From SAR92 clade bacterium H455 (lineage in GTDB: Bacteria > Pseudomonadota > Gammaproteobacteria > Pseudomonadales > Porticoccaceae), in assembly GCA_024802545.1 (NCBI GenBank), contig CP103416.1, forward strand, positions 1,116,001 through 1,180,000: a DNA stretch of 64,000 bases, written 5' to 3'. The notes under the pieces were generated by a model. It had not been told where the DNA came from. It worked only from the letters and a program-made list of their open reading frames with translations, and made no database searches. Every line of letters begins with the position of its first letter. The first letter of the stretch is position 1. This document shows positions 1 through 64,000 of this stretch, in pieces. The position numbers and the translations under genes were made by a program.

Positions 1-396
1 GGTGGGGAAGGCAAGCGTGCCTATCACCACACAGCGCCGGTTAACTGTCTCTATGGTCTGCATGAATCATTAGTGATGGTTCAGGATGAAGGGCTGGAAA
101 ATGCCTGGCAGCGTCATCAGAGCAATCACGAGCTGTTGCGCCAGGGTTTAGAACAGATGGGTATTGCATTTTTGGTCCCAGAGGCAGATCGCCTGCCGCA
201 GCTGAACACTGTATTTATTCCCGAGGGTATTGATGATGCCGCGGTGCGCACCCAGCTATTAAATGATTACAACCTTGAAATTGGCGCTGGCTTGGGAGCA
301 CTGGCGGGCAAAGTCTGGCGTATTGGCCTGATGGGTCATGCCAGCAAGCAGGCCAATATTGATTACTGCCTGTCATCTCTAAAAGCCGTTATCTAG
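1..396 (+). CDS. Class V aminotransferase, C-terminal part
   Basis: The reading frame is open from the first base, so the gene begins before the window and only about 131 C-terminal residues are visible. The residues YHHTAPVN near the edge are typical of the alanine-glyoxylate / serine-pyruvate class of PLP-dependent class V aminotransferases, where they follow the active-site lysine region. The end of the small domain is also typical, with GAGLGALAGKVWRIGLMGHAS close to the C-terminus. The enzyme should move an amino group between serine or alanine and glyoxylate or pyruvate in the cytoplasm. The PLP lysine lies outside the window, so activity cannot be checked. The next gene faces the opposite way. 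Confidence 0.85.
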   Translation, partial: GGEGKRAYHHTAPVNCLYGLHESLVMVQDEGLENAWQRHQSNHELLRQGLEQMGIAFLVPEADRLPQLNTVFIPEGIDDAAVRTQLLNDYNLEIGAGLGALAGKVWRIGLMGHASKQANIDYCLSSLKAVI

Positions 397-527
397 ATCG
401 GCTCTGTTGACTGATACTGGCTGCACTTGCGGCCAGTACTTTTAGCCCTGTTGGCACTTCTATTACCATCTGACCCTCTAATACTACCTGAACCTTTATC
501 AACCCTCGCGTGAACCCATCTAAGGGG

Positions 528-1937
528 TTAATCCGCAGCTGGCATTAAATCCATTAATGCCAGTACCGTTGCCTGAACCCCGCGGGTAACCGCTGGCTGT
601 GGGTCGATTCTAAACAGTGGGCTGTGGTGGGAGGCAATCGGTGGGCCACCAGCAGCTGCCGCTTTGTAATCTGCTGCGCTGGTACCACCGACGGAAAAGT
701 AGACGCTGGGGATTGCTGGTTCAGTCGTGAAGTAAGGGAAGTCTTCCGCCCCCATACCTTTTGATGAGATTGAAACGACCTGACGCTCGCCCAACCCAGC
801 TTGCCACACCGCCTTTAAACGTCGCACTAGCGGTGCATTGTTAATGGTCGGTGGGGTCGAGGATTTTGTCAGTATCACTTCGGGTAATTTATCTTCCGGA
901 AGGCCGGCGGCGCGCCCGAGATTTTCGGCAATGCGTTTAATCCCTTTGAGCAGGGTGTCGCGAGTCTCGAGGTTGGTATTGCGCACAGTCAACTGCAGCA
1001 CTGCACGATCGGAAATAATATTGTGCTTGGTGCCACCGTGAAATGAGCCCACTGTCACCACGCCGGGTTCCCGGGGCGCAAGTTCTCTAGATACCAATGT
1101 CTGCAGCGCCACGACAATCTGGCTGCCCAGCAGGATTGGATCTTTGCCTGCATGGGGCGATGCACCGTGAGCACCGACACCGTGAATAATAATATCCAGG
1201 CTATCGGAACCGGCGAAGGGCGAACCCTCCTGTACATTGATCAGACCCGCAGGTAGACCAGCACCAACATGGAAGGCCAACGCATAATCTGGCTGGCCAA
1301 AGCGATTCCAGAGATTGTCATCCATCATTGCCTTGGCACCGCGAATGCGTTCCTCCGCCGGTTGGCCAATCAGCATCAGTGTGCCGGACCAGTTATCCTT
1401 GCGCGCCGACATCTGGCGCGCGGTACCGATCAGGCTAGTGATATGCACATCGTGACCACAGGCATGCATTACCGGCACTTGGTTACCGGTGACAGGGTCG
1501 ATTTGAGTTGCAGTGGAGGCGTAATCCAATCCTGACTTTTCTTTTACCGGCAGGCCATCCATGTCAGCGCGCATCATCACCAGGGGGCCACTGCCATTTT
1601 TCAGTATGGCCACTATGCCGGTGCCGCCAACTTTTTCGGTCACTTTGAAACCACTTTTACGCAGCTCGTCGGCAAGCTTTTTTGCCGTTTTGGTCTCCAT
1701 AAAACTGAGTTCGGGATTGCGGTGAAAATGGGTAAACAGTGCGCCCAGACGTTCGTTGTAGTCCCGGGTTATGGAGCGGCCAAGTTCATCGCCATTGATG
1801 GCATTGGCGTGGGAGTTGGTGGCGGTTGCACCAAGAATGAAAAAAAGTGCACCAGCAAGAAAAGTACCAGCAAGAAAAGTACCGGCAAAAAAAGCACTGG
1901 CAAAAAAGGCTAGTCGCGGCATAGGTAAATTTTTCAT
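528..1937 (-). CDS. M20 family amidohydrolase (hippurate / N-acyl-amino-acid hydrolase type), exported
   Basis: A 469-residue metal-dependent amidohydrolase. HACGHDVH supplies metal-binding His and Asp, GQPAEE carries the catalytic Glu, and ASHHSPLF near the C-terminus supplies a late His. The central part is the dimerisation domain of M20D enzymes that cleave N-acyl or aryl amides of amino acids. The N-terminus is a long hydrophobic signal peptide containing a short internal repeat (AGTFL), so the enzyme probably works in the periplasm. Its start codon overlaps the end of the upstream M28 gene by 4 bases, which indicates translational coupling. With the peptidase, antiporter and aminotransferase upstream it looks like part of an amino-acid salvage operon. 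The exact substrate is not known. Confidence 0.85.
   Translation of the reverse strand: MKNLPMPRLAFFASAFFAGTFLAGTFLAGALFFILGATATNSHANAINGDELGRSITRDYNERLGALFTHFHRNPELSFMETKTAKKLADELRKSGFKVTEKVGGTGIVAILKNGSGPLVMMRADMDGLPVKEKSGLDYASTATQIDPVTGNQVPVMHACGHDVHITSLIGTARQMSARKDNWSGTLMLIGQPAEERIRGAKAMMDDNLWNRFGQPDYALAFHVGAGLPAGLINVQEGSPFAGSDSLDIIIHGVGAHGASPHAGKDPILLGSQIVVALQTLVSRELAPREPGVVTVGSFHGGTKHNIISDRAVLQLTVRNTNLETRDTLLKGIKRIAENLGRAAGLPEDKLPEVILTKSSTPPTINNAPLVRRLKAVWQAGLGERQVVSISSKGMGAEDFPYFTTEPAIPSVYFSVGGTSAADYKAAAAGGPPIASHHSPLFRIDPQPAVTRGVQATVLALMDLMPAAD
1861..1905 (-). repeat. 15-bp tandem repeat inside the M20 signal peptide
   Basis: Three adjacent 15-base units (1861-1875, 1876-1890, 1891-1905) differ at a few positions, and a longer relative precedes them. 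In the coding strand each unit adds five hydrophobic residues of the pattern F-L/F-A-G-T/A. The signal-peptide core is therefore longer than usual. Confidence 0.75.
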
Positions 1938-2896
1938 AGGGGTTCCCGTTGGAGATAAATAAATTCTGAAATGACTCTGCCCACCTGCTGCAGACTATCG
2001 GCGCTGCAGCGATCAATAGTATCACCACTGGTATGCCAGGACCGAGGGAATGGCCAGTGGATCAGATTGACTACCTTGAGCCCGGCGCGCAAAAAAGGTA
2101 AGTGATCGTCCTCTATATAAGTGCCTTTATGATTCTTAAAAACTGTCGCTCCCTGAGATTGAGCGATGCGCCAAATTTGATCTTGCAGATCTGCGGCGCT
2201 ATCCCGAGAGAAGCGTTCTTGGGGAATAGTCAGGTCGAGGTCGCAGACCATATCCACCACCACACCTGCAGTGGGGCGATAGAAGGGGTTTTTCCGAACA
2301 AATTCAGCGGCACCGATTGAGAAGGGCAGGCTGTCTATATTACCCATATCCTCGAGATCGAAAAACACCAGATCCACTGTCACAGGTGCGCGCTGACTGC
2401 TGAGTAGCCGCGCCATTTCAAGCAGTACAGCGACCCCTGAAGCTCCGTCATTGGCGCCAACAACGGGCTCTGAGCGTTTTGCTGCTACCGCGTCGCGCTC
2501 GGCAATAGGACGAGTATCCCAATGAGCAGCGAGCATAATCCGCGGATGATTTTTTTGCTTCGAATCGGCGGCATAGAAGCTCGCCCAGAGATTGTTTCCG
2601 GATAGGCCGTGAGCTGAAAACGGCTGCACCACCAATTGATCTGCTTCTGGTTCCAAAAGCTGCTGAATATAGTTAAGGGTTTTTTGTTTGCCGGCATAGT
2701 CTGCTGTGCGTGGCCCAAAGCTGATTTGGTGGGCAATATGCTGCAGGGCTAGCTGGCCGTTAAATTGGCCATCAAGTCGCTCATTAAGTGAGTTATCTGG
2801 CGGCTCAGCTAATTGACCCTGTGCCAATGCTGATAGGGTGACAAAGGCACAGGCCATGGCTAATTGAGCGATTAATTTTTTAGGGTTGGAGAACAT
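1934..2896 (-). CDS. M28 family zinc peptidase / glutaminyl-peptide cyclotransferase-like
   Basis: A 320-residue exported protein with an N-terminal signal peptide ending near SALAQG. The zinc-site motifs of the M28/glutaminyl cyclase fold are present in order: AAHWDTRP (His), NDGASG (bridging Asp), FFDLEDMG (Glu/Asp region) and SWHTSGDT (C-terminal His). The IHWPFPRSWHT region is closer to bacterial glutaminyl cyclases than to aminopeptidases, so it may cyclise N-terminal Gln or trim peptides in the periplasm. It lies 44 bases after the NhaC gene and overlaps the M20 gene, so these are probably cotranscribed. Which of the two activities it has cannot be decided from motifs alone. Confidence 0.8.
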   Translation of the reverse strand: MFSNPKKLIAQLAMACAFVTLSALAQGQLAEPPDNSLNERLDGQFNGQLALQHIAHQISFGPRTADYAGKQKTLNYIQQLLEPEADQLVVQPFSAHGLSGNNLWASFYAADSKQKNHPRIMLAAHWDTRPIAERDAVAAKRSEPVVGANDGASGVAVLLEMARLLSSQRAPVTVDLVFFDLEDMGNIDSLPFSIGAAEFVRKNPFYRPTAGVVVDMVCDLDLTIPQERFSRDSAADLQDQIWRIAQSQGATVFKNHKGTYIEDDHLPFLRAGLKVVNLIHWPFPRSWHTSGDTIDRCSADSLQQVGRVISEFIYLQREPL

Positions 2897-2940
2897 TTTT
2901 ACCCATACAACTTTTTTCGTAGGCGGTTTATCAAAATAGC

Positions 2941-4407
2941 TTAGTCGCTCCTTTGCATCGCGCCCTCTGGCCCGTTGATCATGGGCAACTTAATCTGATA
3001 AAAGCCATAAATTATCGCAATAAGTGGGCAGCAGAGATTAAAGAGGGCGTAGGGCGCATAGTAAAAAGTGCTCACGCCCAATGTCGCCGACATAAAGGCA
3101 CCGCAGGTATTCCAAGGTACCAACACTGAGGTGAGTGTGCCGGAGTCTTCCAGCGTTCGGGATAGATTGATCGCGCGCAGGTTACGACGTTTATAAGCCT
3201 CGGAAAACATCTGCCCGGGAATCACGATCGATAGATACTGGTCGGCAGCCAGAATATTGGTACCTATGCAGGTAGCGATGGTGGTGCTGATTAGCCCGCC
3301 GGCAGATTTTACTCGGCTCAGTGCGGCTTCTACTATGCGTTCTAGCAGGCCAGTGCGAGCCATAGCGCCGCCAAAGGCCATAGCATTGATAATCAGTCCA
3401 ATAGTCAGCAGCATACTTTCCATGCCACCTTTAGATAGCAGCGCGTCCATGGACTCATTGCCACTCACCGAACTAAAACCTAAAAACATCGCTGTGAACA
3501 GGCCCTTAAAAATGGCTGCAGAGCTACTTAAACTACTGTCTGCCGCCAGGGTAATTACGGCATCCCACTGAAAAAGTATGGCGAAGATACAGCCTGCTAC
3601 CACACCACAGATCAGTGTCGAGAGAGCTGGCTTGCGCATGACCGCCATTACTAACAGCAGCACCAGTGGGGTGAGCATTAGGGGATTAACTAAAAAAGCA
3701 TCCTGCATTGCCGCTTGCAGAATTTCAATATCATCCACTTGCACATTTATCGCGCTGCCCATGCCGAGCATAAAAAACAGTCCTAGGGTAATCACAAAGC
3801 TCGGCACAGTGGTCCAGAGCATATGTTCAATATGGTCAAATAGATCACTGTTGGTGACAGCCGCAGCCAGATTAGTGGTATCCGAGAGGGGTGATAATTT
3901 GTCGCCAAAATAGGCCCCAGAAATGATCGCGCCAGCACTGATTGGCAGCGATAGATCCAGCGCCGCAGCTATGCCCATAAAGCCAATACCTAGGGTGCCG
4001 GCCACCGTCCATGAACTGCCAACACTAAAGCCGATTAAGGCACAGACCAGACAGCAGGTCATATAAAAATAGTCCGGCGACATAATCTCAACACCGTAAT
4101 AGATCATGCTTGGCACGGTGCCAGCGAGGATCCAGCTGCCGATCAGGGCGCCCACCATAAATAGAATCAGAATCGCTGGCAGAGACACGGTAATAGTGTC
4201 AATCATGCCCTGCTCGATTTCCTTCCAGCTCAAACCATTCTTAATGCCGATTAATGCAGCTATTGCAGCAGCTAGAGAGAGCGCCACTTGATTGGGTCCC
4301 GAGGAGTCGAGACCGAACACAAACACCGTGCCAGCAAGCATGGAGATTAAAAGAATAACGGGAATCAGTGCGTCTAGAAGGCTGGCTTTTACCAGGGGTC
4401 GGCTCAT
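2941..4407 (-). CDS. nhaC: NhaC family Na+/H+ antiporter
   Basis: A 488-residue polytopic membrane protein with about 11-12 hydrophobic segments. GAIISGAYFGDKLSPLSDTT and the later NILAADQYLSIVIPGQMF are typical of the NhaC family, which exchanges sodium (or organic cation/anion pairs such as malate/lactate) for protons. The frame is open upstream to 4479, but I choose ATG 4407 because the product then begins MSRPLVKASLLDALIP, directly before the first membrane segment. It sits between an aminotransferase and two exported amidohydrolases, all on the same strand, which suggests exchange of an amino-acid-derived solute. The transported pair is an inference. Confidence 0.85.
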   Translation of the reverse strand: MSRPLVKASLLDALIPVILLISMLAGTVFVFGLDSSGPNQVALSLAAAIAALIGIKNGLSWKEIEQGMIDTITVSLPAILILFMVGALIGSWILAGTVPSMIYYGVEIMSPDYFYMTCCLVCALIGFSVGSSWTVAGTLGIGFMGIAAALDLSLPISAGAIISGAYFGDKLSPLSDTTNLAAAVTNSDLFDHIEHMLWTTVPSFVITLGLFFMLGMGSAINVQVDDIEILQAAMQDAFLVNPLMLTPLVLLLVMAVMRKPALSTLICGVVAGCIFAILFQWDAVITLAADSSLSSSAAIFKGLFTAMFLGFSSVSGNESMDALLSKGGMESMLLTIGLIINAMAFGGAMARTGLLERIVEAALSRVKSAGGLISTTIATCIGTNILAADQYLSIVIPGQMFSEAYKRRNLRAINLSRTLEDSGTLTSVLVPWNTCGAFMSATLGVSTFYYAPYALFNLCCPLIAIIYGFYQIKLPMINGPEGAMQRSD

Positions 4408-4510
4408 AGGTATCTCAATTATTATATTTTTAGGGCTAGAGAATGAGGATCGGTCTAATGAGACGTAACTTACCAGCACTGCCTCTATCTATCTACCTTT
4501 CTCGACAGAC

Positions 4511-5893
4511 CTATAGCGAAAAGTGCTCTGCGGTCAGATCCAATGCCAGGGTGGCGCGCTCGATCAACCTGTCGATTTCGCCATCAGTGCAGATCAGCGG
4601 TGGTGAGATGATCATCGAGTCACCCACAGCGCGCATTACCAGACCATTTTCTATTGCTAAGTCACGACAGATTCCACCGGATACCTGGTCCGGTGCCAAG
4701 CGTTCGCGAGTCTCTTTATTGCGCACCAACTCTATGGAGCCAAACATGCCCAGCCCGCGAGTATGGCCAACAATAGGATGTTTCCCCAGTTCGGCCCAGC
4801 GCTTTTGCATATAGGGCGCGGCATGATCGCGAACTCGCTCGAAAATATTCTCTGACTGCATAATATCTAAGGTGGCCATGGCCGCCGCGCAGGCAATAGG
4901 ATGCCCTGAATAGGTAAAGCCATGGGCAAACTCGCCGCCCTTAGCGGTAATCACGCTGGCGACTTTATCGCTGACTAAAACGCCACCGAGAGGCTGAAAG
5001 CCATTGGTCACGGCCTTGGCAAAGGTGATTAAGTCCGGCTCAGTGCCCAAGGTCTGGCTGCCAAACAGCTCACCAGTACGGCCAAAACCACAGATTACTT
5101 CATCACTGATAAACAGAATATCTCGCGCTTTGAGAATGCGACTGACCTCGGGCCAGTAGCTGTCGGGAGGCACAATCACGCCACCGGCACCCTGAATCGG
5201 CTCGGCAATAAATGCGGCAATATTGTCTTCACCAATCTCATCGATTTTTTCTTCTAGGGCACGTGCCGCTTTTAGGCCGAACTCCTCAGGGCTGAGATCA
5301 CCGCCATTTATAAACCAGTTGGGGTCCACTATGTGCTCAACATAGGGCAGGGTTTCGAACTGCTGGTGCACAAAACCGAAACCACCGAGGCTCGCCGAGG
5401 CGATGGTGCTGCCGTGATAGGCATTTTGCCGGGAGATGATAATGCGCTTATTGGGCTTGTCTTGGAGATCCCAGTAGCGCCGCAGCAAACGAATATTGGT
5501 GTCATTGGCCTCGGAACCGGAATTGGTAAAAAACACATGGGTAAAGCGCTCAGGCGCCATATCCACCAGACGCTCAGCCAGCTCAACAGCGGGAGCATTG
5601 CTGCACTGAAAGAAATTGTTGTAGTAGGGCAGCTGCTCAAATTGACGACTCACCGCCTCGGCAATCGCCGGCTGACTGTAACCGAGACTGCAGCACCAGA
5701 GACCTGACATGCCGTCGAGTATCTGATTGTCATCGCTATCATAGATGTAGATATGCTCTGCGCGGTTAATGATTCGCCCGGGCTTCTTCGCATATTCATT
5801 AAAGTCGGTAAACGGATGCAGGTGTCGCTGTGTGTCGAGCTCTTGCCATTGCTGGGTGGTTCGGTGTTTAGTCATAGGAATTGCGGTTGCCAT
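4511..5893 (-). CDS. Class III omega-aminotransferase (diamine/beta-alanine:pyruvate type)
   Basis: A 460-residue fold-type I PLP aminotransferase. HVFFTNSGSEAND binds the cofactor phosphate, FISDEVICGFGRTG carries the Asp that contacts the pyridine nitrogen, and FAKAVTNGFQPLGG holds the Schiff-base lysine. It resembles putrescine/spermidine- or beta-alanine-pyruvate aminotransferases. The window also holds a gamma-glutamyl-polyamine-synthetase-like gene and a full spermidine pathway, so a diamine substrate is plausible. It is the first gene of the leftward group aminotransferase-nhaC-M28-M20. A second in-frame ATG lies 18 bases inside and neither has a clear ribosome site. Confidence 0.85.
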   Translation of the reverse strand: MATAIPMTKHRTTQQWQELDTQRHLHPFTDFNEYAKKPGRIINRAEHIYIYDSDDNQILDGMSGLWCCSLGYSQPAIAEAVSRQFEQLPYYNNFFQCSNAPAVELAERLVDMAPERFTHVFFTNSGSEANDTNIRLLRRYWDLQDKPNKRIIISRQNAYHGSTIASASLGGFGFVHQQFETLPYVEHIVDPNWFINGGDLSPEEFGLKAARALEEKIDEIGEDNIAAFIAEPIQGAGGVIVPPDSYWPEVSRILKARDILFISDEVICGFGRTGELFGSQTLGTEPDLITFAKAVTNGFQPLGGVLVSDKVASVITAKGGEFAHGFTYSGHPIACAAAMATLDIMQSENIFERVRDHAAPYMQKRWAELGKHPIVGHTRGLGMFGSIELVRNKETRERLAPDQVSGGICRDLAIENGLVMRAVGDSMIISPPLICTDGEIDRLIERATLALDLTAEHFSL

Positions 5894-6030
5894 ATTGTTG
5901 AATATTCAGCCATTGGGATATGCTTTAAGCGAGCTATAGTAGCGTTATTTGGCCATATAAAACCTCTTGGCACAGGTACCCAAAGGGGTGGTTAACAGGC
6001 CATGGCGGCTTTTCAGTCTAAAAACAAACG

Positions 6031-6131
6031 CTGCAGCCGGTAAAAAAATCTGGTGAGCGAAGAAGGCTGACTATACACTTAGCCTTCGATGATGAAGGCC
6101 GAGGGAATTTTTCGCAACCAAGAAGCTGCAG
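6031..6131. promoter_or_regulatory. Nested inverted repeats in a leader region (candidate structured RNA or attenuator)
   Basis: The 342-base gap between the diverging aminotransferase and TonB receptor genes holds no gene, but it has stems nested in order: CTGCAGC 6031-6037 with GCTGCAG 6125-6131; TGGT 6051-6054 with ACCA 6117-6120; GCGAA 6057-6061 with TTCGC 6111-6115; GAAGGCT 6062-6068 with AGCCTTC 6081-6087. The last arm can pair instead with GAAGGC 6094-6099, which would give a switchable hairpin. On the minus strand the long stem is followed by a run of seven T, as in an intrinsic terminator upstream of the aminotransferase. On the plus strand it would be a 5' leader of the receptor gene. 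It matches no riboswitch I recognise. Confidence 0.45.
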
Positions 6132-6235
6132 GGCTTGGCGAGACAGAAAGATGATTCAACAACCCATTTTTAACCACCAATTATAAAATAAATAAGGCGA
6201 GTTAATCGCCGATAATGTTTACTGGGAGAGTTGCT

Positions 6236-8536
6236 ATGACGCACGCTAAAATTAGAAAAACCTTGATCTCAGCGGCAGTGGCCGCAGCGACCTTGAGTGC
6301 CGGACAGCTGTCCGCAGCACAGATCGAAGAGATTATTGTCACTACACAGAAACGCCAGCAAACACTGCAGGATGTGCCTATTTCGGTCTCGGCATTTAGC
6401 GGCAGCTTTATGGATAAGGCGCAGATCTCTGACGCCAAGCAGGTGGCGCTGTTAACACCTGGTGTCTCCGGTGATACAGATGACTCCTTTCTCGATTCGA
6501 TGAATGTTCGCGGTATCAGTACCAATGATTTTGGGGTTGGCGCCGAGCCCTCCATTGGTCTCTACCAAGATGGCATCTATCTGGGCCGCACCGGTGGCGC
6601 CGTAGCCAGCTTCTTTGATATAGAAATGGTGGAGGTGATTAAGGGCCCTCAGGGCACCTTGTTTGGTCGCAATGCCTCCTCAGGAGCAATCTCGATTACC
6701 ACGGCAAAACCCACTAGTGAGTCCGGTGGGTCTATTGACATTGGTTTTGGCCAAGATGGTTACGGGGAACTCACGGCGGTTGTGAATACGCCGATCAATG
6801 ATCAGTTTAGTGGCCGCTTGGCGGTCTATCATCAGCAGCAGGATGGCTGGGTGACCAATATTAATGATGGCCAGAAGACCGGCGGTGTCGAAAATACTGC
6901 CGCTCGCTATACCCTGGCTTTTGCGAACGAGGATATTACCAGCACCTTGATGCTTGAGTATGAAGATCGACAGGGACCGCCGACCATTTATCAGGCCTTC
7001 GATCCAGATGAAACCGGTCTGCCTTTTTACAGCACCGATGCTGCAGAAGATCAGTTCACCTCTGATGTTAGCTCGGCTGATCTAATTGATGAGGGTGAAG
7101 TTTGGGGCGCGACATTAAATGTCGAAGTAGATCTGGGCAATAATTACACCCTTAGTTCGATTACTGGCTTGCGCGGTCACAACTACTATTACTTGGAAGA
7201 TTTTGATGGCGGCAATAGTTTTCTGTCCAATTACAACCAGATTCAGGAACAGGACTATTTCAGTCAAGAATTTCGCATCAACAAAGAAACTGACAGCATA
7301 AGTTGGTTTGTCGGCGCCTCCTGGTACAAGGAGGAGCTCAAGGTTCGCTTCAATCAAACTCTTGATGAAGATACTTTTTGTGCTGCCTATGGCACCTATT
7401 ACGAATATGACGATATCACCGATTGTGCAACCCTCTACGAATACTATGAATACGACCCCATTGTCGGCATTGGCACACGCAATGATTCGGTTGATGTGGA
7501 TGCGGAATATGACGGTTGGGGTCTCTATGGCGATGCCACTTTCCACGTCACTGAAGATTTAGATTTTATAGTTGGCGCCCGCTATACCGAAGATAACCGT
7601 GATTTCGCCCAGAACTTTGGCGGCGAAGATCGCAATGCCACCTGGTACACATTCCCTTTTTACACCTCAGATTTTGTTCAGGGCAATGATCAGTGGACCA
7701 ATACCTCAGTTCGCGCCGCATTGACTTACCAACTCAGTGATGAGGTGTCCACCTATGCCACCTATTCAACTGGTTACAAGGCCGGTGGTTTTAATACCAT
7801 GGAACTGTCCTTCGCCGACGATATTACGGTGGATGATTTGGACGGTGAAGATGCCTTAGATTTCGACCCCTCTCTGGCAAGCTTTGATAAAGAGGAAGTG
7901 ACCAATATAGAACTGGGCTTAAAAGGTCAGTTTTTAGATGGACAGATGCAGCTCAATGCTGCGCTCTACAGCTATCAGTTTGATGGCATGCAGTCCGGTT
8001 ATTATGTGGACGGCCGCTATACAGTGGCTAATGTGGGTGATGCCGAAGGCTCTGGTTTAGAGTTGGATATGCGCTACCTGCCCACGGATAACTTGGATAT
8101 CTATCTGGGTTTAGCCTGGGCGGATTCTGAGCTGACCAAGCCCAACCCGAGCCTCTCTGCGGACTTTTGTGAAGACGATTGCACCGGTGCCATGTTGCCG
8201 GGCACGGTAGATTTTAGTGCCGCTATGGTCGCGACCTATAGTCGACCCATCGAAGGGGGCGACCTCAGTGTCACTTGGGAGACTTTCCATCAGGGCGCTA
8301 GCCCAGGGTTCGGCGATTTCTCTTTAACGCCGATCATGTTGGATGAGTTCACCCTGAGTAATCTGCGGGTTGGCTATGACAGTTCCGATAACTGGAGCAT
8401 GACGATTTGGGTCAACAATGTATTTGATACCTTTTACTATAAAGGCGTTGCCCCGGCGGATGGCATCATTGCTCCCCACTACTTTGGTTTTTCGGAGCCG
8501 CGTCGTGTGGGCCTGGATATAGGCTATAAATTCTAA
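6236..8536 (+). CDS. TonB-dependent outer-membrane receptor
   Basis: A 766-residue receptor with a signal peptide ending near LSAAQ. A plug domain follows, starting EEIIVTTQKRQQTLQDVPIS and running through IEMVEVIKGPQGTLFGRNAS, and then a 22-strand type beta barrel ending GLDIGYKF with C-terminal Phe. I use ATG 6236 because GGGAG lies about 8 bases upstream; an ATG at 6215 has no such site. The sequence belongs to the large iron-complex/oligosaccharide receptor group of marine gammaproteobacteria, so the ligand cannot be named. The barrel has two Cys-containing acidic loop segments. A strong terminator follows, so it is probably a single-gene transcript. Confidence 0.9.
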   Translation: MTHAKIRKTLISAAVAAATLSAGQLSAAQIEEIIVTTQKRQQTLQDVPISVSAFSGSFMDKAQISDAKQVALLTPGVSGDTDDSFLDSMNVRGISTNDFGVGAEPSIGLYQDGIYLGRTGGAVASFFDIEMVEVIKGPQGTLFGRNASSGAISITTAKPTSESGGSIDIGFGQDGYGELTAVVNTPINDQFSGRLAVYHQQQDGWVTNINDGQKTGGVENTAARYTLAFANEDITSTLMLEYEDRQGPPTIYQAFDPDETGLPFYSTDAAEDQFTSDVSSADLIDEGEVWGATLNVEVDLGNNYTLSSITGLRGHNYYYLEDFDGGNSFLSNYNQIQEQDYFSQEFRINKETDSISWFVGASWYKEELKVRFNQTLDEDTFCAAYGTYYEYDDITDCATLYEYYEYDPIVGIGTRNDSVDVDAEYDGWGLYGDATFHVTEDLDFIVGARYTEDNRDFAQNFGGEDRNATWYTFPFYTSDFVQGNDQWTNTSVRAALTYQLSDEVSTYATYSTGYKAGGFNTMELSFADDITVDDLDGEDALDFDPSLASFDKEEVTNIELGLKGQFLDGQMQLNAALYSYQFDGMQSGYYVDGRYTVANVGDAEGSGLELDMRYLPTDNLDIYLGLAWADSELTKPNPSLSADFCEDDCTGAMLPGTVDFSAAMVATYSRPIEGGDLSVTWETFHQGASPGFGDFSLTPIMLDEFTLSNLRVGYDSSDNWSMTIWVNNVFDTFYYKGVAPADGIIAPHYFGFSEPRRVGLDIGYKF

Positions 8537-8570
8537 TCTCAGCCCTGTTGTAGTTATCTAGCAGCACCTA

Positions 8571-8600
8571 AAAACAGCCGACATTCTCGGCTGTTTTTTT
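8571..8600 (+). terminator. Intrinsic terminator after the TonB receptor
   Basis: AAAACAGCCGA (8571-8581) pairs with TCGGCTGTTTT around a 5-base loop and is followed directly by T residues. It lies 34 bases after the receptor stop codon. Confidence 0.85.
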
Positions 8601-8643
8601 GTAGACTGTAAAAAAATAATCAACTCACCTCAGAGATCAAATT

Positions 8644-10632
8644 ATGGATCCGCAACAACAGTTCTTTAAGGCTTTAGCTGCATTGCGCGAAGGTGATCTT
8701 GAGAGTTGCGAGTCTATCTGTCAGCGTCTGTTGGCTATTAATCCGAGAGAAGTTAATACCCTGAGGCTCCAGGCCCAGGTCTGGCACAAGCGCGGTGAGC
8801 TAGCGCGAGCCGAGGCAGGATTTAAAGCCGCCCTCAGTATCGCTAATGATTTTGCCCACGCCTGGGCCGATCTCGGGAAAGTACAATTTTCCCTTGAGAA
8901 AAATTTACTGGCAGAGCAGTCACTGCGTCGAGCACTGCAGCTTAATTCAGCGCTCAAGGGGGCCAGTAAACTGCTTGCCGAGGTGCTGGAAAAACAGGGT
9001 AAAACCACCCAGTCGGCGGTGGTGAAACAGGTTAATCAGCAGCATCAAATACTTAAAGAAAAGGTTGTTGAAGCCTACAGGCTTTCCACTGGGGCTACTG
9101 AGGATAAGGGACCTGAGCGAGGCGAGACTCTCTGTAAAGAGGTGCTACAGGCAGATTCAGAGCATGTGGGTGCCAAAGAATTTTTAATTAACCGCGCCCT
9201 AGAAACTGGTCGCGCCCGCTGGGCCGAAGAGTTATCTCGCTCCTTAGTGCGCAAAATGCCAGAGCAGTCCAAATGGTGGCTAAAGCTCAGCTCCGCATTG
9301 GCGCGACAGGATCAGTTGGTTGAAGCTCAGGAAGCGGTGCAGCAGGTCTTGAGTATTGAACCCGATCTGGAAGAAGCGCGGATGTTATTGGGCAGTATTT
9401 TCGTTCGCGACAATCGCTTTGCCGATGCCCTGAGTCAATACGATGCAGTCTTGCAACAGAATCCGAACAATATCGCCGCACTGGCGCAAAAGGGTAGTGC
9501 CTTAAAAACCCTTGGCAGGCAGCATGAATCGATTCAGTGTCTGCGTCGCTGCATGGAGCTCGATCGCAGTTTTGGCGAAGCTGCCTGGTCGTTGTCTAAC
9601 CTTAAAACCTACCGTTTTAGCGATGACGAAGTGGTGAACATAAAGGCTGTGTTGGCCGTTGAGAATCTGAAAGATAAAGATGCTGTGCACTTTAACTATG
9701 CCCTGGGCAAAGCCTATGAGCATCGCCAACAGTGGGATCAGGCATTTGCTGCCTATCAGACGGCAAATCGAATCAAGCAACAATCAGCAATCTGGAACGC
9801 TGATGAATTTTCGGCGCAGGTGGATCAGATTATTGCCACCTTCACGCCACAGTTGCTGCAGCAACACCACAATAGCGGCGTAGACGACAGCTCGCCTATC
9901 TTTGTCCTCGGACTGCCGCGCTCAGGTTCGACTCTGCAAGAGCAGATACTGTCTTCCCATTCACAGGTGGAGGGCACCCGCGAGTTGCCCTATATTCCCT
10001 GGATCGCTCAGCGCTTAAACCGCAAGCCCAACCCCATGTGCCAAGACAATTACCCTCTGGGGGCAGGGCAGTTAGAGGCTGACCAATGGCGGTTGTTGGG
10101 TACTCAGTTCTTAGCTCAGGCCAAACGTCACCGTCAGACTGAAGCGCCATTTTTTATCGATAAACTGCCGAATAATTTTCTCTATGTAGGGCTGATTTTA
10201 TTGGCCATGCCCAATGCCAAAATTATCAACACAGTGCGCAATCCAATGGACAACTGCTTTGGCTGCTTTAAACAGCTCTGGGCTGAGGGTCAAAATTTTA
10301 CCTATGACCTTGAAGACCTGGGTCGTTACTATCGCGACTATCACCGCTTGATGGCTCACTGGCAGGCGATCTTTGGTGATAAGATTTTCTCGGTAAACTA
10401 TGAGGCAGTAGTGGCGAATCTCGAGACCAATGTGCAGGAACTGTTGGACTACTGTGGTCTGCCCATGGAAGAGCAATGTCTGCGTTTTCACGAGACTGAA
10501 CGGGCGGTAAATACTGCCAGCTCCGAGCAGGTAAGACAGCCGATTTACTCTTCAGCGGTGGCCTATTGGCGACACTTCGAAGAGCATTTGCAGCCACTGA
10601 AAGATGCCTTGGGCGATCTTGCCGAGGCCTGA
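8644..10632 (+). CDS. TPR-repeat protein fused to a sulfotransferase domain
   Basis: A 662-residue two-part protein. Residues about 1-400 form tetratricopeptide repeats (units such as ALAQKGSALKTLGRQHESIQ). From about residue 415 comes a sulfotransferase domain with the 5'-phosphosulfate loop LGLPRSGSTL and a later IINTVRNPMDNC segment resembling the 3'-phosphate site. Proteins of this build are common in marine bacteria and resemble tyrosylprotein or carbohydrate sulfotransferases that use PAPS; the acceptor here is unknown. No signal peptide is visible. It lies between the TonB receptor and a glutamine-synthetase-like gene 33 bases downstream, with which it may be cotranscribed. Confidence 0.8.
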   Translation: MDPQQQFFKALAALREGDLESCESICQRLLAINPREVNTLRLQAQVWHKRGELARAEAGFKAALSIANDFAHAWADLGKVQFSLEKNLLAEQSLRRALQLNSALKGASKLLAEVLEKQGKTTQSAVVKQVNQQHQILKEKVVEAYRLSTGATEDKGPERGETLCKEVLQADSEHVGAKEFLINRALETGRARWAEELSRSLVRKMPEQSKWWLKLSSALARQDQLVEAQEAVQQVLSIEPDLEEARMLLGSIFVRDNRFADALSQYDAVLQQNPNNIAALAQKGSALKTLGRQHESIQCLRRCMELDRSFGEAAWSLSNLKTYRFSDDEVVNIKAVLAVENLKDKDAVHFNYALGKAYEHRQQWDQAFAAYQTANRIKQQSAIWNADEFSAQVDQIIATFTPQLLQQHHNSGVDDSSPIFVLGLPRSGSTLQEQILSSHSQVEGTRELPYIPWIAQRLNRKPNPMCQDNYPLGAGQLEADQWRLLGTQFLAQAKRHRQTEAPFFIDKLPNNFLYVGLILLAMPNAKIINTVRNPMDNCFGCFKQLWAEGQNFTYDLEDLGRYYRDYHRLMAHWQAIFGDKIFSVNYEAVVANLETNVQELLDYCGLPMEEQCLRFHETERAVNTASSEQVRQPIYSSAVAYWRHFEEHLQPLKDALGDLAEA

Positions 10633-10665
10633 TTAATATAACCGCCGGAAAAAACAGAGCTCAAT

Positions 10666-12036
10666 ATGAAATCTACCGAAGTGCTAGAGCAGTTTCTGCA
10701 GGCCCATCCCCATATCGAAATCTTCGAAGTCATACTTCATGATCTCAATGGTATCCACCGGGGCAAATGGCTGCCTCGTGAGCAGATCCATAAACTGTTC
10801 GAAGGCGGTTATAAAATGCCTCAGAGCAGCTGTTCTCTAGATAGCTGGGGCCGTGATCTTGAGCAGCTGGTAACTGCAACCGGCGATACAGATGGCATCT
10901 GCACTCCCCATCCGGAAACCCTCGCGATTGTGCCCTGGGCCAGCAGACCCACGGCGCAGATTATTGTCTCCATGCTCAACCCCGATGGCCAGTCAGATTA
11001 TCCAGTCGATCCTCGAGTTGTCTTGCAGCAGGTTATAGAGCGTTATACCAAGCTGGGCTTAACGCCGGTGGTGGCCAGTGAGATGGAGTTTCACCTATTG
11101 GAAATTGATCGCGATCAGTTTGGTCGTCCCGAGCATACTCAGCGCGCCTTAGACGGTTCTCCAGCGCTGGGTGGTGCAACCTACAGCATCGAGGCCATGC
11201 GTCAGATAGCGCCGTTGATGGATGCCATTAGCAGTGCCGCCAGCCAACAGAATTTGCCCGTAGACACGTTGATTAGTGAATTTGGTGCCTCCCAGTGCGA
11301 GATTAATTTACATCATCAGAACTCAGCCCTGCGCGCCTGTGACCAGGCCAGTATGTTGCGCAGAGCAATCCGCGCTGTGGCTCAGCAGCAGGGTAAACAG
11401 GCCAGCTTTATGGCCAAGCCCTTTGCCGAGGATGTGGGCAATGGTATGCATGTGCATTTTAGTTTGATCGACAGCAGCGGCAATAATGTGTTTGATAACG
11501 GCACCCCAGAGGGCAGTGAGCTATTGCACCAGGCAGTCGCCGGCTGCCTGAAAAATATGGCTGATTCAGTAGCGATTTTTGCGCCAAATATTAATTCCTA
11601 TCGACGTTTGGTGCCTGGCTGTTATGCGCCAACCGCACCTACCTGGGGTTATGAGAACCGCACTACGGCACTGCGTATTCCGGCGGGTAAGGGCCATGCT
11701 ATGCGTATAGAGCATCGGGTTGCTGGTGCCGATGCCAATGTCTATTTAACCGTGGCTGCAATGTTGGCCGCCGCACTCGATGGCATTGAAAATACATTGT
11801 CGCCGCCGGCAGCGATTAAAGGTGATGCGACCGAATTGGAGTTGCAGCTTCAACAGAAAGCAGAGCGGCAGTTGCCGCGTTTTTGGGGGGATGCCCTAGG
11901 GCAATTTGAGCAGTCCAGGTTTATAGAGAATTATTTGGGCGAGGAGTTTAGGACTGTCTATGCCCTGAGTAAGCACAAGGAAAAAGCTGAGTTTGACAGC
12001 CGCGTGACGCTTCTGGAGTACGATGCCTACCTGTAA
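10666..12036 (+). CDS. Glutamine synthetase family ligase (gamma-glutamylpolyamine synthetase-like)
   Basis: A 456-residue member of the glutamine synthetase superfamily. It has a short beta-grasp N-terminus (FEVILHDLNGIHRGKWL), the metal-site ASEMEFHLL, GNGMHVHFSL with its catalytic His, and INSYRRLVPG and ENRTTALRIP for substrate and ATP. The layout matches PuuA/GlnA3-type enzymes that join glutamate to putrescine or other amines rather than to ammonia. The tyrosine adenylylation loop of true GlnA is not evident. Because spermidine biosynthesis genes and a class III aminotransferase share this window, a role in polyamine use or detoxification is likely. That substrate is inferred, not shown. 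Confidence 0.8.
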   Translation: MKSTEVLEQFLQAHPHIEIFEVILHDLNGIHRGKWLPREQIHKLFEGGYKMPQSSCSLDSWGRDLEQLVTATGDTDGICTPHPETLAIVPWASRPTAQIIVSMLNPDGQSDYPVDPRVVLQQVIERYTKLGLTPVVASEMEFHLLEIDRDQFGRPEHTQRALDGSPALGGATYSIEAMRQIAPLMDAISSAASQQNLPVDTLISEFGASQCEINLHHQNSALRACDQASMLRRAIRAVAQQQGKQASFMAKPFAEDVGNGMHVHFSLIDSSGNNVFDNGTPEGSELLHQAVAGCLKNMADSVAIFAPNINSYRRLVPGCYAPTAPTWGYENRTTALRIPAGKGHAMRIEHRVAGADANVYLTVAAMLAAALDGIENTLSPPAAIKGDATELELQLQQKAERQLPRFWGDALGQFEQSRFIENYLGEEFRTVYALSKHKEKAEFDSRVTLLEYDAYL

Positions 12037-12071
12037 CGTTTTTCTGCTAGGAGCTTATTTAACCTGCTGGC

Positions 12072-12608
12072 TTAGATCTTGCGCTTTAACAGCAGGCTAT
12101 CGATTTGGTTTTCCGAAAGTTTGGTTCGCGCATAGGCCATGCTAGAGGCGTCTTCAAAAGGTCCAACCAGCACACGGTGCCATTTCTCACCATTGCCCAG
12201 ATCGATCAGCTCGACGCTGGCATTTAAATTCAGTAGCAGCAATTTCACCCGCCGACTCTCGGCATCATTGGCAATTTTGAAGGAGCCAGCCTGGAGTAGG
12301 TAGGTGAAGTTTTCCTCTGGCGGCTCATCGTCGCTCTCTTCAGAGGCATTGTTGGGAACAATGATTTCGGTCTTTTTCAGCAGAGTGTAAAAGTCGAACT
12401 GCAACTCTGAGGCCTCAGCTTTGACGGTCTCAGTGACATCCTGAACCTTGGCCGTGGCCGTAGGGGCTTTTTCCATTAGGCCAGGCAGTAGACTGGCTAA
12501 GATAGCACCAAAAATCGTACCCAAAATAAATGCGGGCAGCCCAGAGGTGCGTTTAGCAGGTTGCTGCTTGCCCCGTCCGGAGTTTCTTTTGGCGTAATTT
12601 TGCGACAT
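12072..12608 (-). CDS. SPOR-domain protein (FtsN-like)
   Basis: A 178-residue protein with a basic cytoplasmic N-terminus (KRNSGRGKQQPAKR), one membrane segment at about residues 25-45, a linker rich in acidic residues, and a C-terminal SPOR domain (about 105-178) beginning FTYLLQAGSFKIANDAESRR. SPOR domains bind denuded septal peptidoglycan. Its position just downstream of priA on the same strand matches the priA-ftsN-like order seen in many gammaproteobacteria, where the protein acts in cell division. It is shorter than E. coli FtsN and I see no FtsN essential region by eye, so I leave the symbol blank. Confidence 0.85.
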   Translation of the reverse strand: MSQNYAKRNSGRGKQQPAKRTSGLPAFILGTIFGAILASLLPGLMEKAPTATAKVQDVTETVKAEASELQFDFYTLLKKTEIIVPNNASEESDDEPPEENFTYLLQAGSFKIANDAESRRVKLLLLNLNASVELIDLGNGEKWHRVLVGPFEDASSMAYARTKLSENQIDSLLLKRKI

Positions 12609-12714
12609 TCTTAGAGCTCCTGAATCCAGCGGAGATTGTAGGTGATGGAGGCGCTTTTAAGCAAACCGCTTGGCTGACAAAATCGCCTTTTATGCATTTA
12701 TTCTGCGGTTAGAA

Positions 12715-14949
12715 CTAAAGCTCCTGGGGATCCACATCCACACCCCAGCGCACATGCCGGGCCATGGGCAATTTTTCTAATTCAAACACTAGTTGCGAGA
12801 GCAAAACATTTAAATCACTGCGCCGCCCGCCACTAATTTGCAACACATAGCGATGGCGGGAATTGCGCCGCTCCATCAGTGCCGGCAGTGGACCGAGATA
12901 ATTGACGGTTTCGCCGGAGGGGGATATTGCCTCAGCACAGTGTCGCGCCGACTGTAAAAAGGCCTCGGCATTCTGGGCGTGGGCGGCATCGGCGCGAAGA
13001 AGTACCAACTGCTTATAGGGCGGCAGTTCTGATTTTTTGCGCTGTTTACGGAGCAACTTGGAATAGTTGCCGTAGCTCTGCTGGGTTAGCACCTCAAGCA
13101 GTGGATGGTCTGGTTGATGAGTTTGTAGTATCACCTTTCCAGCCATCTTGCCACGGCCGCTGCGTCCGGCCACCTGAGTCAATAACTGCCCAAGGCGCTC
13201 GTGACTGCGAAAATCCGGGCTCATTAAGCCACTGTCGGCATCGAGCACGGCCACCAGGGTGATATTGGCGAAATGATGTCCCTTGGCGAGCATCTGAGTG
13301 CCCACCAGAATACAGGGCGCGCCACTGTCTACAGTGTCATACATGGCCTGCATGGCATTTTTCTTGCGTGTGGTGTCGCGATCGATCCGCAACACCGGTG
13401 TGTCGGGAAAACATTCTTGCAGCCAAGCTTCACTGCGTTCGGTGCCATCCCCTGCAGCCACCATGCGATCACCGCGGCAGCTGGGACACCAGTGCAACAG
13501 TCCACGTTTATAGTTGCAGTGGTGACAGAGCAGGCATTGATGGCGGCGGTGCACGGTTAGGCGGGCGTCACAGTTGGGGCACTCGGCACAGAAACCGCAG
13601 TAGTGACAGAGCATGGCGGGAGCAAAGCCGCGACGATTCAGAAAAACCAATACCTGCTGCTTATTGTGAATCGCCTCGCGAATGGCATTTAAGGTTGAGG
13701 CGGCAATGCCGCTCTCCACCTGTTCGGACTTTAAGTCGACCATGGACCAGGTGGGTGGTTTGGCGTCGCCGGCGCGGGTGTTTAAAATCAGATGTTGATA
13801 GCGTTTTTTGTCGCAGTTGTGGAGCGATTCCAGCGACGGCGTGGCAGAGCCGAGAATAATCGGGATCTTTTCCTGCTTGGCTCGAATAACCGCTAGGTCC
13901 CGCGCTGAATAGCGAAAGCCATCCTGCTGTTTATAGGACTGATCATGTTCTTCATCGATGATAATAATGCCCGGATTTTTCATCGGCGTGAACACAGCAG
14001 ATCTGGTGCCCAGTAGAATCGCCGCTTCGCCAGTGGCCGTCTGATTCCAAGAGTCAAGACGATCCTGATCTGTGAGTCCGGAGTGCATCATCGCCACTTC
14101 CACATTAAAACGATCGCGAAAACGTTTTTGGGTCTGCGGGGTCAGACTAATCTCGGGAATCATCACCAGGGCCTGACGGCCATAGCGAATAACCTTCTCG
14201 ATGCACTGCAGGTAGATCTCGGTTTTGCCACTGCCAGTGACGCCGTCGATAAGCCAGGTATTAAAGCCGTGACAATCGATAGCATCCATGGCCTCTTGCT
14301 GGGAAGGGTTGAGCTTACACGGCTGCTCAAGCAACAGGTTATCCAGATCCACCTTTTTAGGACCTATGCACACTAGCTCGGCAATGCCTTTTTCTTCAAT
14401 CCGTTGGAGGGTGGGCCGAGTATAAAATTTTAGGATATTGCCCTGTCGGGTAAGATCTTTTTTTAACAATTCGTTGAGCAGAGCGCGCTGTTTGTGCAGT
14501 CTGCCGCCGCGCAGCATTTCATGGCCGCGCTTCTTGCCTACCTCTGTAACCTTCCACCATTTAGCCACTTTAGGTACTGGCAATGACTGACCTAAGCGCA
14601 AGCGCACCGGCAGGGCAGTAAACAATGCGTCGCCGATGGGGTGGTGGTAGTAGTTGGCGGCCCAGATAAACAGCTTAAAAAGCGATTCAGGTAATAGGGG
14701 TTCGGCGTCTATAACAGCGAGAACCGGCTTCAGTTTTTCGATGGCAAAGTCACTTTTATGGGTCTGTTCTATGACCAGACCAATTACCTCGCGCTTGCCA
14801 AATTGCACCCTGACTCGACAGCCGCGCTGGGGTGGCGCAGAGGCAAATTCATCGGTTACCAGATAGTCAAAAGTGCGCCGCAGGGGCGAGAGAACCGCAA
14901 CCCGGACAATTAAAGGCTTGGCGCTGCTTGAAGGCGTTGAATGGGACAT
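12715..14949 (-). CDS. priA: Primosomal helicase PriA
   Basis: A 744-residue superfamily 2 helicase that restarts stalled replication forks. The N-terminal DNA-binding domain is followed by Walker A GVTGSGKTEIY, Walker B IIDEEHDQSYKQQDG, motif III LGSATPS, and a zinc-binding block with repeated CxxC pairs (CHYCGFCAECPNC, CLLCHHC, WCPSC). The C-terminal helicase motif GTQMLAKGHHF follows, then VAGRSGRG. Length and motif order match PriA. The gene lies opposite rpmE, the usual gammaproteobacterial arrangement, and is followed by the SPOR gene on the same strand. The start codon at 14949 gives the normal N-terminus (VRVAVLSPLRRTFDYLV). Confidence 0.97.
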   Translation of the reverse strand: MSHSTPSSSAKPLIVRVAVLSPLRRTFDYLVTDEFASAPPQRGCRVRVQFGKREVIGLVIEQTHKSDFAIEKLKPVLAVIDAEPLLPESLFKLFIWAANYYHHPIGDALFTALPVRLRLGQSLPVPKVAKWWKVTEVGKKRGHEMLRGGRLHKQRALLNELLKKDLTRQGNILKFYTRPTLQRIEEKGIAELVCIGPKKVDLDNLLLEQPCKLNPSQQEAMDAIDCHGFNTWLIDGVTGSGKTEIYLQCIEKVIRYGRQALVMIPEISLTPQTQKRFRDRFNVEVAMMHSGLTDQDRLDSWNQTATGEAAILLGTRSAVFTPMKNPGIIIIDEEHDQSYKQQDGFRYSARDLAVIRAKQEKIPIILGSATPSLESLHNCDKKRYQHLILNTRAGDAKPPTWSMVDLKSEQVESGIAASTLNAIREAIHNKQQVLVFLNRRGFAPAMLCHYCGFCAECPNCDARLTVHRRHQCLLCHHCNYKRGLLHWCPSCRGDRMVAAGDGTERSEAWLQECFPDTPVLRIDRDTTRKKNAMQAMYDTVDSGAPCILVGTQMLAKGHHFANITLVAVLDADSGLMSPDFRSHERLGQLLTQVAGRSGRGKMAGKVILQTHQPDHPLLEVLTQQSYGNYSKLLRKQRKKSELPPYKQLVLLRADAAHAQNAEAFLQSARHCAEAISPSGETVNYLGPLPALMERRNSRHRYVLQISGGRRSDLNVLLSQLVFELEKLPMARHVRWGVDVDPQEL

Positions 14950-14970
14950 AATAAAAGTTGAGAATTCCTT

Positions 14971-14998
14971 TTGTAACCTAGTTCATTTCTGCTAGAAT
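14971..14998 (+). promoter_or_regulatory. Sigma70-type promoter for rpmE
   Basis: TTGTAA (14971-14976) and TAGAAT (14993-14998) are separated by 16 bases and lie about 95 bases before the rpmE start, in the priA-rpmE divergent gap. Confidence 0.6.
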
Positions 14999-15093
14999 CC
15001 GCGCTCTTTAGAAATGGCCTGCCGTGCCATACAGGAGTTGGTTCGTTTTACCAGCTGATTGATAGGGTGGCGGCGAGCGACTTGGAGTATATT

Positions 15094-15303
15094 ATGAAAT
15101 CAGAGATTCACCCAGCGTATAACGAATTAAAAGCGACCTGTAGTTGCGGTAACGTAATTACTGTCGGATCAACACGTGCTCAAGGTCTTTATCTTGACGT
15201 GTGTTCTGCCTGCCACCCATTCTACACCGGCAAGCAAAAAACAGCAGAGACCGGTGGACGAATCGATCGCTTTAACAAGCGTTTTGGTGCTGCCAAGAAG
15301 TAA
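15094..15303 (+). CDS. rpmE: 50S ribosomal protein L31
   Basis: A 69-residue protein, the normal length for L31. It keeps the four cysteines of the zinc-binding form (CSC near residue 16 and CSAC near residue 37), followed by HPFYTGKQK and the [11 protein letters not shown] tail. I choose ATG 15094, with TTGGAG about 7 bases upstream; a GTG at 15067 would add nine residues not typical of the family. It is the zinc-containing C+ type, which in many bacteria is exchanged for a zinc-free paralogue under zinc shortage. It faces priA and ends in a clear terminator. Confidence 0.97.
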
Positions 15304-15332
15304 GCCGATACTGGTTCGCTTCAAAGAATATC

Positions 15333-15370
15333 AAAATGCGCCGTTGGTTATGCCTGCGGCGCATTTTTTT
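15333..15370 (+). terminator. Intrinsic terminator after rpmE
   Basis: AAAATGCGCCG (15333-15343) pairs with CGGCGCATTTT (15357-15367), followed by more T residues. It lies 30 bases after the rpmE stop. Confidence 0.85.
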
Positions 15371-15486
15371 GTCTGCTATTTTGTTGCCAGCGAAGGCGAA
15401 GCGGACAGCCTAAAATGTGTGATCTAAAATATCTGTAGGGTTTATAATGCTGCCTTGAAACAGCCATGGTTAAAAAGGAGATCCCT

Positions 15487-15735
15487 GTGGGCGCAGTCTG
15501 GACATTGATTAAGTTTTTACTATTACTGGCCATCGCCGCCGTCGGCGCGTTTTTCGCCCTGGAGAATAGCCAGCAGGTGACTGTCGATTTTATCCTTTTT
15601 CAAAGCACAGCTATGAATCTCGGCCTCTGGTTGATGATTTTTTTAGTCGCTGGCTGTCTGCTTGGACTGCTGGCGAGCTCAGTTCTTATTACCTATTATC
15701 GGCGCAAATTAGCTCGCGCCGCGAAACGAGATTAA
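15487..15735 (+). CDS. lapA: LapA-type small membrane protein (DUF1049)
   Basis: An 82-residue protein with two membrane segments (about residues 5-25 and 42-65) separated by [14 protein letters not shown], the signature of the LapA/YciS family, and a basic C-terminus. LapA works with LapB in controlling LPS synthesis through FtsH and LpxC. I choose GTG 15487 because AAAAAGGAG ends 6 bases before it; ATG 15466 is in frame but lacks a site. In E. coli and Pseudomonas lapB stands between lapA and pyrF, but here only 7 bases separate lapA from pyrF, so lapB is missing from this position. Confidence 0.85.
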
Positions 15736-15742
15736 TCTGCTT

Positions 15743-16435
15743 ATGAGTTCTTCTGCACCTGTTATAGTCGCCCTGGATTTTGATAACCAACATGCCGCCC
15801 TGAGTCTGGCGGAGCAGCTTGATCCCACCCAGTGCCGCTTAAAAGTTGGCAAAGAGTTGTTTACCGCCGCCGGTCCAACCTTGGTTAAGGCGTTGGTAGA
15901 GCGTGATTTCGATGTATTTCTCGACCTTAAATTTCACGATATTCCCAATACTGCTGCCAAGGCTGTCAGTGCCGCCGCAGATCTGGGTGTGTGGATGGCC
16001 AATGTTCACGCCTCAGGTGGCAGTCGCATGATGAGTGCTGCCAGAGAGGCCCTGGAACAGCAGGGCAGCCCAATGCTGTTGATCGGCGTGACAGTGCTGA
16101 CCAGCATGGATCAGTCTGATTTGCTGGAGATTGGTATTCAGCGCAGCCCCAGTGAGCAGGTACTTCACCTGGCCCAGTTGACCAAGAGCTGTGGATTGCA
16201 TGGTGTGGTCTGTTCGGCCCAAGAGGCCAGTGTATTGAAGTCTGAATTGGGCACTGAGTTTAAGCTGGTAACTCCGGGTATTCGTCTTGCAGACAGCGCC
16301 GCCGATGATCAGCGACGCATAGTGACGCCGCATAGGGCCATGCAGTTGGGCGCTGACTATCTAGTGATTGGCCGACCTATCACCCAATCAGCCAATCCCC
16401 TGCAAACCCTTGTCGAGATCAATAACGCGCTCTAG
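15743..16435 (+). CDS. pyrF: Orotidine 5'-phosphate decarboxylase
   Basis: A 230-residue TIM-barrel enzyme that converts OMP to UMP, the last step of de novo pyrimidine synthesis. VALDFDN opens the barrel, [12 protein letters not shown] holds the Asp-Lys-x-x-Asp catalytic set, and LVTPGIRL and [10 protein letters not shown] form the phosphate-binding end. Length and motifs match the PyrF family closely. It follows lapA with a 7-base gap and is probably cotranscribed. A hairpin (AACCCAT/ATGGGTT, 16466-16485) lies after it but has no T run. Confidence 0.96.
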
Positions 16436-16635
16436 GGGGAGGCTTAGCCGCGTCTTTTAACTCGTAACCCATGCCTCTATGGGTTGCTCAATTATCTGTC
16501 AGTTACGAAAAAATATATAGATTTCCGCTAATTATCTGGTGCAGAATTGCGCCAGATTTGCGGCCTCTCTGATGACGTTGAAGATGCAACCCAGACGCTG
16601 ACCGCAAAAGCCCTTTTTTGCATGAGGATTAAAGA

Positions 16636-18543
16636 TTGGAGCAGCGTAAGTTGCGGCCATGGCAGGCCGAAGATTCGACAGAGCTTTACGGTATTGAGCG
16701 CTGGGGCAATGACTATTTTGGTCTCTCGGCAGAGGGTAATGTCACCGCAAAAACCCTCAATACAGAGGTCGCGCTACTGGATATTATCAAAGGTATGGTC
16801 GATCGTGACCTGCAGATGCCAGTATTGCTGCGAGTGGAAAATATTCTTGATGCGCAGATCATGCGACTCAACGAGGCTTTTGCAGCGGCCATTGCTCAGG
16901 TTTCTTACACGCAGCGCTATCGTGGCGTCTACCCGATCAAAGTCAATCAGCAGGCTCAAGTGGTTGAGGAAATTGCCGCTTTCGGTGAGCGCTATGGCCA
17001 TGGTTTCGAAGTGGGCAGCAAGCCGGAGATGATTATTGCGTTGTCGGCTCTGACCCAGCCGGGCAGCTTGATAATTTGCAATGGCTATAAAGACGAGGAG
17101 TTTATCGACCTAGGCCTGCAGGCGATCAAATTGGGCTTTGATTGCTTCTTTGTGATTGAGACACCGTCTGAATTGCCGATGATTATCGAGCGCAGTCGGG
17201 CTATGGATGTGCGGCCGAATATTGGTATCCGCATTAAAATGGTGTCTCAGGTCAGCGGCCACTGGAATTCGACCAGTGGTGATCGCAGCATTTTTGGCCT
17301 CACCGCAAGCCAGTTGGTGGCGGTGGTCGACAGCTTGCGCCAGGCACAAATGCTCGACTGCCTAAAACTGATGCACTGTCACCTCGGTTCGCAAATACCC
17401 AGCCTCAGCGATATTCAGGCTGGCGTAGTCGAGGCCTGTCGCTACTATATAGATTTGGTGCGGGAGGGTGCGGCACTCAGTCATATTGATTTTGGTGGCG
17501 GGCTGGCGGTTGACTACACTGGTGCTAAGAGCAGTGATGACCAGAGTCGCAACTACAGTCTTGAAGACTACTGCCAAACCCTTGTAAATACGGTCAAGAC
17601 GACTCTGGATGCGGAGCAGATCGCCCATCCAATTATAGTCACCGAGTCCGGTCGCGCTCTGGTTGCCTACTCCTCGGTGCTGTTGTTTAACGTTCTCGAT
17701 ACCACCAAATTTGAGTCTACTGAACAGCTGCCTGCAGAGCCGCTTGAGCACCAGCTGTTGACACAGTTGCGCAGCGTTGTCGAAGGGCTCAATGAGCAGA
17801 CAGCTGAGCAGTGCTACGAGGATATTCACCGTTACCGCGAGCAAATTCGCGATGGCTTTAATCAGGGGCAGATCGACCTGCGCTGTCGCGCTCACGCGGA
17901 AAATATCTTTCTCGATACACTGCACAGTATTGCTGCGCTGTTGGATACCATGGTCGAAGTGCCAGCGCTAATGGCCGATCTCAAGCTCTCTCTGGCGGAT
18001 ATCTACTACGGTAATTTCAGCCTCTTTCAGTCGCTGCCAGATATCTGGGCAATCGATCAGCTATTTCCGGTTATGCCGATTCACCGCCTCGCTGAAGAAC
18101 CCACCAGGCAGGCTGTGCTAGCGGATATTACCTGCGATTGCGATGGCAAAATCGATCAATTTATCGGCCTCTCCAAGGCCGCGAAAACACTGCCGTTGCA
18201 TCCCTTAAAAGCGAGCGAAGAATATTATCTCGGGGTGTTTTTGGTGGGCGCCTATCAGGAAACTCTGGGGGATTTACACAATCTGTTTGGCGACACCAAT
18301 GTGGTCAGCGTCAGGCTCAATCGCGACGGCAGCTTTGATTTTGTCAAAGAGATTCATGGTGACACCATTGCCGACGTGCTCAGCTACGTGGAGTATCAGC
18401 CTCGCCAAGTGGAATTAAATTATCGCAATACGGCTGAGCGCGCAGTGCGGGAAGGGCGTATCACGGCGGCTGAGCGCCAGCAGATGATCAAGGCATTTAA
18501 AGCCAGCATGCAGGGCTACACTTATTATGAACGCGAACATTAG
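16636..18543 (+). CDS. speA: Biosynthetic arginine decarboxylase
   Basis: A 635-residue PLP enzyme (fold type III, alanine-racemase-like barrel) that converts arginine to agmatine. GVYPIKVNQ holds the PLP lysine, HCHLGSQIP and the glycine-rich IDFGGGLAVDY bind the phosphate, and the full length matches SpeA. The most likely start is TTG 16636, with TGAGG 8 bases upstream; the N-terminus ELYGIERWGNDYFGLSAEG is the family's conserved opening, so the gene is complete. It starts a tight cluster with a carboxy(nor)spermidine dehydrogenase 10 bases on, then nspC and an agmatinase, which together make spermidine from arginine and aspartate semialdehyde. Confidence 0.96.
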   Translation: MEQRKLRPWQAEDSTELYGIERWGNDYFGLSAEGNVTAKTLNTEVALLDIIKGMVDRDLQMPVLLRVENILDAQIMRLNEAFAAAIAQVSYTQRYRGVYPIKVNQQAQVVEEIAAFGERYGHGFEVGSKPEMIIALSALTQPGSLIICNGYKDEEFIDLGLQAIKLGFDCFFVIETPSELPMIIERSRAMDVRPNIGIRIKMVSQVSGHWNSTSGDRSIFGLTASQLVAVVDSLRQAQMLDCLKLMHCHLGSQIPSLSDIQAGVVEACRYYIDLVREGAALSHIDFGGGLAVDYTGAKSSDDQSRNYSLEDYCQTLVNTVKTTLDAEQIAHPIIVTESGRALVAYSSVLLFNVLDTTKFESTEQLPAEPLEHQLLTQLRSVVEGLNEQTAEQCYEDIHRYREQIRDGFNQGQIDLRCRAHAENIFLDTLHSIAALLDTMVEVPALMADLKLSLADIYYGNFSLFQSLPDIWAIDQLFPVMPIHRLAEEPTRQAVLADITCDCDGKIDQFIGLSKAAKTLPLHPLKASEEYYLGVFLVGAYQETLGDLHNLFGDTNVVSVRLNRDGSFDFVKEIHGDTIADVLSYVEYQPRQVELNYRNTAERAVREGRITAAERQQMIKAFKASMQGYTYYEREH

Positions 18544-18553
18544 GGAGCAGGAC

Positions 18554-19762
18554 ATGGCAAAGGTATTAATTATTGGTGCTGGTGGAGTGGGCCAGGTTGT
18601 GGTGCATAAATGTGCTCAGTTACCCGAGCTGTTTAGCGAGATTGTGTTGGCTAGCCGGACATTGCACAAGTGCGACAATATTGCTCAGCAGGTGGCTGAT
18701 AAGTATCAGCGCACTATTGAGACCGCTCAGGTAGATGCCGACAAGGTGCCGGAGTTGGTGGCGCTGATAAACCGGGTGAAACCGGCAATGGTGATCAATG
18801 TGGCGCTGCCCTATCAGGATCTGACGATTATGGATGCCTGTCTCGAAGCCGGGGTCAACTATTTGGATACCGCCAATTACGAACCCCTGGATACGGCTAA
18901 ATTTGAATACAGCTGGCAGTGGGCCTACCAGCAGCGTTTTGCCGATGCCGGCTTGATGGCATTGCTCGGCTGCGGTTTTGATCCCGGCGCCACCAATATG
19001 TTTACCGCCTATTTGGCGAAACATTATTTCGACGAGATCCACTATCTCGACATTATCGATGTCAATGGTGGCGATCACGGCTACCCCTTTGCCACCAACT
19101 TTAATCCCGAGATCAATATCCGTGAAGTCACGGCGGACTGTCGTCACTGGGAAAATGGCGAGTTTGTCACTACTCCAGCCATGTCCACCCAACAGCGATT
19201 TATCTGCCCTGAAGGAGTTGGCAGTTTTGATATCTATCGTATGTATCACGAAGAGTTGGAGTCACTGACCAAACACTTTCCAACAATCAAAAAAGCCCAG
19301 TTCTGGATGAGCTTTGGCGACAGCTATCTCAAACATCTTGAGGTGCTGGGTAATGTCGGCATGACCGGCATTGAAGCGGTGGAGTTTCAGGGGCAACAGA
19401 TTGTGCCGATTCAATTCTTAAAGGCACTGCTGCCAGACCCTTCGACCCTAGGGCCACGCACCCATGGCAAGACCTGCATTGGCTGCGTGGTGCGCGGCAT
19501 CAAGGAGGGGCGCGAGAAAACTGTCTACCTTTATAACATTAAAGATCATCAGGACTGTTATCAGGAAGTGCAGTCTCAGGCGATCTCCTACACCACAGCA
19601 GTGCCGGCCATGATCAGTGCCAAGCTGATGCTCGAAGGCCTGTGGATGCAACCCGGGGTGTGGAACATAGAACAGATGGATCCAGATCCCTTTATGGCGG
19701 CAATGAATCAATATGGATTGTCTTGGACGGTGATTGAAGAGCCGGGGTTTGATCTGCTGTAA
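18554..19762 (+). CDS. Carboxynorspermidine/carboxyspermidine dehydrogenase (saccharopine dehydrogenase family)
   Basis: A 402-residue NAD(P)-dependent enzyme with a Rossmann start, VLIIGAGGVGQVV, and the saccharopine-dehydrogenase-like core (LGCGFDPGATNMFTAY). In this family it condenses putrescine or diaminopropane with aspartate beta-semialdehyde and reduces the product to carboxyspermidine or carboxynorspermidine. ATG 18554 follows GGGAGCAGG by a few bases; an ATG at 18527 overlaps speA and lacks a site. The direct neighbours speA and nspC confirm the pathway. This route avoids S-adenosylmethionine decarboxylase. Which diamine is used cannot be told from the sequence, but the agmatinase next door points to putrescine. 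Confidence 0.92.
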   Translation: MAKVLIIGAGGVGQVVVHKCAQLPELFSEIVLASRTLHKCDNIAQQVADKYQRTIETAQVDADKVPELVALINRVKPAMVINVALPYQDLTIMDACLEAGVNYLDTANYEPLDTAKFEYSWQWAYQQRFADAGLMALLGCGFDPGATNMFTAYLAKHYFDEIHYLDIIDVNGGDHGYPFATNFNPEINIREVTADCRHWENGEFVTTPAMSTQQRFICPEGVGSFDIYRMYHEELESLTKHFPTIKKAQFWMSFGDSYLKHLEVLGNVGMTGIEAVEFQGQQIVPIQFLKALLPDPSTLGPRTHGKTCIGCVVRGIKEGREKTVYLYNIKDHQDCYQEVQSQAISYTTAVPAMISAKLMLEGLWMQPGVWNIEQMDPDPFMAAMNQYGLSWTVIEEPGFDLL

Positions 19763-19830
19763 CTGTGGCGCTTTACTAATAGCTTTTTTTTCAAGATGAC
19801 GTGTGTGAGATTGATGGCGGTTAGACAACT

Positions 19831-21015
19831 ATGACGAAACAATCTGTAATAAAAAGTAATAGCTTCCATAACTTTGACCCCTCGCGGGTTCCGTCGCCCT
19901 GCTATGTGGTGGATGAAGTGGCGATTGAGAATAACCTGCGCATTTTGCAGCGCGTGCAACAGGAGTCGGGAGCCAAAGTACTGCTGGCCTTAAAAGCTTT
20001 CTCTATGTTTAGTTTGGCTCCTTTAATTGACCGCTATCTCAGTGGCACCTGTGCCAGTGGACTGTTTGAAGCTCGCCTCGGCTACGGCGAATACGGCGGT
20101 CAGGTGCACACCTTTTGTGCCGCTTATAAAGAGGAAGAGCTGTCCGAGATACTGTCTATTTCGGATCACCTGGTGTTTAACTCCTACGGTCAGTGGCAAC
20201 AGTTTCAAGCGCTGATTCAGAAGGCCAAACAACAGCGTCCTGAACTGCAATTTGGACTGCGGATCAATCCGCAACACTCGGAAGGTGCGACGCCGTTGTA
20301 CGATCCCTGCGCACCCTTTTCACGCCTGGGTATTACCCGTAATGAACTCTCTGGCCACAGCCTCAACGGCATCAGTGGAGTGCATTTTCATACCCTCTGC
20401 GAACAGGATTTTGCGCCCTTGGATCGTACCCTAGAGGTAATTGAGCAACAGTTTGGCGATCTGTTGCACAAGATGCAGTGGGTGAATTTTGGCGGTGGCC
20501 ACCATATTACTCGCGAGGGTTATCCTGTGGATGCGCTGGTCAAACGCATTGTCGATTTCCAAAACAAATATTCAGTGCAGGTTTATCTGGAGCCCGGTGA
20601 GGCGGTGGCACTGCACAGCGGCGTGTTGGTCAGCGAGGTGTTGGATCTGACTTACAACGGAATGGATCTGGCGCTAGTCGACAGTTCGGCGACCTGCCAT
20701 ATGCCCGACACCTTGGAAATGCCCTATCGCGCGGAGATATTTGGTGCTGGGGAACATGGCGAAAAGGCGCACACTTACCGCATTGGCGGACAGACTTGCC
20801 TGGCCGGTGATGTAATGGGAGATTACAGCTTCGACAAGCCGCTGCACATTGGCCAACGGCTGATGTTTGATGATATGGCCCACTACACCATGGTCAAAAC
20901 CAACACCTTTAATGGTATTGGTCTGCCAGCCATCGCCATCTGGAATTCGGACACTGACCAAGTCAGCCTGATCAAAGAATTTGGTTATGATGACTTTAAA
21001 AATCGTCTCTCCTAA
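19831..21015 (+). CDS. nspC: Carboxy(nor)spermidine decarboxylase
   Basis: A 394-residue fold-type III PLP decarboxylase of the NspC family. The PLP lysine is in VLLALKAFSMF, followed by GVHFHTLCEQ, the phosphate-binding WVNFGGGHHIT, EPGEAVALHSG and the dimer-interface Cys region GQTCLAGDVMGDY. It removes CO2 from carboxyspermidine or carboxynorspermidine to give spermidine or norspermidine. It lies 68 bases after the dehydrogenase and 59 bases before the agmatinase, on the same strand. All expected motifs are present and the length is normal. Confidence 0.94.
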   Translation: MTKQSVIKSNSFHNFDPSRVPSPCYVVDEVAIENNLRILQRVQQESGAKVLLALKAFSMFSLAPLIDRYLSGTCASGLFEARLGYGEYGGQVHTFCAAYKEEELSEILSISDHLVFNSYGQWQQFQALIQKAKQQRPELQFGLRINPQHSEGATPLYDPCAPFSRLGITRNELSGHSLNGISGVHFHTLCEQDFAPLDRTLEVIEQQFGDLLHKMQWVNFGGGHHITREGYPVDALVKRIVDFQNKYSVQVYLEPGEAVALHSGVLVSEVLDLTYNGMDLALVDSSATCHMPDTLEMPYRAEIFGAGEHGEKAHTYRIGGQTCLAGDVMGDYSFDKPLHIGQRLMFDDMAHYTMVKTNTFNGIGLPAIAIWNSDTDQVSLIKEFGYDDFKNRLS

Positions 21016-21074
21016 CCGTCTTATTAGTAGCCTTAAACACAATTGCGCAGTCAATCTAAAATAAAGAGCAGAGC

Positions 21075-21983
21075 ATGACAGAATTTGATCAATTAGTGGC
21101 TCCGGGTTACCCGGTCTTTCTCGGCTCAGAATTTAAGCAGCCAGAACCGGATAAAGCCTTTTTTCATATTTTGCCGATTCCCCTAGAGGAGTCCGTCTCC
21201 TATGGTGGCGGCACTGCCGAGGGCCCAGCAGCCATTCTCAAGGCTAGCTGGCAGCTGGAAACTTGGGACGGTAAAAGTGAGCCCAGCCAGCGCGGCATTT
21301 ACACTCATCCGCCAGTGGATGTCAGCGGCACTGCCGAGCAGGCCGTACAGCGCATAGCTGAAGCCACCACAGCGCTGGTCAAGGCGGGCGGGTTTCCAGT
21401 GGCCTTGGGCGGTGAGCACACCGTGACCTACGGTATTATTAAAGGCCTGATCGATGCGGGACTGGATAATTTTGGCGTGGTGCAGATCGATGCCCACGCC
21501 GACTTGCGCGACGCCTACGAGGGCAATCCCTATAGCCATGCCTCGGTGATGAAGCGCATAGTTGATCTGGATATTCCGGTTTTTCAATTGGGCGTGCGAG
21601 CACTCTGCCGAGAGGAGATGGATATTCGTAAACTCCACGGCGTCGGGCATTTGGATGCAGATATTTTAGTGCCGAAAAATATCTATTCGATCGACCTGCC
21701 GGATGACTTCCCAGATTATGTGTTCTTTACTCTGGATATAGACGGCATGGATCCGACTATTTTTCCCTCCACAGGTACACCGGTTCCCGGCGGTTTGGGC
21801 TGGTATCAGACTCTGGCGCTATTTGAATCTGTAGTCAAAAAGCGCACTGTAATCGGCATGGATATTATGGAATTCTCCCCCATTGACGGCTTCCATGGCT
21901 ATGAATTTTCCGCGGCGCTGCTAGCCTATAAAATGATGGGAATAGTGGAGCGCGAGGCGTTTAGAGAGTGCCTTAATAGATAG
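21075..21983 (+). CDS. speB: Agmatinase (ureohydrolase family)
   Basis: A 302-residue arginase-fold enzyme that cleaves agmatine to putrescine and urea. The binuclear manganese ligands are all visible: GGEHTVTYG (His), VQIDAHADLRD (Asp-x-His-x-Asp) and FTLDIDGMDP (Asp-x-Asp). GTPVPGGL and the Glu in MDIMEFSP complete the family pattern. Its place at the end of speA-dehydrogenase-nspC fits the supply of putrescine for carboxyspermidine formation. The last codons and stop lie in the first units of a 15-base tandem repeat that continues past the gene. Another ureohydrolase substrate is possible but less likely. Confidence 0.92.
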   Translation: MTEFDQLVAPGYPVFLGSEFKQPEPDKAFFHILPIPLEESVSYGGGTAEGPAAILKASWQLETWDGKSEPSQRGIYTHPPVDVSGTAEQAVQRIAEATTALVKAGGFPVALGGEHTVTYGIIKGLIDAGLDNFGVVQIDAHADLRDAYEGNPYSHASVMKRIVDLDIPVFQLGVRALCREEMDIRKLHGVGHLDADILVPKNIYSIDLPDDFPDYVFFTLDIDGMDPTIFPSTGTPVPGGLGWYQTLALFESVVKKRTVIGMDIMEFSPIDGFHGYEFSAALLAYKMMGIVEREAFRECLNR

Positions 21984-22040
21984 CGCCTTGATAGATGGCG
22001 CCTTAACAGAGAGCGCCCTAGCAGCTGGCGCTCGATTAGA
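21966..22040. repeat. Five imperfect 15-bp tandem units across the speB stop codon
   Basis: Units 21966-21980, 21981-21995, 21996-22010, 22011-22025 and 22026-22040 share the pattern N-N-R-G-Y-G-C-C-Y-T-N-N-N-A-G with a few changes each. The first unit encodes the last residues of SpeB and the second opens with its TAG stop. The copies look like expansion of the gene's 3' end. They fill the short gap to the convergent GH16 gene. Confidence 0.75.
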
Positions 22041-22048
22041 CTCCTACT

Positions 22049-23206
22049 CTAGTTATTAAACTCATCCGCCCAAACTGGACTGGCTGATGAACTAGCATTA
22101 GGTGCATACACTCTGACGTAATCAACTTCCATCTCGTCTTTGGTAAAGCTGCTGGCGATATTGGGTTCTATGGCAAAATTCAGCAGCAGGTACTGATCGG
22201 CGTCGAAGGGCCAGGTAGCTGAATTTTTGTCGTTTGGTGCATAGGTGTAATGTTCAACACCATCGACACTAAAGATCATCCGGTCGGCATTCCAATCCAG
22301 TGAGTAGACATGGAACTCGGTTGAAGCTGTGGCTATATACTGACCGTCCACGTTAACTGTGCCACCGGAGCTGGAAGGCGTATGCAGGGCGCTGGAAATA
22401 TAATTCTGATTGTTTCCCCAGTGCTCCATGATGTCGATTTCTCCAGAAGCTGGCCAGCCAACAGTGCCAAAGCCCTGGGTCTGCCAATAGCCGCCGTTCT
22501 CGTCAATGTTTTTGCCCAGTGTCCAGATCGCCGGCCAGGTGCCAAAGCCCTGAGGCAGCTTGGCTCTTACGTCGACTCGCCCATAGGTAAAGGCATACTT
22601 CGAGTTAAGCCGCGCTGAGGTGAACTGCTTAGTGCGATCTTGATCGGTAAAACTCTCTCTTATGGCGACAATTTTCAATGTGCCGTCACTGACATAAGAA
22701 TTTTCGATACGATTGGTGTAATGCTGTATTTCGCCGTTGTACCAGCCATTGCCATCGGGCAGGCGGGTTTGATGAAACCATTTTTCCGAGTCTATAGCCT
22801 GGGGGCCAGCAGGGGTGGCGGGGCTAGCGGCAACAACTGTGACTGTTCGAGTTGCGGTAGCTGAATTGCCTGACTCATCAGTAGCTGTGTAAGTAATAGT
22901 GTAAACACCTACTGCATCGGCAATTGTTCCTGAGGTGATCGCTGTCACGCTCCCATCAACGGCGTCAGTGGCTTTTGCGCCTGAATCCGTATAGCTGCTG
23001 CCCTGCTCAATGGTCAGGTTGAGAGAACCTATAACCGTGATCACTGGTGGAGTGGTATCGGTTGGTGTGACTATGGGCTCTGGGCTGGACTGAATTGAGC
23101 CACCACCGCCTCCACCGCAGGCCAATAGACCGCCGAATATAATTGTCGTTGTCAGCCCAGAAAGTCGCAGCGCATTGCTGCGCAACCAGTTTGTTTTCAT
23201 CGTCAT
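22049..23206 (-). CDS. GH16 laminarinase-like lipoprotein with an Ig-like domain
   Basis: A 385-residue surface lipoprotein. The signal peptide ends in a lipobox (GGLLAC) followed by a glycine run. Residues about 45-130 form an Ig-like domain of the DUF5011/HYR type (YTDSGAKATDAVDGSVTA). The GH16 catalytic domain has the nucleophile and acid/base in GEIDIMEHWG, and INGEIQHYTN-type residues near its start. It should cut beta-1,3-glucans such as algal laminarin. The family's first strand, usually VWxDEFNG just before xIDxxKW, is absent there; the last residues are instead PVWADEFNN followed by the stop. The gene lies opposite trhO. Confidence 0.9.
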   Translation of the reverse strand: MTMKTNWLRSNALRLSGLTTTIIFGGLLACGGGGGGSIQSSPEPIVTPTDTTPPVITVIGSLNLTIEQGSSYTDSGAKATDAVDGSVTAITSGTIADAVGVYTITYTATDESGNSATATRTVTVVAASPATPAGPQAIDSEKWFHQTRLPDGNGWYNGEIQHYTNRIENSYVSDGTLKIVAIRESFTDQDRTKQFTSARLNSKYAFTYGRVDVRAKLPQGFGTWPAIWTLGKNIDENGGYWQTQGFGTVGWPASGEIDIMEHWGNNQNYISSALHTPSSSGGTVNVDGQYIATASTEFHVYSLDWNADRMIFSVDGVEHYTYAPNDKNSATWPFDADQYLLLNFAIEPNIASSFTKDEMEVDYVRVYAPNASSSASPVWADEFNN

Positions 23207-23438
23207 AGAAATCTCTTATTTATTATTTGTTTTAGCACCGCTCTCTTGTCTCTATTCTGTACCAAAGTACCTATCTAATGCGAGCACCCTGAGCCAAGCG
23301 GTCGTATAGGCGGGATGATTGGGTAGGTATATGTACCCATTTTTTCCCAAATTGGATTAATGCTGTCCCTGCCACAGCCTTAACTGTTTTGCTACAATGC
23401 GCCGCGTTCCCAGAAGGTTTACCCAAGGTCCTCCATTT

Positions 23439-24425
23439 ATGTCTGATCAATATGTTTCTTGCGCACTGTATAAATTTGTCGCCTTGCCAAATTATGTTGC
23501 TCTGCGCGCGCCGCTGCTCAAAGCCATGACCGACAATCAGGTGTTTGGCACCCTGCTGCTCGCCACCGAGGGAATCAATGGCACCATATCCGGTACGCGT
23601 GAGTCGGTTGATACGCTGCTCGATTGGTTGCAGCAGCAGCCGGGCTTGGAAAATATTGACTGCAAAGAATCCTTTCATAGCGAAATTCCCTTTTACCGCA
23701 CCAAGGTAAAACTGAAAAAAGAAATCGTCACCATGGGTGTCGAAGGTATAGACCCCAAGCGGTCAGCTGGTACCTATGTGAAACCCGCCGATTGGAATGC
23801 GCTGATCGCCGACCCCGATGTGTTGGTGGTGGATACCCGCAATGACTATGAGGTTGAGATCGGCAGCTTTGCCAATGCAGTCAACCCCAAGACCAAAACC
23901 TTTCGCGAATTTCCCGCCTGGGCTGAGCAGAATCTCGACCCCAAGAAAAACAAAAAAATTGCCATGTTTTGCACTGGCGGTATCCGCTGTGAAAAATCCA
24001 CTGCCTACATGAAAGAGCGTGGCTTTGATCAGGTCTATCATCTCCAGGGCGGTATTCTCAAGTATCTTGAAGAGGTGCCTAAAGAGCAGACTCTGTGGGA
24101 TGGCGAATGCTTTGTATTTGATAATCGCGTGGCCGTGGATCACGACCTTAAACGCGGTTCCTACGATCAGTGCCACGCCTGTCGCATGCCGATCACCGAG
24201 CAGGAGATGAATCATATACATTATCAGGAGGGTCTCTCCTGTCACCACTGTTTTGGCAGCATCGACGAAGAGCAGCAACAGCGTTTCGCCGAGCGCCAGA
24301 AACAGGTCAAGCTGGCCAAGGCTCGCGGTGAAGAACATATAGGTAACGCCGCTCTGGAAGCCACTGCACGTCGCCGGGCAGAAAAGAGCGCGGAAAAGAA
24401 AGCCTCGAGAGATCGCCAGTCATAA
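23439..24425 (+). CDS. trhO: tRNA uridine(34) hydroxylase (rhodanese family)
   Basis: A 328-residue protein of the YceA/TrhO family. It has an N-terminal acylphosphatase-like domain ([14 protein letters not shown]) and a central rhodanese domain with active-site Cys in [12 protein letters not shown]. The Cys-rich C-terminus (CHACRMP and CHHCFG) is typical of the longer members, and the tail is basic. TrhO makes 5-hydroxyuridine at the tRNA wobble position using oxygen. I choose ATG 23439, which gives the usual start [10 protein letters not shown]; an upstream in-frame start at 23397 overlaps a TACAAT promoter-like hexamer (23393-23398). Confidence 0.93.
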
Positions 24426-24444
24426 ATCTGGCAACAAATAGGAT

Positions 24445-25287
24445 TTAGCGTGGTGGGCTGAGCCAGCGCAGTTTGAAATTGGCCTCGGGGGATTGCCTTA
24501 GATTATCTACCAGCCAAGGCAATAACTCACTCATCTGCTGTTCCAGCAGCCAGGGTGGGTTGACCACAATCATTCCCGACCCAGTCATACCGAAACGATT
24601 ATTTTCCTTCAGTACGTTGAGCTCTATTTGCAGTGTTCCCGGCAGCCCGGCGTTGGTCAGCTTGCGCTGCAAAAAATCTACATCGTCGCTGTGCACCACC
24701 GGATACCAGATGGCAAAGGTGCCGGTTGCCCAGCGCTTGATACCGTCCACTACCGCCTTCACCACATCTGCATATTCATGATCTAGTTCATAGGGCGGAT
24801 CGATTAACACCATGCCTCGGCGTTCCAATGGTGGCAGAGCGCCTTTTAACTGTGCGAAGCCATCCACCTTATACGACTGGACGCGACGGTCTTTGGCAGA
24901 CAGCGCTTGCAGCAGCTCAAAATCTGCAGGGTGCAGTTCGCTCAGTAATAGACGGTCTTGGGGGCGGCAGAGCTCTTTGGCCAACAGTGGACTGCCAGGG
25001 TAGTGGCGCAGCTCGCCATCGGCATTGAGGGTTTTTAAAACATTCACATAGGCTTGCATAGTAGCTGGAAGATCCGCGTCCCAGAGTCGCTTGATACCCT
25101 CTAGATACTCCCCGGTTTTATCCATCTCTTTTGACTGCAGATCGTAACAGCCGGCTCCGGCATGGGTGTCGATATAGACGAAGGCTTTATCTTTCACTTT
25201 AAGCGACTGCAATATTAGCGACTGTACGGCGTGCTTTAACACATCGGCATGGTTGCCAGAATGGAAGCTGTGACGATAGGAGAGCAT
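24445..25287 (-). CDS. rlmJ: 23S rRNA (adenine(2030)-N6)-methyltransferase RlmJ
   Basis: A 280-residue SAM-dependent methyltransferase. The N-terminus MLSYRHSFHSGNHADVLKH is almost diagnostic of RlmJ, the motif I region is YIDTHAGAGCYDL, and the catalytic motif IV is LIDPPYE. The enzyme methylates A2030 of 23S rRNA during ribosome assembly. Length is normal. It converges on trhO with a 19-base gap, so it is not in that transcript. Confidence 0.95.
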   Translation of the reverse strand: MLSYRHSFHSGNHADVLKHAVQSLILQSLKVKDKAFVYIDTHAGAGCYDLQSKEMDKTGEYLEGIKRLWDADLPATMQAYVNVLKTLNADGELRHYPGSPLLAKELCRPQDRLLLSELHPADFELLQALSAKDRRVQSYKVDGFAQLKGALPPLERRGMVLIDPPYELDHEYADVVKAVVDGIKRWATGTFAIWYPVVHSDDVDFLQRKLTNAGLPGTLQIELNVLKENNRFGMTGSGMIVVNPPWLLEQQMSELLPWLVDNLRQSPEANFKLRWLSPPR

Positions 25288-25426
25288 AGGAATTCAAAGT
25301 TGTGTCTGGGGAGGCGCAGTGTAAATCACCTGAGGTAAAAAGCTAGCCGCTGTGCACAACAGCAAAAGGCGCGCAGCTAACTCAATAGCGGCACGCCTGG
25401 TGATGTTCACTCAGTTGAGTCGATCT

Positions 25427-26242
25427 CTACTGCGCCAGTTGCTGAGCAACTTCAGCTGAGCGCAGCTGAAAGGATGCAATCTGAGCTGCTTGAACAGTCA
25501 TCTGCTGACGCACCGCCAAGAGTTCGGCTTCAAACAGTGCATTTTGTTCGAGCAACAAATTTAGTACTGTTTGCTGTGCTTGGTTTTCTATATGGCCGCG
25601 CTGTAATTCCGATAGTAGTAGTGGCGTTAGCAAATGGTAAAACACCGCTAGTGGCTTGCCTTCGGCGTCAAATTTCACCAGTTCAGGTAGTATTCTGGCG
25701 ACTTCTTCTGCAATTAAACCAAACTGCATTGGGAAAGCACCTTTTTCATCAGCCTGTTTGTAGCGGAAAGTCACCGGGCGCAGGTTTAAAATTTTCTCGC
25801 TAATGGTATCCAGAGATTGGATGTCTTTCTTAAAACGCTGTGACGAAGGCTGGGTGCCCAGTTGACCACTAGAGTTGATATAGACGGCGGCGCCACCACT
25901 AGCGGTAACCCCAGAGATACCGGCTATATAGGCGCCCAGATGCTTGCCCTGAGTACCCATGCGAATAATATAGGACTCGGTGTTGGCACCGGCGGAGGCC
26001 ACATAGATATTGTGACTGCCCGAGGTCAAGCCATAGCCAGCCTGATAGCCAATTGCGGTATTGGAGGTGCCGCCTTTGTTATAGGTGGCAGTCGCCCCAG
26101 TATTATTGGCCAGCGCGTTTATGGGGAAAAATAACGCTAGGCACAGGGTCAGGAAATATGTTTTTAGCCTTGTTACGTTGTGATAAATGAATAAGATCGT
26201 TAGCTTGGGGTATGGCCGAGAGATTGTAGTGGGGGCCTGCAT
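25427..26242 (-). CDS. Surface protein with a C-terminal intramolecular chaperone (peptidase S74) domain
   Basis: A 271-residue exported protein. A signal-type hydrophobic segment (about 30-45, ending INALA) is followed by head-repeat-like stretches (SNTAIGYQAGYGLTSGSHNIYV) and then by an S74 intramolecular chaperone domain. The S74 domain starts at SSQRFKKDIQSLD and includes FGLIAEEVARILPELV and a coiled coil at the C-terminus. Such domains trimerise a fibre and then cut themselves off at the conserved Ser before the R-F/L-K motif. They occur in phage tail fibres and bacterial surface fibres. No other phage gene is nearby, so I take it as a host surface protein. Confidence 0.75.
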   Translation of the reverse strand: MQAPTTISRPYPKLTILFIYHNVTRLKTYFLTLCLALFFPINALANNTGATATYNKGGTSNTAIGYQAGYGLTSGSHNIYVASAGANTESYIIRMGTQGKHLGAYIAGISGVTASGGAAVYINSSGQLGTQPSSQRFKKDIQSLDTISEKILNLRPVTFRYKQADEKGAFPMQFGLIAEEVARILPELVKFDAEGKPLAVFYHLLTPLLLSELQRGHIENQAQQTVLNLLLEQNALFEAELLAVRQQMTVQAAQIASFQLRSAEVAQQLAQ

Positions 26243-26429
26243 GACAAATTCCTTTTTAATTGTTTTTATGTGTCTACAAGCTAATACGTGCTGGAGACAG
26301 AGTTCTTCAGTTTGCCTTGGCTCTTTTTACTCTTTTAGATTATTGGCAATGCGCTTAAAAGATCAGCAGTAACGTATAATCACCGATCTCCTTTGGTAAC
26401 AAAAAAACGATAAAAATTAGGATAGAGCC

Positions 26430-27596
26430 ATGCCAGGAATCATCAATGACTTAACCGTCGCCGGAACATTATTTTTACGTGCTAGTGCGAGAAAGCTGTT
26501 ATCCAAAAATAATCCCGAACCGGATCTAGATAAATATTCCACAGCGATGCAGAGTCTGTTAGATCAGACTCCGGAGGGCTTGATCAAAGACTATGAATGG
26601 TTGGATCTTCCAGGAAATCGCCCACCTTGGATGGCCTCTGGTATCAACCTGAAAACTGGAGATGAGATTAGCTGTTTTATGGATGGACGTGTGTTTGCCA
26701 GCAAGCCCTTGGATATTTGGTTGGGTCTCGCACTGCAGGTTTGGTACAAAGTTGGCGACGGTGACATCTTCAGGGGAACTCATAGTAGCCATTCTTTTGT
26801 CGCCAAAGAGAGCGGTCCATTGCAGTTTGGCAATTACTTTCCCAATGACTGGGAGAACCTGCAGGGGGAGCGTCAACAGGACGATAAGATTTATCAGAGC
26901 TCTAGAGGTATGTCGCGAATTTTAATCATTCGCTGGCATAAACCAGCAGTTGAGTGTCTGAGAGAAATGCTTAGCCTTGGAGATTTCGAAGGTAGGTTAA
27001 AGTCTGAAATAAATCGCATCGACATCGGTGACACTACCCCTAAAGGCTGGTCCTACCTGTGGAATATCGGTCAGAGTAATATTTTTCGTAAACAGTCATC
27101 GGGAACTGCCGATGATTGTATCCACTGCCAAACTCAGGGTGACACAGGGATTTTGCAGAAAGAAGTGGATATGATTTTAGACGAGCAAACTGAAATAAGC
27201 TGGAAATGGTGTGTGGATCAGCTGCCATCAACGCTGCGTGAGGATACAGTGCCCAGCCATGACTATCTGAGTATTGCCATCGAATTTGATAATGGTAGAG
27301 ATATTACCTACTACTGGAGTAGCACATTACCCGTGGGCACAGGTTACGACTGCCCGCTACCGAACTGGAAGGGCAAGGAATATCATGTGGTTATTCGCAG
27401 CGGAAAAGAGGGGCTGGGTGAGTGGAAGGAGGAGCGGCGAAATCTTTTTGAGGATTACAAACAGTATATGGGTGAGCCTCCGGCACGGGTTGTGCGTGTA
27501 TGGCTAATTGCCAATAGTGCCTTTCAGCGCAATAAAGGCGATTGTAAATATGCGCATATAGTCCTGCATAACGCGCAGTCACTGAAGGTTCTTTGA
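26430..27596 (+). CDS. DUF3047-like protein with an N-terminal lectin-like region
   Basis: A 388-residue protein of unknown role. The C-terminal part (about 265-380), from WKWCVDQLP through ITYYWSSTLP to RVVRVWLIANSAF and KYAHIVLHN, resembles DUF3047, a beta-rich domain of unknown function. The segment at about 65-150 (TGDEISCFMDGRVFAS then ESGPLQFGNYFPNDW) recalls PA-IL-type galactose-binding jelly rolls, by eye only. No signal peptide is clear, though the first 25 residues are hydrophobic. A ribosome site (AGGATAGAG) lies just before the start. It stands alone between an S74 surface protein and an XRE regulator. Confidence 0.65.
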   Translation: MPGIINDLTVAGTLFLRASARKLLSKNNPEPDLDKYSTAMQSLLDQTPEGLIKDYEWLDLPGNRPPWMASGINLKTGDEISCFMDGRVFASKPLDIWLGLALQVWYKVGDGDIFRGTHSSHSFVAKESGPLQFGNYFPNDWENLQGERQQDDKIYQSSRGMSRILIIRWHKPAVECLREMLSLGDFEGRLKSEINRIDIGDTTPKGWSYLWNIGQSNIFRKQSSGTADDCIHCQTQGDTGILQKEVDMILDEQTEISWKWCVDQLPSTLREDTVPSHDYLSIAIEFDNGRDITYYWSSTLPVGTGYDCPLPNWKGKEYHVVIRSGKEGLGEWKEERRNLFEDYKQYMGEPPARVVRVWLIANSAFQRNKGDCKYAHIVLHNAQSLKVL

Positions 27597-27862
27597 CGCG
27601 GGATCTCTTGCTTGACTTCTGAAGCCTCTCGCTGGGCACTCAGATTATCGTCGCAAAAGCCTGTTTCACTTATCTATTTAATTTGTATTATCGTAGGCAC
27701 AGTAACTATAGCGGATGAATAAAGGGTGCCTCGGTCGCTTCAGTAATACCTATAGCAGAAGGATGTTTGAGTGGTGGCTTGTTTCGGTCTGATGGTAGAC
27801 AAAAGGGTAGAAATAAATGTGTCTCTGACAATGAATGTAAGGGTCATGGGTGTGACCAACGC

Positions 27863-28219
27863 CTAGTCACGGCGGCGATGATTGTCCGGTCTAACTTCCT
27901 TAAATCTCTTTGAAACTTTAGAAAAAAGAGCTGACCTGTCAGCATCGCTAAGAGAGCTGATCTTCTCGTAAAGCTCATTCAAAGAGGTCGCGGCATTGTT
28001 GTCGGTCTTTTTTAAAGGTGGCTCGTACATGGAATCAGGCGTCACACCAAAGAAATTGGCTATGCGCACTAACGAGTCACGGCGAGGGTGCAGAGTAACG
28101 TTACACAGAATACGATTAATTGTGGGTTGTGAAACACCAGTGGCGCGGGAAAGCGCATTCTGGGACACCTTATGCTCCTTCATCAATTTCGCCAGTTGTG
28201 TACTTAAATTGCTTCTCAT
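27863..28219 (-). CDS. XRE-family helix-turn-helix regulator
   Basis: A 118-residue repressor-like protein. The N-terminal HTH covers about residues 8-62, with recognition-helix sequence VSQNALSRATGVSQPTINRILC. The C-terminal half is hydrophilic with many charged residues and lacks a peptidase or cupin domain. Proteins like this regulate neighbouring or mobile-element genes. Its only near neighbours are a DUF3047 gene and the rearranged tRNA-Leu locus, so it may be a remnant of an integrated element. The 265-base gap to the DUF3047 gene shows no other coding region. Confidence 0.75.
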   Translation of the reverse strand: MRSNLSTQLAKLMKEHKVSQNALSRATGVSQPTINRILCNVTLHPRRDSLVRIANFFGVTPDSMYEPPLKKTDNNAATSLNELYEKISSLSDADRSALFSKVSKRFKEVRPDNHRRRD

Positions 28220-28352
28220 GAAAAGAATTATCGTACGAATTAATATACACGAGTGTATATTTTTAGGCTGATTGCAACTTGGCGGAGACAGAAAGTTAAA
28301 TTACTGGTCTATGACTGGAATCATGGCAGGGGTTAATGCTTCAAAGTAGGCG

Positions 28353-28751
28353 TGGTAGCTTGTATTAGAGAGCGTGGCCGGATTGATGACAACAACCTAT
28401 GGGTTGTTGTCACTTGCTTCGCAAGCGCCTTCGCTGCGCTCCGCGTCCAAATTGCCTACGCAATTAGTCGAACCGGGGGTGCCGATCTCGCCGACAACTC
28501 ATACCAAACAAAAAACCCCGCTTCTTTGCAGAGACAGGGTTTTGTTGTTTGGTAGCTTGTATTAGAGAGCGTGGCCGGATTGATGACAACAACCTATGGG
28601 TTGTTGTCACTTGCTTCGCAAGCGCCTTCGCTGCGCTCCGCGTCCAAATTGCCTACGCAATTAGTCGAACCGGGGGTGCCGATCTCGCCGACAACTCATA
28701 CCAAACAAAAAACCCCGCCTCTTTGCAGAGACAGGGTTTTGTTGTTTGGTA
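28353..28751. repeat. 197-bp tandem duplication next to tRNA-Leu
   Basis: Bases 28353-28549 and 28550-28746 are the same sequence with one difference seen by eye (position 28522 against 28719), and the match runs five bases into the tRNA 3' end. Each copy contains palindromes (ACAACAACC/GGTTGTTGT, CTTGC/GCAAG, AATTGC/GCAATT) and one copy of the tRNA terminator. Open frames inside each copy are identical and start from non-ATG codons, so I judge the unit non-coding. Bases 28220-28352 show nothing I can name. Confidence 0.9.
28700..28746 (-). terminator. Terminator of tRNA-Leu (second copy at about 28503-28549)
   Basis: Reading leftward from the tRNA, AAAACCC, then CTCT-GCAA-AGAG, then GGGGTTTTTT forms a strong stem with a T run. 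The outer bases ACCAAACAA/TTGTTTGGT extend the stem. The tandem duplication places a second identical terminator 197 bases further on. Confidence 0.8.
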
Positions 28752-28833
28752 CCAGTGGCCGGACTCGAACCGGCACGCTTTTAAGGGCGCGGGATTTTGA
28801 ATCCCGTGTGTCTACCAATTCCACCACACTGGC
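28747..28833 (-). tRNA. tRNA-Leu (anticodon CAA)
   Basis: An 87-base gene read leftward. The acceptor arm GCCAGTG pairs with CACTGGT (first pair G-T), followed by A and an encoded CCA. The D-loop part is TTGGTAGAC, the anticodon loop is TTCAAAA on the stem CGGGA/TCCCG, there is a long variable arm as in class II tRNAs, and the T-loop is GGTTCGAGTCC. Anticodon CAA reads UUG. The same tRNA (leuX in E. coli) is a common integration site for genomic islands. Confidence 0.95.
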
Positions 28834-28865
28834 ATTCCGATAATTTAAAGAGATCGCACTCTGGG

Positions 28866-28948
28866 GTCTAGCAGCCAGCGCTTCGCACTGGTCGTGTGGT
28901 CACTCTCGGACGTCCTGTCCTTCGTGACACTTGAACATCCTGTTCATC
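28866..28948. repeat. Palindrome-rich insert between the two tRNA 5' ends
   Basis: The 83 bases separating the two repeat copies contain several inverted repeats: CCAG...CTGG around GC-ttc-GC, GTCAC...GTGAC enclosing the perfect palindrome GGACGTCC, and GAACA-tcc-TGTTC. This density is like small dispersed intergenic elements. I cannot tell whether it occurs elsewhere in the genome. Confidence 0.55.
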
Positions 28949-28972
28949 GTCTACCAATTCCACCACACTGGC
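28949..28972 (-). pseudogene. tRNA-Leu 5' fragment
   Basis: Twenty-four bases match the 5' end of the intact tRNA-Leu, from GCCAGTG through GGTAGAC, and then diverge completely. The anticodon, T arm and CCA are missing, so it cannot be functional. It keeps the same upstream sequence as the intact gene, so it could still carry the promoter. Confidence 0.75.
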
Positions 28973-29193
28973 ATTCCGATAATTTAAAGAGATCGCGCTC
29001 TGGGTATTTCTGCCTGCTGCGACAGCCAGCGGACGGCGATTATAGCAGTGATCAACAGGCGGTCAACCACGGATATGGGGCTTGTGCGATTAAATCTTCT
29101 GAGTTGAAAGAGTTTGGCCTTTGGCGCTGTTTTCTATACCCTTGCCGACTGACACAAATCAATCAATAACAACTGGCTTTTAACTCTATATTT

Positions 29194-31415
<2,222 letters not shown>

Positions 31416-31477
31416 GCTGTGAGGTTGTCTGGGGTTTAAATCGTCAATTGTGCCCCCAACTATGATGCTAATGTCGC

Positions 31478-31483
31478 TATAAT
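31478..31483 (+). promoter_or_regulatory. Perfect TATAAT before secD
   Basis: TATAAT lies 37 bases before the secD start in the 104-base tgt-secD gap, where yajC would normally be. No good -35 hexamer is seen at the right distance, so this is only a candidate promoter. Confidence 0.35.
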
Positions 31484-31519
31484 GCGCCGCTGAATTTATT
31501 GGAATTGGAATGCCTGACC

Positions 31520-33364
31520 ATGCCTAACAAGTTTCCCCTGTGGAAGAATATAATAATCCTCTTGGTTGTCACCTTTGGCTTTGTCTTTGCCGCGCCAAAT
31601 CTCTATCCACCGGATCCTGCGATTCAGCTGTCGGGACAGAGCGGTGCTATGCAGATCGATGCTGCGGTATTGCAAAAGGTTGAGCAGTCACTAGACGAAG
31701 CGGGTATTGCCCACTTTGCCGGTGAGTCCGATGGTGAAGCACTGTTGATCAGGTTAAAGGATATAAAACTGCAGCTGCGCGCCAAGGAAGTGATTCAGGC
31801 GACCATGGGCGGTGACTATATTGTTGCGCTGAATCTGGCGCCAACTACTCCAGACTGGTTGCGTGACCTGGGTGGTGTGCCGATGAAACTGGGTCTTGAT
31901 CTCAGTGGCGGTGTGCACTTTCTACTAGAGGTTGACCTGGCCTCAGCCCTGGCAACTCGTCTTGAGAGCGATCTCGAAGACGTTAAGGCGGCGCTGCGCG
32001 AAGAGCGCGTTCGCTATCGCAGTTTTGAACTGAGCAATAATCAAATCGTTGGTCAGTTTCGCGATGTAGAAGAAGTAGCTCGCGCCAAGACCTTAATTCG
32101 TACTAATTTGCGTGACCTGCAGCCACAGTCTCAGCCGGGGCAAAACCCACTGACACTGGTGCTCAATCTGAGTGAGATCGCCAGTCGTGAAATTGAAGAT
32201 AACGCGATAAAACAAAACCTTACCTCGTTGCGCAATCGCGTTAATGAGCTAGGTGTCTCCGAGCCCATGGTGTCCCGTCAGGGTAAAAACCGCATTGTGG
32301 TCGAGCTGCCCGGTGTTCAGGATACAGCTGAAGCTAAGCGTATTATCGGCAAGACTGCCAATTTGGAATTCCGCCTTGAGGCCAGTGGCCGTGTTGGCGA
32401 GGTGTTTGATTTCCGCAACCCCAAAGGTCAGGGCCCAGATGCTCGCCTTGAGAGCAAGGCCGTGATAACCGGTGAAAATGTCACCGATGCCCGCGCCAGT
32501 TTCGACGAAAATGGTCGCCCTCAGGTCAGTATCACTCTTGATGCCAAAGGTGGTTGGCAGATGGGTTATGCCACGCGAGACAATATTGGTCGCCGTCTCG
32601 GTGTGCTGTTTATTGAGTTCAAAACCCGATTAGAAAAATCTATCGATGAAAACGGTGAGTTGGTTTTGACACCTGTGCCTTTCGTTGAAGAAAATATTAT
32701 CAGTTTGGCCACAGTTCAGGCTCAGCTTGGCAAGCAGTTTAGAATCACCGGCCTCGAGCAGCGTGAATCCTCTGAGCTGGCTCTCCTATTGCGTGCCGGT
32801 GCCTTGGCCGCGCCAATGTACATTGTTGAAGAGCGCACTATTGGCCCGTCACTGGGTGCTGACAATATTGCATTGGGTGTTAAGTCGGTGGCTGTGGGCA
32901 TGGCTCTGGTACTACTATTTATGTTGGTGGTCTATCGTGGCTTTGGTGTCTTCGCCAACATTGCCCTGGCGATGAATTTAGTGCTGCTGGTGGCCTTTAT
33001 GTCACTGCTCGGTGCGACACTAACCTTGCCCGGCATTGCAGGCATAGTGCTCACTGTGGGTATGGCGGTGGACGCCAATGTGTTGATTTTCTCGCGGATT
33101 CGCGAGGAGCTGGCTGCTGGGGCGTCGATTCAGGGCTCTATTAGTGCTGGTTATGACCGCGCCTTTGTATCGATTTTGGATGCCAACATCACTACATTAA
33201 TTGTAGCGTTGATTCTGTTCTTAATTGGCTCTGGTCCGGTTCAAGGTTTTGCCGTGACATTGTCTATCGGCATTTTGACCTCGATGTTTACCTCTATTGT
33301 GATGACCAGAGGGCTGGTTAATCTGGTCGTCGGTGGCCGCAAAATCAAAACCCTGTGGATTTAG
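31520..33364 (+). CDS. secD: Protein translocase subunit SecD
   Basis: A 614-residue inner-membrane protein with one N-terminal membrane segment, a large periplasmic region (including VPMKLGLDLSGGVHFLLEVD and LRNRVNELGVSEP) and five C-terminal segments beginning at about residue 450. The conserved GIVLTVGMAVDANVLIFSRIREE is present. With SecF it uses the proton gradient to pull exported proteins through SecYEG. I use ATG 31520; a TTG at 31499 in the same frame is less likely. It follows tgt and precedes secF with a 10-base gap. Confidence 0.97.
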   Translation: MPNKFPLWKNIIILLVVTFGFVFAAPNLYPPDPAIQLSGQSGAMQIDAAVLQKVEQSLDEAGIAHFAGESDGEALLIRLKDIKLQLRAKEVIQATMGGDYIVALNLAPTTPDWLRDLGGVPMKLGLDLSGGVHFLLEVDLASALATRLESDLEDVKAALREERVRYRSFELSNNQIVGQFRDVEEVARAKTLIRTNLRDLQPQSQPGQNPLTLVLNLSEIASREIEDNAIKQNLTSLRNRVNELGVSEPMVSRQGKNRIVVELPGVQDTAEAKRIIGKTANLEFRLEASGRVGEVFDFRNPKGQGPDARLESKAVITGENVTDARASFDENGRPQVSITLDAKGGWQMGYATRDNIGRRLGVLFIEFKTRLEKSIDENGELVLTPVPFVEENIISLATVQAQLGKQFRITGLEQRESSELALLLRAGALAAPMYIVEERTIGPSLGADNIALGVKSVAVGMALVLLFMLVVYRGFGVFANIALAMNLVLLVAFMSLLGATLTLPGIAGIVLTVGMAVDANVLIFSRIREELAAGASIQGSISAGYDRAFVSILDANITTLIVALILFLIGSGPVQGFAVTLSIGILTSMFTSIVMTRGLVNLVVGGRKIKTLWI

Positions 33365-33374
33365 GAAGAAGATT

Positions 33375-34289
33375 ATGACTAACTTAAAAATCTATAACTT
33401 CATGGGGCTGCGTAAAGTTGCAGCGATTTTTTCCGCTGTGCTGCTGATCGCTTCGGTAGCGTCTCTGTCCAGCAAAGGCTTAGTGCTGGGTTTGGATTTT
33501 TCCGGCGGCACGCAAATTGAAGTGGGCTACGAACAGCCAGCTGATGTTGGAGCGATTCGCCAGCAGCTTGAAGGCGCTGGTTTTGAAGGCCCGGTGGTTA
33601 TTCAATACGGTTCTGAGACCGATGTATTGATTCGCTTGCAGGGCAAGCCCGAGCTGGGCCTGTCGGAAAAGGTCTACGACGTTTTAGAAGACGGTAGCGA
33701 AGCGGTTGAGCTGCGTCGTGTTGATTTTGTCGGGCCGCAGATTGGTGAAGAACTGCGTGAAGATGGCGGCCTCGGTATGCTCACGGCATTGGCCGTGGTG
33801 ATGCTCTATGTAGCGATTCGCTTTCAGCTTAAATTCGCCATTGGCGCGGTGTTAGCACTGGCCCATGATGTGGTGATTACCCTCGGATTTTTCTCTATTG
33901 TTGGCCTTGAGTTTGATCTCACTGTATTGGCCGCAATATTGGCAGTGGTGGGTTATTCGCTAAACGACACCATCGTTGTATCTGATCGCATCCGAGAGAA
34001 CTTCCGCAAAATTCGCAAGGCGACACCGGTAGAAGTGATCAATGAGTCACTCTCGCAGACATTGTGGCGCACCATTAATACCTCGATAACCACTATGTTG
34101 GTGCTGCTGGCGCTGTACTTTATTGGCGGTGAGTTGATCCACAACTTTGCCGTTGCGCTGATAGTCGGTGTAGGCATAGGTACCTATTCTTCAATTTACG
34201 TTGCCGCCACGGTTATGCTGGCACTCAAGGTCGATCGCGAAGATCTGCTTGAGCCAGTTGAAGGCGAACTGGTGGACGACCTGCCTTAA
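33375..34289 (+). CDS. secF: Protein translocase subunit SecF
   Basis: A 304-residue inner-membrane partner of SecD with six membrane segments. GLVLGLDFSGGTQIEV starts the periplasmic loop, and VVGYSLNDTIVVSDRIRENFR and TINTSITTMLVLLALY are family signatures. ATG 33375 has AGGAAGA about 5 bases upstream and lies 10 bases after secD; the in-frame start at 33333 would overlap secD. It is the last gene of the queA-tgt-secDF block. Confidence 0.97.
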   Translation: MTNLKIYNFMGLRKVAAIFSAVLLIASVASLSSKGLVLGLDFSGGTQIEVGYEQPADVGAIRQQLEGAGFEGPVVIQYGSETDVLIRLQGKPELGLSEKVYDVLEDGSEAVELRRVDFVGPQIGEELREDGGLGMLTALAVVMLYVAIRFQLKFAIGAVLALAHDVVITLGFFSIVGLEFDLTVLAAILAVVGYSLNDTIVVSDRIRENFRKIRKATPVEVINESLSQTLWRTINTSITTMLVLLALYFIGGELIHNFAVALIVGVGIGTYSSIYVAATVMLALKVDREDLLEPVEGELVDDLP

Positions 34290-34402
34290 ATCCGTAGTTC
34301 CGCATTCTGATCTCGATCCACTGATCCTTGGCCATACAGCCTGTGCTATCTTAATTAGATTGTACACAGCTCTATTGGCAACGGACGTTGGGAGAATGGG
34401 CG

Positions 34403-34609
34403 ATGAGCCAGCATGAAACAATACACTATCTTGAAGTCCCGTCGCGGGATCTGCCCGCGAGAAAAGCTTTTTTCAGTACGGTGTTTGGCTTGACCTTCAC
34501 TGACTATGGTCCTGAATATACGGCTTTTTCCTATGCCGCTGAGCAGGCAGCTACTGCCGCCAATGAATTTGCCGGGTCGACTAATAGAGCGGTGACGGAG
34601 TCAATATGA
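34403..34609 (+). pseudogene. Truncated VOC (glyoxalase-like) gene
   Basis: The first 45 residues or so (TIHYLEVPSRDLPARKAFFSTVFGLTFTDYG) match the opening of the VOC family, in which full proteins have about 120 residues and two beta-alpha-beta-beta-beta units. After FSYA the similarity stops and an unrelated tail runs to a stop at residue 68. Only one half-module remains and the metal ligands of the second are lost. The downstream DNA shows no remaining part of the family. I judge it a decayed gene, though a short expressed peptide is possible. Confidence 0.65.
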
Positions 34610-35319
34610 TGGTGGCTGAGATATATACGTGGGCTTCTGTCTCTAAAAATTCTCTTTCAGAGGGTCTGTCTAAGCTGCTGTTGAGTATTGTTACCAGCTG
34701 CCTACTCTCCAGCTGCGCGCTAATTCCGCAATTGACTAAGCCGGCAGAATGTCCGGCGACAGCAGAAATTATTCCGCCACTGCTCGAGCCCCAGAGCTGT
34801 CCTGAGCCTCAGATTGTCGAGCGCATAGTCACCAAAATTGTGGTCCCAGAGTCAGTGCCACAGGCGACCACAGCGGGGAAATTGCATTTGCCTATAGTGG
34901 GCGCCGTAGAGTGGGCAAAGATTCAGCCTGCGAGTCTATGGATCGAATCGCGCATAGATACAGGTGCGGACACTACGTCTATACACGCCGAGAATATTCA
35001 GCTGGTGGAAAAAGATGGTAAGCGCTATGTGCGCTTTGTCTTGATCGATGCCGTCACCGGCAGTGCCCACCAGCAGGAGTTGAGATTGCGTCGCCGAGTG
35101 CTGATTAAGCAGAGTGGTGGTGCCGATGAGCGACGCTATGTGGTCAGAATGTGGGTGACGTTAGGTGAGATCCGTTCGAAGATTGATGTCAATCTCTCTG
35201 ACCGCACCGACTTTGAATACCCGCTCTTGATCGGACGCAATTTCTTGATGGACAACGTGATTGTCGATGTCAGCCGCCATCACACAGCGACGGTGCGTCC
35301 GGAGATTAGCAGTGATTAA
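34606..35319 (+). CDS. Retropepsin-like aspartate protease lipoprotein (ATP-dependent zinc protease family name)
   Basis: A 237-residue protein. An N-terminal hydrophobic segment ends in a lipobox (LLSSC, Cys about 37), a proline-rich linker follows, and then comes a small retropepsin-fold domain with SRIDTGADTTSIHA holding the active-site Asp. The fold ends near YPLLIGRNFLMDNVIVDV. Databases often call the family an ATP-dependent zinc protease, although the motif is that of an aspartate protease. It overlaps the next gene by 8 bases and forms a three-gene unit with an inactive transglutaminase-7TM protein and an ATP-grasp ligase. Its substrate is unknown. Confidence 0.8.
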   Translation: MMVAEIYTWASVSKNSLSEGLSKLLLSIVTSCLLSSCALIPQLTKPAECPATAEIIPPLLEPQSCPEPQIVERIVTKIVVPESVPQATTAGKLHLPIVGAVEWAKIQPASLWIESRIDTGADTTSIHAENIQLVEKDGKRYVRFVLIDAVTGSAHQQELRLRRRVLIKQSGGADERRYVVRMWVTLGEIRSKIDVNLSDRTDFEYPLLIGRNFLMDNVIVDVSRHHTATVRPEISSD

Positions 35320-36841
35320 TTCGCGGATTCAAATTGGCCTAATTAGTGGCCTATTAATCGCCCTGGGGGTCGGGTTGACTCTCTATAAGGCGGTGAGTCT
35401 CAACTTGCCCCTAGTGCCAGGTGAGTATCGCGAAGTCTGGACGGTGGAGTCAAAAACCAGTTTTACACCCGCTGGTGGCCCAGTTAATGTCGGTCTGCGC
35501 CTGCCTGCAGCACTGGCTGGTTGGACTATTTTGGACGAGCATTTTGTCTCTTCGGGGTTTGGCTTTTCGATTATGCAAGAGCCGGAAACTGTCAGCACCG
35601 CGCGTTGGACCCGTCAATCCCTTGATCATCCCACCACTCTCTACTACAAAATGCAGATCTACCGCGCCCGGGCTGACCGGGAGTTGCCTGCCCTAGAGGT
35701 CGAGGTGCCGGTTAAGCCGCTGTTAGAGGCGGACCAACAGGCCGCGATGGATAGAGTGGTGCAGCGAATTCAACAGCAGTCCTCTGACCGAGAGAGCTTT
35801 ACATTGCTGCTACTGCAGGAGCTACTCCGTGAATCACAGGACCAGGATATTCTGTTTTTGCTTAACTCCTACAGCGGCGACTCTCTGGAGATGATTTTAC
35901 ATAGCCTAGCCAGCGCAGGGATTCCTGCCCACGAGCTGCGCGGTATTGAGCTGGAGGATGGCCGCCGTCGTCAGACCCTTAGCTCATTGATTGAATTGTA
36001 CAGCGGTGAGAAATGGATTATTGCCAATCCCAGCACTGCAAGGCTGGGCCTGCCGGACAATTTCTTTATTTGGCAGCGCGGTGATGGCGCCATTTTAAAT
36101 CTCATTGGTGGCCGCAATTCTAGTCTTGAGTTTGCTTTGGTGAGCAATAGCTTGCCGGCTAAAGCTGTGTTGGGAATGGAACAGCGCGCCGAGGAATTTG
36201 CCCTGCTGGACTTTTCTATCTATAGCCTGCCAGTAGAGCAGCAGGGTATTTTTAAAGGTCTATTGCTGATTCCAGTGGCGGCTCTGGTGGTGGTTGTGAT
36301 GCGGCTATTGGTCGGAGTGCAAACCTCTGGCACCTTTATGCCTATATTGATTGCGCTAGCCTTTATTCAAACTACCTTATTGGTTGGTTTAATTATTTTT
36401 CTTGTCTTGATCGGAAGTGGGCTATGGATCCGCTCTTACCTTAGTCGTCTCAATTTACTGCTGGTGGCGCGGGTGGCCACAGTTATTATTGTGGTGATTT
36501 TGCTGATGGCAGCACTGGCTGTCACCAGTTATAAGCTCGGCCTTGATCAAATACTGACGGTGACTTTTTTCCCCACAGTGATTGTCGCCTGGACCATTGA
36601 GCGAATGTCGATTCTCTGGGAAGAGGAGGGCGGTCATGAAGTGCTGATTCAAGGCAGCGGCAGTCTGCTGGTAGCGGTGCTGGCCTATTTGGCCATGTCC
36701 AACAATTTGGTTGAACATCTGACCTTTAATTTTCCAGAGTTGACCCTGAGTCTACTTGGGATGATTTTACTGCTGGGAAAATATACCGGCTACCGCCTCT
36801 CCGAACTTTATCGCTTCCGCGATTTGGCGGGTAAGGAATAA
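35312..36841 (+). CDS. Inactive transglutaminase-like domain fused to seven membrane helices (UUP1 type)
   Basis: A 509-residue inner-membrane protein. A single N-terminal segment (about 8-26) precedes a large extracytoplasmic region that resembles a transglutaminase fold but lacks the Cys-His-Asp triad. From about residue 325 there are seven hydrophobic segments (VALVVVVMRLLVGVQTSGTF onward). I choose GTG 35312, with GGAG 7 bases upstream, which overlaps the protease gene by 8 bases; an in-frame start at 35261 lies further inside it. This family is found next to retropepsin-like proteases and ATP-grasp ligases, as here. No member function is known to me. Confidence 0.85.
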   Translation: MINSRIQIGLISGLLIALGVGLTLYKAVSLNLPLVPGEYREVWTVESKTSFTPAGGPVNVGLRLPAALAGWTILDEHFVSSGFGFSIMQEPETVSTARWTRQSLDHPTTLYYKMQIYRARADRELPALEVEVPVKPLLEADQQAAMDRVVQRIQQQSSDRESFTLLLLQELLRESQDQDILFLLNSYSGDSLEMILHSLASAGIPAHELRGIELEDGRRRQTLSSLIELYSGEKWIIANPSTARLGLPDNFFIWQRGDGAILNLIGGRNSSLEFALVSNSLPAKAVLGMEQRAEEFALLDFSIYSLPVEQQGIFKGLLLIPVAALVVVVMRLLVGVQTSGTFMPILIALAFIQTTLLVGLIIFLVLIGSGLWIRSYLSRLNLLLVARVATVIIVVILLMAALAVTSYKLGLDQILTVTFFPTVIVAWTIERMSILWEEEGGHEVLIQGSGSLLVAVLAYLAMSNNLVEHLTFNFPELTLSLLGMILLLGKYTGYRLSELYRFRDLAGKE

Positions 36842-36842
36842 C

Positions 36843-37889
36843 ATGAGCCTGCTGGTGTCGCCCTTAAAATTGCGCGAGCTGGGTATTCTCGGCATGAACA
36901 ACCGCAATATTGGTTTTATCGGTCGCTATAATCAGCGTAAAAACTACTGCCTTGCAGATAATAAATTGAAAACCAAAAGTGCCGCTATCGCCCGTGGTAT
37001 CGCAGTCCCTGAGCTGATCGGCACGGTGGATTATCAGTTTCAGGTCAGCACTCTCAACAAGCTGCTCGAGGAGCGCGATGCTTTCGTGATCAAGCCCAGT
37101 CAGGGCAGCGGTGGCAAAGGTATCCTGGTGATTGTCGGGCGTCGGGGTGACAAGTTTATTAAGTCCAGTGGTGCCCTGATCGATGATCGCGAAGTGCGTC
37201 GCCACAGCTCTAATATTCTCGCTGGCTTACACAGTCTCGGCGGTCGCAACGATAGCGCCATGATTGAAGCGCTGATCGATTTTGATCCGATTCTCAAGGA
37301 CTATAGCTATGAAGGTGTCCCGGATATCCGGGTGATTGTCTTTCGCGGTGTGCCGGTGATGGCAATGATGCGCTGCGCCACCCGCAGCTCCGATGGCAAG
37401 GCCAATTTGCATCAGGGCGCCGTAGGGGTCGGTATTGATATAGCCACTGGGAAAAGTGTCTGCGCGGTCCAGAACAATCGTATTGTCAGTCAGCACCCGG
37501 ATACTCATATCAACTTTGATACCTTAACCATTCCCCATTGGCAGCAGTTACTGGAATTAGCATCTGGTTGCGCCGGCATGGCGGGGCTCGATTATCTGGG
37601 TGTGGATATAGTTCTCGATCGTTTGCGCGGGCCCATGTTGCTAGAGCTTAATGCGCGACCGGGATTGGCTATTCAGGTGGCTAATCAGGCGGGTCTGAAG
37701 CATCGGTTATTAAAGGCGGGGGAGATTGCTGATGGCTTTTTTTCCGCTGAAGGCTCTCCCTCCGCTGAAGGCCCTCCATTCGCTGAAGGCTCTCCATCCG
37801 CTGAAGGCTCTCCATCCGCTGACGGCTCTGACAATGCCAGTCAAAAGATCGCTCTGGCACGGCAGTATTTCACTGCTCAGACTACTTAG
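36843..37889 (+). CDS. Alpha-L-glutamate ligase-like ATP-grasp protein
   Basis: A 348-residue ATP-grasp enzyme. FVIKPSQGSGGKGILVI is the ATP-binding loop, GVPDIRVIVFRG lies in the central domain, and DYLGVDIVL plus LLELNARPGLAIQVAN supply the metal-binding acidic residues. The family is related to RimK, which adds glutamates to a protein, so it should form an amide or peptide bond with an acyl-phosphate intermediate. The start is 1 base after the membrane gene, so the three genes form one unit. The C-terminal tail holds a six-residue repeat (SAEGSP-like) absent from the catalytic core. Confidence 0.85.
   Translation: MSLLVSPLKLRELGILGMNNRNIGFIGRYNQRKNYCLADNKLKTKSAAIARGIAVPELIGTVDYQFQVSTLNKLLEERDAFVIKPSQGSGGKGILVIVGRRGDKFIKSSGALIDDREVRRHSSNILAGLHSLGGRNDSAMIEALIDFDPILKDYSYEGVPDIRVIVFRGVPVMAMMRCATRSSDGKANLHQGAVGVGIDIATGKSVCAVQNNRIVSQHPDTHINFDTLTIPHWQQLLELASGCAGMAGLDYLGVDIVLDRLRGPMLLELNARPGLAIQVANQAGLKHRLLKAGEIADGFFSAEGSPSAEGPPFAEGSPSAEGSPSADGSDNASQKIALARQYFTAQTT
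37746..37832 (+). repeat. 18-bp tandem repeat in the ATP-grasp C-terminus
   Basis: Four 18-base units start at 37746, 37764, 37782 and 37800, with a partial fifth at 37818. Each encodes A-E-G-S/P-P-S/F. The third and fourth units are identical, which suggests recent slippage. The repeat forms a flexible, Pro/Ser/Glu-rich tail after the enzyme domain. Confidence 0.85.
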
Positions 37890-37916
37890 GTACTCATAAG
37901 ATAAGGTTAACCAGTT

Positions 37917-38393
37917 CTAGGCTGCGAGGGCTAGTGCAAGTGAATTAATCAATTGCCGGGCAAAAAACGGGTGTTCAATATAGTCAACTGCTCCAAGGGT
38001 CATTGCTTCAACGGCTTCTTTCGTTGACCCCGGGCGCACAGTAATAAAAATAGTGGGTGGCACGCCCTGATTGGCAGAGAGTAATTTTTTGAACAATGAA
38101 ACGCCGAGCATATCGTCGAGCTCGGTTTCAATAATCAGGCAGTGAGAACGTTGTAACTGATGACTTTTCGCCAAGCTCTGACCGTTTTTATAGAAACTGA
38201 TTTGAATATTTAATGCCGATAATAGGCCGGCGATTTTCTGATGCACTGTGCTATCACGTGCGACTAAGGCCACGACTATATCGGAACGCCTTATCTCGGG
38301 TCGGATGCTTGCTGAGTAATAGTTTTCAGTCTGGCTATTGCAAGTGATTTGACTACCTGTTTTGGGGGTAAGATCATAAAGATGGTTAACCAC
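37917..38393 (-). CDS. Degenerate receiver-domain protein (FixJ-like pseudo-receiver)
   Basis: A 158-residue protein with one receiver-like domain (about 38-158) and no output domain. By eye it aligns with the nearby FixJ along its length, but the key residues differ. The acidic pair VDDD becomes VARD, the phosphorylated Asp in LILDVRMPDM becomes Glu in LIIETELDDM, and the conserved Lys before Pro (QKPF) becomes His (EHPF). It should not be phosphorylated in the usual way; the Glu may mimic the phosphorylated state. The start is GTG without a clear ribosome site, so the N-terminus is uncertain. It lies beside fnr and fixLJ. Confidence 0.7.
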   Translation of the reverse strand: MVNHLYDLTPKTGSQITCNSQTENYYSASIRPEIRRSDIVVALVARDSTVHQKIAGLLSALNIQISFYKNGQSLAKSHQLQRSHCLIIETELDDMLGVSLFKKLLSANQGVPPTIFITVRPGSTKEAVEAMTLGAVDYIEHPFFARQLINSLALALAA

Positions 38394-38728
38394 GTTTTTT
38401 TACGGCTCTTAACTCAGTGTTTAGAAAGCCAAATGCTGTCATGAGATCGGTGCAAGTAATATAAGGACTTGTACTTATATTTGTGATCCTAGGCAACAAA
38501 CCCATTCAACATAACCTCGAAATCCTTATGTTTGTAGGGTACGTAGTTACCGCAATAAATTACGCAAACCCCCTTATTGTCTTGTTGAGCCCCTTTGTTA
38601 TGCTCTGTCTACCAGATGTGGATAACTTGATTGTCTGATTTCTCGGTACTGGTCACGGTATCCGGCATCTCTGAGTTTAAGTAGCCGCTGTGACTATTTA
38701 TTCACTAGGTTAGTCTCCAGGAGTGTAT
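38394..38728. other. Non-coding gap between the pseudo-receiver and PilZ-like genes
   Basis: About 335 bases separate two divergent genes. I find no convincing open frame, no FNR-type box and no terminator. It must hold at least the promoter of the PilZ-like gene and probably that of the leftward gene, but I cannot assign hexamers with confidence. Confidence 0.5.
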
Positions 38729-39049
38729 ATGGAACATCGTATGGCAAGTCGCAGATCCTTAATGCCGAGCACGGAACAGTGTTTGGTCGAGATTTACTTA
38801 GCAGACAAACAGATTGCTATGTGCCCGGTAAACAATATAGGTGTCGCAGGTTTAGGTATCGACAGCTGTCCCGAGACACTGCACTCGGGAATGTTCCTAA
38901 AGATTATTGTTGCAGCCCCCGACAGTGCACGACTGCTATATCCAGATATGAATGCTCTTGTTATCTGGACCGATGATCAGCAGGCAGGTCTTATGTGGGC
39001 GGGTAGGGGCGATTCAACTGAGGCCGGACAATCAGTCTGGCCGGCCTAA
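38729..39049 (+). CDS. Small PilZ-like protein
   Basis: A 106-residue protein that looks like a lone PilZ domain. The N-terminal RMASR fits the RxxxR motif that binds cyclic-di-GMP, and the second motif (D/N-x-S-x-x-G) appears as NIGVAGLG with Gly in place of Ser. The domain then continues LHSGMFLKIIVAAP. I choose ATG 38729, with CAGGAG 6 bases upstream. With a changed second motif, binding of cyclic-di-GMP is uncertain. It stands just before the Fnr-type regulator on the same strand. Confidence 0.6.
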   Translation: MEHRMASRRSLMPSTEQCLVEIYLADKQIAMCPVNNIGVAGLGIDSCPETLHSGMFLKIIVAAPDSARLLYPDMNALVIWTDDQQAGLMWAGRGDSTEAGQSVWPA

Positions 39050-39225
39050 TTTTTAATTATCAAAAAATTCGAGCTTTGAGCTTCGAGTTTCTAGCGTTGA
39101 GGTTAGGGGATATAAATTTAAATGGAGTGAGAGAGCGTAATTCTATACTGGTAAAGGGTATCAATCAGAAGCTGTTGAGAATATTTAACGGATTAATTAT
39201 TAGCGACTTACAAGGAGAGTTAGAA

Positions 39226-40011
39226 ATGGAATCAGCAACCGCAGTGGCCAAATTGAATGGTGCGAAACAGATTACCTGCAATTATTGCCTGGCGAGAAAG
39301 AGCTGCCTTATCAGCACATTAAATACCAATGAAAATAGTGAGCTATCCAGTCTTATCAATCACGAAAAACCGATGATGAAGGGGCAGCGTTTATTTCTAC
39401 AAGGGGATAATTTTCAATCTCTCTATCTGATTCGATCAGGTTGTTTTAAATCCTGCATTGTTGACGAGTCCGGTGAAAGACAGGTGACGGGCTTTCATTT
39501 TTCCACCGATATTCTCGGTATAGACGGCATTGACTCACGAAAATATACCTGCGAAGTCGAGGCGCTGGAAACCTCAAGTGTCTGCAGTCTAGATTTTGAT
39601 TGCTTTAAAGACTCATCCCTAAAGACCAATCAGAAAGTTTACAACCGGCTGCTCTGTGCGGTGAGTTGTATGATGTTTCGCGAGAGCCATCTGATGATGG
39701 TGCTGGGTAAAATGAAAGCCGAACAGCGCCTGGCGCACTTCTTATTGGATATCTCGCAGCGCATGCATGATCGGGGCGAATCCGCCCACGAGTTTCGTTT
39801 GAGTATGGCACGCTACGATATCGCTAACTATCTGGGCCTGGCTGTTGAAACAGTCAGTCGTCTATTTAAGCGCCTCGAAGAACAGGGGTTGATTGTTGCG
39901 AACCGCCATCGCGTGCGGCTTATGGATATGGATGGTCTGCACTATGTTATAGCTGGTGGCTATTTGGATCGTCGCGTCGAGAAACCATTGCCTTTAACTG
40001 CAGCGGGTTAA
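39226..40011 (+). CDS. fnr: Fnr/Anr-type oxygen-sensing transcription regulator
   Basis: A 261-residue CRP/FNR family protein. ITCNYCLARKSC has the Cys-x2-Cys-x5-Cys spacing of FNR, and a fourth Cys lies in ALETSSVC at the position of FNR Cys122, so it should carry an oxygen-labile [4Fe-4S] cluster. The cyclic-nucleotide-like barrel is followed by a dimer helix and the HTH. The recognition helix VETVSRLFKRL keeps the Glu-x-x-Ser-Arg set that reads TTGAT half-sites. I choose ATG 39226, with AAGGAGAG before it. Four matching boxes lie before nearby glycogen and hsp20 genes. Confidence 0.93.
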   Translation: MESATAVAKLNGAKQITCNYCLARKSCLISTLNTNENSELSSLINHEKPMMKGQRLFLQGDNFQSLYLIRSGCFKSCIVDESGERQVTGFHFSTDILGIDGIDSRKYTCEVEALETSSVCSLDFDCFKDSSLKTNQKVYNRLLCAVSCMMFRESHLMMVLGKMKAEQRLAHFLLDISQRMHDRGESAHEFRLSMARYDIANYLGLAVETVSRLFKRLEEQGLIVANRHRVRLMDMDGLHYVIAGGYLDRRVEKPLPLTAAG

Positions 40012-40068
40012 TGGAGACCAGAGACTGTGTGGGGTGATTTGCTAGAGGTCCTAGCATCTGGCCCTGGT

Positions 40069-40692
40069 CTATCCGACAGCCTCCTGATGCTCCACTTCGA
40101 CCACCATCTGAACCAATTGTGCGAGGGTTTTGGCCTGCATTTTTTCCATGGTCCGGGCTCGATGAATTTCCACTGTACGCGGGCTGATACTAAGTTTTGA
40201 TGCCACAACTTTGGTGATATTGCCGGCCGCAATAAGGCGCATGATTTCATATTCGCGCTTAGTCAGGCTATCGATACGCGCCTGTATCGATCGCCGCCGG
40301 TTGAGCTCATCTAGCGCCTCACTATTGGTCTTGAGGGCGCGATTAACACAGTCAATAAATTCCTGATCGCGAAAGGGTTTTTGTAAAAATTCCAAGGCGC
40401 CGTTTTTCATCGCCTGCACTGCCATTGGCACATCACCGTGACCCGTGACAAATACCACCGGCAAGTTAGCGTTGTTGCGTTTAATCTCCTGATGTAAATC
40501 CAGCCCACTCATATCTGGCATCCGCACATCCAGTATCAGGCAGCCCACAAGAAGATCTATAGGGGTTTTTAGAAACTCTTCTGCGGAATGATATTGCTCT
40601 GTGCGCAAGCCGGTCGACTCTAGGAGCATAGACATTGAATCGGCAACATCAGAATCATCGTCAACTATATAAACCGTTTGCTTAGTGTTCAT
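40069..40692 (-). CDS. fixJ: FixJ-like response regulator
   Basis: A 207-residue two-domain regulator. The receiver (about 1-120) has VDDDSD, the phosphorylated Asp in LILDVRMPDMSG, VTGHGD and the Lys in LQKPF. The C-terminal LuxR-type HTH covers about 140-200 (LTKREYEIMRLIAAG and SISPRTVEIHRA). It overlaps the kinase gene by 11 bases and is its cognate partner. FixJ proteins activate fixK/fnr-type genes in rhizobia, and here an fnr gene converges on it 57 bases away, so control of fnr is a reasonable guess. Confidence 0.92.
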   Translation of the reverse strand: MNTKQTVYIVDDDSDVADSMSMLLESTGLRTEQYHSAEEFLKTPIDLLVGCLILDVRMPDMSGLDLHQEIKRNNANLPVVFVTGHGDVPMAVQAMKNGALEFLQKPFRDQEFIDCVNRALKTNSEALDELNRRRSIQARIDSLTKREYEIMRLIAAGNITKVVASKLSISPRTVEIHRARTMEKMQAKTLAQLVQMVVEVEHQEAVG

Positions 40693-42220
40693 CGGACTGT
40701 CCTTTGAGGGTCGGGATTATAGGCAGGGTAAAAATGATCTCTGCGCCTTCCTTATACTGGTGATTAACTTTCATTTCGCCACCGTGGTGGCTAATGATTG
40801 AGTGGCTGATTGCCAGCCCCATGCCCATACCGTAACTCTTGGTCGAAAAAAAGGCGCGAAACAGCTTGTCGCTGTGATCGCTATTGATACCAACTCCACG
40901 ATCACGCACCCTTATGGTGATAAAGCCGCTTGGATTATTTTGGCTAATAATGGTGATGCATTTGTCTTCTGCTGAAGTATTGATCATGGCGTCACAGGCA
41001 TTGCGGATTAAATTTAAGATGACCTGCTGAATTTGGCCGAGAACAACTTCTATCATTGGCAGCTGCTCGCAGCAATCACATTGAAAGCGGATTGCTCGGC
41101 ACTCCACATCCACCTGAGCCAGTTCGATAGTGTTTTGGATAAGGTTGTTGATATCAGTGAGTTGGTGATGGGGATTCTGTTTGCCCACCAAAGTGCGAAT
41201 ATTGCGGATAATTTCGCCGGCTCGCTGGGCCTGCTTGTCAATTCTGGAGAGTGTCGGCAGCAGCGCCTGATTATCTAATGGGCCTTTTTTAAGCAGATTG
41301 CGACAGGCTTGGGCATACATTGAAATAGCGGTTAGGGGCTGGTTGAGTTCATGGGCTATGCTGGTCGACATCTCACTGGCAATGTGCAGCCGATCTAGAT
41401 GAGCAAGATGATCCCGGGCCTGCTGCACCTCCTCTTGGCTCTTACGCAAATGCTCTTCATTGATTTTACGTTCTCTGATGTCGCGCATAATGCCGGTAAA
41501 ACTGCGCACCCCGGCGATGACTATTTCTGCGACGGTCAATTCGATAGTCAAAGAGCTGCCATTCCTGTGTCGTGCCTGTAGTTCTTGATTAAAACCACCA
41601 GCGTTGTTGCCCGCTTCTAGATATTCGCTAATATCGTTTTCGCTGCCACCAAACTCTGCATCAGGCAGTAATAGCCAAATATTATTGCCGACTAATTCGC
41701 TCTCGTGATAGCCAAAAATTTTTTCCGTGGTTTTGTTAACGTGGGTAATGATGCCACTGCTATTGATGCTGATGATAGCTTCAATGGCATTGTCCAGAAC
41801 CGCTTGGTTGCGTGCCGCAGACTGGAGCAGTGAGTTTTTTTCTTGCAGGGCATTGTCACGAATTTTAATGCCGGTGGTGATTGAGCCAATATAATTGCCG
41901 CTCGGATCCCGGCGCGCTTCGCTATGCCATGAAAAGATAAAGCGCTCACCAGTTTTTGAAACTATAGGGTAGACATACTGTTCCGAGTTGTTGTGGTCGT
42001 GGTGAATCAGGCTGTCGAAAATGGTTTTGGTTTTTTGCTGCCAAGATCTCGGTAGGCACTGTGAAATCCAATTGACGCCTAAAAGATCGCTTAATGAATA
42101 GCCCAAAAGTGTGCATGTATCGTCGCTCAGGTGTTCGATATTGCCGGCGGCATCAAGCAGCAGCGCAACGGGCCTTGGCAGCTCAAGATAGTCCATGATG
42201 ATGTCTGTGGTGTCATGCAT
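40682..42220 (-). CDS. FixL-like PAS sensor histidine kinase
   Basis: A 512-residue soluble kinase with two PAS domains (about 10-120 and 140-255), a coiled linker, a HisKA domain with the phosphorylated His in TSIAHELNQPLTAI, and a HATPase domain (NLIRNACDA, RDRGVGI, GMGMGLAIS). It lacks membrane segments. The second PAS resembles the FixL haem domain but, by eye, the haem-ligand His is replaced (segment GGSENDISEY), so oxygen sensing through haem is doubtful. I choose ATG 42220; the longer frame would start with TTG at 42289. It is paired with FixJ. Confidence 0.85.
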   Translation of the reverse strand: MHDTTDIIMDYLELPRPVALLLDAAGNIEHLSDDTCTLLGYSLSDLLGVNWISQCLPRSWQQKTKTIFDSLIHHDHNNSEQYVYPIVSKTGERFIFSWHSEARRDPSGNYIGSITTGIKIRDNALQEKNSLLQSAARNQAVLDNAIEAIISINSSGIITHVNKTTEKIFGYHESELVGNNIWLLLPDAEFGGSENDISEYLEAGNNAGGFNQELQARHRNGSSLTIELTVAEIVIAGVRSFTGIMRDIRERKINEEHLRKSQEEVQQARDHLAHLDRLHIASEMSTSIAHELNQPLTAISMYAQACRNLLKKGPLDNQALLPTLSRIDKQAQRAGEIIRNIRTLVGKQNPHHQLTDINNLIQNTIELAQVDVECRAIRFQCDCCEQLPMIEVVLGQIQQVILNLIRNACDAMINTSAEDKCITIISQNNPSGFITIRVRDRGVGINSDHSDKLFRAFFSTKSYGMGMGLAISHSIISHHGGEMKVNHQYKEGAEIIFTLPIIPTLKGQSDEH

Positions 42221-42474
42221 AACAACAATACCTGTGCGAGTAATATTCCCCAGCTGTGCCTGAGAAGGCAAAAAATTGGCACAGATCAACAGGCTGCTGT
42301 GTGGCTATTTTTCAAAGATTAGCTAGATGGGAACTGAGCCTAACTGGATAAACATATAGACGACCTCTGATTTGATTTCCAGTGTTTGAAAAGCCTTTCT
42401 GACTCTTTCTTGACGATCGTTCAATAGCTCATAAAAAGGTGGTTTTAATTGCTGAAAGGCTATAAAAAATCTGC

Positions 42475-42515
42475 TTGATACGGGTCAACTTTGTTTTCTC
42501 GCAGACTTTTACAGT
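42475..42515 (+). promoter_or_regulatory. FNR box and -10 element of the glucan phosphorylase promoter
   Basis: TTGATACGGGTCAA (42475-42488) differs at one base from TTGAT-N4-ATCAA. TACAGT (42510-42515) follows, which places a start near 42522, so the box centre is about 40-41 bases upstream, as in class II FNR-activated promoters. The divergent gap (42221-42547) holds no gene. Confidence 0.75.
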
Positions 42516-42547
42516 CACTGCTGAAGACACAAACCACTGGCCTGACT

Positions 42548-45127
42548 ATGAATATCACAGAATTTACTATAGAGGTAAAACCCCAGCTTCCCGAGTCTAT
42601 TGCCGGACTCGCAGAGCTGGCTGAAAATCTTCTCTATAGCTGGCAGGGTTCGATCCGTGAGTTATTTGTTGTTCTCGATCGCGAACTCTGGATCAGCTGT
42701 CACCATAACCCCACGCTATTTTTGCGCCGTATCGATGAGAGTCGTTTGGCGGCAGCTGCTGAAGATCCGGAGTACCTAGAACAGTATAAGCAGGTCATGA
42801 CTTGGTTTTACAACTACTGTAATTCAGGGGCTAAGGCACTGGCTGAGTCTAAAAGTCCGCTGCCTCAGGGAACGATGGTGGCCTATTTTTGTGCTGAATT
42901 TGGCTTTCATGAAAGCTTTCCAATTTACTCTGGTGGATTGGGTATTCTCGCTGGTGATCACTGCAAGGCGGCAAGTGATATGGGTATTAACTTTATTGCG
43001 GTGGGCTTGCTCTATCACGAGGGGTATTTCACCCAAACCATTGATGCCGAGGGTAATCAGATTGCTCAATACGGATATCAATCATTTTGTGACTCTCCAG
43101 TGAAACCAGTGTTCGATAGTGCCGGTGAGCCGGTGCATATCAGTGTGCCTATCGCAGATGACCAGGTTTCACTGAGGCTCTGTACGGTCAGTATAGGGCG
43201 TATTCAACTTATTTTGCTCGACTCGGATGTGTCTGAGAACCGGCCCGATAATCGCCTGATCACTCGCCAGCTATATGGTGGTGACAACAAAACTCGATTG
43301 CAGCAAGAGATGGTTCTGGGTATAGGTGGAGTGCGCGCACTAGCCGCTCTTGGCATTGTGCCGACGGTATGGCATATCAATGAAGGTCATGCTGCTTTTT
43401 CCTCGGTTGAAAGAACTCGCCAACTGTTGCAGCGCAATGCCGAGGCTGGAAGCAAATCCAGTGATAGCTGTCTGGACTTTGATGGCGCTCTTGAGCAGGT
43501 CGCATCATCAACCCTATTTACCACTCACACGCCGATTGAAGCTGGCCATGACCGTTTCGATAGACCTGTTATAGAGCATTATTGCAGTGCCTATCTGCGT
43601 GATCTGCCAATCGATCTTGAGCGCTCATTCGCCCTCGGGCAGTCGGGAGAAAATCGACAGCAGTTTAATATGACGGCTCTGGCATTGCGTGGCTCGCGAT
43701 TTCACAATGCCGTAAGCCGTATTCACGGCGCTGTGGCATCAGCCATGGAGCAGTCTATGTGGCGACAGATTCCGGCAGCAGAAAATCCTATCAGTTACAT
43801 CACCAATGGTGTCCATGTGCGTAGCTTTATGCATAAAAAGTGGGCTGCGCTATTTGACATCAAACTGCCGAACTGGCGACAACAGCAGGATAATAGCGAC
43901 TATTGGACGGCGCTTAACAATATTGATAACCGCACCTGGTGGAACACCCACTGCGAGATAAAACACAGCTTGCTTGTGGAGATTGCCACCCGCCTCCAGC
44001 GTCAGCATCAGCGCAACGGTTTGAGTCAGGCAATGATCGAGCGCTGTACCCGTTATATCAGTCACAGTAATGGTGATTTGCTATTGATCGGCTTTGCCCG
44101 TCGCTTTGCCAGTTATAAGCGCGCCGGGCTACTATTTTTGGAGCTAGAGCGACTCTCGGCGCTGGTCAGTGATACCAAACGGCCGGTGATTTTTGTCTTT
44201 GCCGGTAAGGCCCATCCAGATGATGAGCCGGGCAGGGCTTTGATCAAGCAGCTCTATGAACGCTCTCTGGAACCACAGTTTATCGGCCGTATTATTTTGC
44301 TTGAGGGCTATGATATTGCTCTGGGGCGGGCTCTGGTATCCGGTTGCGATATCTGGCTCAACACTCCGGAGTATCCTCTCGAAGCCTGCGGTACTTCAGG
44401 AATAAAAGCAGCGATAAATGGTGTGGTCAATCTGAGCATTCTCGATGGTTGGTGGGATGAGGGTTTCACCGGTGATAATGGCTGGGGCGTCGCCCCTCAT
44501 GCCCCTGATTACGATCCAGATTACCGCGATCGCCAAGAGGCGATCGATATACTGGATATTCTACAAAATCAGGCTATTCCGGCCTGGCGGCAGCGGGATA
44601 ATAATGGCTATCCCTCCCGCTGGCTGGCGCTATCTCGTGCTTCCATGAGTTCTACTATTACTCGCTTTAGTGCCCAGAGAATGATCTGGGACTATATAAA
44701 GACCCCCTATTTGGCCGCGGCAAATCAGGGTGCAAGGCTGGCAAGTCCGGGCACTGCCCAGAACTTGGCCAACTGGAAAAAGCGCGTTACGGAAATGTGG
44801 CCGGGGGTGCGGGCTCACTGTGTGGCGCAGCCAGTACCGGAGATCCATTTGCGCGATACTCTGTCACTGGCTGTGGCTGTGAACCTCAACGGGCTCAATC
44901 CGGAAGATATTTTGGTTGAGTGCCTAGTGGGCGATTTTGCTCAGGAACAATTTGTCGCCGATAGTTGCGTACGACTGGTGCACCAGACCGGCGAGCATTT
45001 TCAGGCGCGTTTTGAGATGGATTGGACGCCGGGCGACTGTGGTCTGAAACAGTATCGTCTGCGGGTCTATCCATATCATCAATTGCTTAGCCATCCATTT
45101 GAGCTGGGGCTTATGCTCTGGTTGTAG
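42548..45127 (+). CDS. glgP: Alpha-glucan phosphorylase
   Basis: An 859-residue enzyme that releases glucose-1-phosphate from glycogen. It starts with a DUF3417 domain (PQLPESIAGLAELAENLLYSW). FCAEFGFHESFPIYSGGLGILAGDH and the PLP-site ACGTSGIKAAINGVVNLSILDGWW are signatures of the AgpA-type branch, which lacks the allosteric sites of the E. coli enzyme. I choose ATG 42548 because it gives the family N-terminus; the frame is open back to 42491. It stands alone on the plus strand with an FNR-type promoter and converges on GAPDH. Confidence 0.93.
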   Translation: MNITEFTIEVKPQLPESIAGLAELAENLLYSWQGSIRELFVVLDRELWISCHHNPTLFLRRIDESRLAAAAEDPEYLEQYKQVMTWFYNYCNSGAKALAESKSPLPQGTMVAYFCAEFGFHESFPIYSGGLGILAGDHCKAASDMGINFIAVGLLYHEGYFTQTIDAEGNQIAQYGYQSFCDSPVKPVFDSAGEPVHISVPIADDQVSLRLCTVSIGRIQLILLDSDVSENRPDNRLITRQLYGGDNKTRLQQEMVLGIGGVRALAALGIVPTVWHINEGHAAFSSVERTRQLLQRNAEAGSKSSDSCLDFDGALEQVASSTLFTTHTPIEAGHDRFDRPVIEHYCSAYLRDLPIDLERSFALGQSGENRQQFNMTALALRGSRFHNAVSRIHGAVASAMEQSMWRQIPAAENPISYITNGVHVRSFMHKKWAALFDIKLPNWRQQQDNSDYWTALNNIDNRTWWNTHCEIKHSLLVEIATRLQRQHQRNGLSQAMIERCTRYISHSNGDLLLIGFARRFASYKRAGLLFLELERLSALVSDTKRPVIFVFAGKAHPDDEPGRALIKQLYERSLEPQFIGRIILLEGYDIALGRALVSGCDIWLNTPEYPLEACGTSGIKAAINGVVNLSILDGWWDEGFTGDNGWGVAPHAPDYDPDYRDRQEAIDILDILQNQAIPAWRQRDNNGYPSRWLALSRASMSSTITRFSAQRMIWDYIKTPYLAAANQGARLASPGTAQNLANWKKRVTEMWPGVRAHCVAQPVPEIHLRDTLSLAVAVNLNGLNPEDILVECLVGDFAQEQFVADSCVRLVHQTGEHFQARFEMDWTPGDCGLKQYRLRVYPYHQLLSHPFELGLMLWL

Positions 45128-45220
45128 CCTATGGCTAATTACAGTTGGTCAAGACTAGTGTTGTTGATTAAGACAAGCGCTAAATCTGATCTAAACCACC
45201 ACCTGCTCAGCAGCTCACTG

Positions 45221-46237
45221 CTAGCGACTAATTTTTTCAGTTATATCTAAACAGCGGCAAGCATAGCCATATTCATTGTCATACCAAGCGAAAAGATTGA
45301 CCATATTACGCTGCAACACTCTGGTGGCTAGGCCATGAATAATCGCCGAATGGGGGTTGTCGATAATATCGCTGGAGACTAGCTGCTCATCGCTGTACTG
45401 GATGATGTTTTTCATCGGACCTTTAGAGGCCTGAATAAAGAGCTCATTAATATCATTGCTATCGAGCCCATCGAGTTGGCCTTCATTACTGAGCTCGGCA
45501 CTGATATCGATTAGCGCCACATTGGCAACTGGCACTCGTAGTGCCAGTGCTAACAGGCGATCTTTAAGCTCCGGTAAGACCAGAATGGTGCAGGCGTCGG
45601 CGCCGGTTGAGGTGGGAATAATATTCAGCCCGCCGGCTCGGCCACGGTGCATATTTTTTCTGGCTACATCGACCAGACTCTGGCTCGCGGTATAGGCGTG
45701 GACAGTGGTTACCATCGTCCGCTCAACGCCATAGCTGTCGATCAGCACTTTGAGCACAGGTGCTAGACAGGTGGTGGTGCAGGAGGCATTGGAAATAATT
45801 CTGTGCTGCTGGGCATCGAATTTATCTTCGTTGACCCCAAGCACCAGAGTGATATCCGCATCTTTGCAGGGGGCGGTGATCAGCACCGACTTGGCGCCAG
45901 CATCAACATGTCGCATAGCGTCTTGGTAGCGAGAGTACTGACCGCTGCTTTCAATCACAATATCTATACCCTGCTCAGCCCAGGGCAATTTATTTGGCTC
46001 ACTGTGCTGGTAGAGCGGGAAGACTTCATCGGCAATAGATAATCGGTCTTCGGTGACACTGATGCTATGCCTCAAGGGCCCATGCACAGAGTCATATTTA
46101 AGTAGGTAGAGGAGGTGGTCCTTTGGCATCGGATCGTTGAGCGCGACAATCCTAAAATTCTTATGATCACCATCCAGATAGCGTCGTAAAATTAGCCTGC
46201 CAACGCGCCCGAGACCGTTGATAGCAATATTTTTCAT
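45221..46237 (-). CDS. gap: Glyceraldehyde-3-phosphate dehydrogenase, type I
   Basis: A 338-residue glycolytic enzyme. INGLGRVGRLILRR starts the NAD-binding fold, VALND has the Asp that favours NAD over NADP, and SNASCTTTCLAP holds the catalytic Cys. WYDNEYGYACR is the C-terminal signature. Glycogen clusters do not usually carry their own GAPDH, so a dedicated copy suggests a role in fermentation of stored glycogen. It lies downstream of malQ but has its own gap of 137 bases with an FNR-type box. Other GAPDH copies in the genome cannot be assessed. Confidence 0.95.
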   Translation of the reverse strand: MKNIAINGLGRVGRLILRRYLDGDHKNFRIVALNDPMPKDHLLYLLKYDSVHGPLRHSISVTEDRLSIADEVFPLYQHSEPNKLPWAEQGIDIVIESSGQYSRYQDAMRHVDAGAKSVLITAPCKDADITLVLGVNEDKFDAQQHRIISNASCTTTCLAPVLKVLIDSYGVERTMVTTVHAYTASQSLVDVARKNMHRGRAGGLNIIPTSTGADACTILVLPELKDRLLALALRVPVANVALIDISAELSNEGQLDGLDSNDINELFIQASKGPMKNIIQYSDEQLVSSDIIDNPHSAIIHGLATRVLQRNMVNLFAWYDNEYGYACRCLDITEKISR

Positions 46238-46291
46238 GATGGTAATCTCCGCGTATTAAAGGCTTTAATGTCAAGAGTTTTTTACCATCCC

Positions 46292-46333
46292 ATGAGACCA
46301 ACAATACCTTGAGACTGGATTGATACCTGTCAA
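46292..46333 (-). promoter_or_regulatory. FNR box and -10 element of the GAPDH promoter
   Basis: On the plus strand TTGATACCTGTCAA (46320-46333) is a one-mismatch FNR site. Reading leftward toward GAPDH, a -10-like TCTCAT (46297-46292) would place a start near 46285, about 41 bases from the box centre. The -10 matches the consensus at four of six positions. Confidence 0.65.
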
Positions 46334-46374
46334 TTTCGAATATTCTAGCGGCAGGTCTAGCTGCCCGTGGGGCG

Positions 46375-47964
46375 CTAGTTACAGCGTCCAGAGTCTCGAT
46401 TTAGGCGCATAAATTGCTCTGCTATGCCGGGCTCCAACTGCTGCCATTGAAACCGCCACAGCCAGTTATTGCCCACTATACCGGGAGTGTTGGTGCGATG
46501 GCCGGTACCAAGACCGAGCAGATCCTGAAGTGGAATAATCACCAACTGTGCCACCGAGGCTAATGCTTTTTCCAGCAGTGCTCTGGGTAAATCTTTAGGG
46601 CCACAATGGAGATAATCAGTGACCTGACGTTGCTGTTGTTCGGAGAGGCCGAGAAACCATCCAAGGCTGGTGTCGTTGTCATGGGTCCCACTGTAAAGCA
46701 CTGAGTTCTGTTTTAGGTTCTCCGGTAGATAGGGGTTGTCGGCATTGCCGTCGAAGGCAAACTGCAACACCGCCATGCCGGGAATCTTAAACTGATCCAA
46801 AAGTGCTGTGATCCCGGGTTCCATCAGGCCGAGATCTTCGGCTACCAGAGGCAGTTCTGGCAGTTCAGTATGCATGGCGTTAAGTAATTGCTCTGCTGGC
46901 GCTTCCTGCCACTGACCTTCAGCTGCGGTATTGCTGTTTGCAGGAATTTCCCAGGCACTGTAAAGACCTCGAAAATGGTCGATTCTCAATAGATCAAACA
47001 TTTTTAAGTGCACCTTCAGGCGTTGAATCCACCAGGAGAAATTATCCCGTTGCAAATTTTTCCAATGATAATGAGGGTTGCCCCAGTACTGCCCGACAGC
47101 GGAAAAATAATCTGGTGGCACGCCGGCCACCACTTGCGGTTGGCCCTCTTTTGTTAACTTAAAATAATCTCGATTGGCCCACACATCGGCACTGTCATGG
47201 GCAACAAATAGCGGCATGTCGCCAAATAGAAGAACACCCTGCTGGCTGGCATAGTCGCGAATCGACGCCCACTGTTTAAAAAATAAAAATTGGATAAATT
47301 TCAGCTGTGAAATTTCTGTCTCGAGTTGTTGCTTGGCCTGTTTTATGGCTTCGCTGTGGCGGTCTCGCAGAGCGGTGGGCCATTTGTTCCAAGGACTCTG
47401 GTTATGTTGCTGGCGCAGGGCCATAAACAGTGCGAAATCATCCAGCCATTCCCGAGACTCAGTGCAGAACTGCTGATACTCTCGATACCGGTGATTGTCG
47501 GGAGGTATTTTTTTGAAATAGTTATGGGCTGCGTCTAGTGCCGCCCTGTGCTCGATACTGGATAACTCAATATTGGACTTCAACAAGCCATTTTGCTGCA
47601 GCCAGTGGAGGCCAATATAACGTCTCTCCCCAGCGAGGGATGAGAGACATAGATAGGGTGAGTTGTCACTGTGTGTTGGACCTAGTGGAAGCAGCTGCCA
47701 GATACTGAAGCCGGCACCGGCGATCCAGTCTATAAATCTGCAGGCTGAGTCAAAAAAACCGTAGCTAGCTGGATGTTTATCAGACTCTTTTCCTCGCTCA
47801 TTTTTGACTTCTTCATTGTTCTCTCCACTGTTCTCTCCATTGCGTTCGCTATTGTCCTCAAGCTTTATCTGCGAGCTTCCTGGCAGCGCTGTAATTGGCA
47901 GCAGCACGCCGCTGCGGCGCTGGTGGAAAATGGCTTGAGATCCCGTTGCACTGGTTTTTTGCAT
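46375..47964 (-). CDS. malQ: 4-alpha-glucanotransferase (amylomaltase, GH77)
   Basis: A 529-residue enzyme that rearranges alpha-1,4-glucans, for example short maltodextrins left after phosphorolysis. LLRIDHFRGLYSAWEIP holds the nucleophile Asp, LVAEDLGLMEPG the acid/base Glu, and SGTHDNDT the third Asp. The N-terminal GVLLPITALPGSS is normal, but a hydrophilic insert of about 30 residues rich in Asn, Glu and Lys (positions 37-66) separates it from the next conserved segment. The gene follows GH57 with a 5-base gap and is the third of the glgC-GH57-malQ unit. Confidence 0.93.
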   Translation of the reverse strand: MQKTSATGSQAIFHQRRSGVLLPITALPGSSQIKLEDNSERNGENSGENNEEVKNERGKESDKHPASYGFFDSACRFIDWIAGAGFSIWQLLPLGPTHSDNSPYLCLSSLAGERRYIGLHWLQQNGLLKSNIELSSIEHRAALDAAHNYFKKIPPDNHRYREYQQFCTESREWLDDFALFMALRQQHNQSPWNKWPTALRDRHSEAIKQAKQQLETEISQLKFIQFLFFKQWASIRDYASQQGVLLFGDMPLFVAHDSADVWANRDYFKLTKEGQPQVVAGVPPDYFSAVGQYWGNPHYHWKNLQRDNFSWWIQRLKVHLKMFDLLRIDHFRGLYSAWEIPANSNTAAEGQWQEAPAEQLLNAMHTELPELPLVAEDLGLMEPGITALLDQFKIPGMAVLQFAFDGNADNPYLPENLKQNSVLYSGTHDNDTSLGWFLGLSEQQQRQVTDYLHCGPKDLPRALLEKALASVAQLVIIPLQDLLGLGTGHRTNTPGIVGNNWLWRFQWQQLEPGIAEQFMRLNRDSGRCN

Positions 47965-47969
47965 TAATA

Positions 47970-49691
47970 TTATTCCGCCCTGCGCATGACTCCGCCCTGA
48001 TGCACCTCATGGCAAAATCCATCTCCAGGATAACTGTGAGTAAAGGGACGCTGTAGATAGTCTGGGGTTGGGAGGACAAGCAGGGAATAGAGGGCTGTCA
48101 GGTGCATACGAAAGCGCTCATCAAAGGCGCTAACTGTCTCTGGCGGGTTGTCCCCGCCGGGCCACCAGAACCAGTCAGAACCTTCGCAGACAGCCATTTG
48201 ACGCTCTGCCGCGAGCTGCTCCTCTGCGCTTAGGCGCTGGCTCTGCAGCACCTTATCAAAGCTGTTTTTGGCGTTGATCAACATATCCCAAGCGCGATTT
48301 TTATCGGCACTGCCAATCCAGGTGGTGAGGTTGCCATAGACCCAGCTGCCAGCAGTGAGATGCTCCAGTTGTTTGCTATGACCTTGGAGGCACTCTGAGA
48401 AGGTTGTTAGATTGAGATTCGGATGGTCGGCGAGTTGGCGATAGAGCCCGCGCAAAAAATAAAAGCCATTATGATGGTAGTGCTCCCAGGCATTTTCGCC
48501 GTCCATAATAATCGTGGCTACCGCATCCGGTTGCTCGGCGCAGCGCTGAGCTATCTCCTCGAGACGACTGATAAAATTGGTCACCGCATCATCAGCGTGC
48601 CACTGTGAATAGGTGAAGCCGATAAGATCTGAAAGGTGGTCATCGCGAAAAAAACAGCGAATAGCGCGATCGCCCACGGAGTAAGCGCTATACAGATTGG
48701 TGTCGGAATCGTTGTTCTGTTGCCCGGAGTTTTTTAGGCTGTTACTCAAAACACCAGTGCCACTGGCAGTCCAGGCAAAACCACTGTTATCTAGCACTGT
48801 TAGGCTGGCGTCACTCAATGCCCCCTCGCCGGGCCAGCAGCCGATGGGTGCGGTGCCAAAATACTTTATAAAGACCTCTTTACCGGCTTCGATGTGCCAC
48901 TTTAAACGCTCTTCACCACCGGGATATTCTGTGGCATTGGGCATAACAAGATGGGGCGTGGCCTCTTTGGCGCTGTTTAGATCCACCAATAAGGGGCCGA
49001 TCGGATGACCATAGGGGGTCATGGACAGTTCGATAACCTGGCGCTGGGCGAGGGTGCGATACCTGGGTATAACCTGACTAACTTGATCGCTGACAATACG
49101 CATCAGCTGGATGCGGTCGTACATGGAATAATGCTTTTCTAGAGCCATCAGTTTCTGCACCCGGGGATCATCTCTGCGTACCGTTTCTCCTAGCCAGGTG
49201 AGGTGAAACCAGACCAGAAGGTCGGTGAAAAAATCGTCGCAGATATAGGCTATATGACTGGGATTATCGAGAATATGGCGGCCAATATTATTCAGCGCAA
49301 TATAGGCGTCGAAGTGCTGGCCACTGTTAAAATTATGATGGTCGAGACAGCGTTTGACGAGGTTATATTTGGACTCTTGATCGATTGTCGGTTCTATCAG
49401 TGCTCGGAGAAGTGGGTCTAAGGGCGGCTGGTTATCGACAAAGTAGCGGTTGAACTGCTCGCTATAGCGATCTATCTGCAGCAGTAACAGTGGACTAAAA
49501 TTGACTACGGCGTTGCTGCCCGGTACCTGTTCGAGATGCGCAGCCATATCGGTATAGTCTTTGAGTGCCCGCAGATAGGTCCAGGGCTGGTCGCAGACCC
49601 CAGAGACGGGATCGCGGTACTCTGGCTGGTGCATATGCCAGCAGAGTACAACATTCAGTGATTTAGCAGAATCTTGTGTTTTATCTAGCAT
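47970..49691 (-). CDS. GH57 family glycoside hydrolase (amylase/pullulanase-like)
   Basis: A 573-residue protein whose N-terminus CWHMHQPEYRD is the first conserved region of GH57. Later regions include GCWPGEGALSD, with the likely nucleophile Glu, and IIMDGENAWEHYHHNG, with the acid/base Asp. GH57 enzymes cut or rearrange alpha-glucans. The cluster has no GH13 debranching enzyme, so this one may remove or trim branches during glycogen breakdown. It overlaps glgC by 11 bases and is followed by malQ. The precise bond specificity cannot be read from the sequence. Confidence 0.9.
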   Translation of the reverse strand: MLDKTQDSAKSLNVVLCWHMHQPEYRDPVSGVCDQPWTYLRALKDYTDMAAHLEQVPGSNAVVNFSPLLLLQIDRYSEQFNRYFVDNQPPLDPLLRALIEPTIDQESKYNLVKRCLDHHNFNSGQHFDAYIALNNIGRHILDNPSHIAYICDDFFTDLLVWFHLTWLGETVRRDDPRVQKLMALEKHYSMYDRIQLMRIVSDQVSQVIPRYRTLAQRQVIELSMTPYGHPIGPLLVDLNSAKEATPHLVMPNATEYPGGEERLKWHIEAGKEVFIKYFGTAPIGCWPGEGALSDASLTVLDNSGFAWTASGTGVLSNSLKNSGQQNNDSDTNLYSAYSVGDRAIRCFFRDDHLSDLIGFTYSQWHADDAVTNFISRLEEIAQRCAEQPDAVATIIMDGENAWEHYHHNGFYFLRGLYRQLADHPNLNLTTFSECLQGHSKQLEHLTAGSWVYGNLTTWIGSADKNRAWDMLINAKNSFDKVLQSQRLSAEEQLAAERQMAVCEGSDWFWWPGGDNPPETVSAFDERFRMHLTALYSLLVLPTPDYLQRPFTHSYPGDGFCHEVHQGGVMRRAE

Positions 49692-51039
49692 GATGAAGTA
49701 CCTGTCCGAGCATATCTGGTGTTACCAGAACAACTCCGTCGGGGCTGACATAAAAGCGTTCGGCATCGTCCTCTAAATTGTCACCGATTACTGTATTGTC
49801 GGGCAGCACAGCGCCCTTATCGATAATGGCTTTATTGATCCGGCAGGACTTGCCAATCCGCACTTCCGGTAATACCACTGAGTTACTTACCCGACTGCCT
49901 TCATCGACACTCACATTGTTAAATAACAGTGAGTGGCGGACGATTGCGCCAGAGATAATACAGCCACCGGAAATCATGGAGTCGATAGCAATGCCACGGC
50001 GCTGAGGTTCATCAAAAACAAATTTTGCCGGCGGAGTTTGTTCGCGATAGGTCCAAATTGGCCACTCGCGATCGTAGAGATTGAGCTCGGGGGTGATGCC
50101 GATCAGTTCAAGGTTAGAGCGCCAGTAGGCGTCCACTGTACCCACATCGCGCCAGTAGGCCTGAGGCGGTTGCTCCATTTTATTCGCTGAGTCACCGGAG
50201 GCCCTGTTAGGGCAGTCGCGCAATGTATCGCGAAAGGAATAGGCATAGACCCGGTATCTTTCGATTAGCTCGGGAATCAGATCTTGCCCGAAGTCATGAT
50301 TGGAGTCGATATTGTCAGCGTCATTGATCAGCTGGTCGATAAGAAACTGGCTGTTAAAAATATAAATACCCATGGATATAAGCGATCGACCTGGATTGTT
50401 GGCGATACTTGAGGGCTGCTCTGGCTTCTCCTCAAACTCGATAATTCGGCCCTGTGGGTCAACGTTCATAACGCCGAAGGCACTGGCTTGATCTGTGGCC
50501 AGTTCAATGCAGCCAATGGTTAAGTCGGCGCCTTTTTCCACATGCTGTGCCAGCATTGGCCCATAGTCCATTTTGTAAATATGATCTCCGGCTAGAATTA
50601 ACACATAGTCGGCGTTGTGATTGCGCACTATGTCGATATTCTGATACACCGCATCGGCGGTGCCCAGATACCAAGAGCTCTCTAGGCGTTGCTGGGCGGG
50701 CAGCAACTCGACAAACTCATCGAATTCGCCGTGCAGAAATCCCCAACCGCGCTGTATGTGCCGGATTAGGGAGTGAGCTTTGTACTGAGTGAGCACGCCA
50801 ATCCGACGAATACCGGAATTAACACAGTTGGACAGGGCAAAATCAATAATTCGGAACTGTCCGCCAAAAGGCACTGCCGGTTTCGCTCGCCAGCGTGTCA
50901 GTTGATTCAATCTTGAGCCACAGCCACCAGCCAGAATTAATCCGAGAGTATTTTTTGTCAGCCGGCTAACGAAACGGCTGTTACTCGCTTCACGTGTTGC
51001 ATGTGGAGCCCAGTGTTTATCCATGACAATTTGATTCAT
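49681..51039 (-). CDS. glgC: Glucose-1-phosphate adenylyltransferase
   Basis: A 452-residue enzyme that makes ADP-glucose, the committed step of glycogen synthesis. LGLILAGGCGSRLNQLTRWRAKPAVPFGG is the nucleotide-binding start (broken here by the family's Leu-Thr insert), AGDHIYKMDY holds the metal-binding Asp, and EKP follows in IIEFEEKPEQP. The C-terminal beta-helix is complete. It is the first gene of the leftward operon glgC-GH57-malQ, and its start is 79 bases from an FNR-type box shared with the divergent CBS-glgB-glgA unit. Allosteric properties cannot be predicted. Confidence 0.96.
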   Translation of the reverse strand: MNQIVMDKHWAPHATREASNSRFVSRLTKNTLGLILAGGCGSRLNQLTRWRAKPAVPFGGQFRIIDFALSNCVNSGIRRIGVLTQYKAHSLIRHIQRGWGFLHGEFDEFVELLPAQQRLESSWYLGTADAVYQNIDIVRNHNADYVLILAGDHIYKMDYGPMLAQHVEKGADLTIGCIELATDQASAFGVMNVDPQGRIIEFEEKPEQPSSIANNPGRSLISMGIYIFNSQFLIDQLINDADNIDSNHDFGQDLIPELIERYRVYAYSFRDTLRDCPNRASGDSANKMEQPPQAYWRDVGTVDAYWRSNLELIGITPELNLYDREWPIWTYREQTPPAKFVFDEPQRRGIAIDSMISGGCIISGAIVRHSLLFNNVSVDEGSRVSNSVVLPEVRIGKSCRINKAIIDKGAVLPDNTVIGDNLEDDAERFYVSPDGVVLVTPDMLGQVLHHAR

Positions 51040-51089
51040 TATATTTCCTGTTTTTTACACAATAAAAAACTAACCTTAGGTAGAGGAAA

Positions 51090-51131
51090 ATTTGACCATT
51101 AAGTGGCTTTTAGAATGTTGATTCGGGTCAA
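51090..51131. promoter_or_regulatory. FNR box between glgC and the CBS-glgB-glgA unit
   Basis: TTGATTCGGGTCAA (51118-51131) lies in the divergent gap and matches the phosphorylase box at 13 of 14 bases. Toward glgC, TCAAAT (51095-51090) would give a start near 51083, about 41 bases from the box centre. Toward the CBS gene the -10 near 51154-51159 is weak. One site could serve both directions. Confidence 0.75.
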
Positions 51132-51206
51132 TACCCTCAGGGCTAAATTTGATGACGATTGCCTCCCTGTTCGCAGTTGCGGACAAGCCTAAAGGAGTTA
51201 AGAGAA

Positions 51207-51674
51207 ATGAATGTGAAACAAATGATGACCAACCAAGTATCGACCTGTAATGACAATACACCATTGAGTACTGTAGCTACGACAATGTGGAATAACGACT
51301 GTGGTTCAGTACCTGTGGTGGATGAAAATAACCGCCCTGTAGCCATGGTCACTGATCGAGATATTGCCATTGGCGCGGCCCTGCAGCAGAGGCCGCTGTG
51401 GGAGTTAACACCCAATGACATAACCGATAACCAACAGTTGCACAAATGCCATCTCAACGATGATGTGCAGACAGCATTGGATATCATGCGTGAGAACGGT
51501 GTTCGCAGACTGCCCGTGGTCAATGATCAAGGAACCCTAGCGGGAATTGTCTCCTCAGGAGATATTATCGCCAGGGCCAACAGCGCAGAAAATGCCGAGT
51601 TGCCGTTCTATAGTACCGAGGGCATGCTAAAAGCAGTTGTCGGACAGTCTCCATCTATGCCTTTAATGAGCTAA
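51207..51674 (+). CDS. CBS-domain pair protein
   Basis: A 155-residue protein made of two CBS domains (about 8-65 and 72-130), with VPVVDENNRPVAMVTDRDIA and LPVVNDQGTLAGIVSSGDI as the paired core motifs. Such proteins bind adenine nucleotides and often report energy state. I choose ATG 51207, with AAAGGAG 9 bases upstream; a start at 51159 would lie under the promoter region. It is the first gene before glgB and glgA, so it may link AMP or ATP level to glycogen synthesis. That role is inferred from position. Confidence 0.85.
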   Translation: MNVKQMMTNQVSTCNDNTPLSTVATTMWNNDCGSVPVVDENNRPVAMVTDRDIAIGAALQQRPLWELTPNDITDNQQLHKCHLNDDVQTALDIMRENGVRRLPVVNDQGTLAGIVSSGDIIARANSAENAELPFYSTEGMLKAVVGQSPSMPLMS

Positions 51675-51704
51675 GGATCTGCTATTAAAAACTCATCTGA
51701 TTCA

Positions 51705-53921
51705 GTGTCTAGTGCACAGAAAAGTAGCAGTTCAACCGCTGCAAGTACCATTACCGAACCCATGCAGCGGTTGTTGGAGATGCGTCATCACGACCCCTTT
51801 AGTATTTTGGGCCGCCACTGGATTGCCGACAATCACTGGTGTATTCGCGTTCTGTTACCCGGTGCTGTCAGTGCGTCAGTCGAAGGGCCAGCTCTGCCAA
51901 TGCGACGGCTTGGCAATACCGATATATTCGAGTGGATGGGCAACGATACTATTCCACAACATTATTTAATTCATTGGCAGGACTCTCAGGGTGACTCGCA
52001 TTACCGCTGCGACCCCTACAGTTTCAATGCGCAATTAAGTGATATGGATATGCACCTTTTCGCCGAGGGCTCACATCAACATATCTATCAAAAACTCGGT
52101 TCACATCTGCATCGCATCGATCATGTTAATGGTGTGTTATTTGCAGTTTGGGCACCCAATGCCCAGCGTGTCAGTGTGGTTGGCGATCACAATAATTGGG
52201 ATGGCCGAGTCAACTCCATGCGCTGTCGTGGTGGTAGTGGCATATGGGAATTATTTATTCCCGGCCTGGCAATAGGTACCCGCTACAAATATGAAATTCG
52301 CCATGCCGATAGCGAACATATTTCCTTAAAAGCCGATCCCTATGCTCAGCACTCTGAGCTACGGCCTCGCACCGCGTCAATTGTTAGCCCCGAGAGCCGC
52401 TTTAGCTGGTCCGACCAACTGTGGATGGAGCACCGAAAATGCAGGGACTGGCAGCACGCGCCGATGTCGATCTATGAACTGCATGCCGGATCTTGGCGCA
52501 GGGCAGAGTGTGGCGGCTTTATGAGCTGGAAAGCTCTTGCCCATAGCCTGATTCCCTATGTCAAAGAACTCGGCTTTACCCACATTGAACTGATGCCCAT
52601 TGCCGAGCACCCACTGGATGAATCTTGGGGCTATCAGACTACCGGTTACTATGCGCCTAGCAGTCGTTTTGGCAGTGCCGATGATCTGCGTTACTTTATT
52701 AATTGTGCTCACCGCTACAACATCGGCGTTATTGTCGATTGGGTGGCAGGGCATTTTCCAAAAGACGACCATGGCCTAGCTCAGTTTGATGGCTCGCCAC
52801 TTTATGAGCATGGCGATGCACGGCGTGCGGAACACCCAGAGTGGGGCACGCTGACATTCAATTTTGGTCGCAATGAGGTGAAGAATTTTTTATTGGCTAA
52901 TGCACTCTATTGGTTTCGAGAATTCAATATAGATGGTCTGCGCGTTGATGCAGTGGCTTCAATGATCTATCTTGACTACTCGCGGCAGGACGATGAATGG
53001 GTCGCTAACCAATATGGCGGTAATGAAAATCTTGAGGCAATTGCTTTTTTGCGTGAACTCAATGAAGTGGTGCACAAGCAATTCCCTGGCGCAGTGATGA
53101 TTGCCGAAGAATCTACGGCCTGGCCCCAGGTAAGCCGACCAACCTGGCTCGGCGGCCTTGGCTTTTCGATGAAATGGAATATGGGCTGGATGCATGACAG
53201 CCTCCTGTATATGCAAAAAGACCCAATCTATCGCTGCTATCATCATCAGCTACTGACCTTTAGCGCCCTCTATGCTCACCATGAAAATTTTATGTTGCCT
53301 CTGTCTCACGATGAAGTGGTTCACGGTAAGCGCTCGCTACTGGAGAAAATGTCTGGCGACGACTGGCAAAAGTTTGCCAATCTGCGATTGCTCTATCTAT
53401 TTATGTACACATGGCCTGGGAAAAAACTGCTGTTTATGGGTGCAGAAATTGCCCAGCGGGACGAGTGGGACTGCCAGAAATCCCTGGATTGGCAATTGAT
53501 GGGTATTGATCGCCACCAAGGAATCACGCGATTGGTCACCGACCTCAATTATCTCTATCGTCGTCACCCGGCACTCTACTATTATGAATTTGAAAGCCGC
53601 GGATTTGAGTGGATAGAATGCCATGATGGGCAGCAGTCAGTGCTTAGCTATCAGCGTAAATCTGATTTCGAGGTGATTATTGTAGTGCTGAACTTCACTC
53701 CTGAGCCCCGTTATGACTACAGGATTGGTATCGCCGACGAGGGCATTTATCGCGAGTTGATTAATTCAGATTCAGAATTTTATGCTGGCAGTAATATGGG
53801 CAATACCGGGCTAGTGCACAGTGAGGCGAAAGCCTGGATGGATCAGCCCCATTCACTGGTGCTACTGTTACCGCCGCTTGCCGGTATAGTACTGACGAGG
53901 CTCAACGGCGACACTCTGTGA
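51705..53921 (+). CDS. glgB: 1,4-alpha-glucan branching enzyme (GH13_9)
   Basis: A 738-residue enzyme that adds alpha-1,6 branches to glycogen. It has an N-terminal module, a CBM48 domain (VLFAVWAPNAQRVSVVGDHNNWDG) and the catalytic barrel, with the nucleophile in NIDGLRVDAVASM, acid/base Glu in MIAEESTAWP and SHDEVVHG as the third site. The assigned start is GTG 51705, which lacks a ribosome site. An ATT at 51684, preceded by AAGGAT, is in frame, and ATG 51762 is another option, so the N-terminus is unsure. Its stop overlaps glgA by 4 bases. Confidence 0.95.
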   Translation: MSSAQKSSSSTAASTITEPMQRLLEMRHHDPFSILGRHWIADNHWCIRVLLPGAVSASVEGPALPMRRLGNTDIFEWMGNDTIPQHYLIHWQDSQGDSHYRCDPYSFNAQLSDMDMHLFAEGSHQHIYQKLGSHLHRIDHVNGVLFAVWAPNAQRVSVVGDHNNWDGRVNSMRCRGGSGIWELFIPGLAIGTRYKYEIRHADSEHISLKADPYAQHSELRPRTASIVSPESRFSWSDQLWMEHRKCRDWQHAPMSIYELHAGSWRRAECGGFMSWKALAHSLIPYVKELGFTHIELMPIAEHPLDESWGYQTTGYYAPSSRFGSADDLRYFINCAHRYNIGVIVDWVAGHFPKDDHGLAQFDGSPLYEHGDARRAEHPEWGTLTFNFGRNEVKNFLLANALYWFREFNIDGLRVDAVASMIYLDYSRQDDEWVANQYGGNENLEAIAFLRELNEVVHKQFPGAVMIAEESTAWPQVSRPTWLGGLGFSMKWNMGWMHDSLLYMQKDPIYRCYHHQLLTFSALYAHHENFMLPLSHDEVVHGKRSLLEKMSGDDWQKFANLRLLYLFMYTWPGKKLLFMGAEIAQRDEWDCQKSLDWQLMGIDRHQGITRLVTDLNYLYRRHPALYYYEFESRGFEWIECHDGQQSVLSYQRKSDFEVIIVVLNFTPEPRYDYRIGIADEGIYRELINSDSEFYAGSNMGNTGLVHSEAKAWMDQPHSLVLLLPPLAGIVLTRLNGDTL

Positions 53922-55393
53922 ATATTCTTTTTGCCTGCAGTGAGTTATACCCTTTAATCAAGACCGGCGGCCTTGCCGATGTAGCCTACAATCTGCCTCT
54001 GGCATTGCAGCGTCAGGGCCATGCAGTGCGCATTGTTCTGCCAGCCTACCGCAGTCTTTTAAATAATCTCAGTCATTTAAAAGCCGTGGGCCAGATCACC
54101 ACAACGATTCAGGGTTACGACGTCAGCCTGTTAAAAACCAATCTAAAAAACACTGATATACCCGTTTATTTGGTGCATTGCCCAGCGCTATTTGATCGCC
54201 CCGGCGGTCCCTATGGCGAATACAGTGGCAGTGGTAGCGGCTGGGAGGACAATGCCCAGCGCTTCGGTCTGTTTTGTCGCATAGTTACATTGATCGGGGT
54301 CAACCGCGCGGGCCTCGACTGGCAGCCAGATCTGGTGCACTGCAATGATTGGCACACCGGCTTAGTGCCACTGTTGTTAAAGGTCTATAAATCCCGGCCC
54401 AAGTCTCTCTTTACGATTCATAATCTTGCCTATCAGGGGCTGTTTAGCAAGGCGGATTTTACCGCGTTAAAGCTGCCCGAGATCGTCGATAATGTGCGCC
54501 TTTGGGATTTTAGAGCTGTGGAGTTTTACGGCAAAATGTCATTTATCAAAGCCGGCATTGTCTTTGCTGATACGGTTAACACCGTCAGCCGAGGCTATGC
54601 CCAGGAGGTACTGACAACCAAGTTTGGCTGTGGTCTCCACGGTTTATTGCGCTTTATAGGGCAGCGTTTTTGCGGCATTGGCAACGGCATCGACAACAAT
54701 CTTTGGGACCCGGGCAATGATCATTTTATTGAAACTCTCTATGGCCCAAGCAGTTTACATCGCAAAATTTTCAACAAATTGGCCCTGCAAGCCGAATTCC
54801 ATCTGCCGAGCAATCACGAGCGCCTACTGATTGGCGTAGTGTCCCGACTCACGGATCAGAAAGGCATAGACCTAATCCTAGATGCACTGCCATTAATCAT
54901 GCAGCAGAGCCTCGATCTAGTAGTGCTTGGAAGTGGCGATAAAAACATTGAGCAGGCATTACTCCAGGCCGTGCGCAAATATCCCGGGCGCCTGAGTGTC
55001 AAACTGATCTACGATGAGAGAATTGCACATCTGATAATTGCCGGTGCCGATGCCTTGTTAATACCCTCGCGGTACGAACCCTGTGGCTTAACTCAAATGT
55101 ACGCTCAGCGTTACGGCACCGTGCCCGTTGCTCACGGCGTTGGTGGCCTGGCCGATACAATTATTGATATACCGCCTTATTCCGAAGATATTGCCGATGC
55201 CACTGGGGTGCTGTTCTGGGAACATAGTGTCAATGCTCTGTTTGAAGCGCTACTGCGTCTTGAATTTGTCTATGGCAACCTGCTGCTGTGGCGAGAACTT
55301 CAGCGCGCCGGAATGCGTGAGAATTTCTCTTGGGATCAGAGCGCCAAAGTCTATGCGGATCTCTACCAGTCATTACTGCCTGAGTTGATGTAG
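53918..55393 (+). CDS. glgA: Glycogen synthase (ADP-glucose, GT5)
   Basis: A 491-residue glycosyltransferase that extends glycogen from ADP-glucose. The N-terminal YPLIKTGGLADVAYNLP binds ADP-glucose, HCNDWHTGLVPLLL and FTIHNLAYQG are in the first Rossmann domain, and SRYEPCGLTQMYAQRYG near the C-terminus is the GT-B signature with the catalytic Glu. The start is a GTG that overlaps the glgB stop (GTGA), indicating translational coupling. It is the last gene of CBS-glgB-glgA and converges on hsp20. Confidence 0.96.
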   Translation: MNILFACSELYPLIKTGGLADVAYNLPLALQRQGHAVRIVLPAYRSLLNNLSHLKAVGQITTTIQGYDVSLLKTNLKNTDIPVYLVHCPALFDRPGGPYGEYSGSGSGWEDNAQRFGLFCRIVTLIGVNRAGLDWQPDLVHCNDWHTGLVPLLLKVYKSRPKSLFTIHNLAYQGLFSKADFTALKLPEIVDNVRLWDFRAVEFYGKMSFIKAGIVFADTVNTVSRGYAQEVLTTKFGCGLHGLLRFIGQRFCGIGNGIDNNLWDPGNDHFIETLYGPSSLHRKIFNKLALQAEFHLPSNHERLLIGVVSRLTDQKGIDLILDALPLIMQQSLDLVVLGSGDKNIEQALLQAVRKYPGRLSVKLIYDERIAHLIIAGADALLIPSRYEPCGLTQMYAQRYGTVPVAHGVGGLADTIIDIPPYSEDIADATGVLFWEHSVNALFEALLRLEFVYGNLLLWRELQRAGMRENFSWDQSAKVYADLYQSLLPELM

Positions 55394-55445
55394 ATCGCTG
55401 CAAGCGCGCAGACAAAACTAACTATAAAGACTATAAAGAAAGTGC

Positions 55446-55481
55446 AAAAAAAAACCTCCTCCAAAGGGGTAATGGCGGAGG
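55446..55481 (-). terminator. Intrinsic terminator after hsp20
   Basis: Reading leftward, CCTCC (55481-55477) pairs with GGAGG (55459-55455), followed by nine T. It lies in the gap between the convergent glgA and hsp20 genes. The stem is short but the T run is long. Confidence 0.6.
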
Positions 55482-55532
55482 CTGCAGAATACCTCAGCTC
55501 CGGGAGGAGAGGAGGCTACTTACTGTAGTGAA

Positions 55533-55988
55533 TTAGGACTGAATGGTAATTAACTTTGGCTTTGAGGTTTGACGCTTGCCCAAAGTAATTGTCAGCACAC
55601 CATCTTGATCCTTAGCGACAATTTTTTCTGGATCTGCTGAGTCTGGTAGGCTGAAGCGCCGATAAAAAGACCCCTGAGTACACTCGGTACGATGGTAGCC
55701 ATTGCGGTCGTCGCGCTTTTCTACCTTCCGTTCTCCCTTAATAGACAGAATGCCATTATCCATAGTCACTTCGACATCTTTGGCATTGACCCCAGGAATA
55801 TCTACGCTGATAACAAATTGGTCATCGGTCTCGGATATATTGGCCGGCGGAATCCATTGGCTGGTGATAACGTTAGTATCCTCATCTAAAAATAAGGAAG
55901 GCTGTTCAGAAAAAGATCGAAACAAATTATTAAAGTCCTGCTGAAATCGACTAAATAACTGTGTTGGTTCTCGTAAAATTGGGTTCAT
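55533..55988 (-). CDS. Small heat-shock protein (Hsp20/alpha-crystallin)
   Basis: A 151-residue chaperone. The alpha-crystallin domain spans about 45-140, with FVISVDIPGVNAKDVEVT, GILSIKGER and YRRFSLPD as core strands. The C-terminus has an I/V-x-I/V-type tail (LITIQS). It prevents aggregation of unfolded proteins. GAGGAG lies just before the ATG. An FNR-type box with a good -10 lies upstream, so it is probably induced at low oxygen, as some Hsp20 genes are in other proteobacteria. Confidence 0.93.
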   Translation of the reverse strand: MNPILREPTQLFSRFQQDFNNLFRSFSEQPSLFLDEDTNVITSQWIPPANISETDDQFVISVDIPGVNAKDVEVTMDNGILSIKGERKVEKRDDRNGYHRTECTQGSFYRRFSLPDSADPEKIVAKDQDGVLTITLGKRQTSKPKLITIQS

Positions 55989-56144
55989 TAAAGGACTCCT
56001 CTCAAAGTGTAATTATTGCTGTGAGGCATATTTCCGACAGAGTATTTTGGCTAACCAAAACATAAAGTTGCGACGCCGAAAACTGGCCATGCCAACATCA
56101 GTGCCATAAGTAGATTGTCTACTGGTCAACTGATGGTGAGAGAA

Positions 56145-56185
56145 ACTATAGATAGATACGGGCAAACAAAATTGACGTTCATCAA
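56145..56185 (-). promoter_or_regulatory. FNR box and -10 element of the hsp20 promoter
   Basis: Read leftward, TTGATGAACGTCAA (56185-56172) is a one-mismatch FNR site and TATAGT (56150-56145) is a near-perfect -10. A start near 56138 puts the box centre about 40-41 bases upstream. The leader to the ATG at 55988 is then about 150 bases. Confidence 0.75.
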
Positions 56186-56263
56186 AAATCTTGACGCAGA
56201 GTGTAAAACGGCGCGACAGAAATACTGAGTGTATTAAGCTGGCGGGGAGTTTGATCGCAGGTC

Positions 56264-56965
56264 TTAGAATTCGTATTCGAATAGCAGTCTCAATGTAAGG
56301 TCAGGGCTCTTTGCATTAAGACCAAAAATAGCAGCACTCTCCCACTTGAGTTTTTGCTTTGAGCCCCAGCGCAACTCTCCCATGATAACTGGACCCATAG
56401 CTAAGGTGTCTTGCCCGGTATAAAATTCAATGCCGGGCTCAAGTAATTGGCTATATCTATAGCGGCTCTGAACGCTCAGCGTAGATTCCAGTTCGTCGAT
56501 TATATCGCGGCCCCATTCTTGCTCAATGATAAAGTTAGCTGTGTGGCTCCATTGTCCCGATTCTTTTTCAACTATCACGCCGCTCGACAGTTCGTAAATA
56601 TTTTTATCAATCACCTTGGCCATCTCAAACAACATAGCCCAATCAGCCCAGTACTCACCCTGTTCGCTGAGCTGCCATTTCAGCTCAAGTTCAACTGCAT
56701 TGAGATCAAAATCTTCGCTGTCTGATTTGTCGCCGGTTATATAGACTTCGGCAAACCAGCGATCATTGAGAGAGCGGCCGTAGGCAAAACGATACAGCTG
56801 ACTGTTATCCGGCACCCGCGTCTGCTGGTCTTGAATGACTGCTCTAAACTCCAGTTCCTGCTCAGTTTGTTGAACGTAGGGATGGTAGATTTTGTCGATC
56901 ACCATGCCGTCGGCGGCGCTTAGACTGCTCAGTAGCAAGGTAATAATAAAAACTGCAATCTTCAC
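56264..56965 (-). CDS. Outer-membrane-like protein of unknown function
   Basis: A 233-residue exported protein with a signal peptide (ending near SSLSAADG). The rest alternates hydrophobic and polar residues in short strands (RFAYGRSLNDRWFAEVYITG, AVELELKWQLSEQGEYW) and ends LTLRLLFEYEF with C-terminal Phe, which fits a small outer-membrane beta barrel. I do not recognise the family. It starts 1 base after the FTR1 gene and is the last gene of the two-component-cupredoxin-FTR1 group, so a role in metal uptake is possible. Confidence 0.6.
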   Translation of the reverse strand: MKIAVFIITLLLSSLSAADGMVIDKIYHPYVQQTEQELEFRAVIQDQQTRVPDNSQLYRFAYGRSLNDRWFAEVYITGDKSDSEDFDLNAVELELKWQLSEQGEYWADWAMLFEMAKVIDKNIYELSSGVIVEKESGQWSHTANFIIEQEWGRDIIDELESTLSVQSRYRYSQLLEPGIEFYTGQDTLAMGPVIMGELRWGSKQKLKWESAAIFGLNAKSPDLTLRLLFEYEF

Positions 56966-56966
56966 T

Positions 56967-57788
56967 CTACTGTTGCTCCAAGTGACTGATTGGATGCGTG
57001 AATTTTTTATATTGGGCGCCGCTAAAGGCCGCTAGACAGACTAGGCCTATGCCGGTTGCGTAGGCGATCACCTGCGCCGCCGTGGGTCGCGCTTCATAGC
57101 CAATCAGAGCATAGAGCAGTTCGCCGAGCATACTTTCTTCGGCAAGTAACCCTGAGCTATCCCAGAGCGGCGCCGTCTGTTTAATCCAATCAGCTTGAGT
57201 CAACTGCACTGCAGATTGAGAGAGCATAGTGCCGGCAAATAGAGTCAGTAATACCAGCAAAGTGGGTTTCTTCAAGCCTGTAGGCAGGCTGAGCAAGACG
57301 TAAAATAGAAGTATGCCGATACTGGCTCCTATACCAAAACCGATGCTGCTGCCGATCAACACAGTTTGTATATGTTCGCTGCGGCCCAAAAAACCGCTTA
57401 GATAGAGGATGATCTCCTGACCTTCGCGGATCACGGTGAGCATTATGATGACAGAGCAGAGCTGCGCAAAACGTTGGCTATAACCTTGCCAGTTCGTCAA
57501 TTGAAATTGCTTAAGACCAGTAATTATCCATACTGCCATGGCTATAAAAATACAGATCATCGACTGTAAAAGTGCGTTTAACAGTTCCTGTCCGGCATAA
57601 TCAAATGACTTCGATATGCTGGCCATATTACTGGCAGATATAAAAGCTATGACTGTTCCCATTGACAGCCCATACCATAGCCATCTGCGGCCGCACTGAA
57701 GCTGGTTATTAATGGCCAGTAGTACAGCAATTAAAAGTGCCGCTTCAAGGGCTTCCTGCAGTATTAAAATAACAGAGTTTAATAGCAT
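56967..57788 (-). CDS. FTR1-family high-affinity iron permease
   Basis: A 273-residue protein with seven hydrophobic segments. The second iron motif REGQE is intact (TVIREGQEIILYLSGF), while the first, usually REGLE, appears as QEALEA in LILQEALEAALLIAVLL, so Arg is replaced by Gln and Gly by Ala. FTR1/EfeU proteins move ferric iron across the membrane after oxidation. The neighbouring cupredoxin, 14 bases upstream, likely binds the metal in the periplasm. The changed first motif could lower transport or alter the metal. Confidence 0.85.
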   Translation of the reverse strand: MLLNSVILILQEALEAALLIAVLLAINNQLQCGRRWLWYGLSMGTVIAFISASNMASISKSFDYAGQELLNALLQSMICIFIAMAVWIITGLKQFQLTNWQGYSQRFAQLCSVIIMLTVIREGQEIILYLSGFLGRSEHIQTVLIGSSIGFGIGASIGILLFYVLLSLPTGLKKPTLLVLLTLFAGTMLSQSAVQLTQADWIKQTAPLWDSSGLLAEESMLGELLYALIGYEARPTAAQVIAYATGIGLVCLAAFSGAQYKKFTHPISHLEQQ

Positions 57789-57802
57789 AGTTTTACAGCC
57801 AC

Positions 57803-58165
57803 TTATTTAACCAAAATTTTGCCCTGGGCGGTTTTGGGATAAAACTCACCAAAGAACGGGTAGGTGCCAGGTTTGAGGGGGCCAATAAAAATCACTGCAC
57901 TACTGTTACCGACAATAACTTTTTCACGGTTGAGTTCGTAGCTTTCAAACTCCTCCGGTGTAGGGTCAGTATTGTGAATCAGTAGTTTGATCTTGCTGCC
58001 AGCGGGCAGTATTAGCTCTGCCGGATAGAACAGATGGTCTTTAATGGTAATTTCAACCGTTGGTGTTGCAGAGGCCGTGGCGCAGGCCAATAAACTGCCG
58101 AGCAACAGCGCAGCCATTGCCTTACGGTTATTAGGGGTAGGGCACCTGATGCTAAGGTAATTCAT
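57803..58165 (-). CDS. Cupredoxin-domain periplasmic protein
   Basis: A 120-residue exported protein with a signal peptide (ACATASA) and a cupredoxin-fold domain: VEITIKDHLFYPAELILPAGSKIKLLIHNTD then GTYPFFGEFYPKTAQGKILV. It is like the EfeO N-terminal or FTR1-associated cupredoxins. There is no Cys, and the position before the last strand where relatives often have His (FHPxTAQG) is Tyr, so the metal site may be changed or lost. It overlaps the sensor kinase gene by 4 bases and is followed by FTR1. Confidence 0.8.
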   Translation of the reverse strand: MNYLSIRCPTPNNRKAMAALLLGSLLACATASATPTVEITIKDHLFYPAELILPAGSKIKLLIHNTDPTPEEFESYELNREKVIVGNSSAVIFIGPLKPGTYPFFGEFYPKTAQGKILVK

Positions 58166-59484
58166 ACATTATCCAACTCTATTGTGCTAACAGCCCTAAA
58201 GCGCAGCGTAAATGTACAACCGGTCGCGAATATTGAGGGCCCCACTTCGATTGTTGCACCATATAAATCTGCCACCCGTTTGACGATAGCTAAGCCGAGG
58301 CCACAACCGGGCTCCCCGGACTGGTGACGGTCGCCACCGACACGATAAAAGCGTTCAAAGACTCTCTGATATTTATCTTCGGCAATACCAGGGCCGGAGT
58401 CTTCCACTTTCAAAAGCACTGCATCGGCAACGCGCTCAATACTGACTAATATCTGCCCATTTTCCGGTGTGTATTTATTGGCATTGCTGAGCAGGTTATG
58501 AATCAGAGTTGCAAGTGTGAAATTGTCGCCCTGGATAAACTGGCTGTCCCCCTGAAATTCAATAGACTGATTTTTGAGCTCAAAGCTGCCGTACTGCTCG
58601 GCGATAATTTCCTGAGTGAGAGCAGTGAGATTTAAGGGCGAAAACTGGGCATTGTAGTGATCGGGTGAGCTGCGATAGAGGGCGAGAATCTGTTCTACCA
58701 CATGTTCAAGCTGAGTAGCGATCTGGGTTACCTGAACTAAGTCATCTGAGGTTTGAGGAAAGTCTTCAGTCATGTTGTGCAGTTGAATTTTTAGACTGCT
58801 AATCGGTGTGCGCAATTCATGGGCGGCGTCGGAAGCAAACTGTTTTTCCCGTTGCAGCGAGGCTTCCAAACGTCGCAACAATCCATTAGTCGAGGTAATA
58901 ATCTGTGCTAATTCTTGCTTTGGCAGCGCCGTGGATAGAGGCCTTAAATCGTCCGCCTGACGGCTGCTTAATTCTGCCGCCAAGTTACGAAGCGGGCGCA
59001 TGCCTCCAGTGACAATAAGCCAGATTAAAAAGCCTAAAATAGGTAGGCCGATCAGGGTGGGCAGTAGGGATTTGGTGATCACATTTTCTGCTAGGCTAAA
59101 GCGAATATCGCTGCGCTCAGCCACCATAATCCATCGTTGATCGCGGTAATAACTCAGGGTTCGCCAGCGATATCCTGCAAAATTTCTGTAGTCAAAGCCG
59201 GGCTGCTGCTTGGCAATTGTCTCCGTAGGTGTGCCGCTGGAATGGGCGATCAGACGATTGGCATCCCAGACTTGGAAGGCCACTTTACTGTCTAAATTAA
59301 TTTCAGGGTTGTCTGCGCTGGTCTGGATATTGGCGATCAGCTTAGCTGTGACCAGCAGCTGGCTATCGAACAGCTGTTCTGCTTGGTGCATACTCGACTG
59401 ATAGCCGCGCAGGGCTGAGACAAAGGCAAATAATGTCACCAGAGCTAGAATCGAGGCGACCAAAAAGACCCGGATCGAGTTCAT
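58162..59484 (-). CDS. Two-component sensor histidine kinase (QseC/PmrB-like)
   Basis: A 440-residue inner-membrane kinase. Two membrane segments (about 5-25 and 145-165) enclose a periplasmic sensing region of about 120 residues. Then come HAMP-like, HisKA (SDAAHELRTPISSLKIQL, phosphorylated His) and HATPase domains (NLLSNANKYTPENG, EDSGPGIAED, GCGLGLAIVKRVA). Its start overlaps the regulator gene by 4 bases. With a cupredoxin and FTR1 directly downstream, it may sense metal. The signal is unknown. Confidence 0.9.
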   Translation of the reverse strand: MNSIRVFLVASILALVTLFAFVSALRGYQSSMHQAEQLFDSQLLVTAKLIANIQTSADNPEINLDSKVAFQVWDANRLIAHSSGTPTETIAKQQPGFDYRNFAGYRWRTLSYYRDQRWIMVAERSDIRFSLAENVITKSLLPTLIGLPILGFLIWLIVTGGMRPLRNLAAELSSRQADDLRPLSTALPKQELAQIITSTNGLLRRLEASLQREKQFASDAAHELRTPISSLKIQLHNMTEDFPQTSDDLVQVTQIATQLEHVVEQILALYRSSPDHYNAQFSPLNLTALTQEIIAEQYGSFELKNQSIEFQGDSQFIQGDNFTLATLIHNLLSNANKYTPENGQILVSIERVADAVLLKVEDSGPGIAEDKYQRVFERFYRVGGDRHQSGEPGCGLGLAIVKRVADLYGATIEVGPSIFATGCTFTLRFRAVSTIELDNV

Positions 59485-60140
59485 TGTTGGTTGACCCTAT
59501 AGCCAACACCGCGCACGGTTTTAATAAAATCGGCGCCGAGTTTTTTGCGTAAATTGTGGATATGCACTTCGAGGGCATTGCTTGCCACCTCTTCGCCCCA
59601 ACCGTATAGACGGGTCTCCAAGGTGTTGCGTGTTTGTACCCGTCCTACATTTTCCATCAGACTGCGCAGCAGCATAAATTCGCGGCGCGACAGTTCCAGT
59701 TCAATGCCATTTGAAAGTACGCCATTGGTGGCGGTATTTAAGCTTATCTCGCCGACGCTTATTTCTGTGCTGTTGGCGCTGCCGAGGCGGCGTTCAAGCA
59801 CGCGCAATCGAGCAAACAGTTCTGTTATCTCAAAGGGTTTGGCTAAATAGTCATCGGCACCGCTGTCGAGACCGATAATTTTTTCATCTATATGGGAGCG
59901 GGCTGTGAGTACTAAAATCTGCAGCGCTGGATGTTCTCTGCGCGCCTGCTTTAGTACATCTATGCCGTCCATATCCGGTAACCCGAGATCGAGAATGGCA
60001 ATATCTGGAGTTTCAGTGCGAATCACATGCAGAGCATCCTTGCCCGTGCCGACGAGATTGACAACATAGCTCTTTCTCCGCAGGGCAGTACAGAGTCCGG
60101 TAGCTAGAGCTTGATCGTCTTCAATCACCAGTATGTGCAT
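59481..60140 (-). CDS. OmpR-family response regulator
   Basis: A 219-residue regulator. The receiver has VIEDDQALA, the phosphorylated Asp in AILDLGLPDMDG, VLTARS and the Lys in YLAKPFE. The winged-helix DNA-binding domain spans about 125-217 (LSRREFMLLRSLMENVG, NALEVHIHNLRKKLG, VRGVGYRV). It is the first gene of the group regulator-kinase-cupredoxin-FTR1-OMP, with tight spacing throughout, and likely controls it. It starts 38 bases after the TPR gene, with which it may share a transcript. Confidence 0.93.
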   Translation of the reverse strand: MHILVIEDDQALATGLCTALRRKSYVVNLVGTGKDALHVIRTETPDIAILDLGLPDMDGIDVLKQARREHPALQILVLTARSHIDEKIIGLDSGADDYLAKPFEITELFARLRVLERRLGSANSTEISVGEISLNTATNGVLSNGIELELSRREFMLLRSLMENVGRVQTRNTLETRLYGWGEEVASNALEVHIHNLRKKLGADFIKTVRGVGYRVNQQ

Positions 60141-60178
60141 AGAGGGCTTACTCGTTACTTGTTGGTTTTTTATTGTTT

Positions 60179-60838
60179 TTAGTCAAACTCTGCCAGCGCT
60201 TCGCCAATCTCCTTTTGACGTCCTGCGTCGGCCAGGGGGCGACCAAGGCGAGGCGCAGCATTCTGCGCCTTGATGAAAAACATCTTGGCCTCTTGATCAC
60301 GACCCTTGGCTTGCAGGTAACGGGCATAAAAATAATTACTGTCTATACCCAGAGGGTTTAGAATAAGCGCTTTTAACAATAGCTGCTCGGCTTTTTTGTC
60401 ACTGCCAAAACCAACGGGCCAGCCCGGAACATTTTGGTACAGGGTTCCGAGGCTGGTGTAGGCGGAGCCATCCATGGCAACGGGGTCAAGTGACAGAGCT
60501 TTCTCTAAATCGGCCTTTGCTGCCTTGGCCAACTTTAGTGCGCCGAGACCCCCTCTGGCGCCCGCATAGGTGGACTGGATAATCCCACGCCAGATATAGG
60601 CTGGTGCAGCTTCTGGATACTCAGCCACAGCACTGTCCGCTGCCGCGATCAGCGCCACAAAACCGTCGATTTGCGCTTCGCCCTCAAGTTGGTAGTTAAC
60701 TTCCGCCCAGTTCGACTGCAATTGGCCGATCGCGGCCATCATCTGCGGTCTGGGCTGAGTATCTGCCAGGGTAGCTGTGGTGCAAGCTAGTCCCAGTGTA
60801 CTGGCTAAAAAAGCCTGTCTTAAGCGTCTAATATTCAT
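60179..60838 (-). CDS. Exported TPR-repeat protein
   Basis: A 219-residue protein with a signal peptide (RQAFLASTLGLACTTATLA) followed by helical repeats that look like three to four TPR units, for example PAYIWRGIIQSTYAG, YTSLGTLYQNVPGWP and YFYARYLQAKGRDQEAKMFFIKA. It has no catalytic motif. TPR proteins serve as protein-binding scaffolds. It starts 4 bases after the SDR gene, so the two are probably cotranslated. I cannot suggest a partner. Confidence 0.75.
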   Translation of the reverse strand: MNIRRLRQAFLASTLGLACTTATLADTQPRPQMMAAIGQLQSNWAEVNYQLEGEAQIDGFVALIAAADSAVAEYPEAAPAYIWRGIIQSTYAGARGGLGALKLAKAAKADLEKALSLDPVAMDGSAYTSLGTLYQNVPGWPVGFGSDKKAEQLLLKALILNPLGIDSNYFYARYLQAKGRDQEAKMFFIKAQNAAPRLGRPLADAGRQKEIGEALAEFD

Positions 60839-60842
60839 CTCT

Positions 60843-61637
60843 TCACTCTCCTGAGGATAATTTGCTGTGCTGTTTTATAAGGCCGAGATTTTTGATCAAT
60901 GCGCGGCCGACAAGGTTCGGCAATAGCCCGTTAATTTTGACAAATAGCTTTTCCGGCCAGCCCATAAAGCGTTGCGCTTGGTTGCTCTCAAGCAAGCGAA
61001 TCAATTCGGTGGCGACGAGCTCGGGACTGTCCATACTGTTGCCCAAGGCTTTATTGAGGGCGATGACCTGGGCTGAGTTAAATTCTGTGTCCGTGGCCCG
61101 GGGCGCCAAATAGCCGACCTTGATCGCTGAGTCTGCTAGCTCGCGCTGCAGCGCTTCGCTAAAACCGCGGAGTCCATGCTTGCTGGCACAGTAGGCGGTG
61201 AAGCCTGGGTGACCTATGCTGCCAAAGATTGAACCTATATTGATCATCGCTGCTTCGGGTCGCAGTTTGAGCGGCGCGATAAGCTGCTGGCAAAGCAGCA
61301 TAGGGGATAACATATTGGTCATCACCATGCCCTCAATACTACTTTGTGACTGCTCTTCGTAGAGACCAAACTCTAGTACTCCAGCGCAGTTGATGACAAT
61401 ATCAATCTGCTTCTCCGTGCAGTGCTGGGCAACACGACTACGTCCTTCAGTGCTATTGATATCGGCCACTAGCAGATGGTGCTGAGTGCCGACTGAGGCT
61501 AGTAGCTGCGTCAATGTGCCACGCTTGCGACCAACCAGTGAGACAATTGCTCCAGCGTCGCTGAGACGAGTTGCTACCGCCTTGCCAATGCCTCCGCTGG
61601 CGCCCGTTAAGAGAATCTTTTTATTGTTTAGTTGCAT
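60843..61637 (-). CDS. Short-chain dehydrogenase/reductase
   Basis: A 264-residue classical SDR. TGASGGIGKAVA is the glycine-rich NAD(P) loop, NCAGV the central motif, and the catalytic set is Ser in INIGSIFGSIG with YCASK. The C-terminal region is of normal length and has a hydrophobic stretch (LFVKINGLLPNLVGRALI) that may touch the membrane or a lipid substrate. It oxidises or reduces an alcohol or carbonyl. It lies 75 bases after the haem-oxygenase-like gene and is close to an AMP-forming ligase, so a fatty-acyl substrate is a reasonable guess. Confidence 0.88.
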   Translation of the reverse strand: MQLNNKKILLTGASGGIGKAVATRLSDAGAIVSLVGRKRGTLTQLLASVGTQHHLLVADINSTEGRSRVAQHCTEKQIDIVINCAGVLEFGLYEEQSQSSIEGMVMTNMLSPMLLCQQLIAPLKLRPEAAMINIGSIFGSIGHPGFTAYCASKHGLRGFSEALQRELADSAIKVGYLAPRATDTEFNSAQVIALNKALGNSMDSPELVATELIRLLESNQAQRFMGWPEKLFVKINGLLPNLVGRALIKNLGLIKQHSKLSSGE

Positions 61638-61712
61638 GATGTTACCTTTGGCTAGCGCTTTTTATAAATGGAGTTTTCTATAAGCAGAGCTTTCTCTAAA
61701 TCGTGCTTCGAT

Positions 61713-62384
61713 TTAGTCCGTCAGGGTCAGTGGCGGAACCCCAGTCAGTGAACGAAAAATATTGCCGTAGAGAGTGTAAAAAACCTTCGCCGAATAAATA
61801 ATCTGCGCCTGCTCAGCGGGATCGTCGATTTTGTTCATCAGCATTTTAAAAAATTCGACATGCTCCTGGTCCAGTGAGCCATGGGAATAGAGATAGGAAA
61901 AAGCTTTTTTCGGCAGCCCTAAACTTTCGCGGATATTATCCGCGGCGCTATCGGCAATACTAATACTGGTACCCTCGAGCACATGCACCATGCCAAAGAA
62001 ACACAGGGGATTGATTCGTTGCACGCTGTCATAGGCGTAGCTGACCATAAGTTCGGTGGCCATATTGGGTCGGCTATTGCGCACCGACTCTTTGTCTGCG
62101 CCACAAGCGGCGATATCATTGAGTATCCACTCCTGGTGACCGAGTTCCTCTTCAATATATTCAGCCACTGCATTGCGCAGCCATTCTTTATCTTCACTGA
62201 GGCGGTTGCCAGTGGCCATCAGTAGTGGCACTGTATGTTTAACGTGATGATAGGCCTGAGTTAAAAAAGCCACATACTGATCGAGACTGACCTCGCCCTT
62301 TAGAGCTCGATCAATAATCGGTGCAGAAAATAGCGTGGCGCGTTGGCTGCTGGTAGCATCTTGTAACTGATCATAAAAATTCAT
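61713..62384 (-). CDS. Haem-oxygenase-like (TenA-type) putative diiron enzyme
   Basis: A 223-residue all-helical protein of the TenA / iron-containing redox enzyme family. Acidic and His residues spaced as in haem-oxygenase-like diiron oxidases are visible: AYHHVKHTV, EYIEEELGHQEW, VHVLEGTS and LDQEHVEFF. Related enzymes include UndA, which turns fatty acids into terminal alkenes, and others that cleave amino-acid C-C bonds. TenA thiaminases share the fold. The 4-base overlap with an AMP-forming ligase gene and a nearby SDR suggest an acyl-derived pathway. The reaction is not known. Confidence 0.75.
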   Translation of the reverse strand: MNFYDQLQDATSSQRATLFSAPIIDRALKGEVSLDQYVAFLTQAYHHVKHTVPLLMATGNRLSEDKEWLRNAVAEYIEEELGHQEWILNDIAACGADKESVRNSRPNMATELMVSYAYDSVQRINPLCFFGMVHVLEGTSISIADSAADNIRESLGLPKKAFSYLYSHGSLDQEHVEFFKMLMNKIDDPAEQAQIIYSAKVFYTLYGNIFRSLTGVPPLTLTD

Positions 62385-63889
62385 TGGCTACTGTCCTCAA
62401 GAGAAATAGAGTTTGTTGGTTGTCCATAGAGATTGTTCAACTGCACTTGGTAGTGAGCGGCAATAGTGGCTCTTACAGGCCGGCCATTGTCGGTAAGCAT
62501 GCCCGCTTGACTGGTCAACGGCTGGTTTAGTCGGAACCAGTTTAAGATGCGTGCATAATCTGGCAGGCCACTGTTAACCTGGTCGATGGTTTGCTGCACT
62601 TCGGCATCGGCAAGTTCCGGATCACGGGGATAAATCAATGCGACGCAATGGGGTTGAGCGTCGCCATAGACCACCGCATCGGCGATCACCGTATTGGCTA
62701 CTAACTCCGCCTCAACCCACTCGGGATTAATATTGCGGCCAAAGCTTGAGATCAACAGATTTTTGCTGCGCCCGCTAATGGTCAAAAAGCCCTGGCTGTC
62801 GACACTGCCCATATCACCGGTAGCAATCATCTCTTGGTTCCAGCTATTGGGCTGTCCCGCATAGCCCAACATGGCATTGCCAGAGACCATAATTTCCCCA
62901 CGACAAATAGAGACTCTGAGGTGGGGGAGAGGTTTGCCACTGGTACAGGGCGCGCTCTGGGCTCTAGTGTTAAGACTGACCACCGAGGCACATTCAGAGA
63001 GGCCATAGCCTTCATAGGCGGGGATAGCATAATGGTGAGCCTCGGCCAGTAGCTGGGCGGAAACCCGACCACCACCGACGGCGACAAATTTAAGTGACTC
63101 CGGTGGCTGCCAGCCCTGCTTGGCTGCGGCGATGGCTATCACCAATAACTGCGGTGTCAAGATCATGCTCTGGGGACTGTAATGGCTGATGGTGCGACAA
63201 AATTGCCCTGTATCCAACGACGAACTGCCTTGAAAGCCAATTTCAGCAAGACTGGGAATAATCACCTCACCGCCGCACAGTAGCGGTGTGTAAACACCGG
63301 CAATATTTTCCAATAATGTGCTCAGAGGTAGCAGGCACAGATGCCTCGGCTTATCCAAGGCCACCGCATCAGCCAGTGCCGCAGCTTGCAGCAACAGCTG
63401 CTCGACACTTAGGCAGACACCTTTTGGTTGACCAGTAGAACCTGAGGTGAAAGTGATTTTTTGTGTGCTCTCAGGCAGTGCTGAGCTTTGTCCCGCACAA
63501 ACTACCTGCAATAGCTGTAAGCGACCCTCAAGCACGGATTGCTGTGCCCCATGCTGGATGTTTGGAATTGCCAGAAAGTGTTCGGTGGCTTGGCAAATCA
63601 CTGTGTCTATGGCGAGACTAGCAAACAGGTGATTGATCTGAGCTTGAGAGAAAAAAGTTGGAATTGGCACCAGACAAATATTGGCCTCTTGGCAGGCGAG
63701 ATCGGCAATCACCCAATCGCTACTGTTGTCGCCAAAGAGCGCAACCATCTTAATGTCGCAGCTCTTCAGGACCGCGGCCAGGTCGCGGCAGCATTCAAGC
63801 AATTGCTGCTTACGCAACTGCCGCGAGCTATCCCGCAGCACAACTGGGTTGTCATCTATCAGTTCAAGCTGTGTGAGTAGTTTACGCAT
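62381..63889 (-). CDS. AMP-forming acyl ligase (long-chain acyl-CoA synthetase-like)
   Basis: A 502-residue member of the ANL superfamily. ITFTSGSTGQPKGV is the phosphate loop, YEGYGLSECASVVSLN is the A5 region, and ATGDMG plus ISGRSKNLLISSFGRNI give the A7/A8 hinge. The A10 catalytic lysine near the end, expected as GK or LK, is Arg in MLTDNGRPVR. It should activate a carboxylate as an acyl-AMP, but the changed A10 may lower or alter activity. I use ATG 63889, one base after the stop of the upstream gene, rather than the longer frame from 63952. Confidence 0.82.
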   Translation of the reverse strand: MRKLLTQLELIDDNPVVLRDSSRQLRKQQLLECCRDLAAVLKSCDIKMVALFGDNSSDWVIADLACQEANICLVPIPTFFSQAQINHLFASLAIDTVICQATEHFLAIPNIQHGAQQSVLEGRLQLLQVVCAGQSSALPESTQKITFTSGSTGQPKGVCLSVEQLLLQAAALADAVALDKPRHLCLLPLSTLLENIAGVYTPLLCGGEVIIPSLAEIGFQGSSSLDTGQFCRTISHYSPQSMILTPQLLVIAIAAAKQGWQPPESLKFVAVGGGRVSAQLLAEAHHYAIPAYEGYGLSECASVVSLNTRAQSAPCTSGKPLPHLRVSICRGEIMVSGNAMLGYAGQPNSWNQEMIATGDMGSVDSQGFLTISGRSKNLLISSFGRNINPEWVEAELVANTVIADAVVYGDAQPHCVALIYPRDPELADAEVQQTIDQVNSGLPDYARILNWFRLNQPLTSQAGMLTDNGRPVRATIAAHYQVQLNNLYGQPTNSISLEDSSQ

Positions 63890-63890
63890 C

Positions 63891-64000
63891 TCAGCGCACT
63901 CGGCTATTGAGATTGAGCGCGAGACTATCAATGCTTTCTTTATAGGTATCAAAGATTACGCTGCACATTCGACTGCTATTCATTGCCTCTTTGCCTTGAG
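63891..64000 (-). CDS. 3' end of an unidentified gene
   Basis: On the minus strand an open frame enters from the right edge of the window and ends with a TGA at 63893-63891. The visible C-terminus has about 36 residues (including SSRMCSVIFDTYKESIDSLA). It stops 1 base before the start of the acyl ligase gene, so it is almost certainly cotranscribed with it. The segment is too short to name. Thermostable-haemolysin-type genes sit at this place in some gammaproteobacteria, but nothing here confirms it. Confidence 0.55.
   Translation of the reverse strand, partial: QGKEAMNSSRMCSVIFDTYKESIDSLALNLNSRVR

Follow-up and report, generated by a model that had tools for sequence, protein, structure and literature searches.

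A laminarinase-like GH16 domain of SAR92-like bacteria with its canonical first strand at the C-terminus

Described GH16 permutants and the protein encoded in the window

A natural circular permutation has been described within GH16 for the 1,3-1,4-β-D-glucanase of Fibrobacter succinogenes (Tsai et al. 2003, as cited in PMC4606783 and PMC2395249), and the earlier note on this DNA had pointed to such an enzyme. Engineered permutants of a Bacillus GH16 glucanase (1CPM, 1CPN, 1AJK, and 1AJO; sites 59, 84, and 127 of 2AYH, as given in PMC2395249) resemble the present case in that joined termini are tolerated in the GH16 fold, but they are artificial. The closest solved structure to the protein described here is that of ZgLamA, a GH16 laminarinase from Zobellia galactanivorans (PDB 4bow, 4bq1, and 4bpz), which has the same catalytic E-x-D-x-x-E and the canonical strand order. 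Laminarinase-like proteins of Bacteroidota (e.g., L016, L020, L037, and L052) belong to the same subclade as our domain; they are canonical in order, and many continue into a C-terminal extension. The Fibrobacter glucanase reportedly has the same two termini joined as the present enzyme, and it is a lichenase reportedly cut much deeper in the fold, with several strands moved; the enzyme studied here is laminarinase-like and has only strand 1 moved. No permuted laminarinase was found in the titles or abstract openings of the open-access papers listed, and the part of PMC4606783 consulted mentions permutation once, in the Fibrobacter reference.

The protein is encoded on the minus strand at 22049..23206 of the window (the whole 64-kb stretch of DNA that was analyzed), where ORF translation, Pfam, and phmmer defined a permuted GH16 laminarinase-like protein of 385 amino acids. 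Translation gave a hydrophobic leader (residues 1–30; 23117..23206, minus strand) ending in LLAC (C30) and followed by six glycines; we take this ending to be lipobox-like, and the protein is probably lipid anchored. Pfam placed an Ig-like domain at residues 56–124 (22835..23041, minus strand; PF16403, also HYR PF02494). The GH16 core without its usual first strand runs from AIDSEKWFHQ to VDYVRVY (residues 137–367; 22106..22798, minus strand), as delimited by Pfam, phmmer, alignment, and the predicted model, and alignment to ZgLamA located the catalytic motif GEIDIME within it (residues 255–261; 22424..22444, minus strand). A variable linker, APNASSSAS (residues 368–376; 22079..22105, minus strand), recognized by comparison of permuted cores, joins the old C-terminus to the canonical first strand, PVWADEFNN (residues 377–385; 22052..22078, minus strand), which the motif survey, phmmer, and the predicted model identified in its present C-terminal place, directly before the stop codon. 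The earlier note had described a domain that starts at AIDSEKWFHQ without the strand and a protein that ends PVWADEFNN-stop, and both features were seen in the ORF.

Membership of GH16 was indicated by a PF00722 match at residues 192–364 (Pfam; 74.6 bits vs a gathering cut-off of 22). The E, D, and E of the catalytic E-x-D-x-x-E, present as GEIDIME, were invariant in 38/38 aligned rows, and E256 and E261 align with Glu269 and Glu274 of ZgLamA, which are catalytic residues according to the part of PMC4606783 consulted. The best solved sequence matches in phmmer were ZgLamA and ULam111, followed by other laminarinases. These data suggest a secreted GH16 endo-β-1,3-glucanase of laminarinase type, with laminarin as the probable substrate by family resemblance.

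The phmmer alignment of the window protein with ZgLamA 4bq1 (E 9.9e-63) began only at D139, which corresponds to chain residue 26. The last 53 residues, searched alone, matched the canonical laminarinase 6xof in two pieces: residues 1–36 of the query paired with its C-terminus (227–267), and residues 43–52 (ASPVWADEFN) paired with its N-terminus (24–33, YKLVWADEFN), the latter match being weak alone (3.3 bits). The start of the Pfam match, at model position 26 of PF00722 in the window protein, was set aside as proof of a missing strand. The match started at model position 5 in the permuted L014 and at position 13 in the canonical domain of L091, and for that reason the PF00722 model seems to be short of strand 1 and uninformative on it.

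Strand order and conservation across GH16 cores

Strand order was surveyed in loci L001–L159 together with the window, which were drawn from the best 80 of 116 relatives in GTDB genomes, 112 genomes of the window's family, and further stretches. The query matched 53 of the 112 family genomes, some of them only through the Ig-like part or a distant GH16. The survey held 144 distinct GH16 cores, 133 of them full length; identical cores were left out, as were 11 partial cores in which the sequence covered contained the C-terminal strand (3), the N-terminal strand (3), or neither (5). The strand-1 motif was scored with the pattern [VILAFMTS][WFYV]x[DE][EDA]F, which was settled after the sequences had been seen and is partly fitted to the data; its background was 7 matches across 279 non-GH16 ORFs (94,461 residues in total) and 0/279 in the 22-residue tails of those ORFs.

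In this survey, which includes the best 80 of the 116 relatives, the motif lay solely before the core in 89/133 full-length cores and solely after it in 44/133; no core had the strand on both sides, as an intermediate would, and none had it on neither side. An upstream AYxDDF was the first motif match in six of the 89 canonical rows, each of which also has a LVWSDEF-type strand adjoining the core. The order suspected in the window protein, and proposed in the earlier note to be checked in relatives, is common to all 44 permuted cores; this is a clade-wide circular permutation and not an oddity of a single gene. In 32/44 permuted cores the protein stops one or two residues past D-E-F, and in 12/44 it continues for at least 119–1165 further residues, some loci stopping before the gene end. 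A Pfam scan of seven permuted proteins showed that the strand is the last element of L102 and L128 and that five proteins continue: into Ig-like and CotH domains in L126 and L129, thrombospondin-3 repeats in L126 and L014, a second, canonical GH16 in L091, and sequence with no Pfam match in L134. Since permuted proteins either stop or continue into varied sequence, the moved strand is the end of the GH16 domain whatever comes next.

Domain combinations varied among the loci. In L091, L112, and L128 a single protein carries both a permuted and a canonical GH16 domain, and either may come first; in several other loci (e.g., L108, L109, and L111) the two kinds of domain occupy separate ORFs. Very long proteins at L126:4170-9383 and L129:2102-7399 combine CBM6, permuted GH16, Ig-like, and CotH kinase domains.

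Within the moved strand, D, E, and F were identical in 44/44 permuted cores, and the position two before D was W in 33 and F in 11. The same cores had 37 different linkers of four to nine residues, the shortest being of four to five residues (QSGN and DLNNQ). Tail codons were mixed: GAT in 26 and GAC in 18, GAG and GAA in 22 each, and TTT in 35 and TTC in nine. In comparisons that ignore the relatedness of the sequences, pN/pS was 0.16 for the tail (six codons, 946 pairs; pS of 0.94, with synonymous sites near saturation) and 0.56 for the linker (406 equal-length pairs of the 946). Because D-E-F is invariant, its codons vary, and the tail pN/pS lies below that of the linker, selection appears to act on the tail at the protein level.

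The permuted domains were also scored against a profile built from 30 canonical domains, with only the eight tail residues moved to the front. This rotation raised the score in 44/44 permuted domains, by 7.2–16.0 bits (mean of 12.6); shuffled tails gave gains of 1.1–11.8 bits (mean of 3.7; >5 bits in 11/44), a range that overlaps the true one at its edges. Held-out canonical domains (n = 31) deprived of the strand-1 region lost a mean of 27.0 bits, which is above the rotation gain.

Predicted structure and competing explanations

AlphaFold2, given residues 134–385 and 37 relatives, predicted a GH16 jelly roll with a mean pLDDT of 93.4 and a pTM of 0.91. Residues W379–D381 (WAD) formed a β strand, and the ten-residue block had a mean pLDDT of 96, with an average of 68 for the last two residues; the structure prediction that had been suggested as a check returned a strand there and not a free tail. 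The canonical control, L016 (mean pLDDT of 89.0), had a strand over the matching LVWQDE. By DSSP, the C-terminal strand of the permuted model spans three residues vs six in the canonical control. In VIA-align, residues 1..235 of the permuted model aligned with 148..383 of 4bq1 (229 residues, Z of 33.2, rmsd of 1.7, 48% identical), and residues 1..249 of the control model aligned with 134..383 (242 residues, Z of 33.6). Given that the control covers 134–383 and the permuted model 148–383, the latter lacks the N-terminal stretch of ZgLamA at 134–147, which the control matches, and has a spare C-terminal strand. The structure alignments left this strand unplaced; it would dock at the canonical strand-1 site. 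The structure of the Fibrobacter glucanase was not among the matches listed for the permuted or the control model.

Taking together the strand order, its conservation and restriction to one family in the sampled genomes, the catalytic motif, and the predicted C-terminal strand, all established by computation, we read the protein as a natural circular permutant whose moved strand folds in cis, with a probability of about 0.9. The earlier suggestion of a possibly permuted GH16 domain is supported by 44 permuted cores and by a C-terminal strand in the model. The chain would be cut in the short loop that leads from canonical strand 1 (VWxDEFN) to the AIDxxKWFHQ segment, and the old termini of the domain would be linked by the variable linker. 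Strand 1, synthesized last, would fold back within the same molecule to its usual place, pairing in cis at the canonical site and completing an otherwise normal jelly roll with the catalytic site intact; the enzyme would most likely act as a normal retaining endo-β-1,3-glucanase. The tether to the Ig-like domain would then exit the GH16 domain at another point of the surface. The permuted order may have arisen from a tandem duplication whose outer parts were then lost, a route that we only infer because no two-strand intermediate occurs among the 133 cores.

The order by itself cannot separate pairing in cis from pairing in trans, and the model is of a monomer only, so the C-terminal strand might instead complete a neighboring molecule, by donor-strand or domain-swapped exchange, in an oligomeric enzyme. 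Linkers as short as QSGN and DLNNQ suit a turn in cis, and the monomer model is confident; we regard such exchange as quite improbable. It is still harder to see the tail as a functionless, decaying remnant of a lost second GH16 domain behind a first domain that folds without strand 1. Proteins with two GH16 domains do exist in the window's family (L091, L112, and L128), and duplication with deletion is one proposed route to permutation according to the part of PMC2395249 consulted. Against decay stand the retention of D-E-F in every permuted core, a low tail pN/pS (0.16 vs 0.56 for the linker), and the finding that the strand is absent on both sides in none of the full-length cores. Moreover, at least 119–1165 residues follow the strand in 12/44 permuted cores, and four of the five such proteins that were scanned with Pfam have further domains (L134 has none), which include a GH16 in L091 only. 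A lost second domain, which the earlier note had named as the alternative that would speak against permutation, was rejected on the grounds of conservation, codon use, and the sequence behind the strand. That an N-terminal strand is hidden by a wrong start codon, a frameshift, or an assembly error is scarcely credible: nothing found speaks for it, the reading frame stays open across the leader and the Ig-like domain, and other genomes of the family, as well as MAGs, have the same order.

Why a permutant folding in cis would have been kept can be discussed only tentatively. Neutral drift is enough to account for the kept order. Another proposal, less likely than not, is that the moved tether was itself the advantage that preserved the permutation, in that the anchor, the Ig-like part, or a carbohydrate-binding part exits at the far end of strand 1. 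If this were true, the moved tether would alter how the active cleft meets laminarin, and the new topology would be an adaptation that became fixed in SAR92-like bacteria, in an enzyme whose unpermuted twin (~63–72% identity) is used by competing Bacteroidota.

Distribution, history, and genomic setting

All 44 permuted cores came from the window's family (Porticoccaceae, SAR92-like) among the genomes sampled, with family assignment by kinship or by the labels Porticoccaceae, SAR92, Pseudomonadales, or Gammaproteobacteria MOLA455; the permuted form was not seen outside this family in the sampled genomes. The closest canonical rows among the best 80 of 116 relatives (n = 22) were 63–72% identical to the window's core and nearly all from Bacteroidota. 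The motif lay before the core in all of 61 close canonical cores and after it in none, and these were labeled Bacteroidota except for L029 (Klebsiella pneumoniae) and L061 (Methylophilales). The latter two fall among Bacteroidota in the tree and are probably errors of binning or naming. We know of few natural enzyme permutations caught with both orders alive at 63–72% identity and confined to one bacterial family. The permuted and canonical forms make a natural experiment on whether the order of strands matters to how a jelly-roll enzyme folds, how stable it is, and how it is attached.

The core protein at E <= 1e-60 matched only the window's own genome among 369 genomes of the class, and at 1e-50 it matched seven of 390 genomes of the order, all in the window's genus. 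The codon pattern W-x-D-E-F-x-stop, which is blind to two residues after F (as in the window's own tail; 0 in G000), to F in place of W, and to permuted domains with further domains behind, and whose stop also admits TGG, occurred at 25 places in 23/110 family genomes, and 19 of these places were permuted GH16, including one fragment. The pattern also occurred at five places in the 369 genomes of the class and at two places in 49 genomes with canonical relatives; no place in either set matched the GH16 core profile.

A tree built from the core without the strand columns placed the permuted rows inside the Bacteroidota group, adjoining L037 and L052, and in 88% of the 200 bootstrap trees a branch set them apart from the other rows. 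The branch uniting the permuted rows had values of 83 (ultrafast bootstrap, which had not settled) and 0 (SH-aLRT), and owing to this low support (83/0) a single origin of the permutation is likely and favored but not proved. The simplest history would be transfer from Bacteroidota, or an ancestor shared with them, followed by one permutation in the Porticoccaceae line. The genes flanking the window's permuted gene, which from their sequences we take to be agmatinase-like on one side and trhO-like on the other, recur in the same order around permuted GH16 in L004, L010, L013, and L076, and because this order is shared, the window's copy seems to have been inherited in place.

A record labeled X_MB111 holds two permuted genes (L014 and L076), and the part of PMC10108472 consulted gives the name X_MB111 to a SAR92 MAG, one of four that carry laminarin PULs and were highly expressed; carriers of the permuted gene are bloom-associated bacteria. 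A search for GH17 in the window's own genome gave no match, but the control genomes gave none either, so that this negative carries no information. The only other PF00722 match in that genome, L159:1720-2625 (plus strand), has the canonical order, and an in-frame stop divides it into two open segments; because of that stop, the permuted gene alone is uninterrupted among the GH16 matches found there. In genome G057 (L173, L103, and L140), a fragment of a permuted GH16 gene with several stops, likely a pseudogene, lies near an intact one. Elsewhere in the window, the C-terminal stretch encoded by the ORF at 25427-26242 (minus strand) has what we take to be a resemblance to S74, the self-cleaving chaperone of phage tail proteins.
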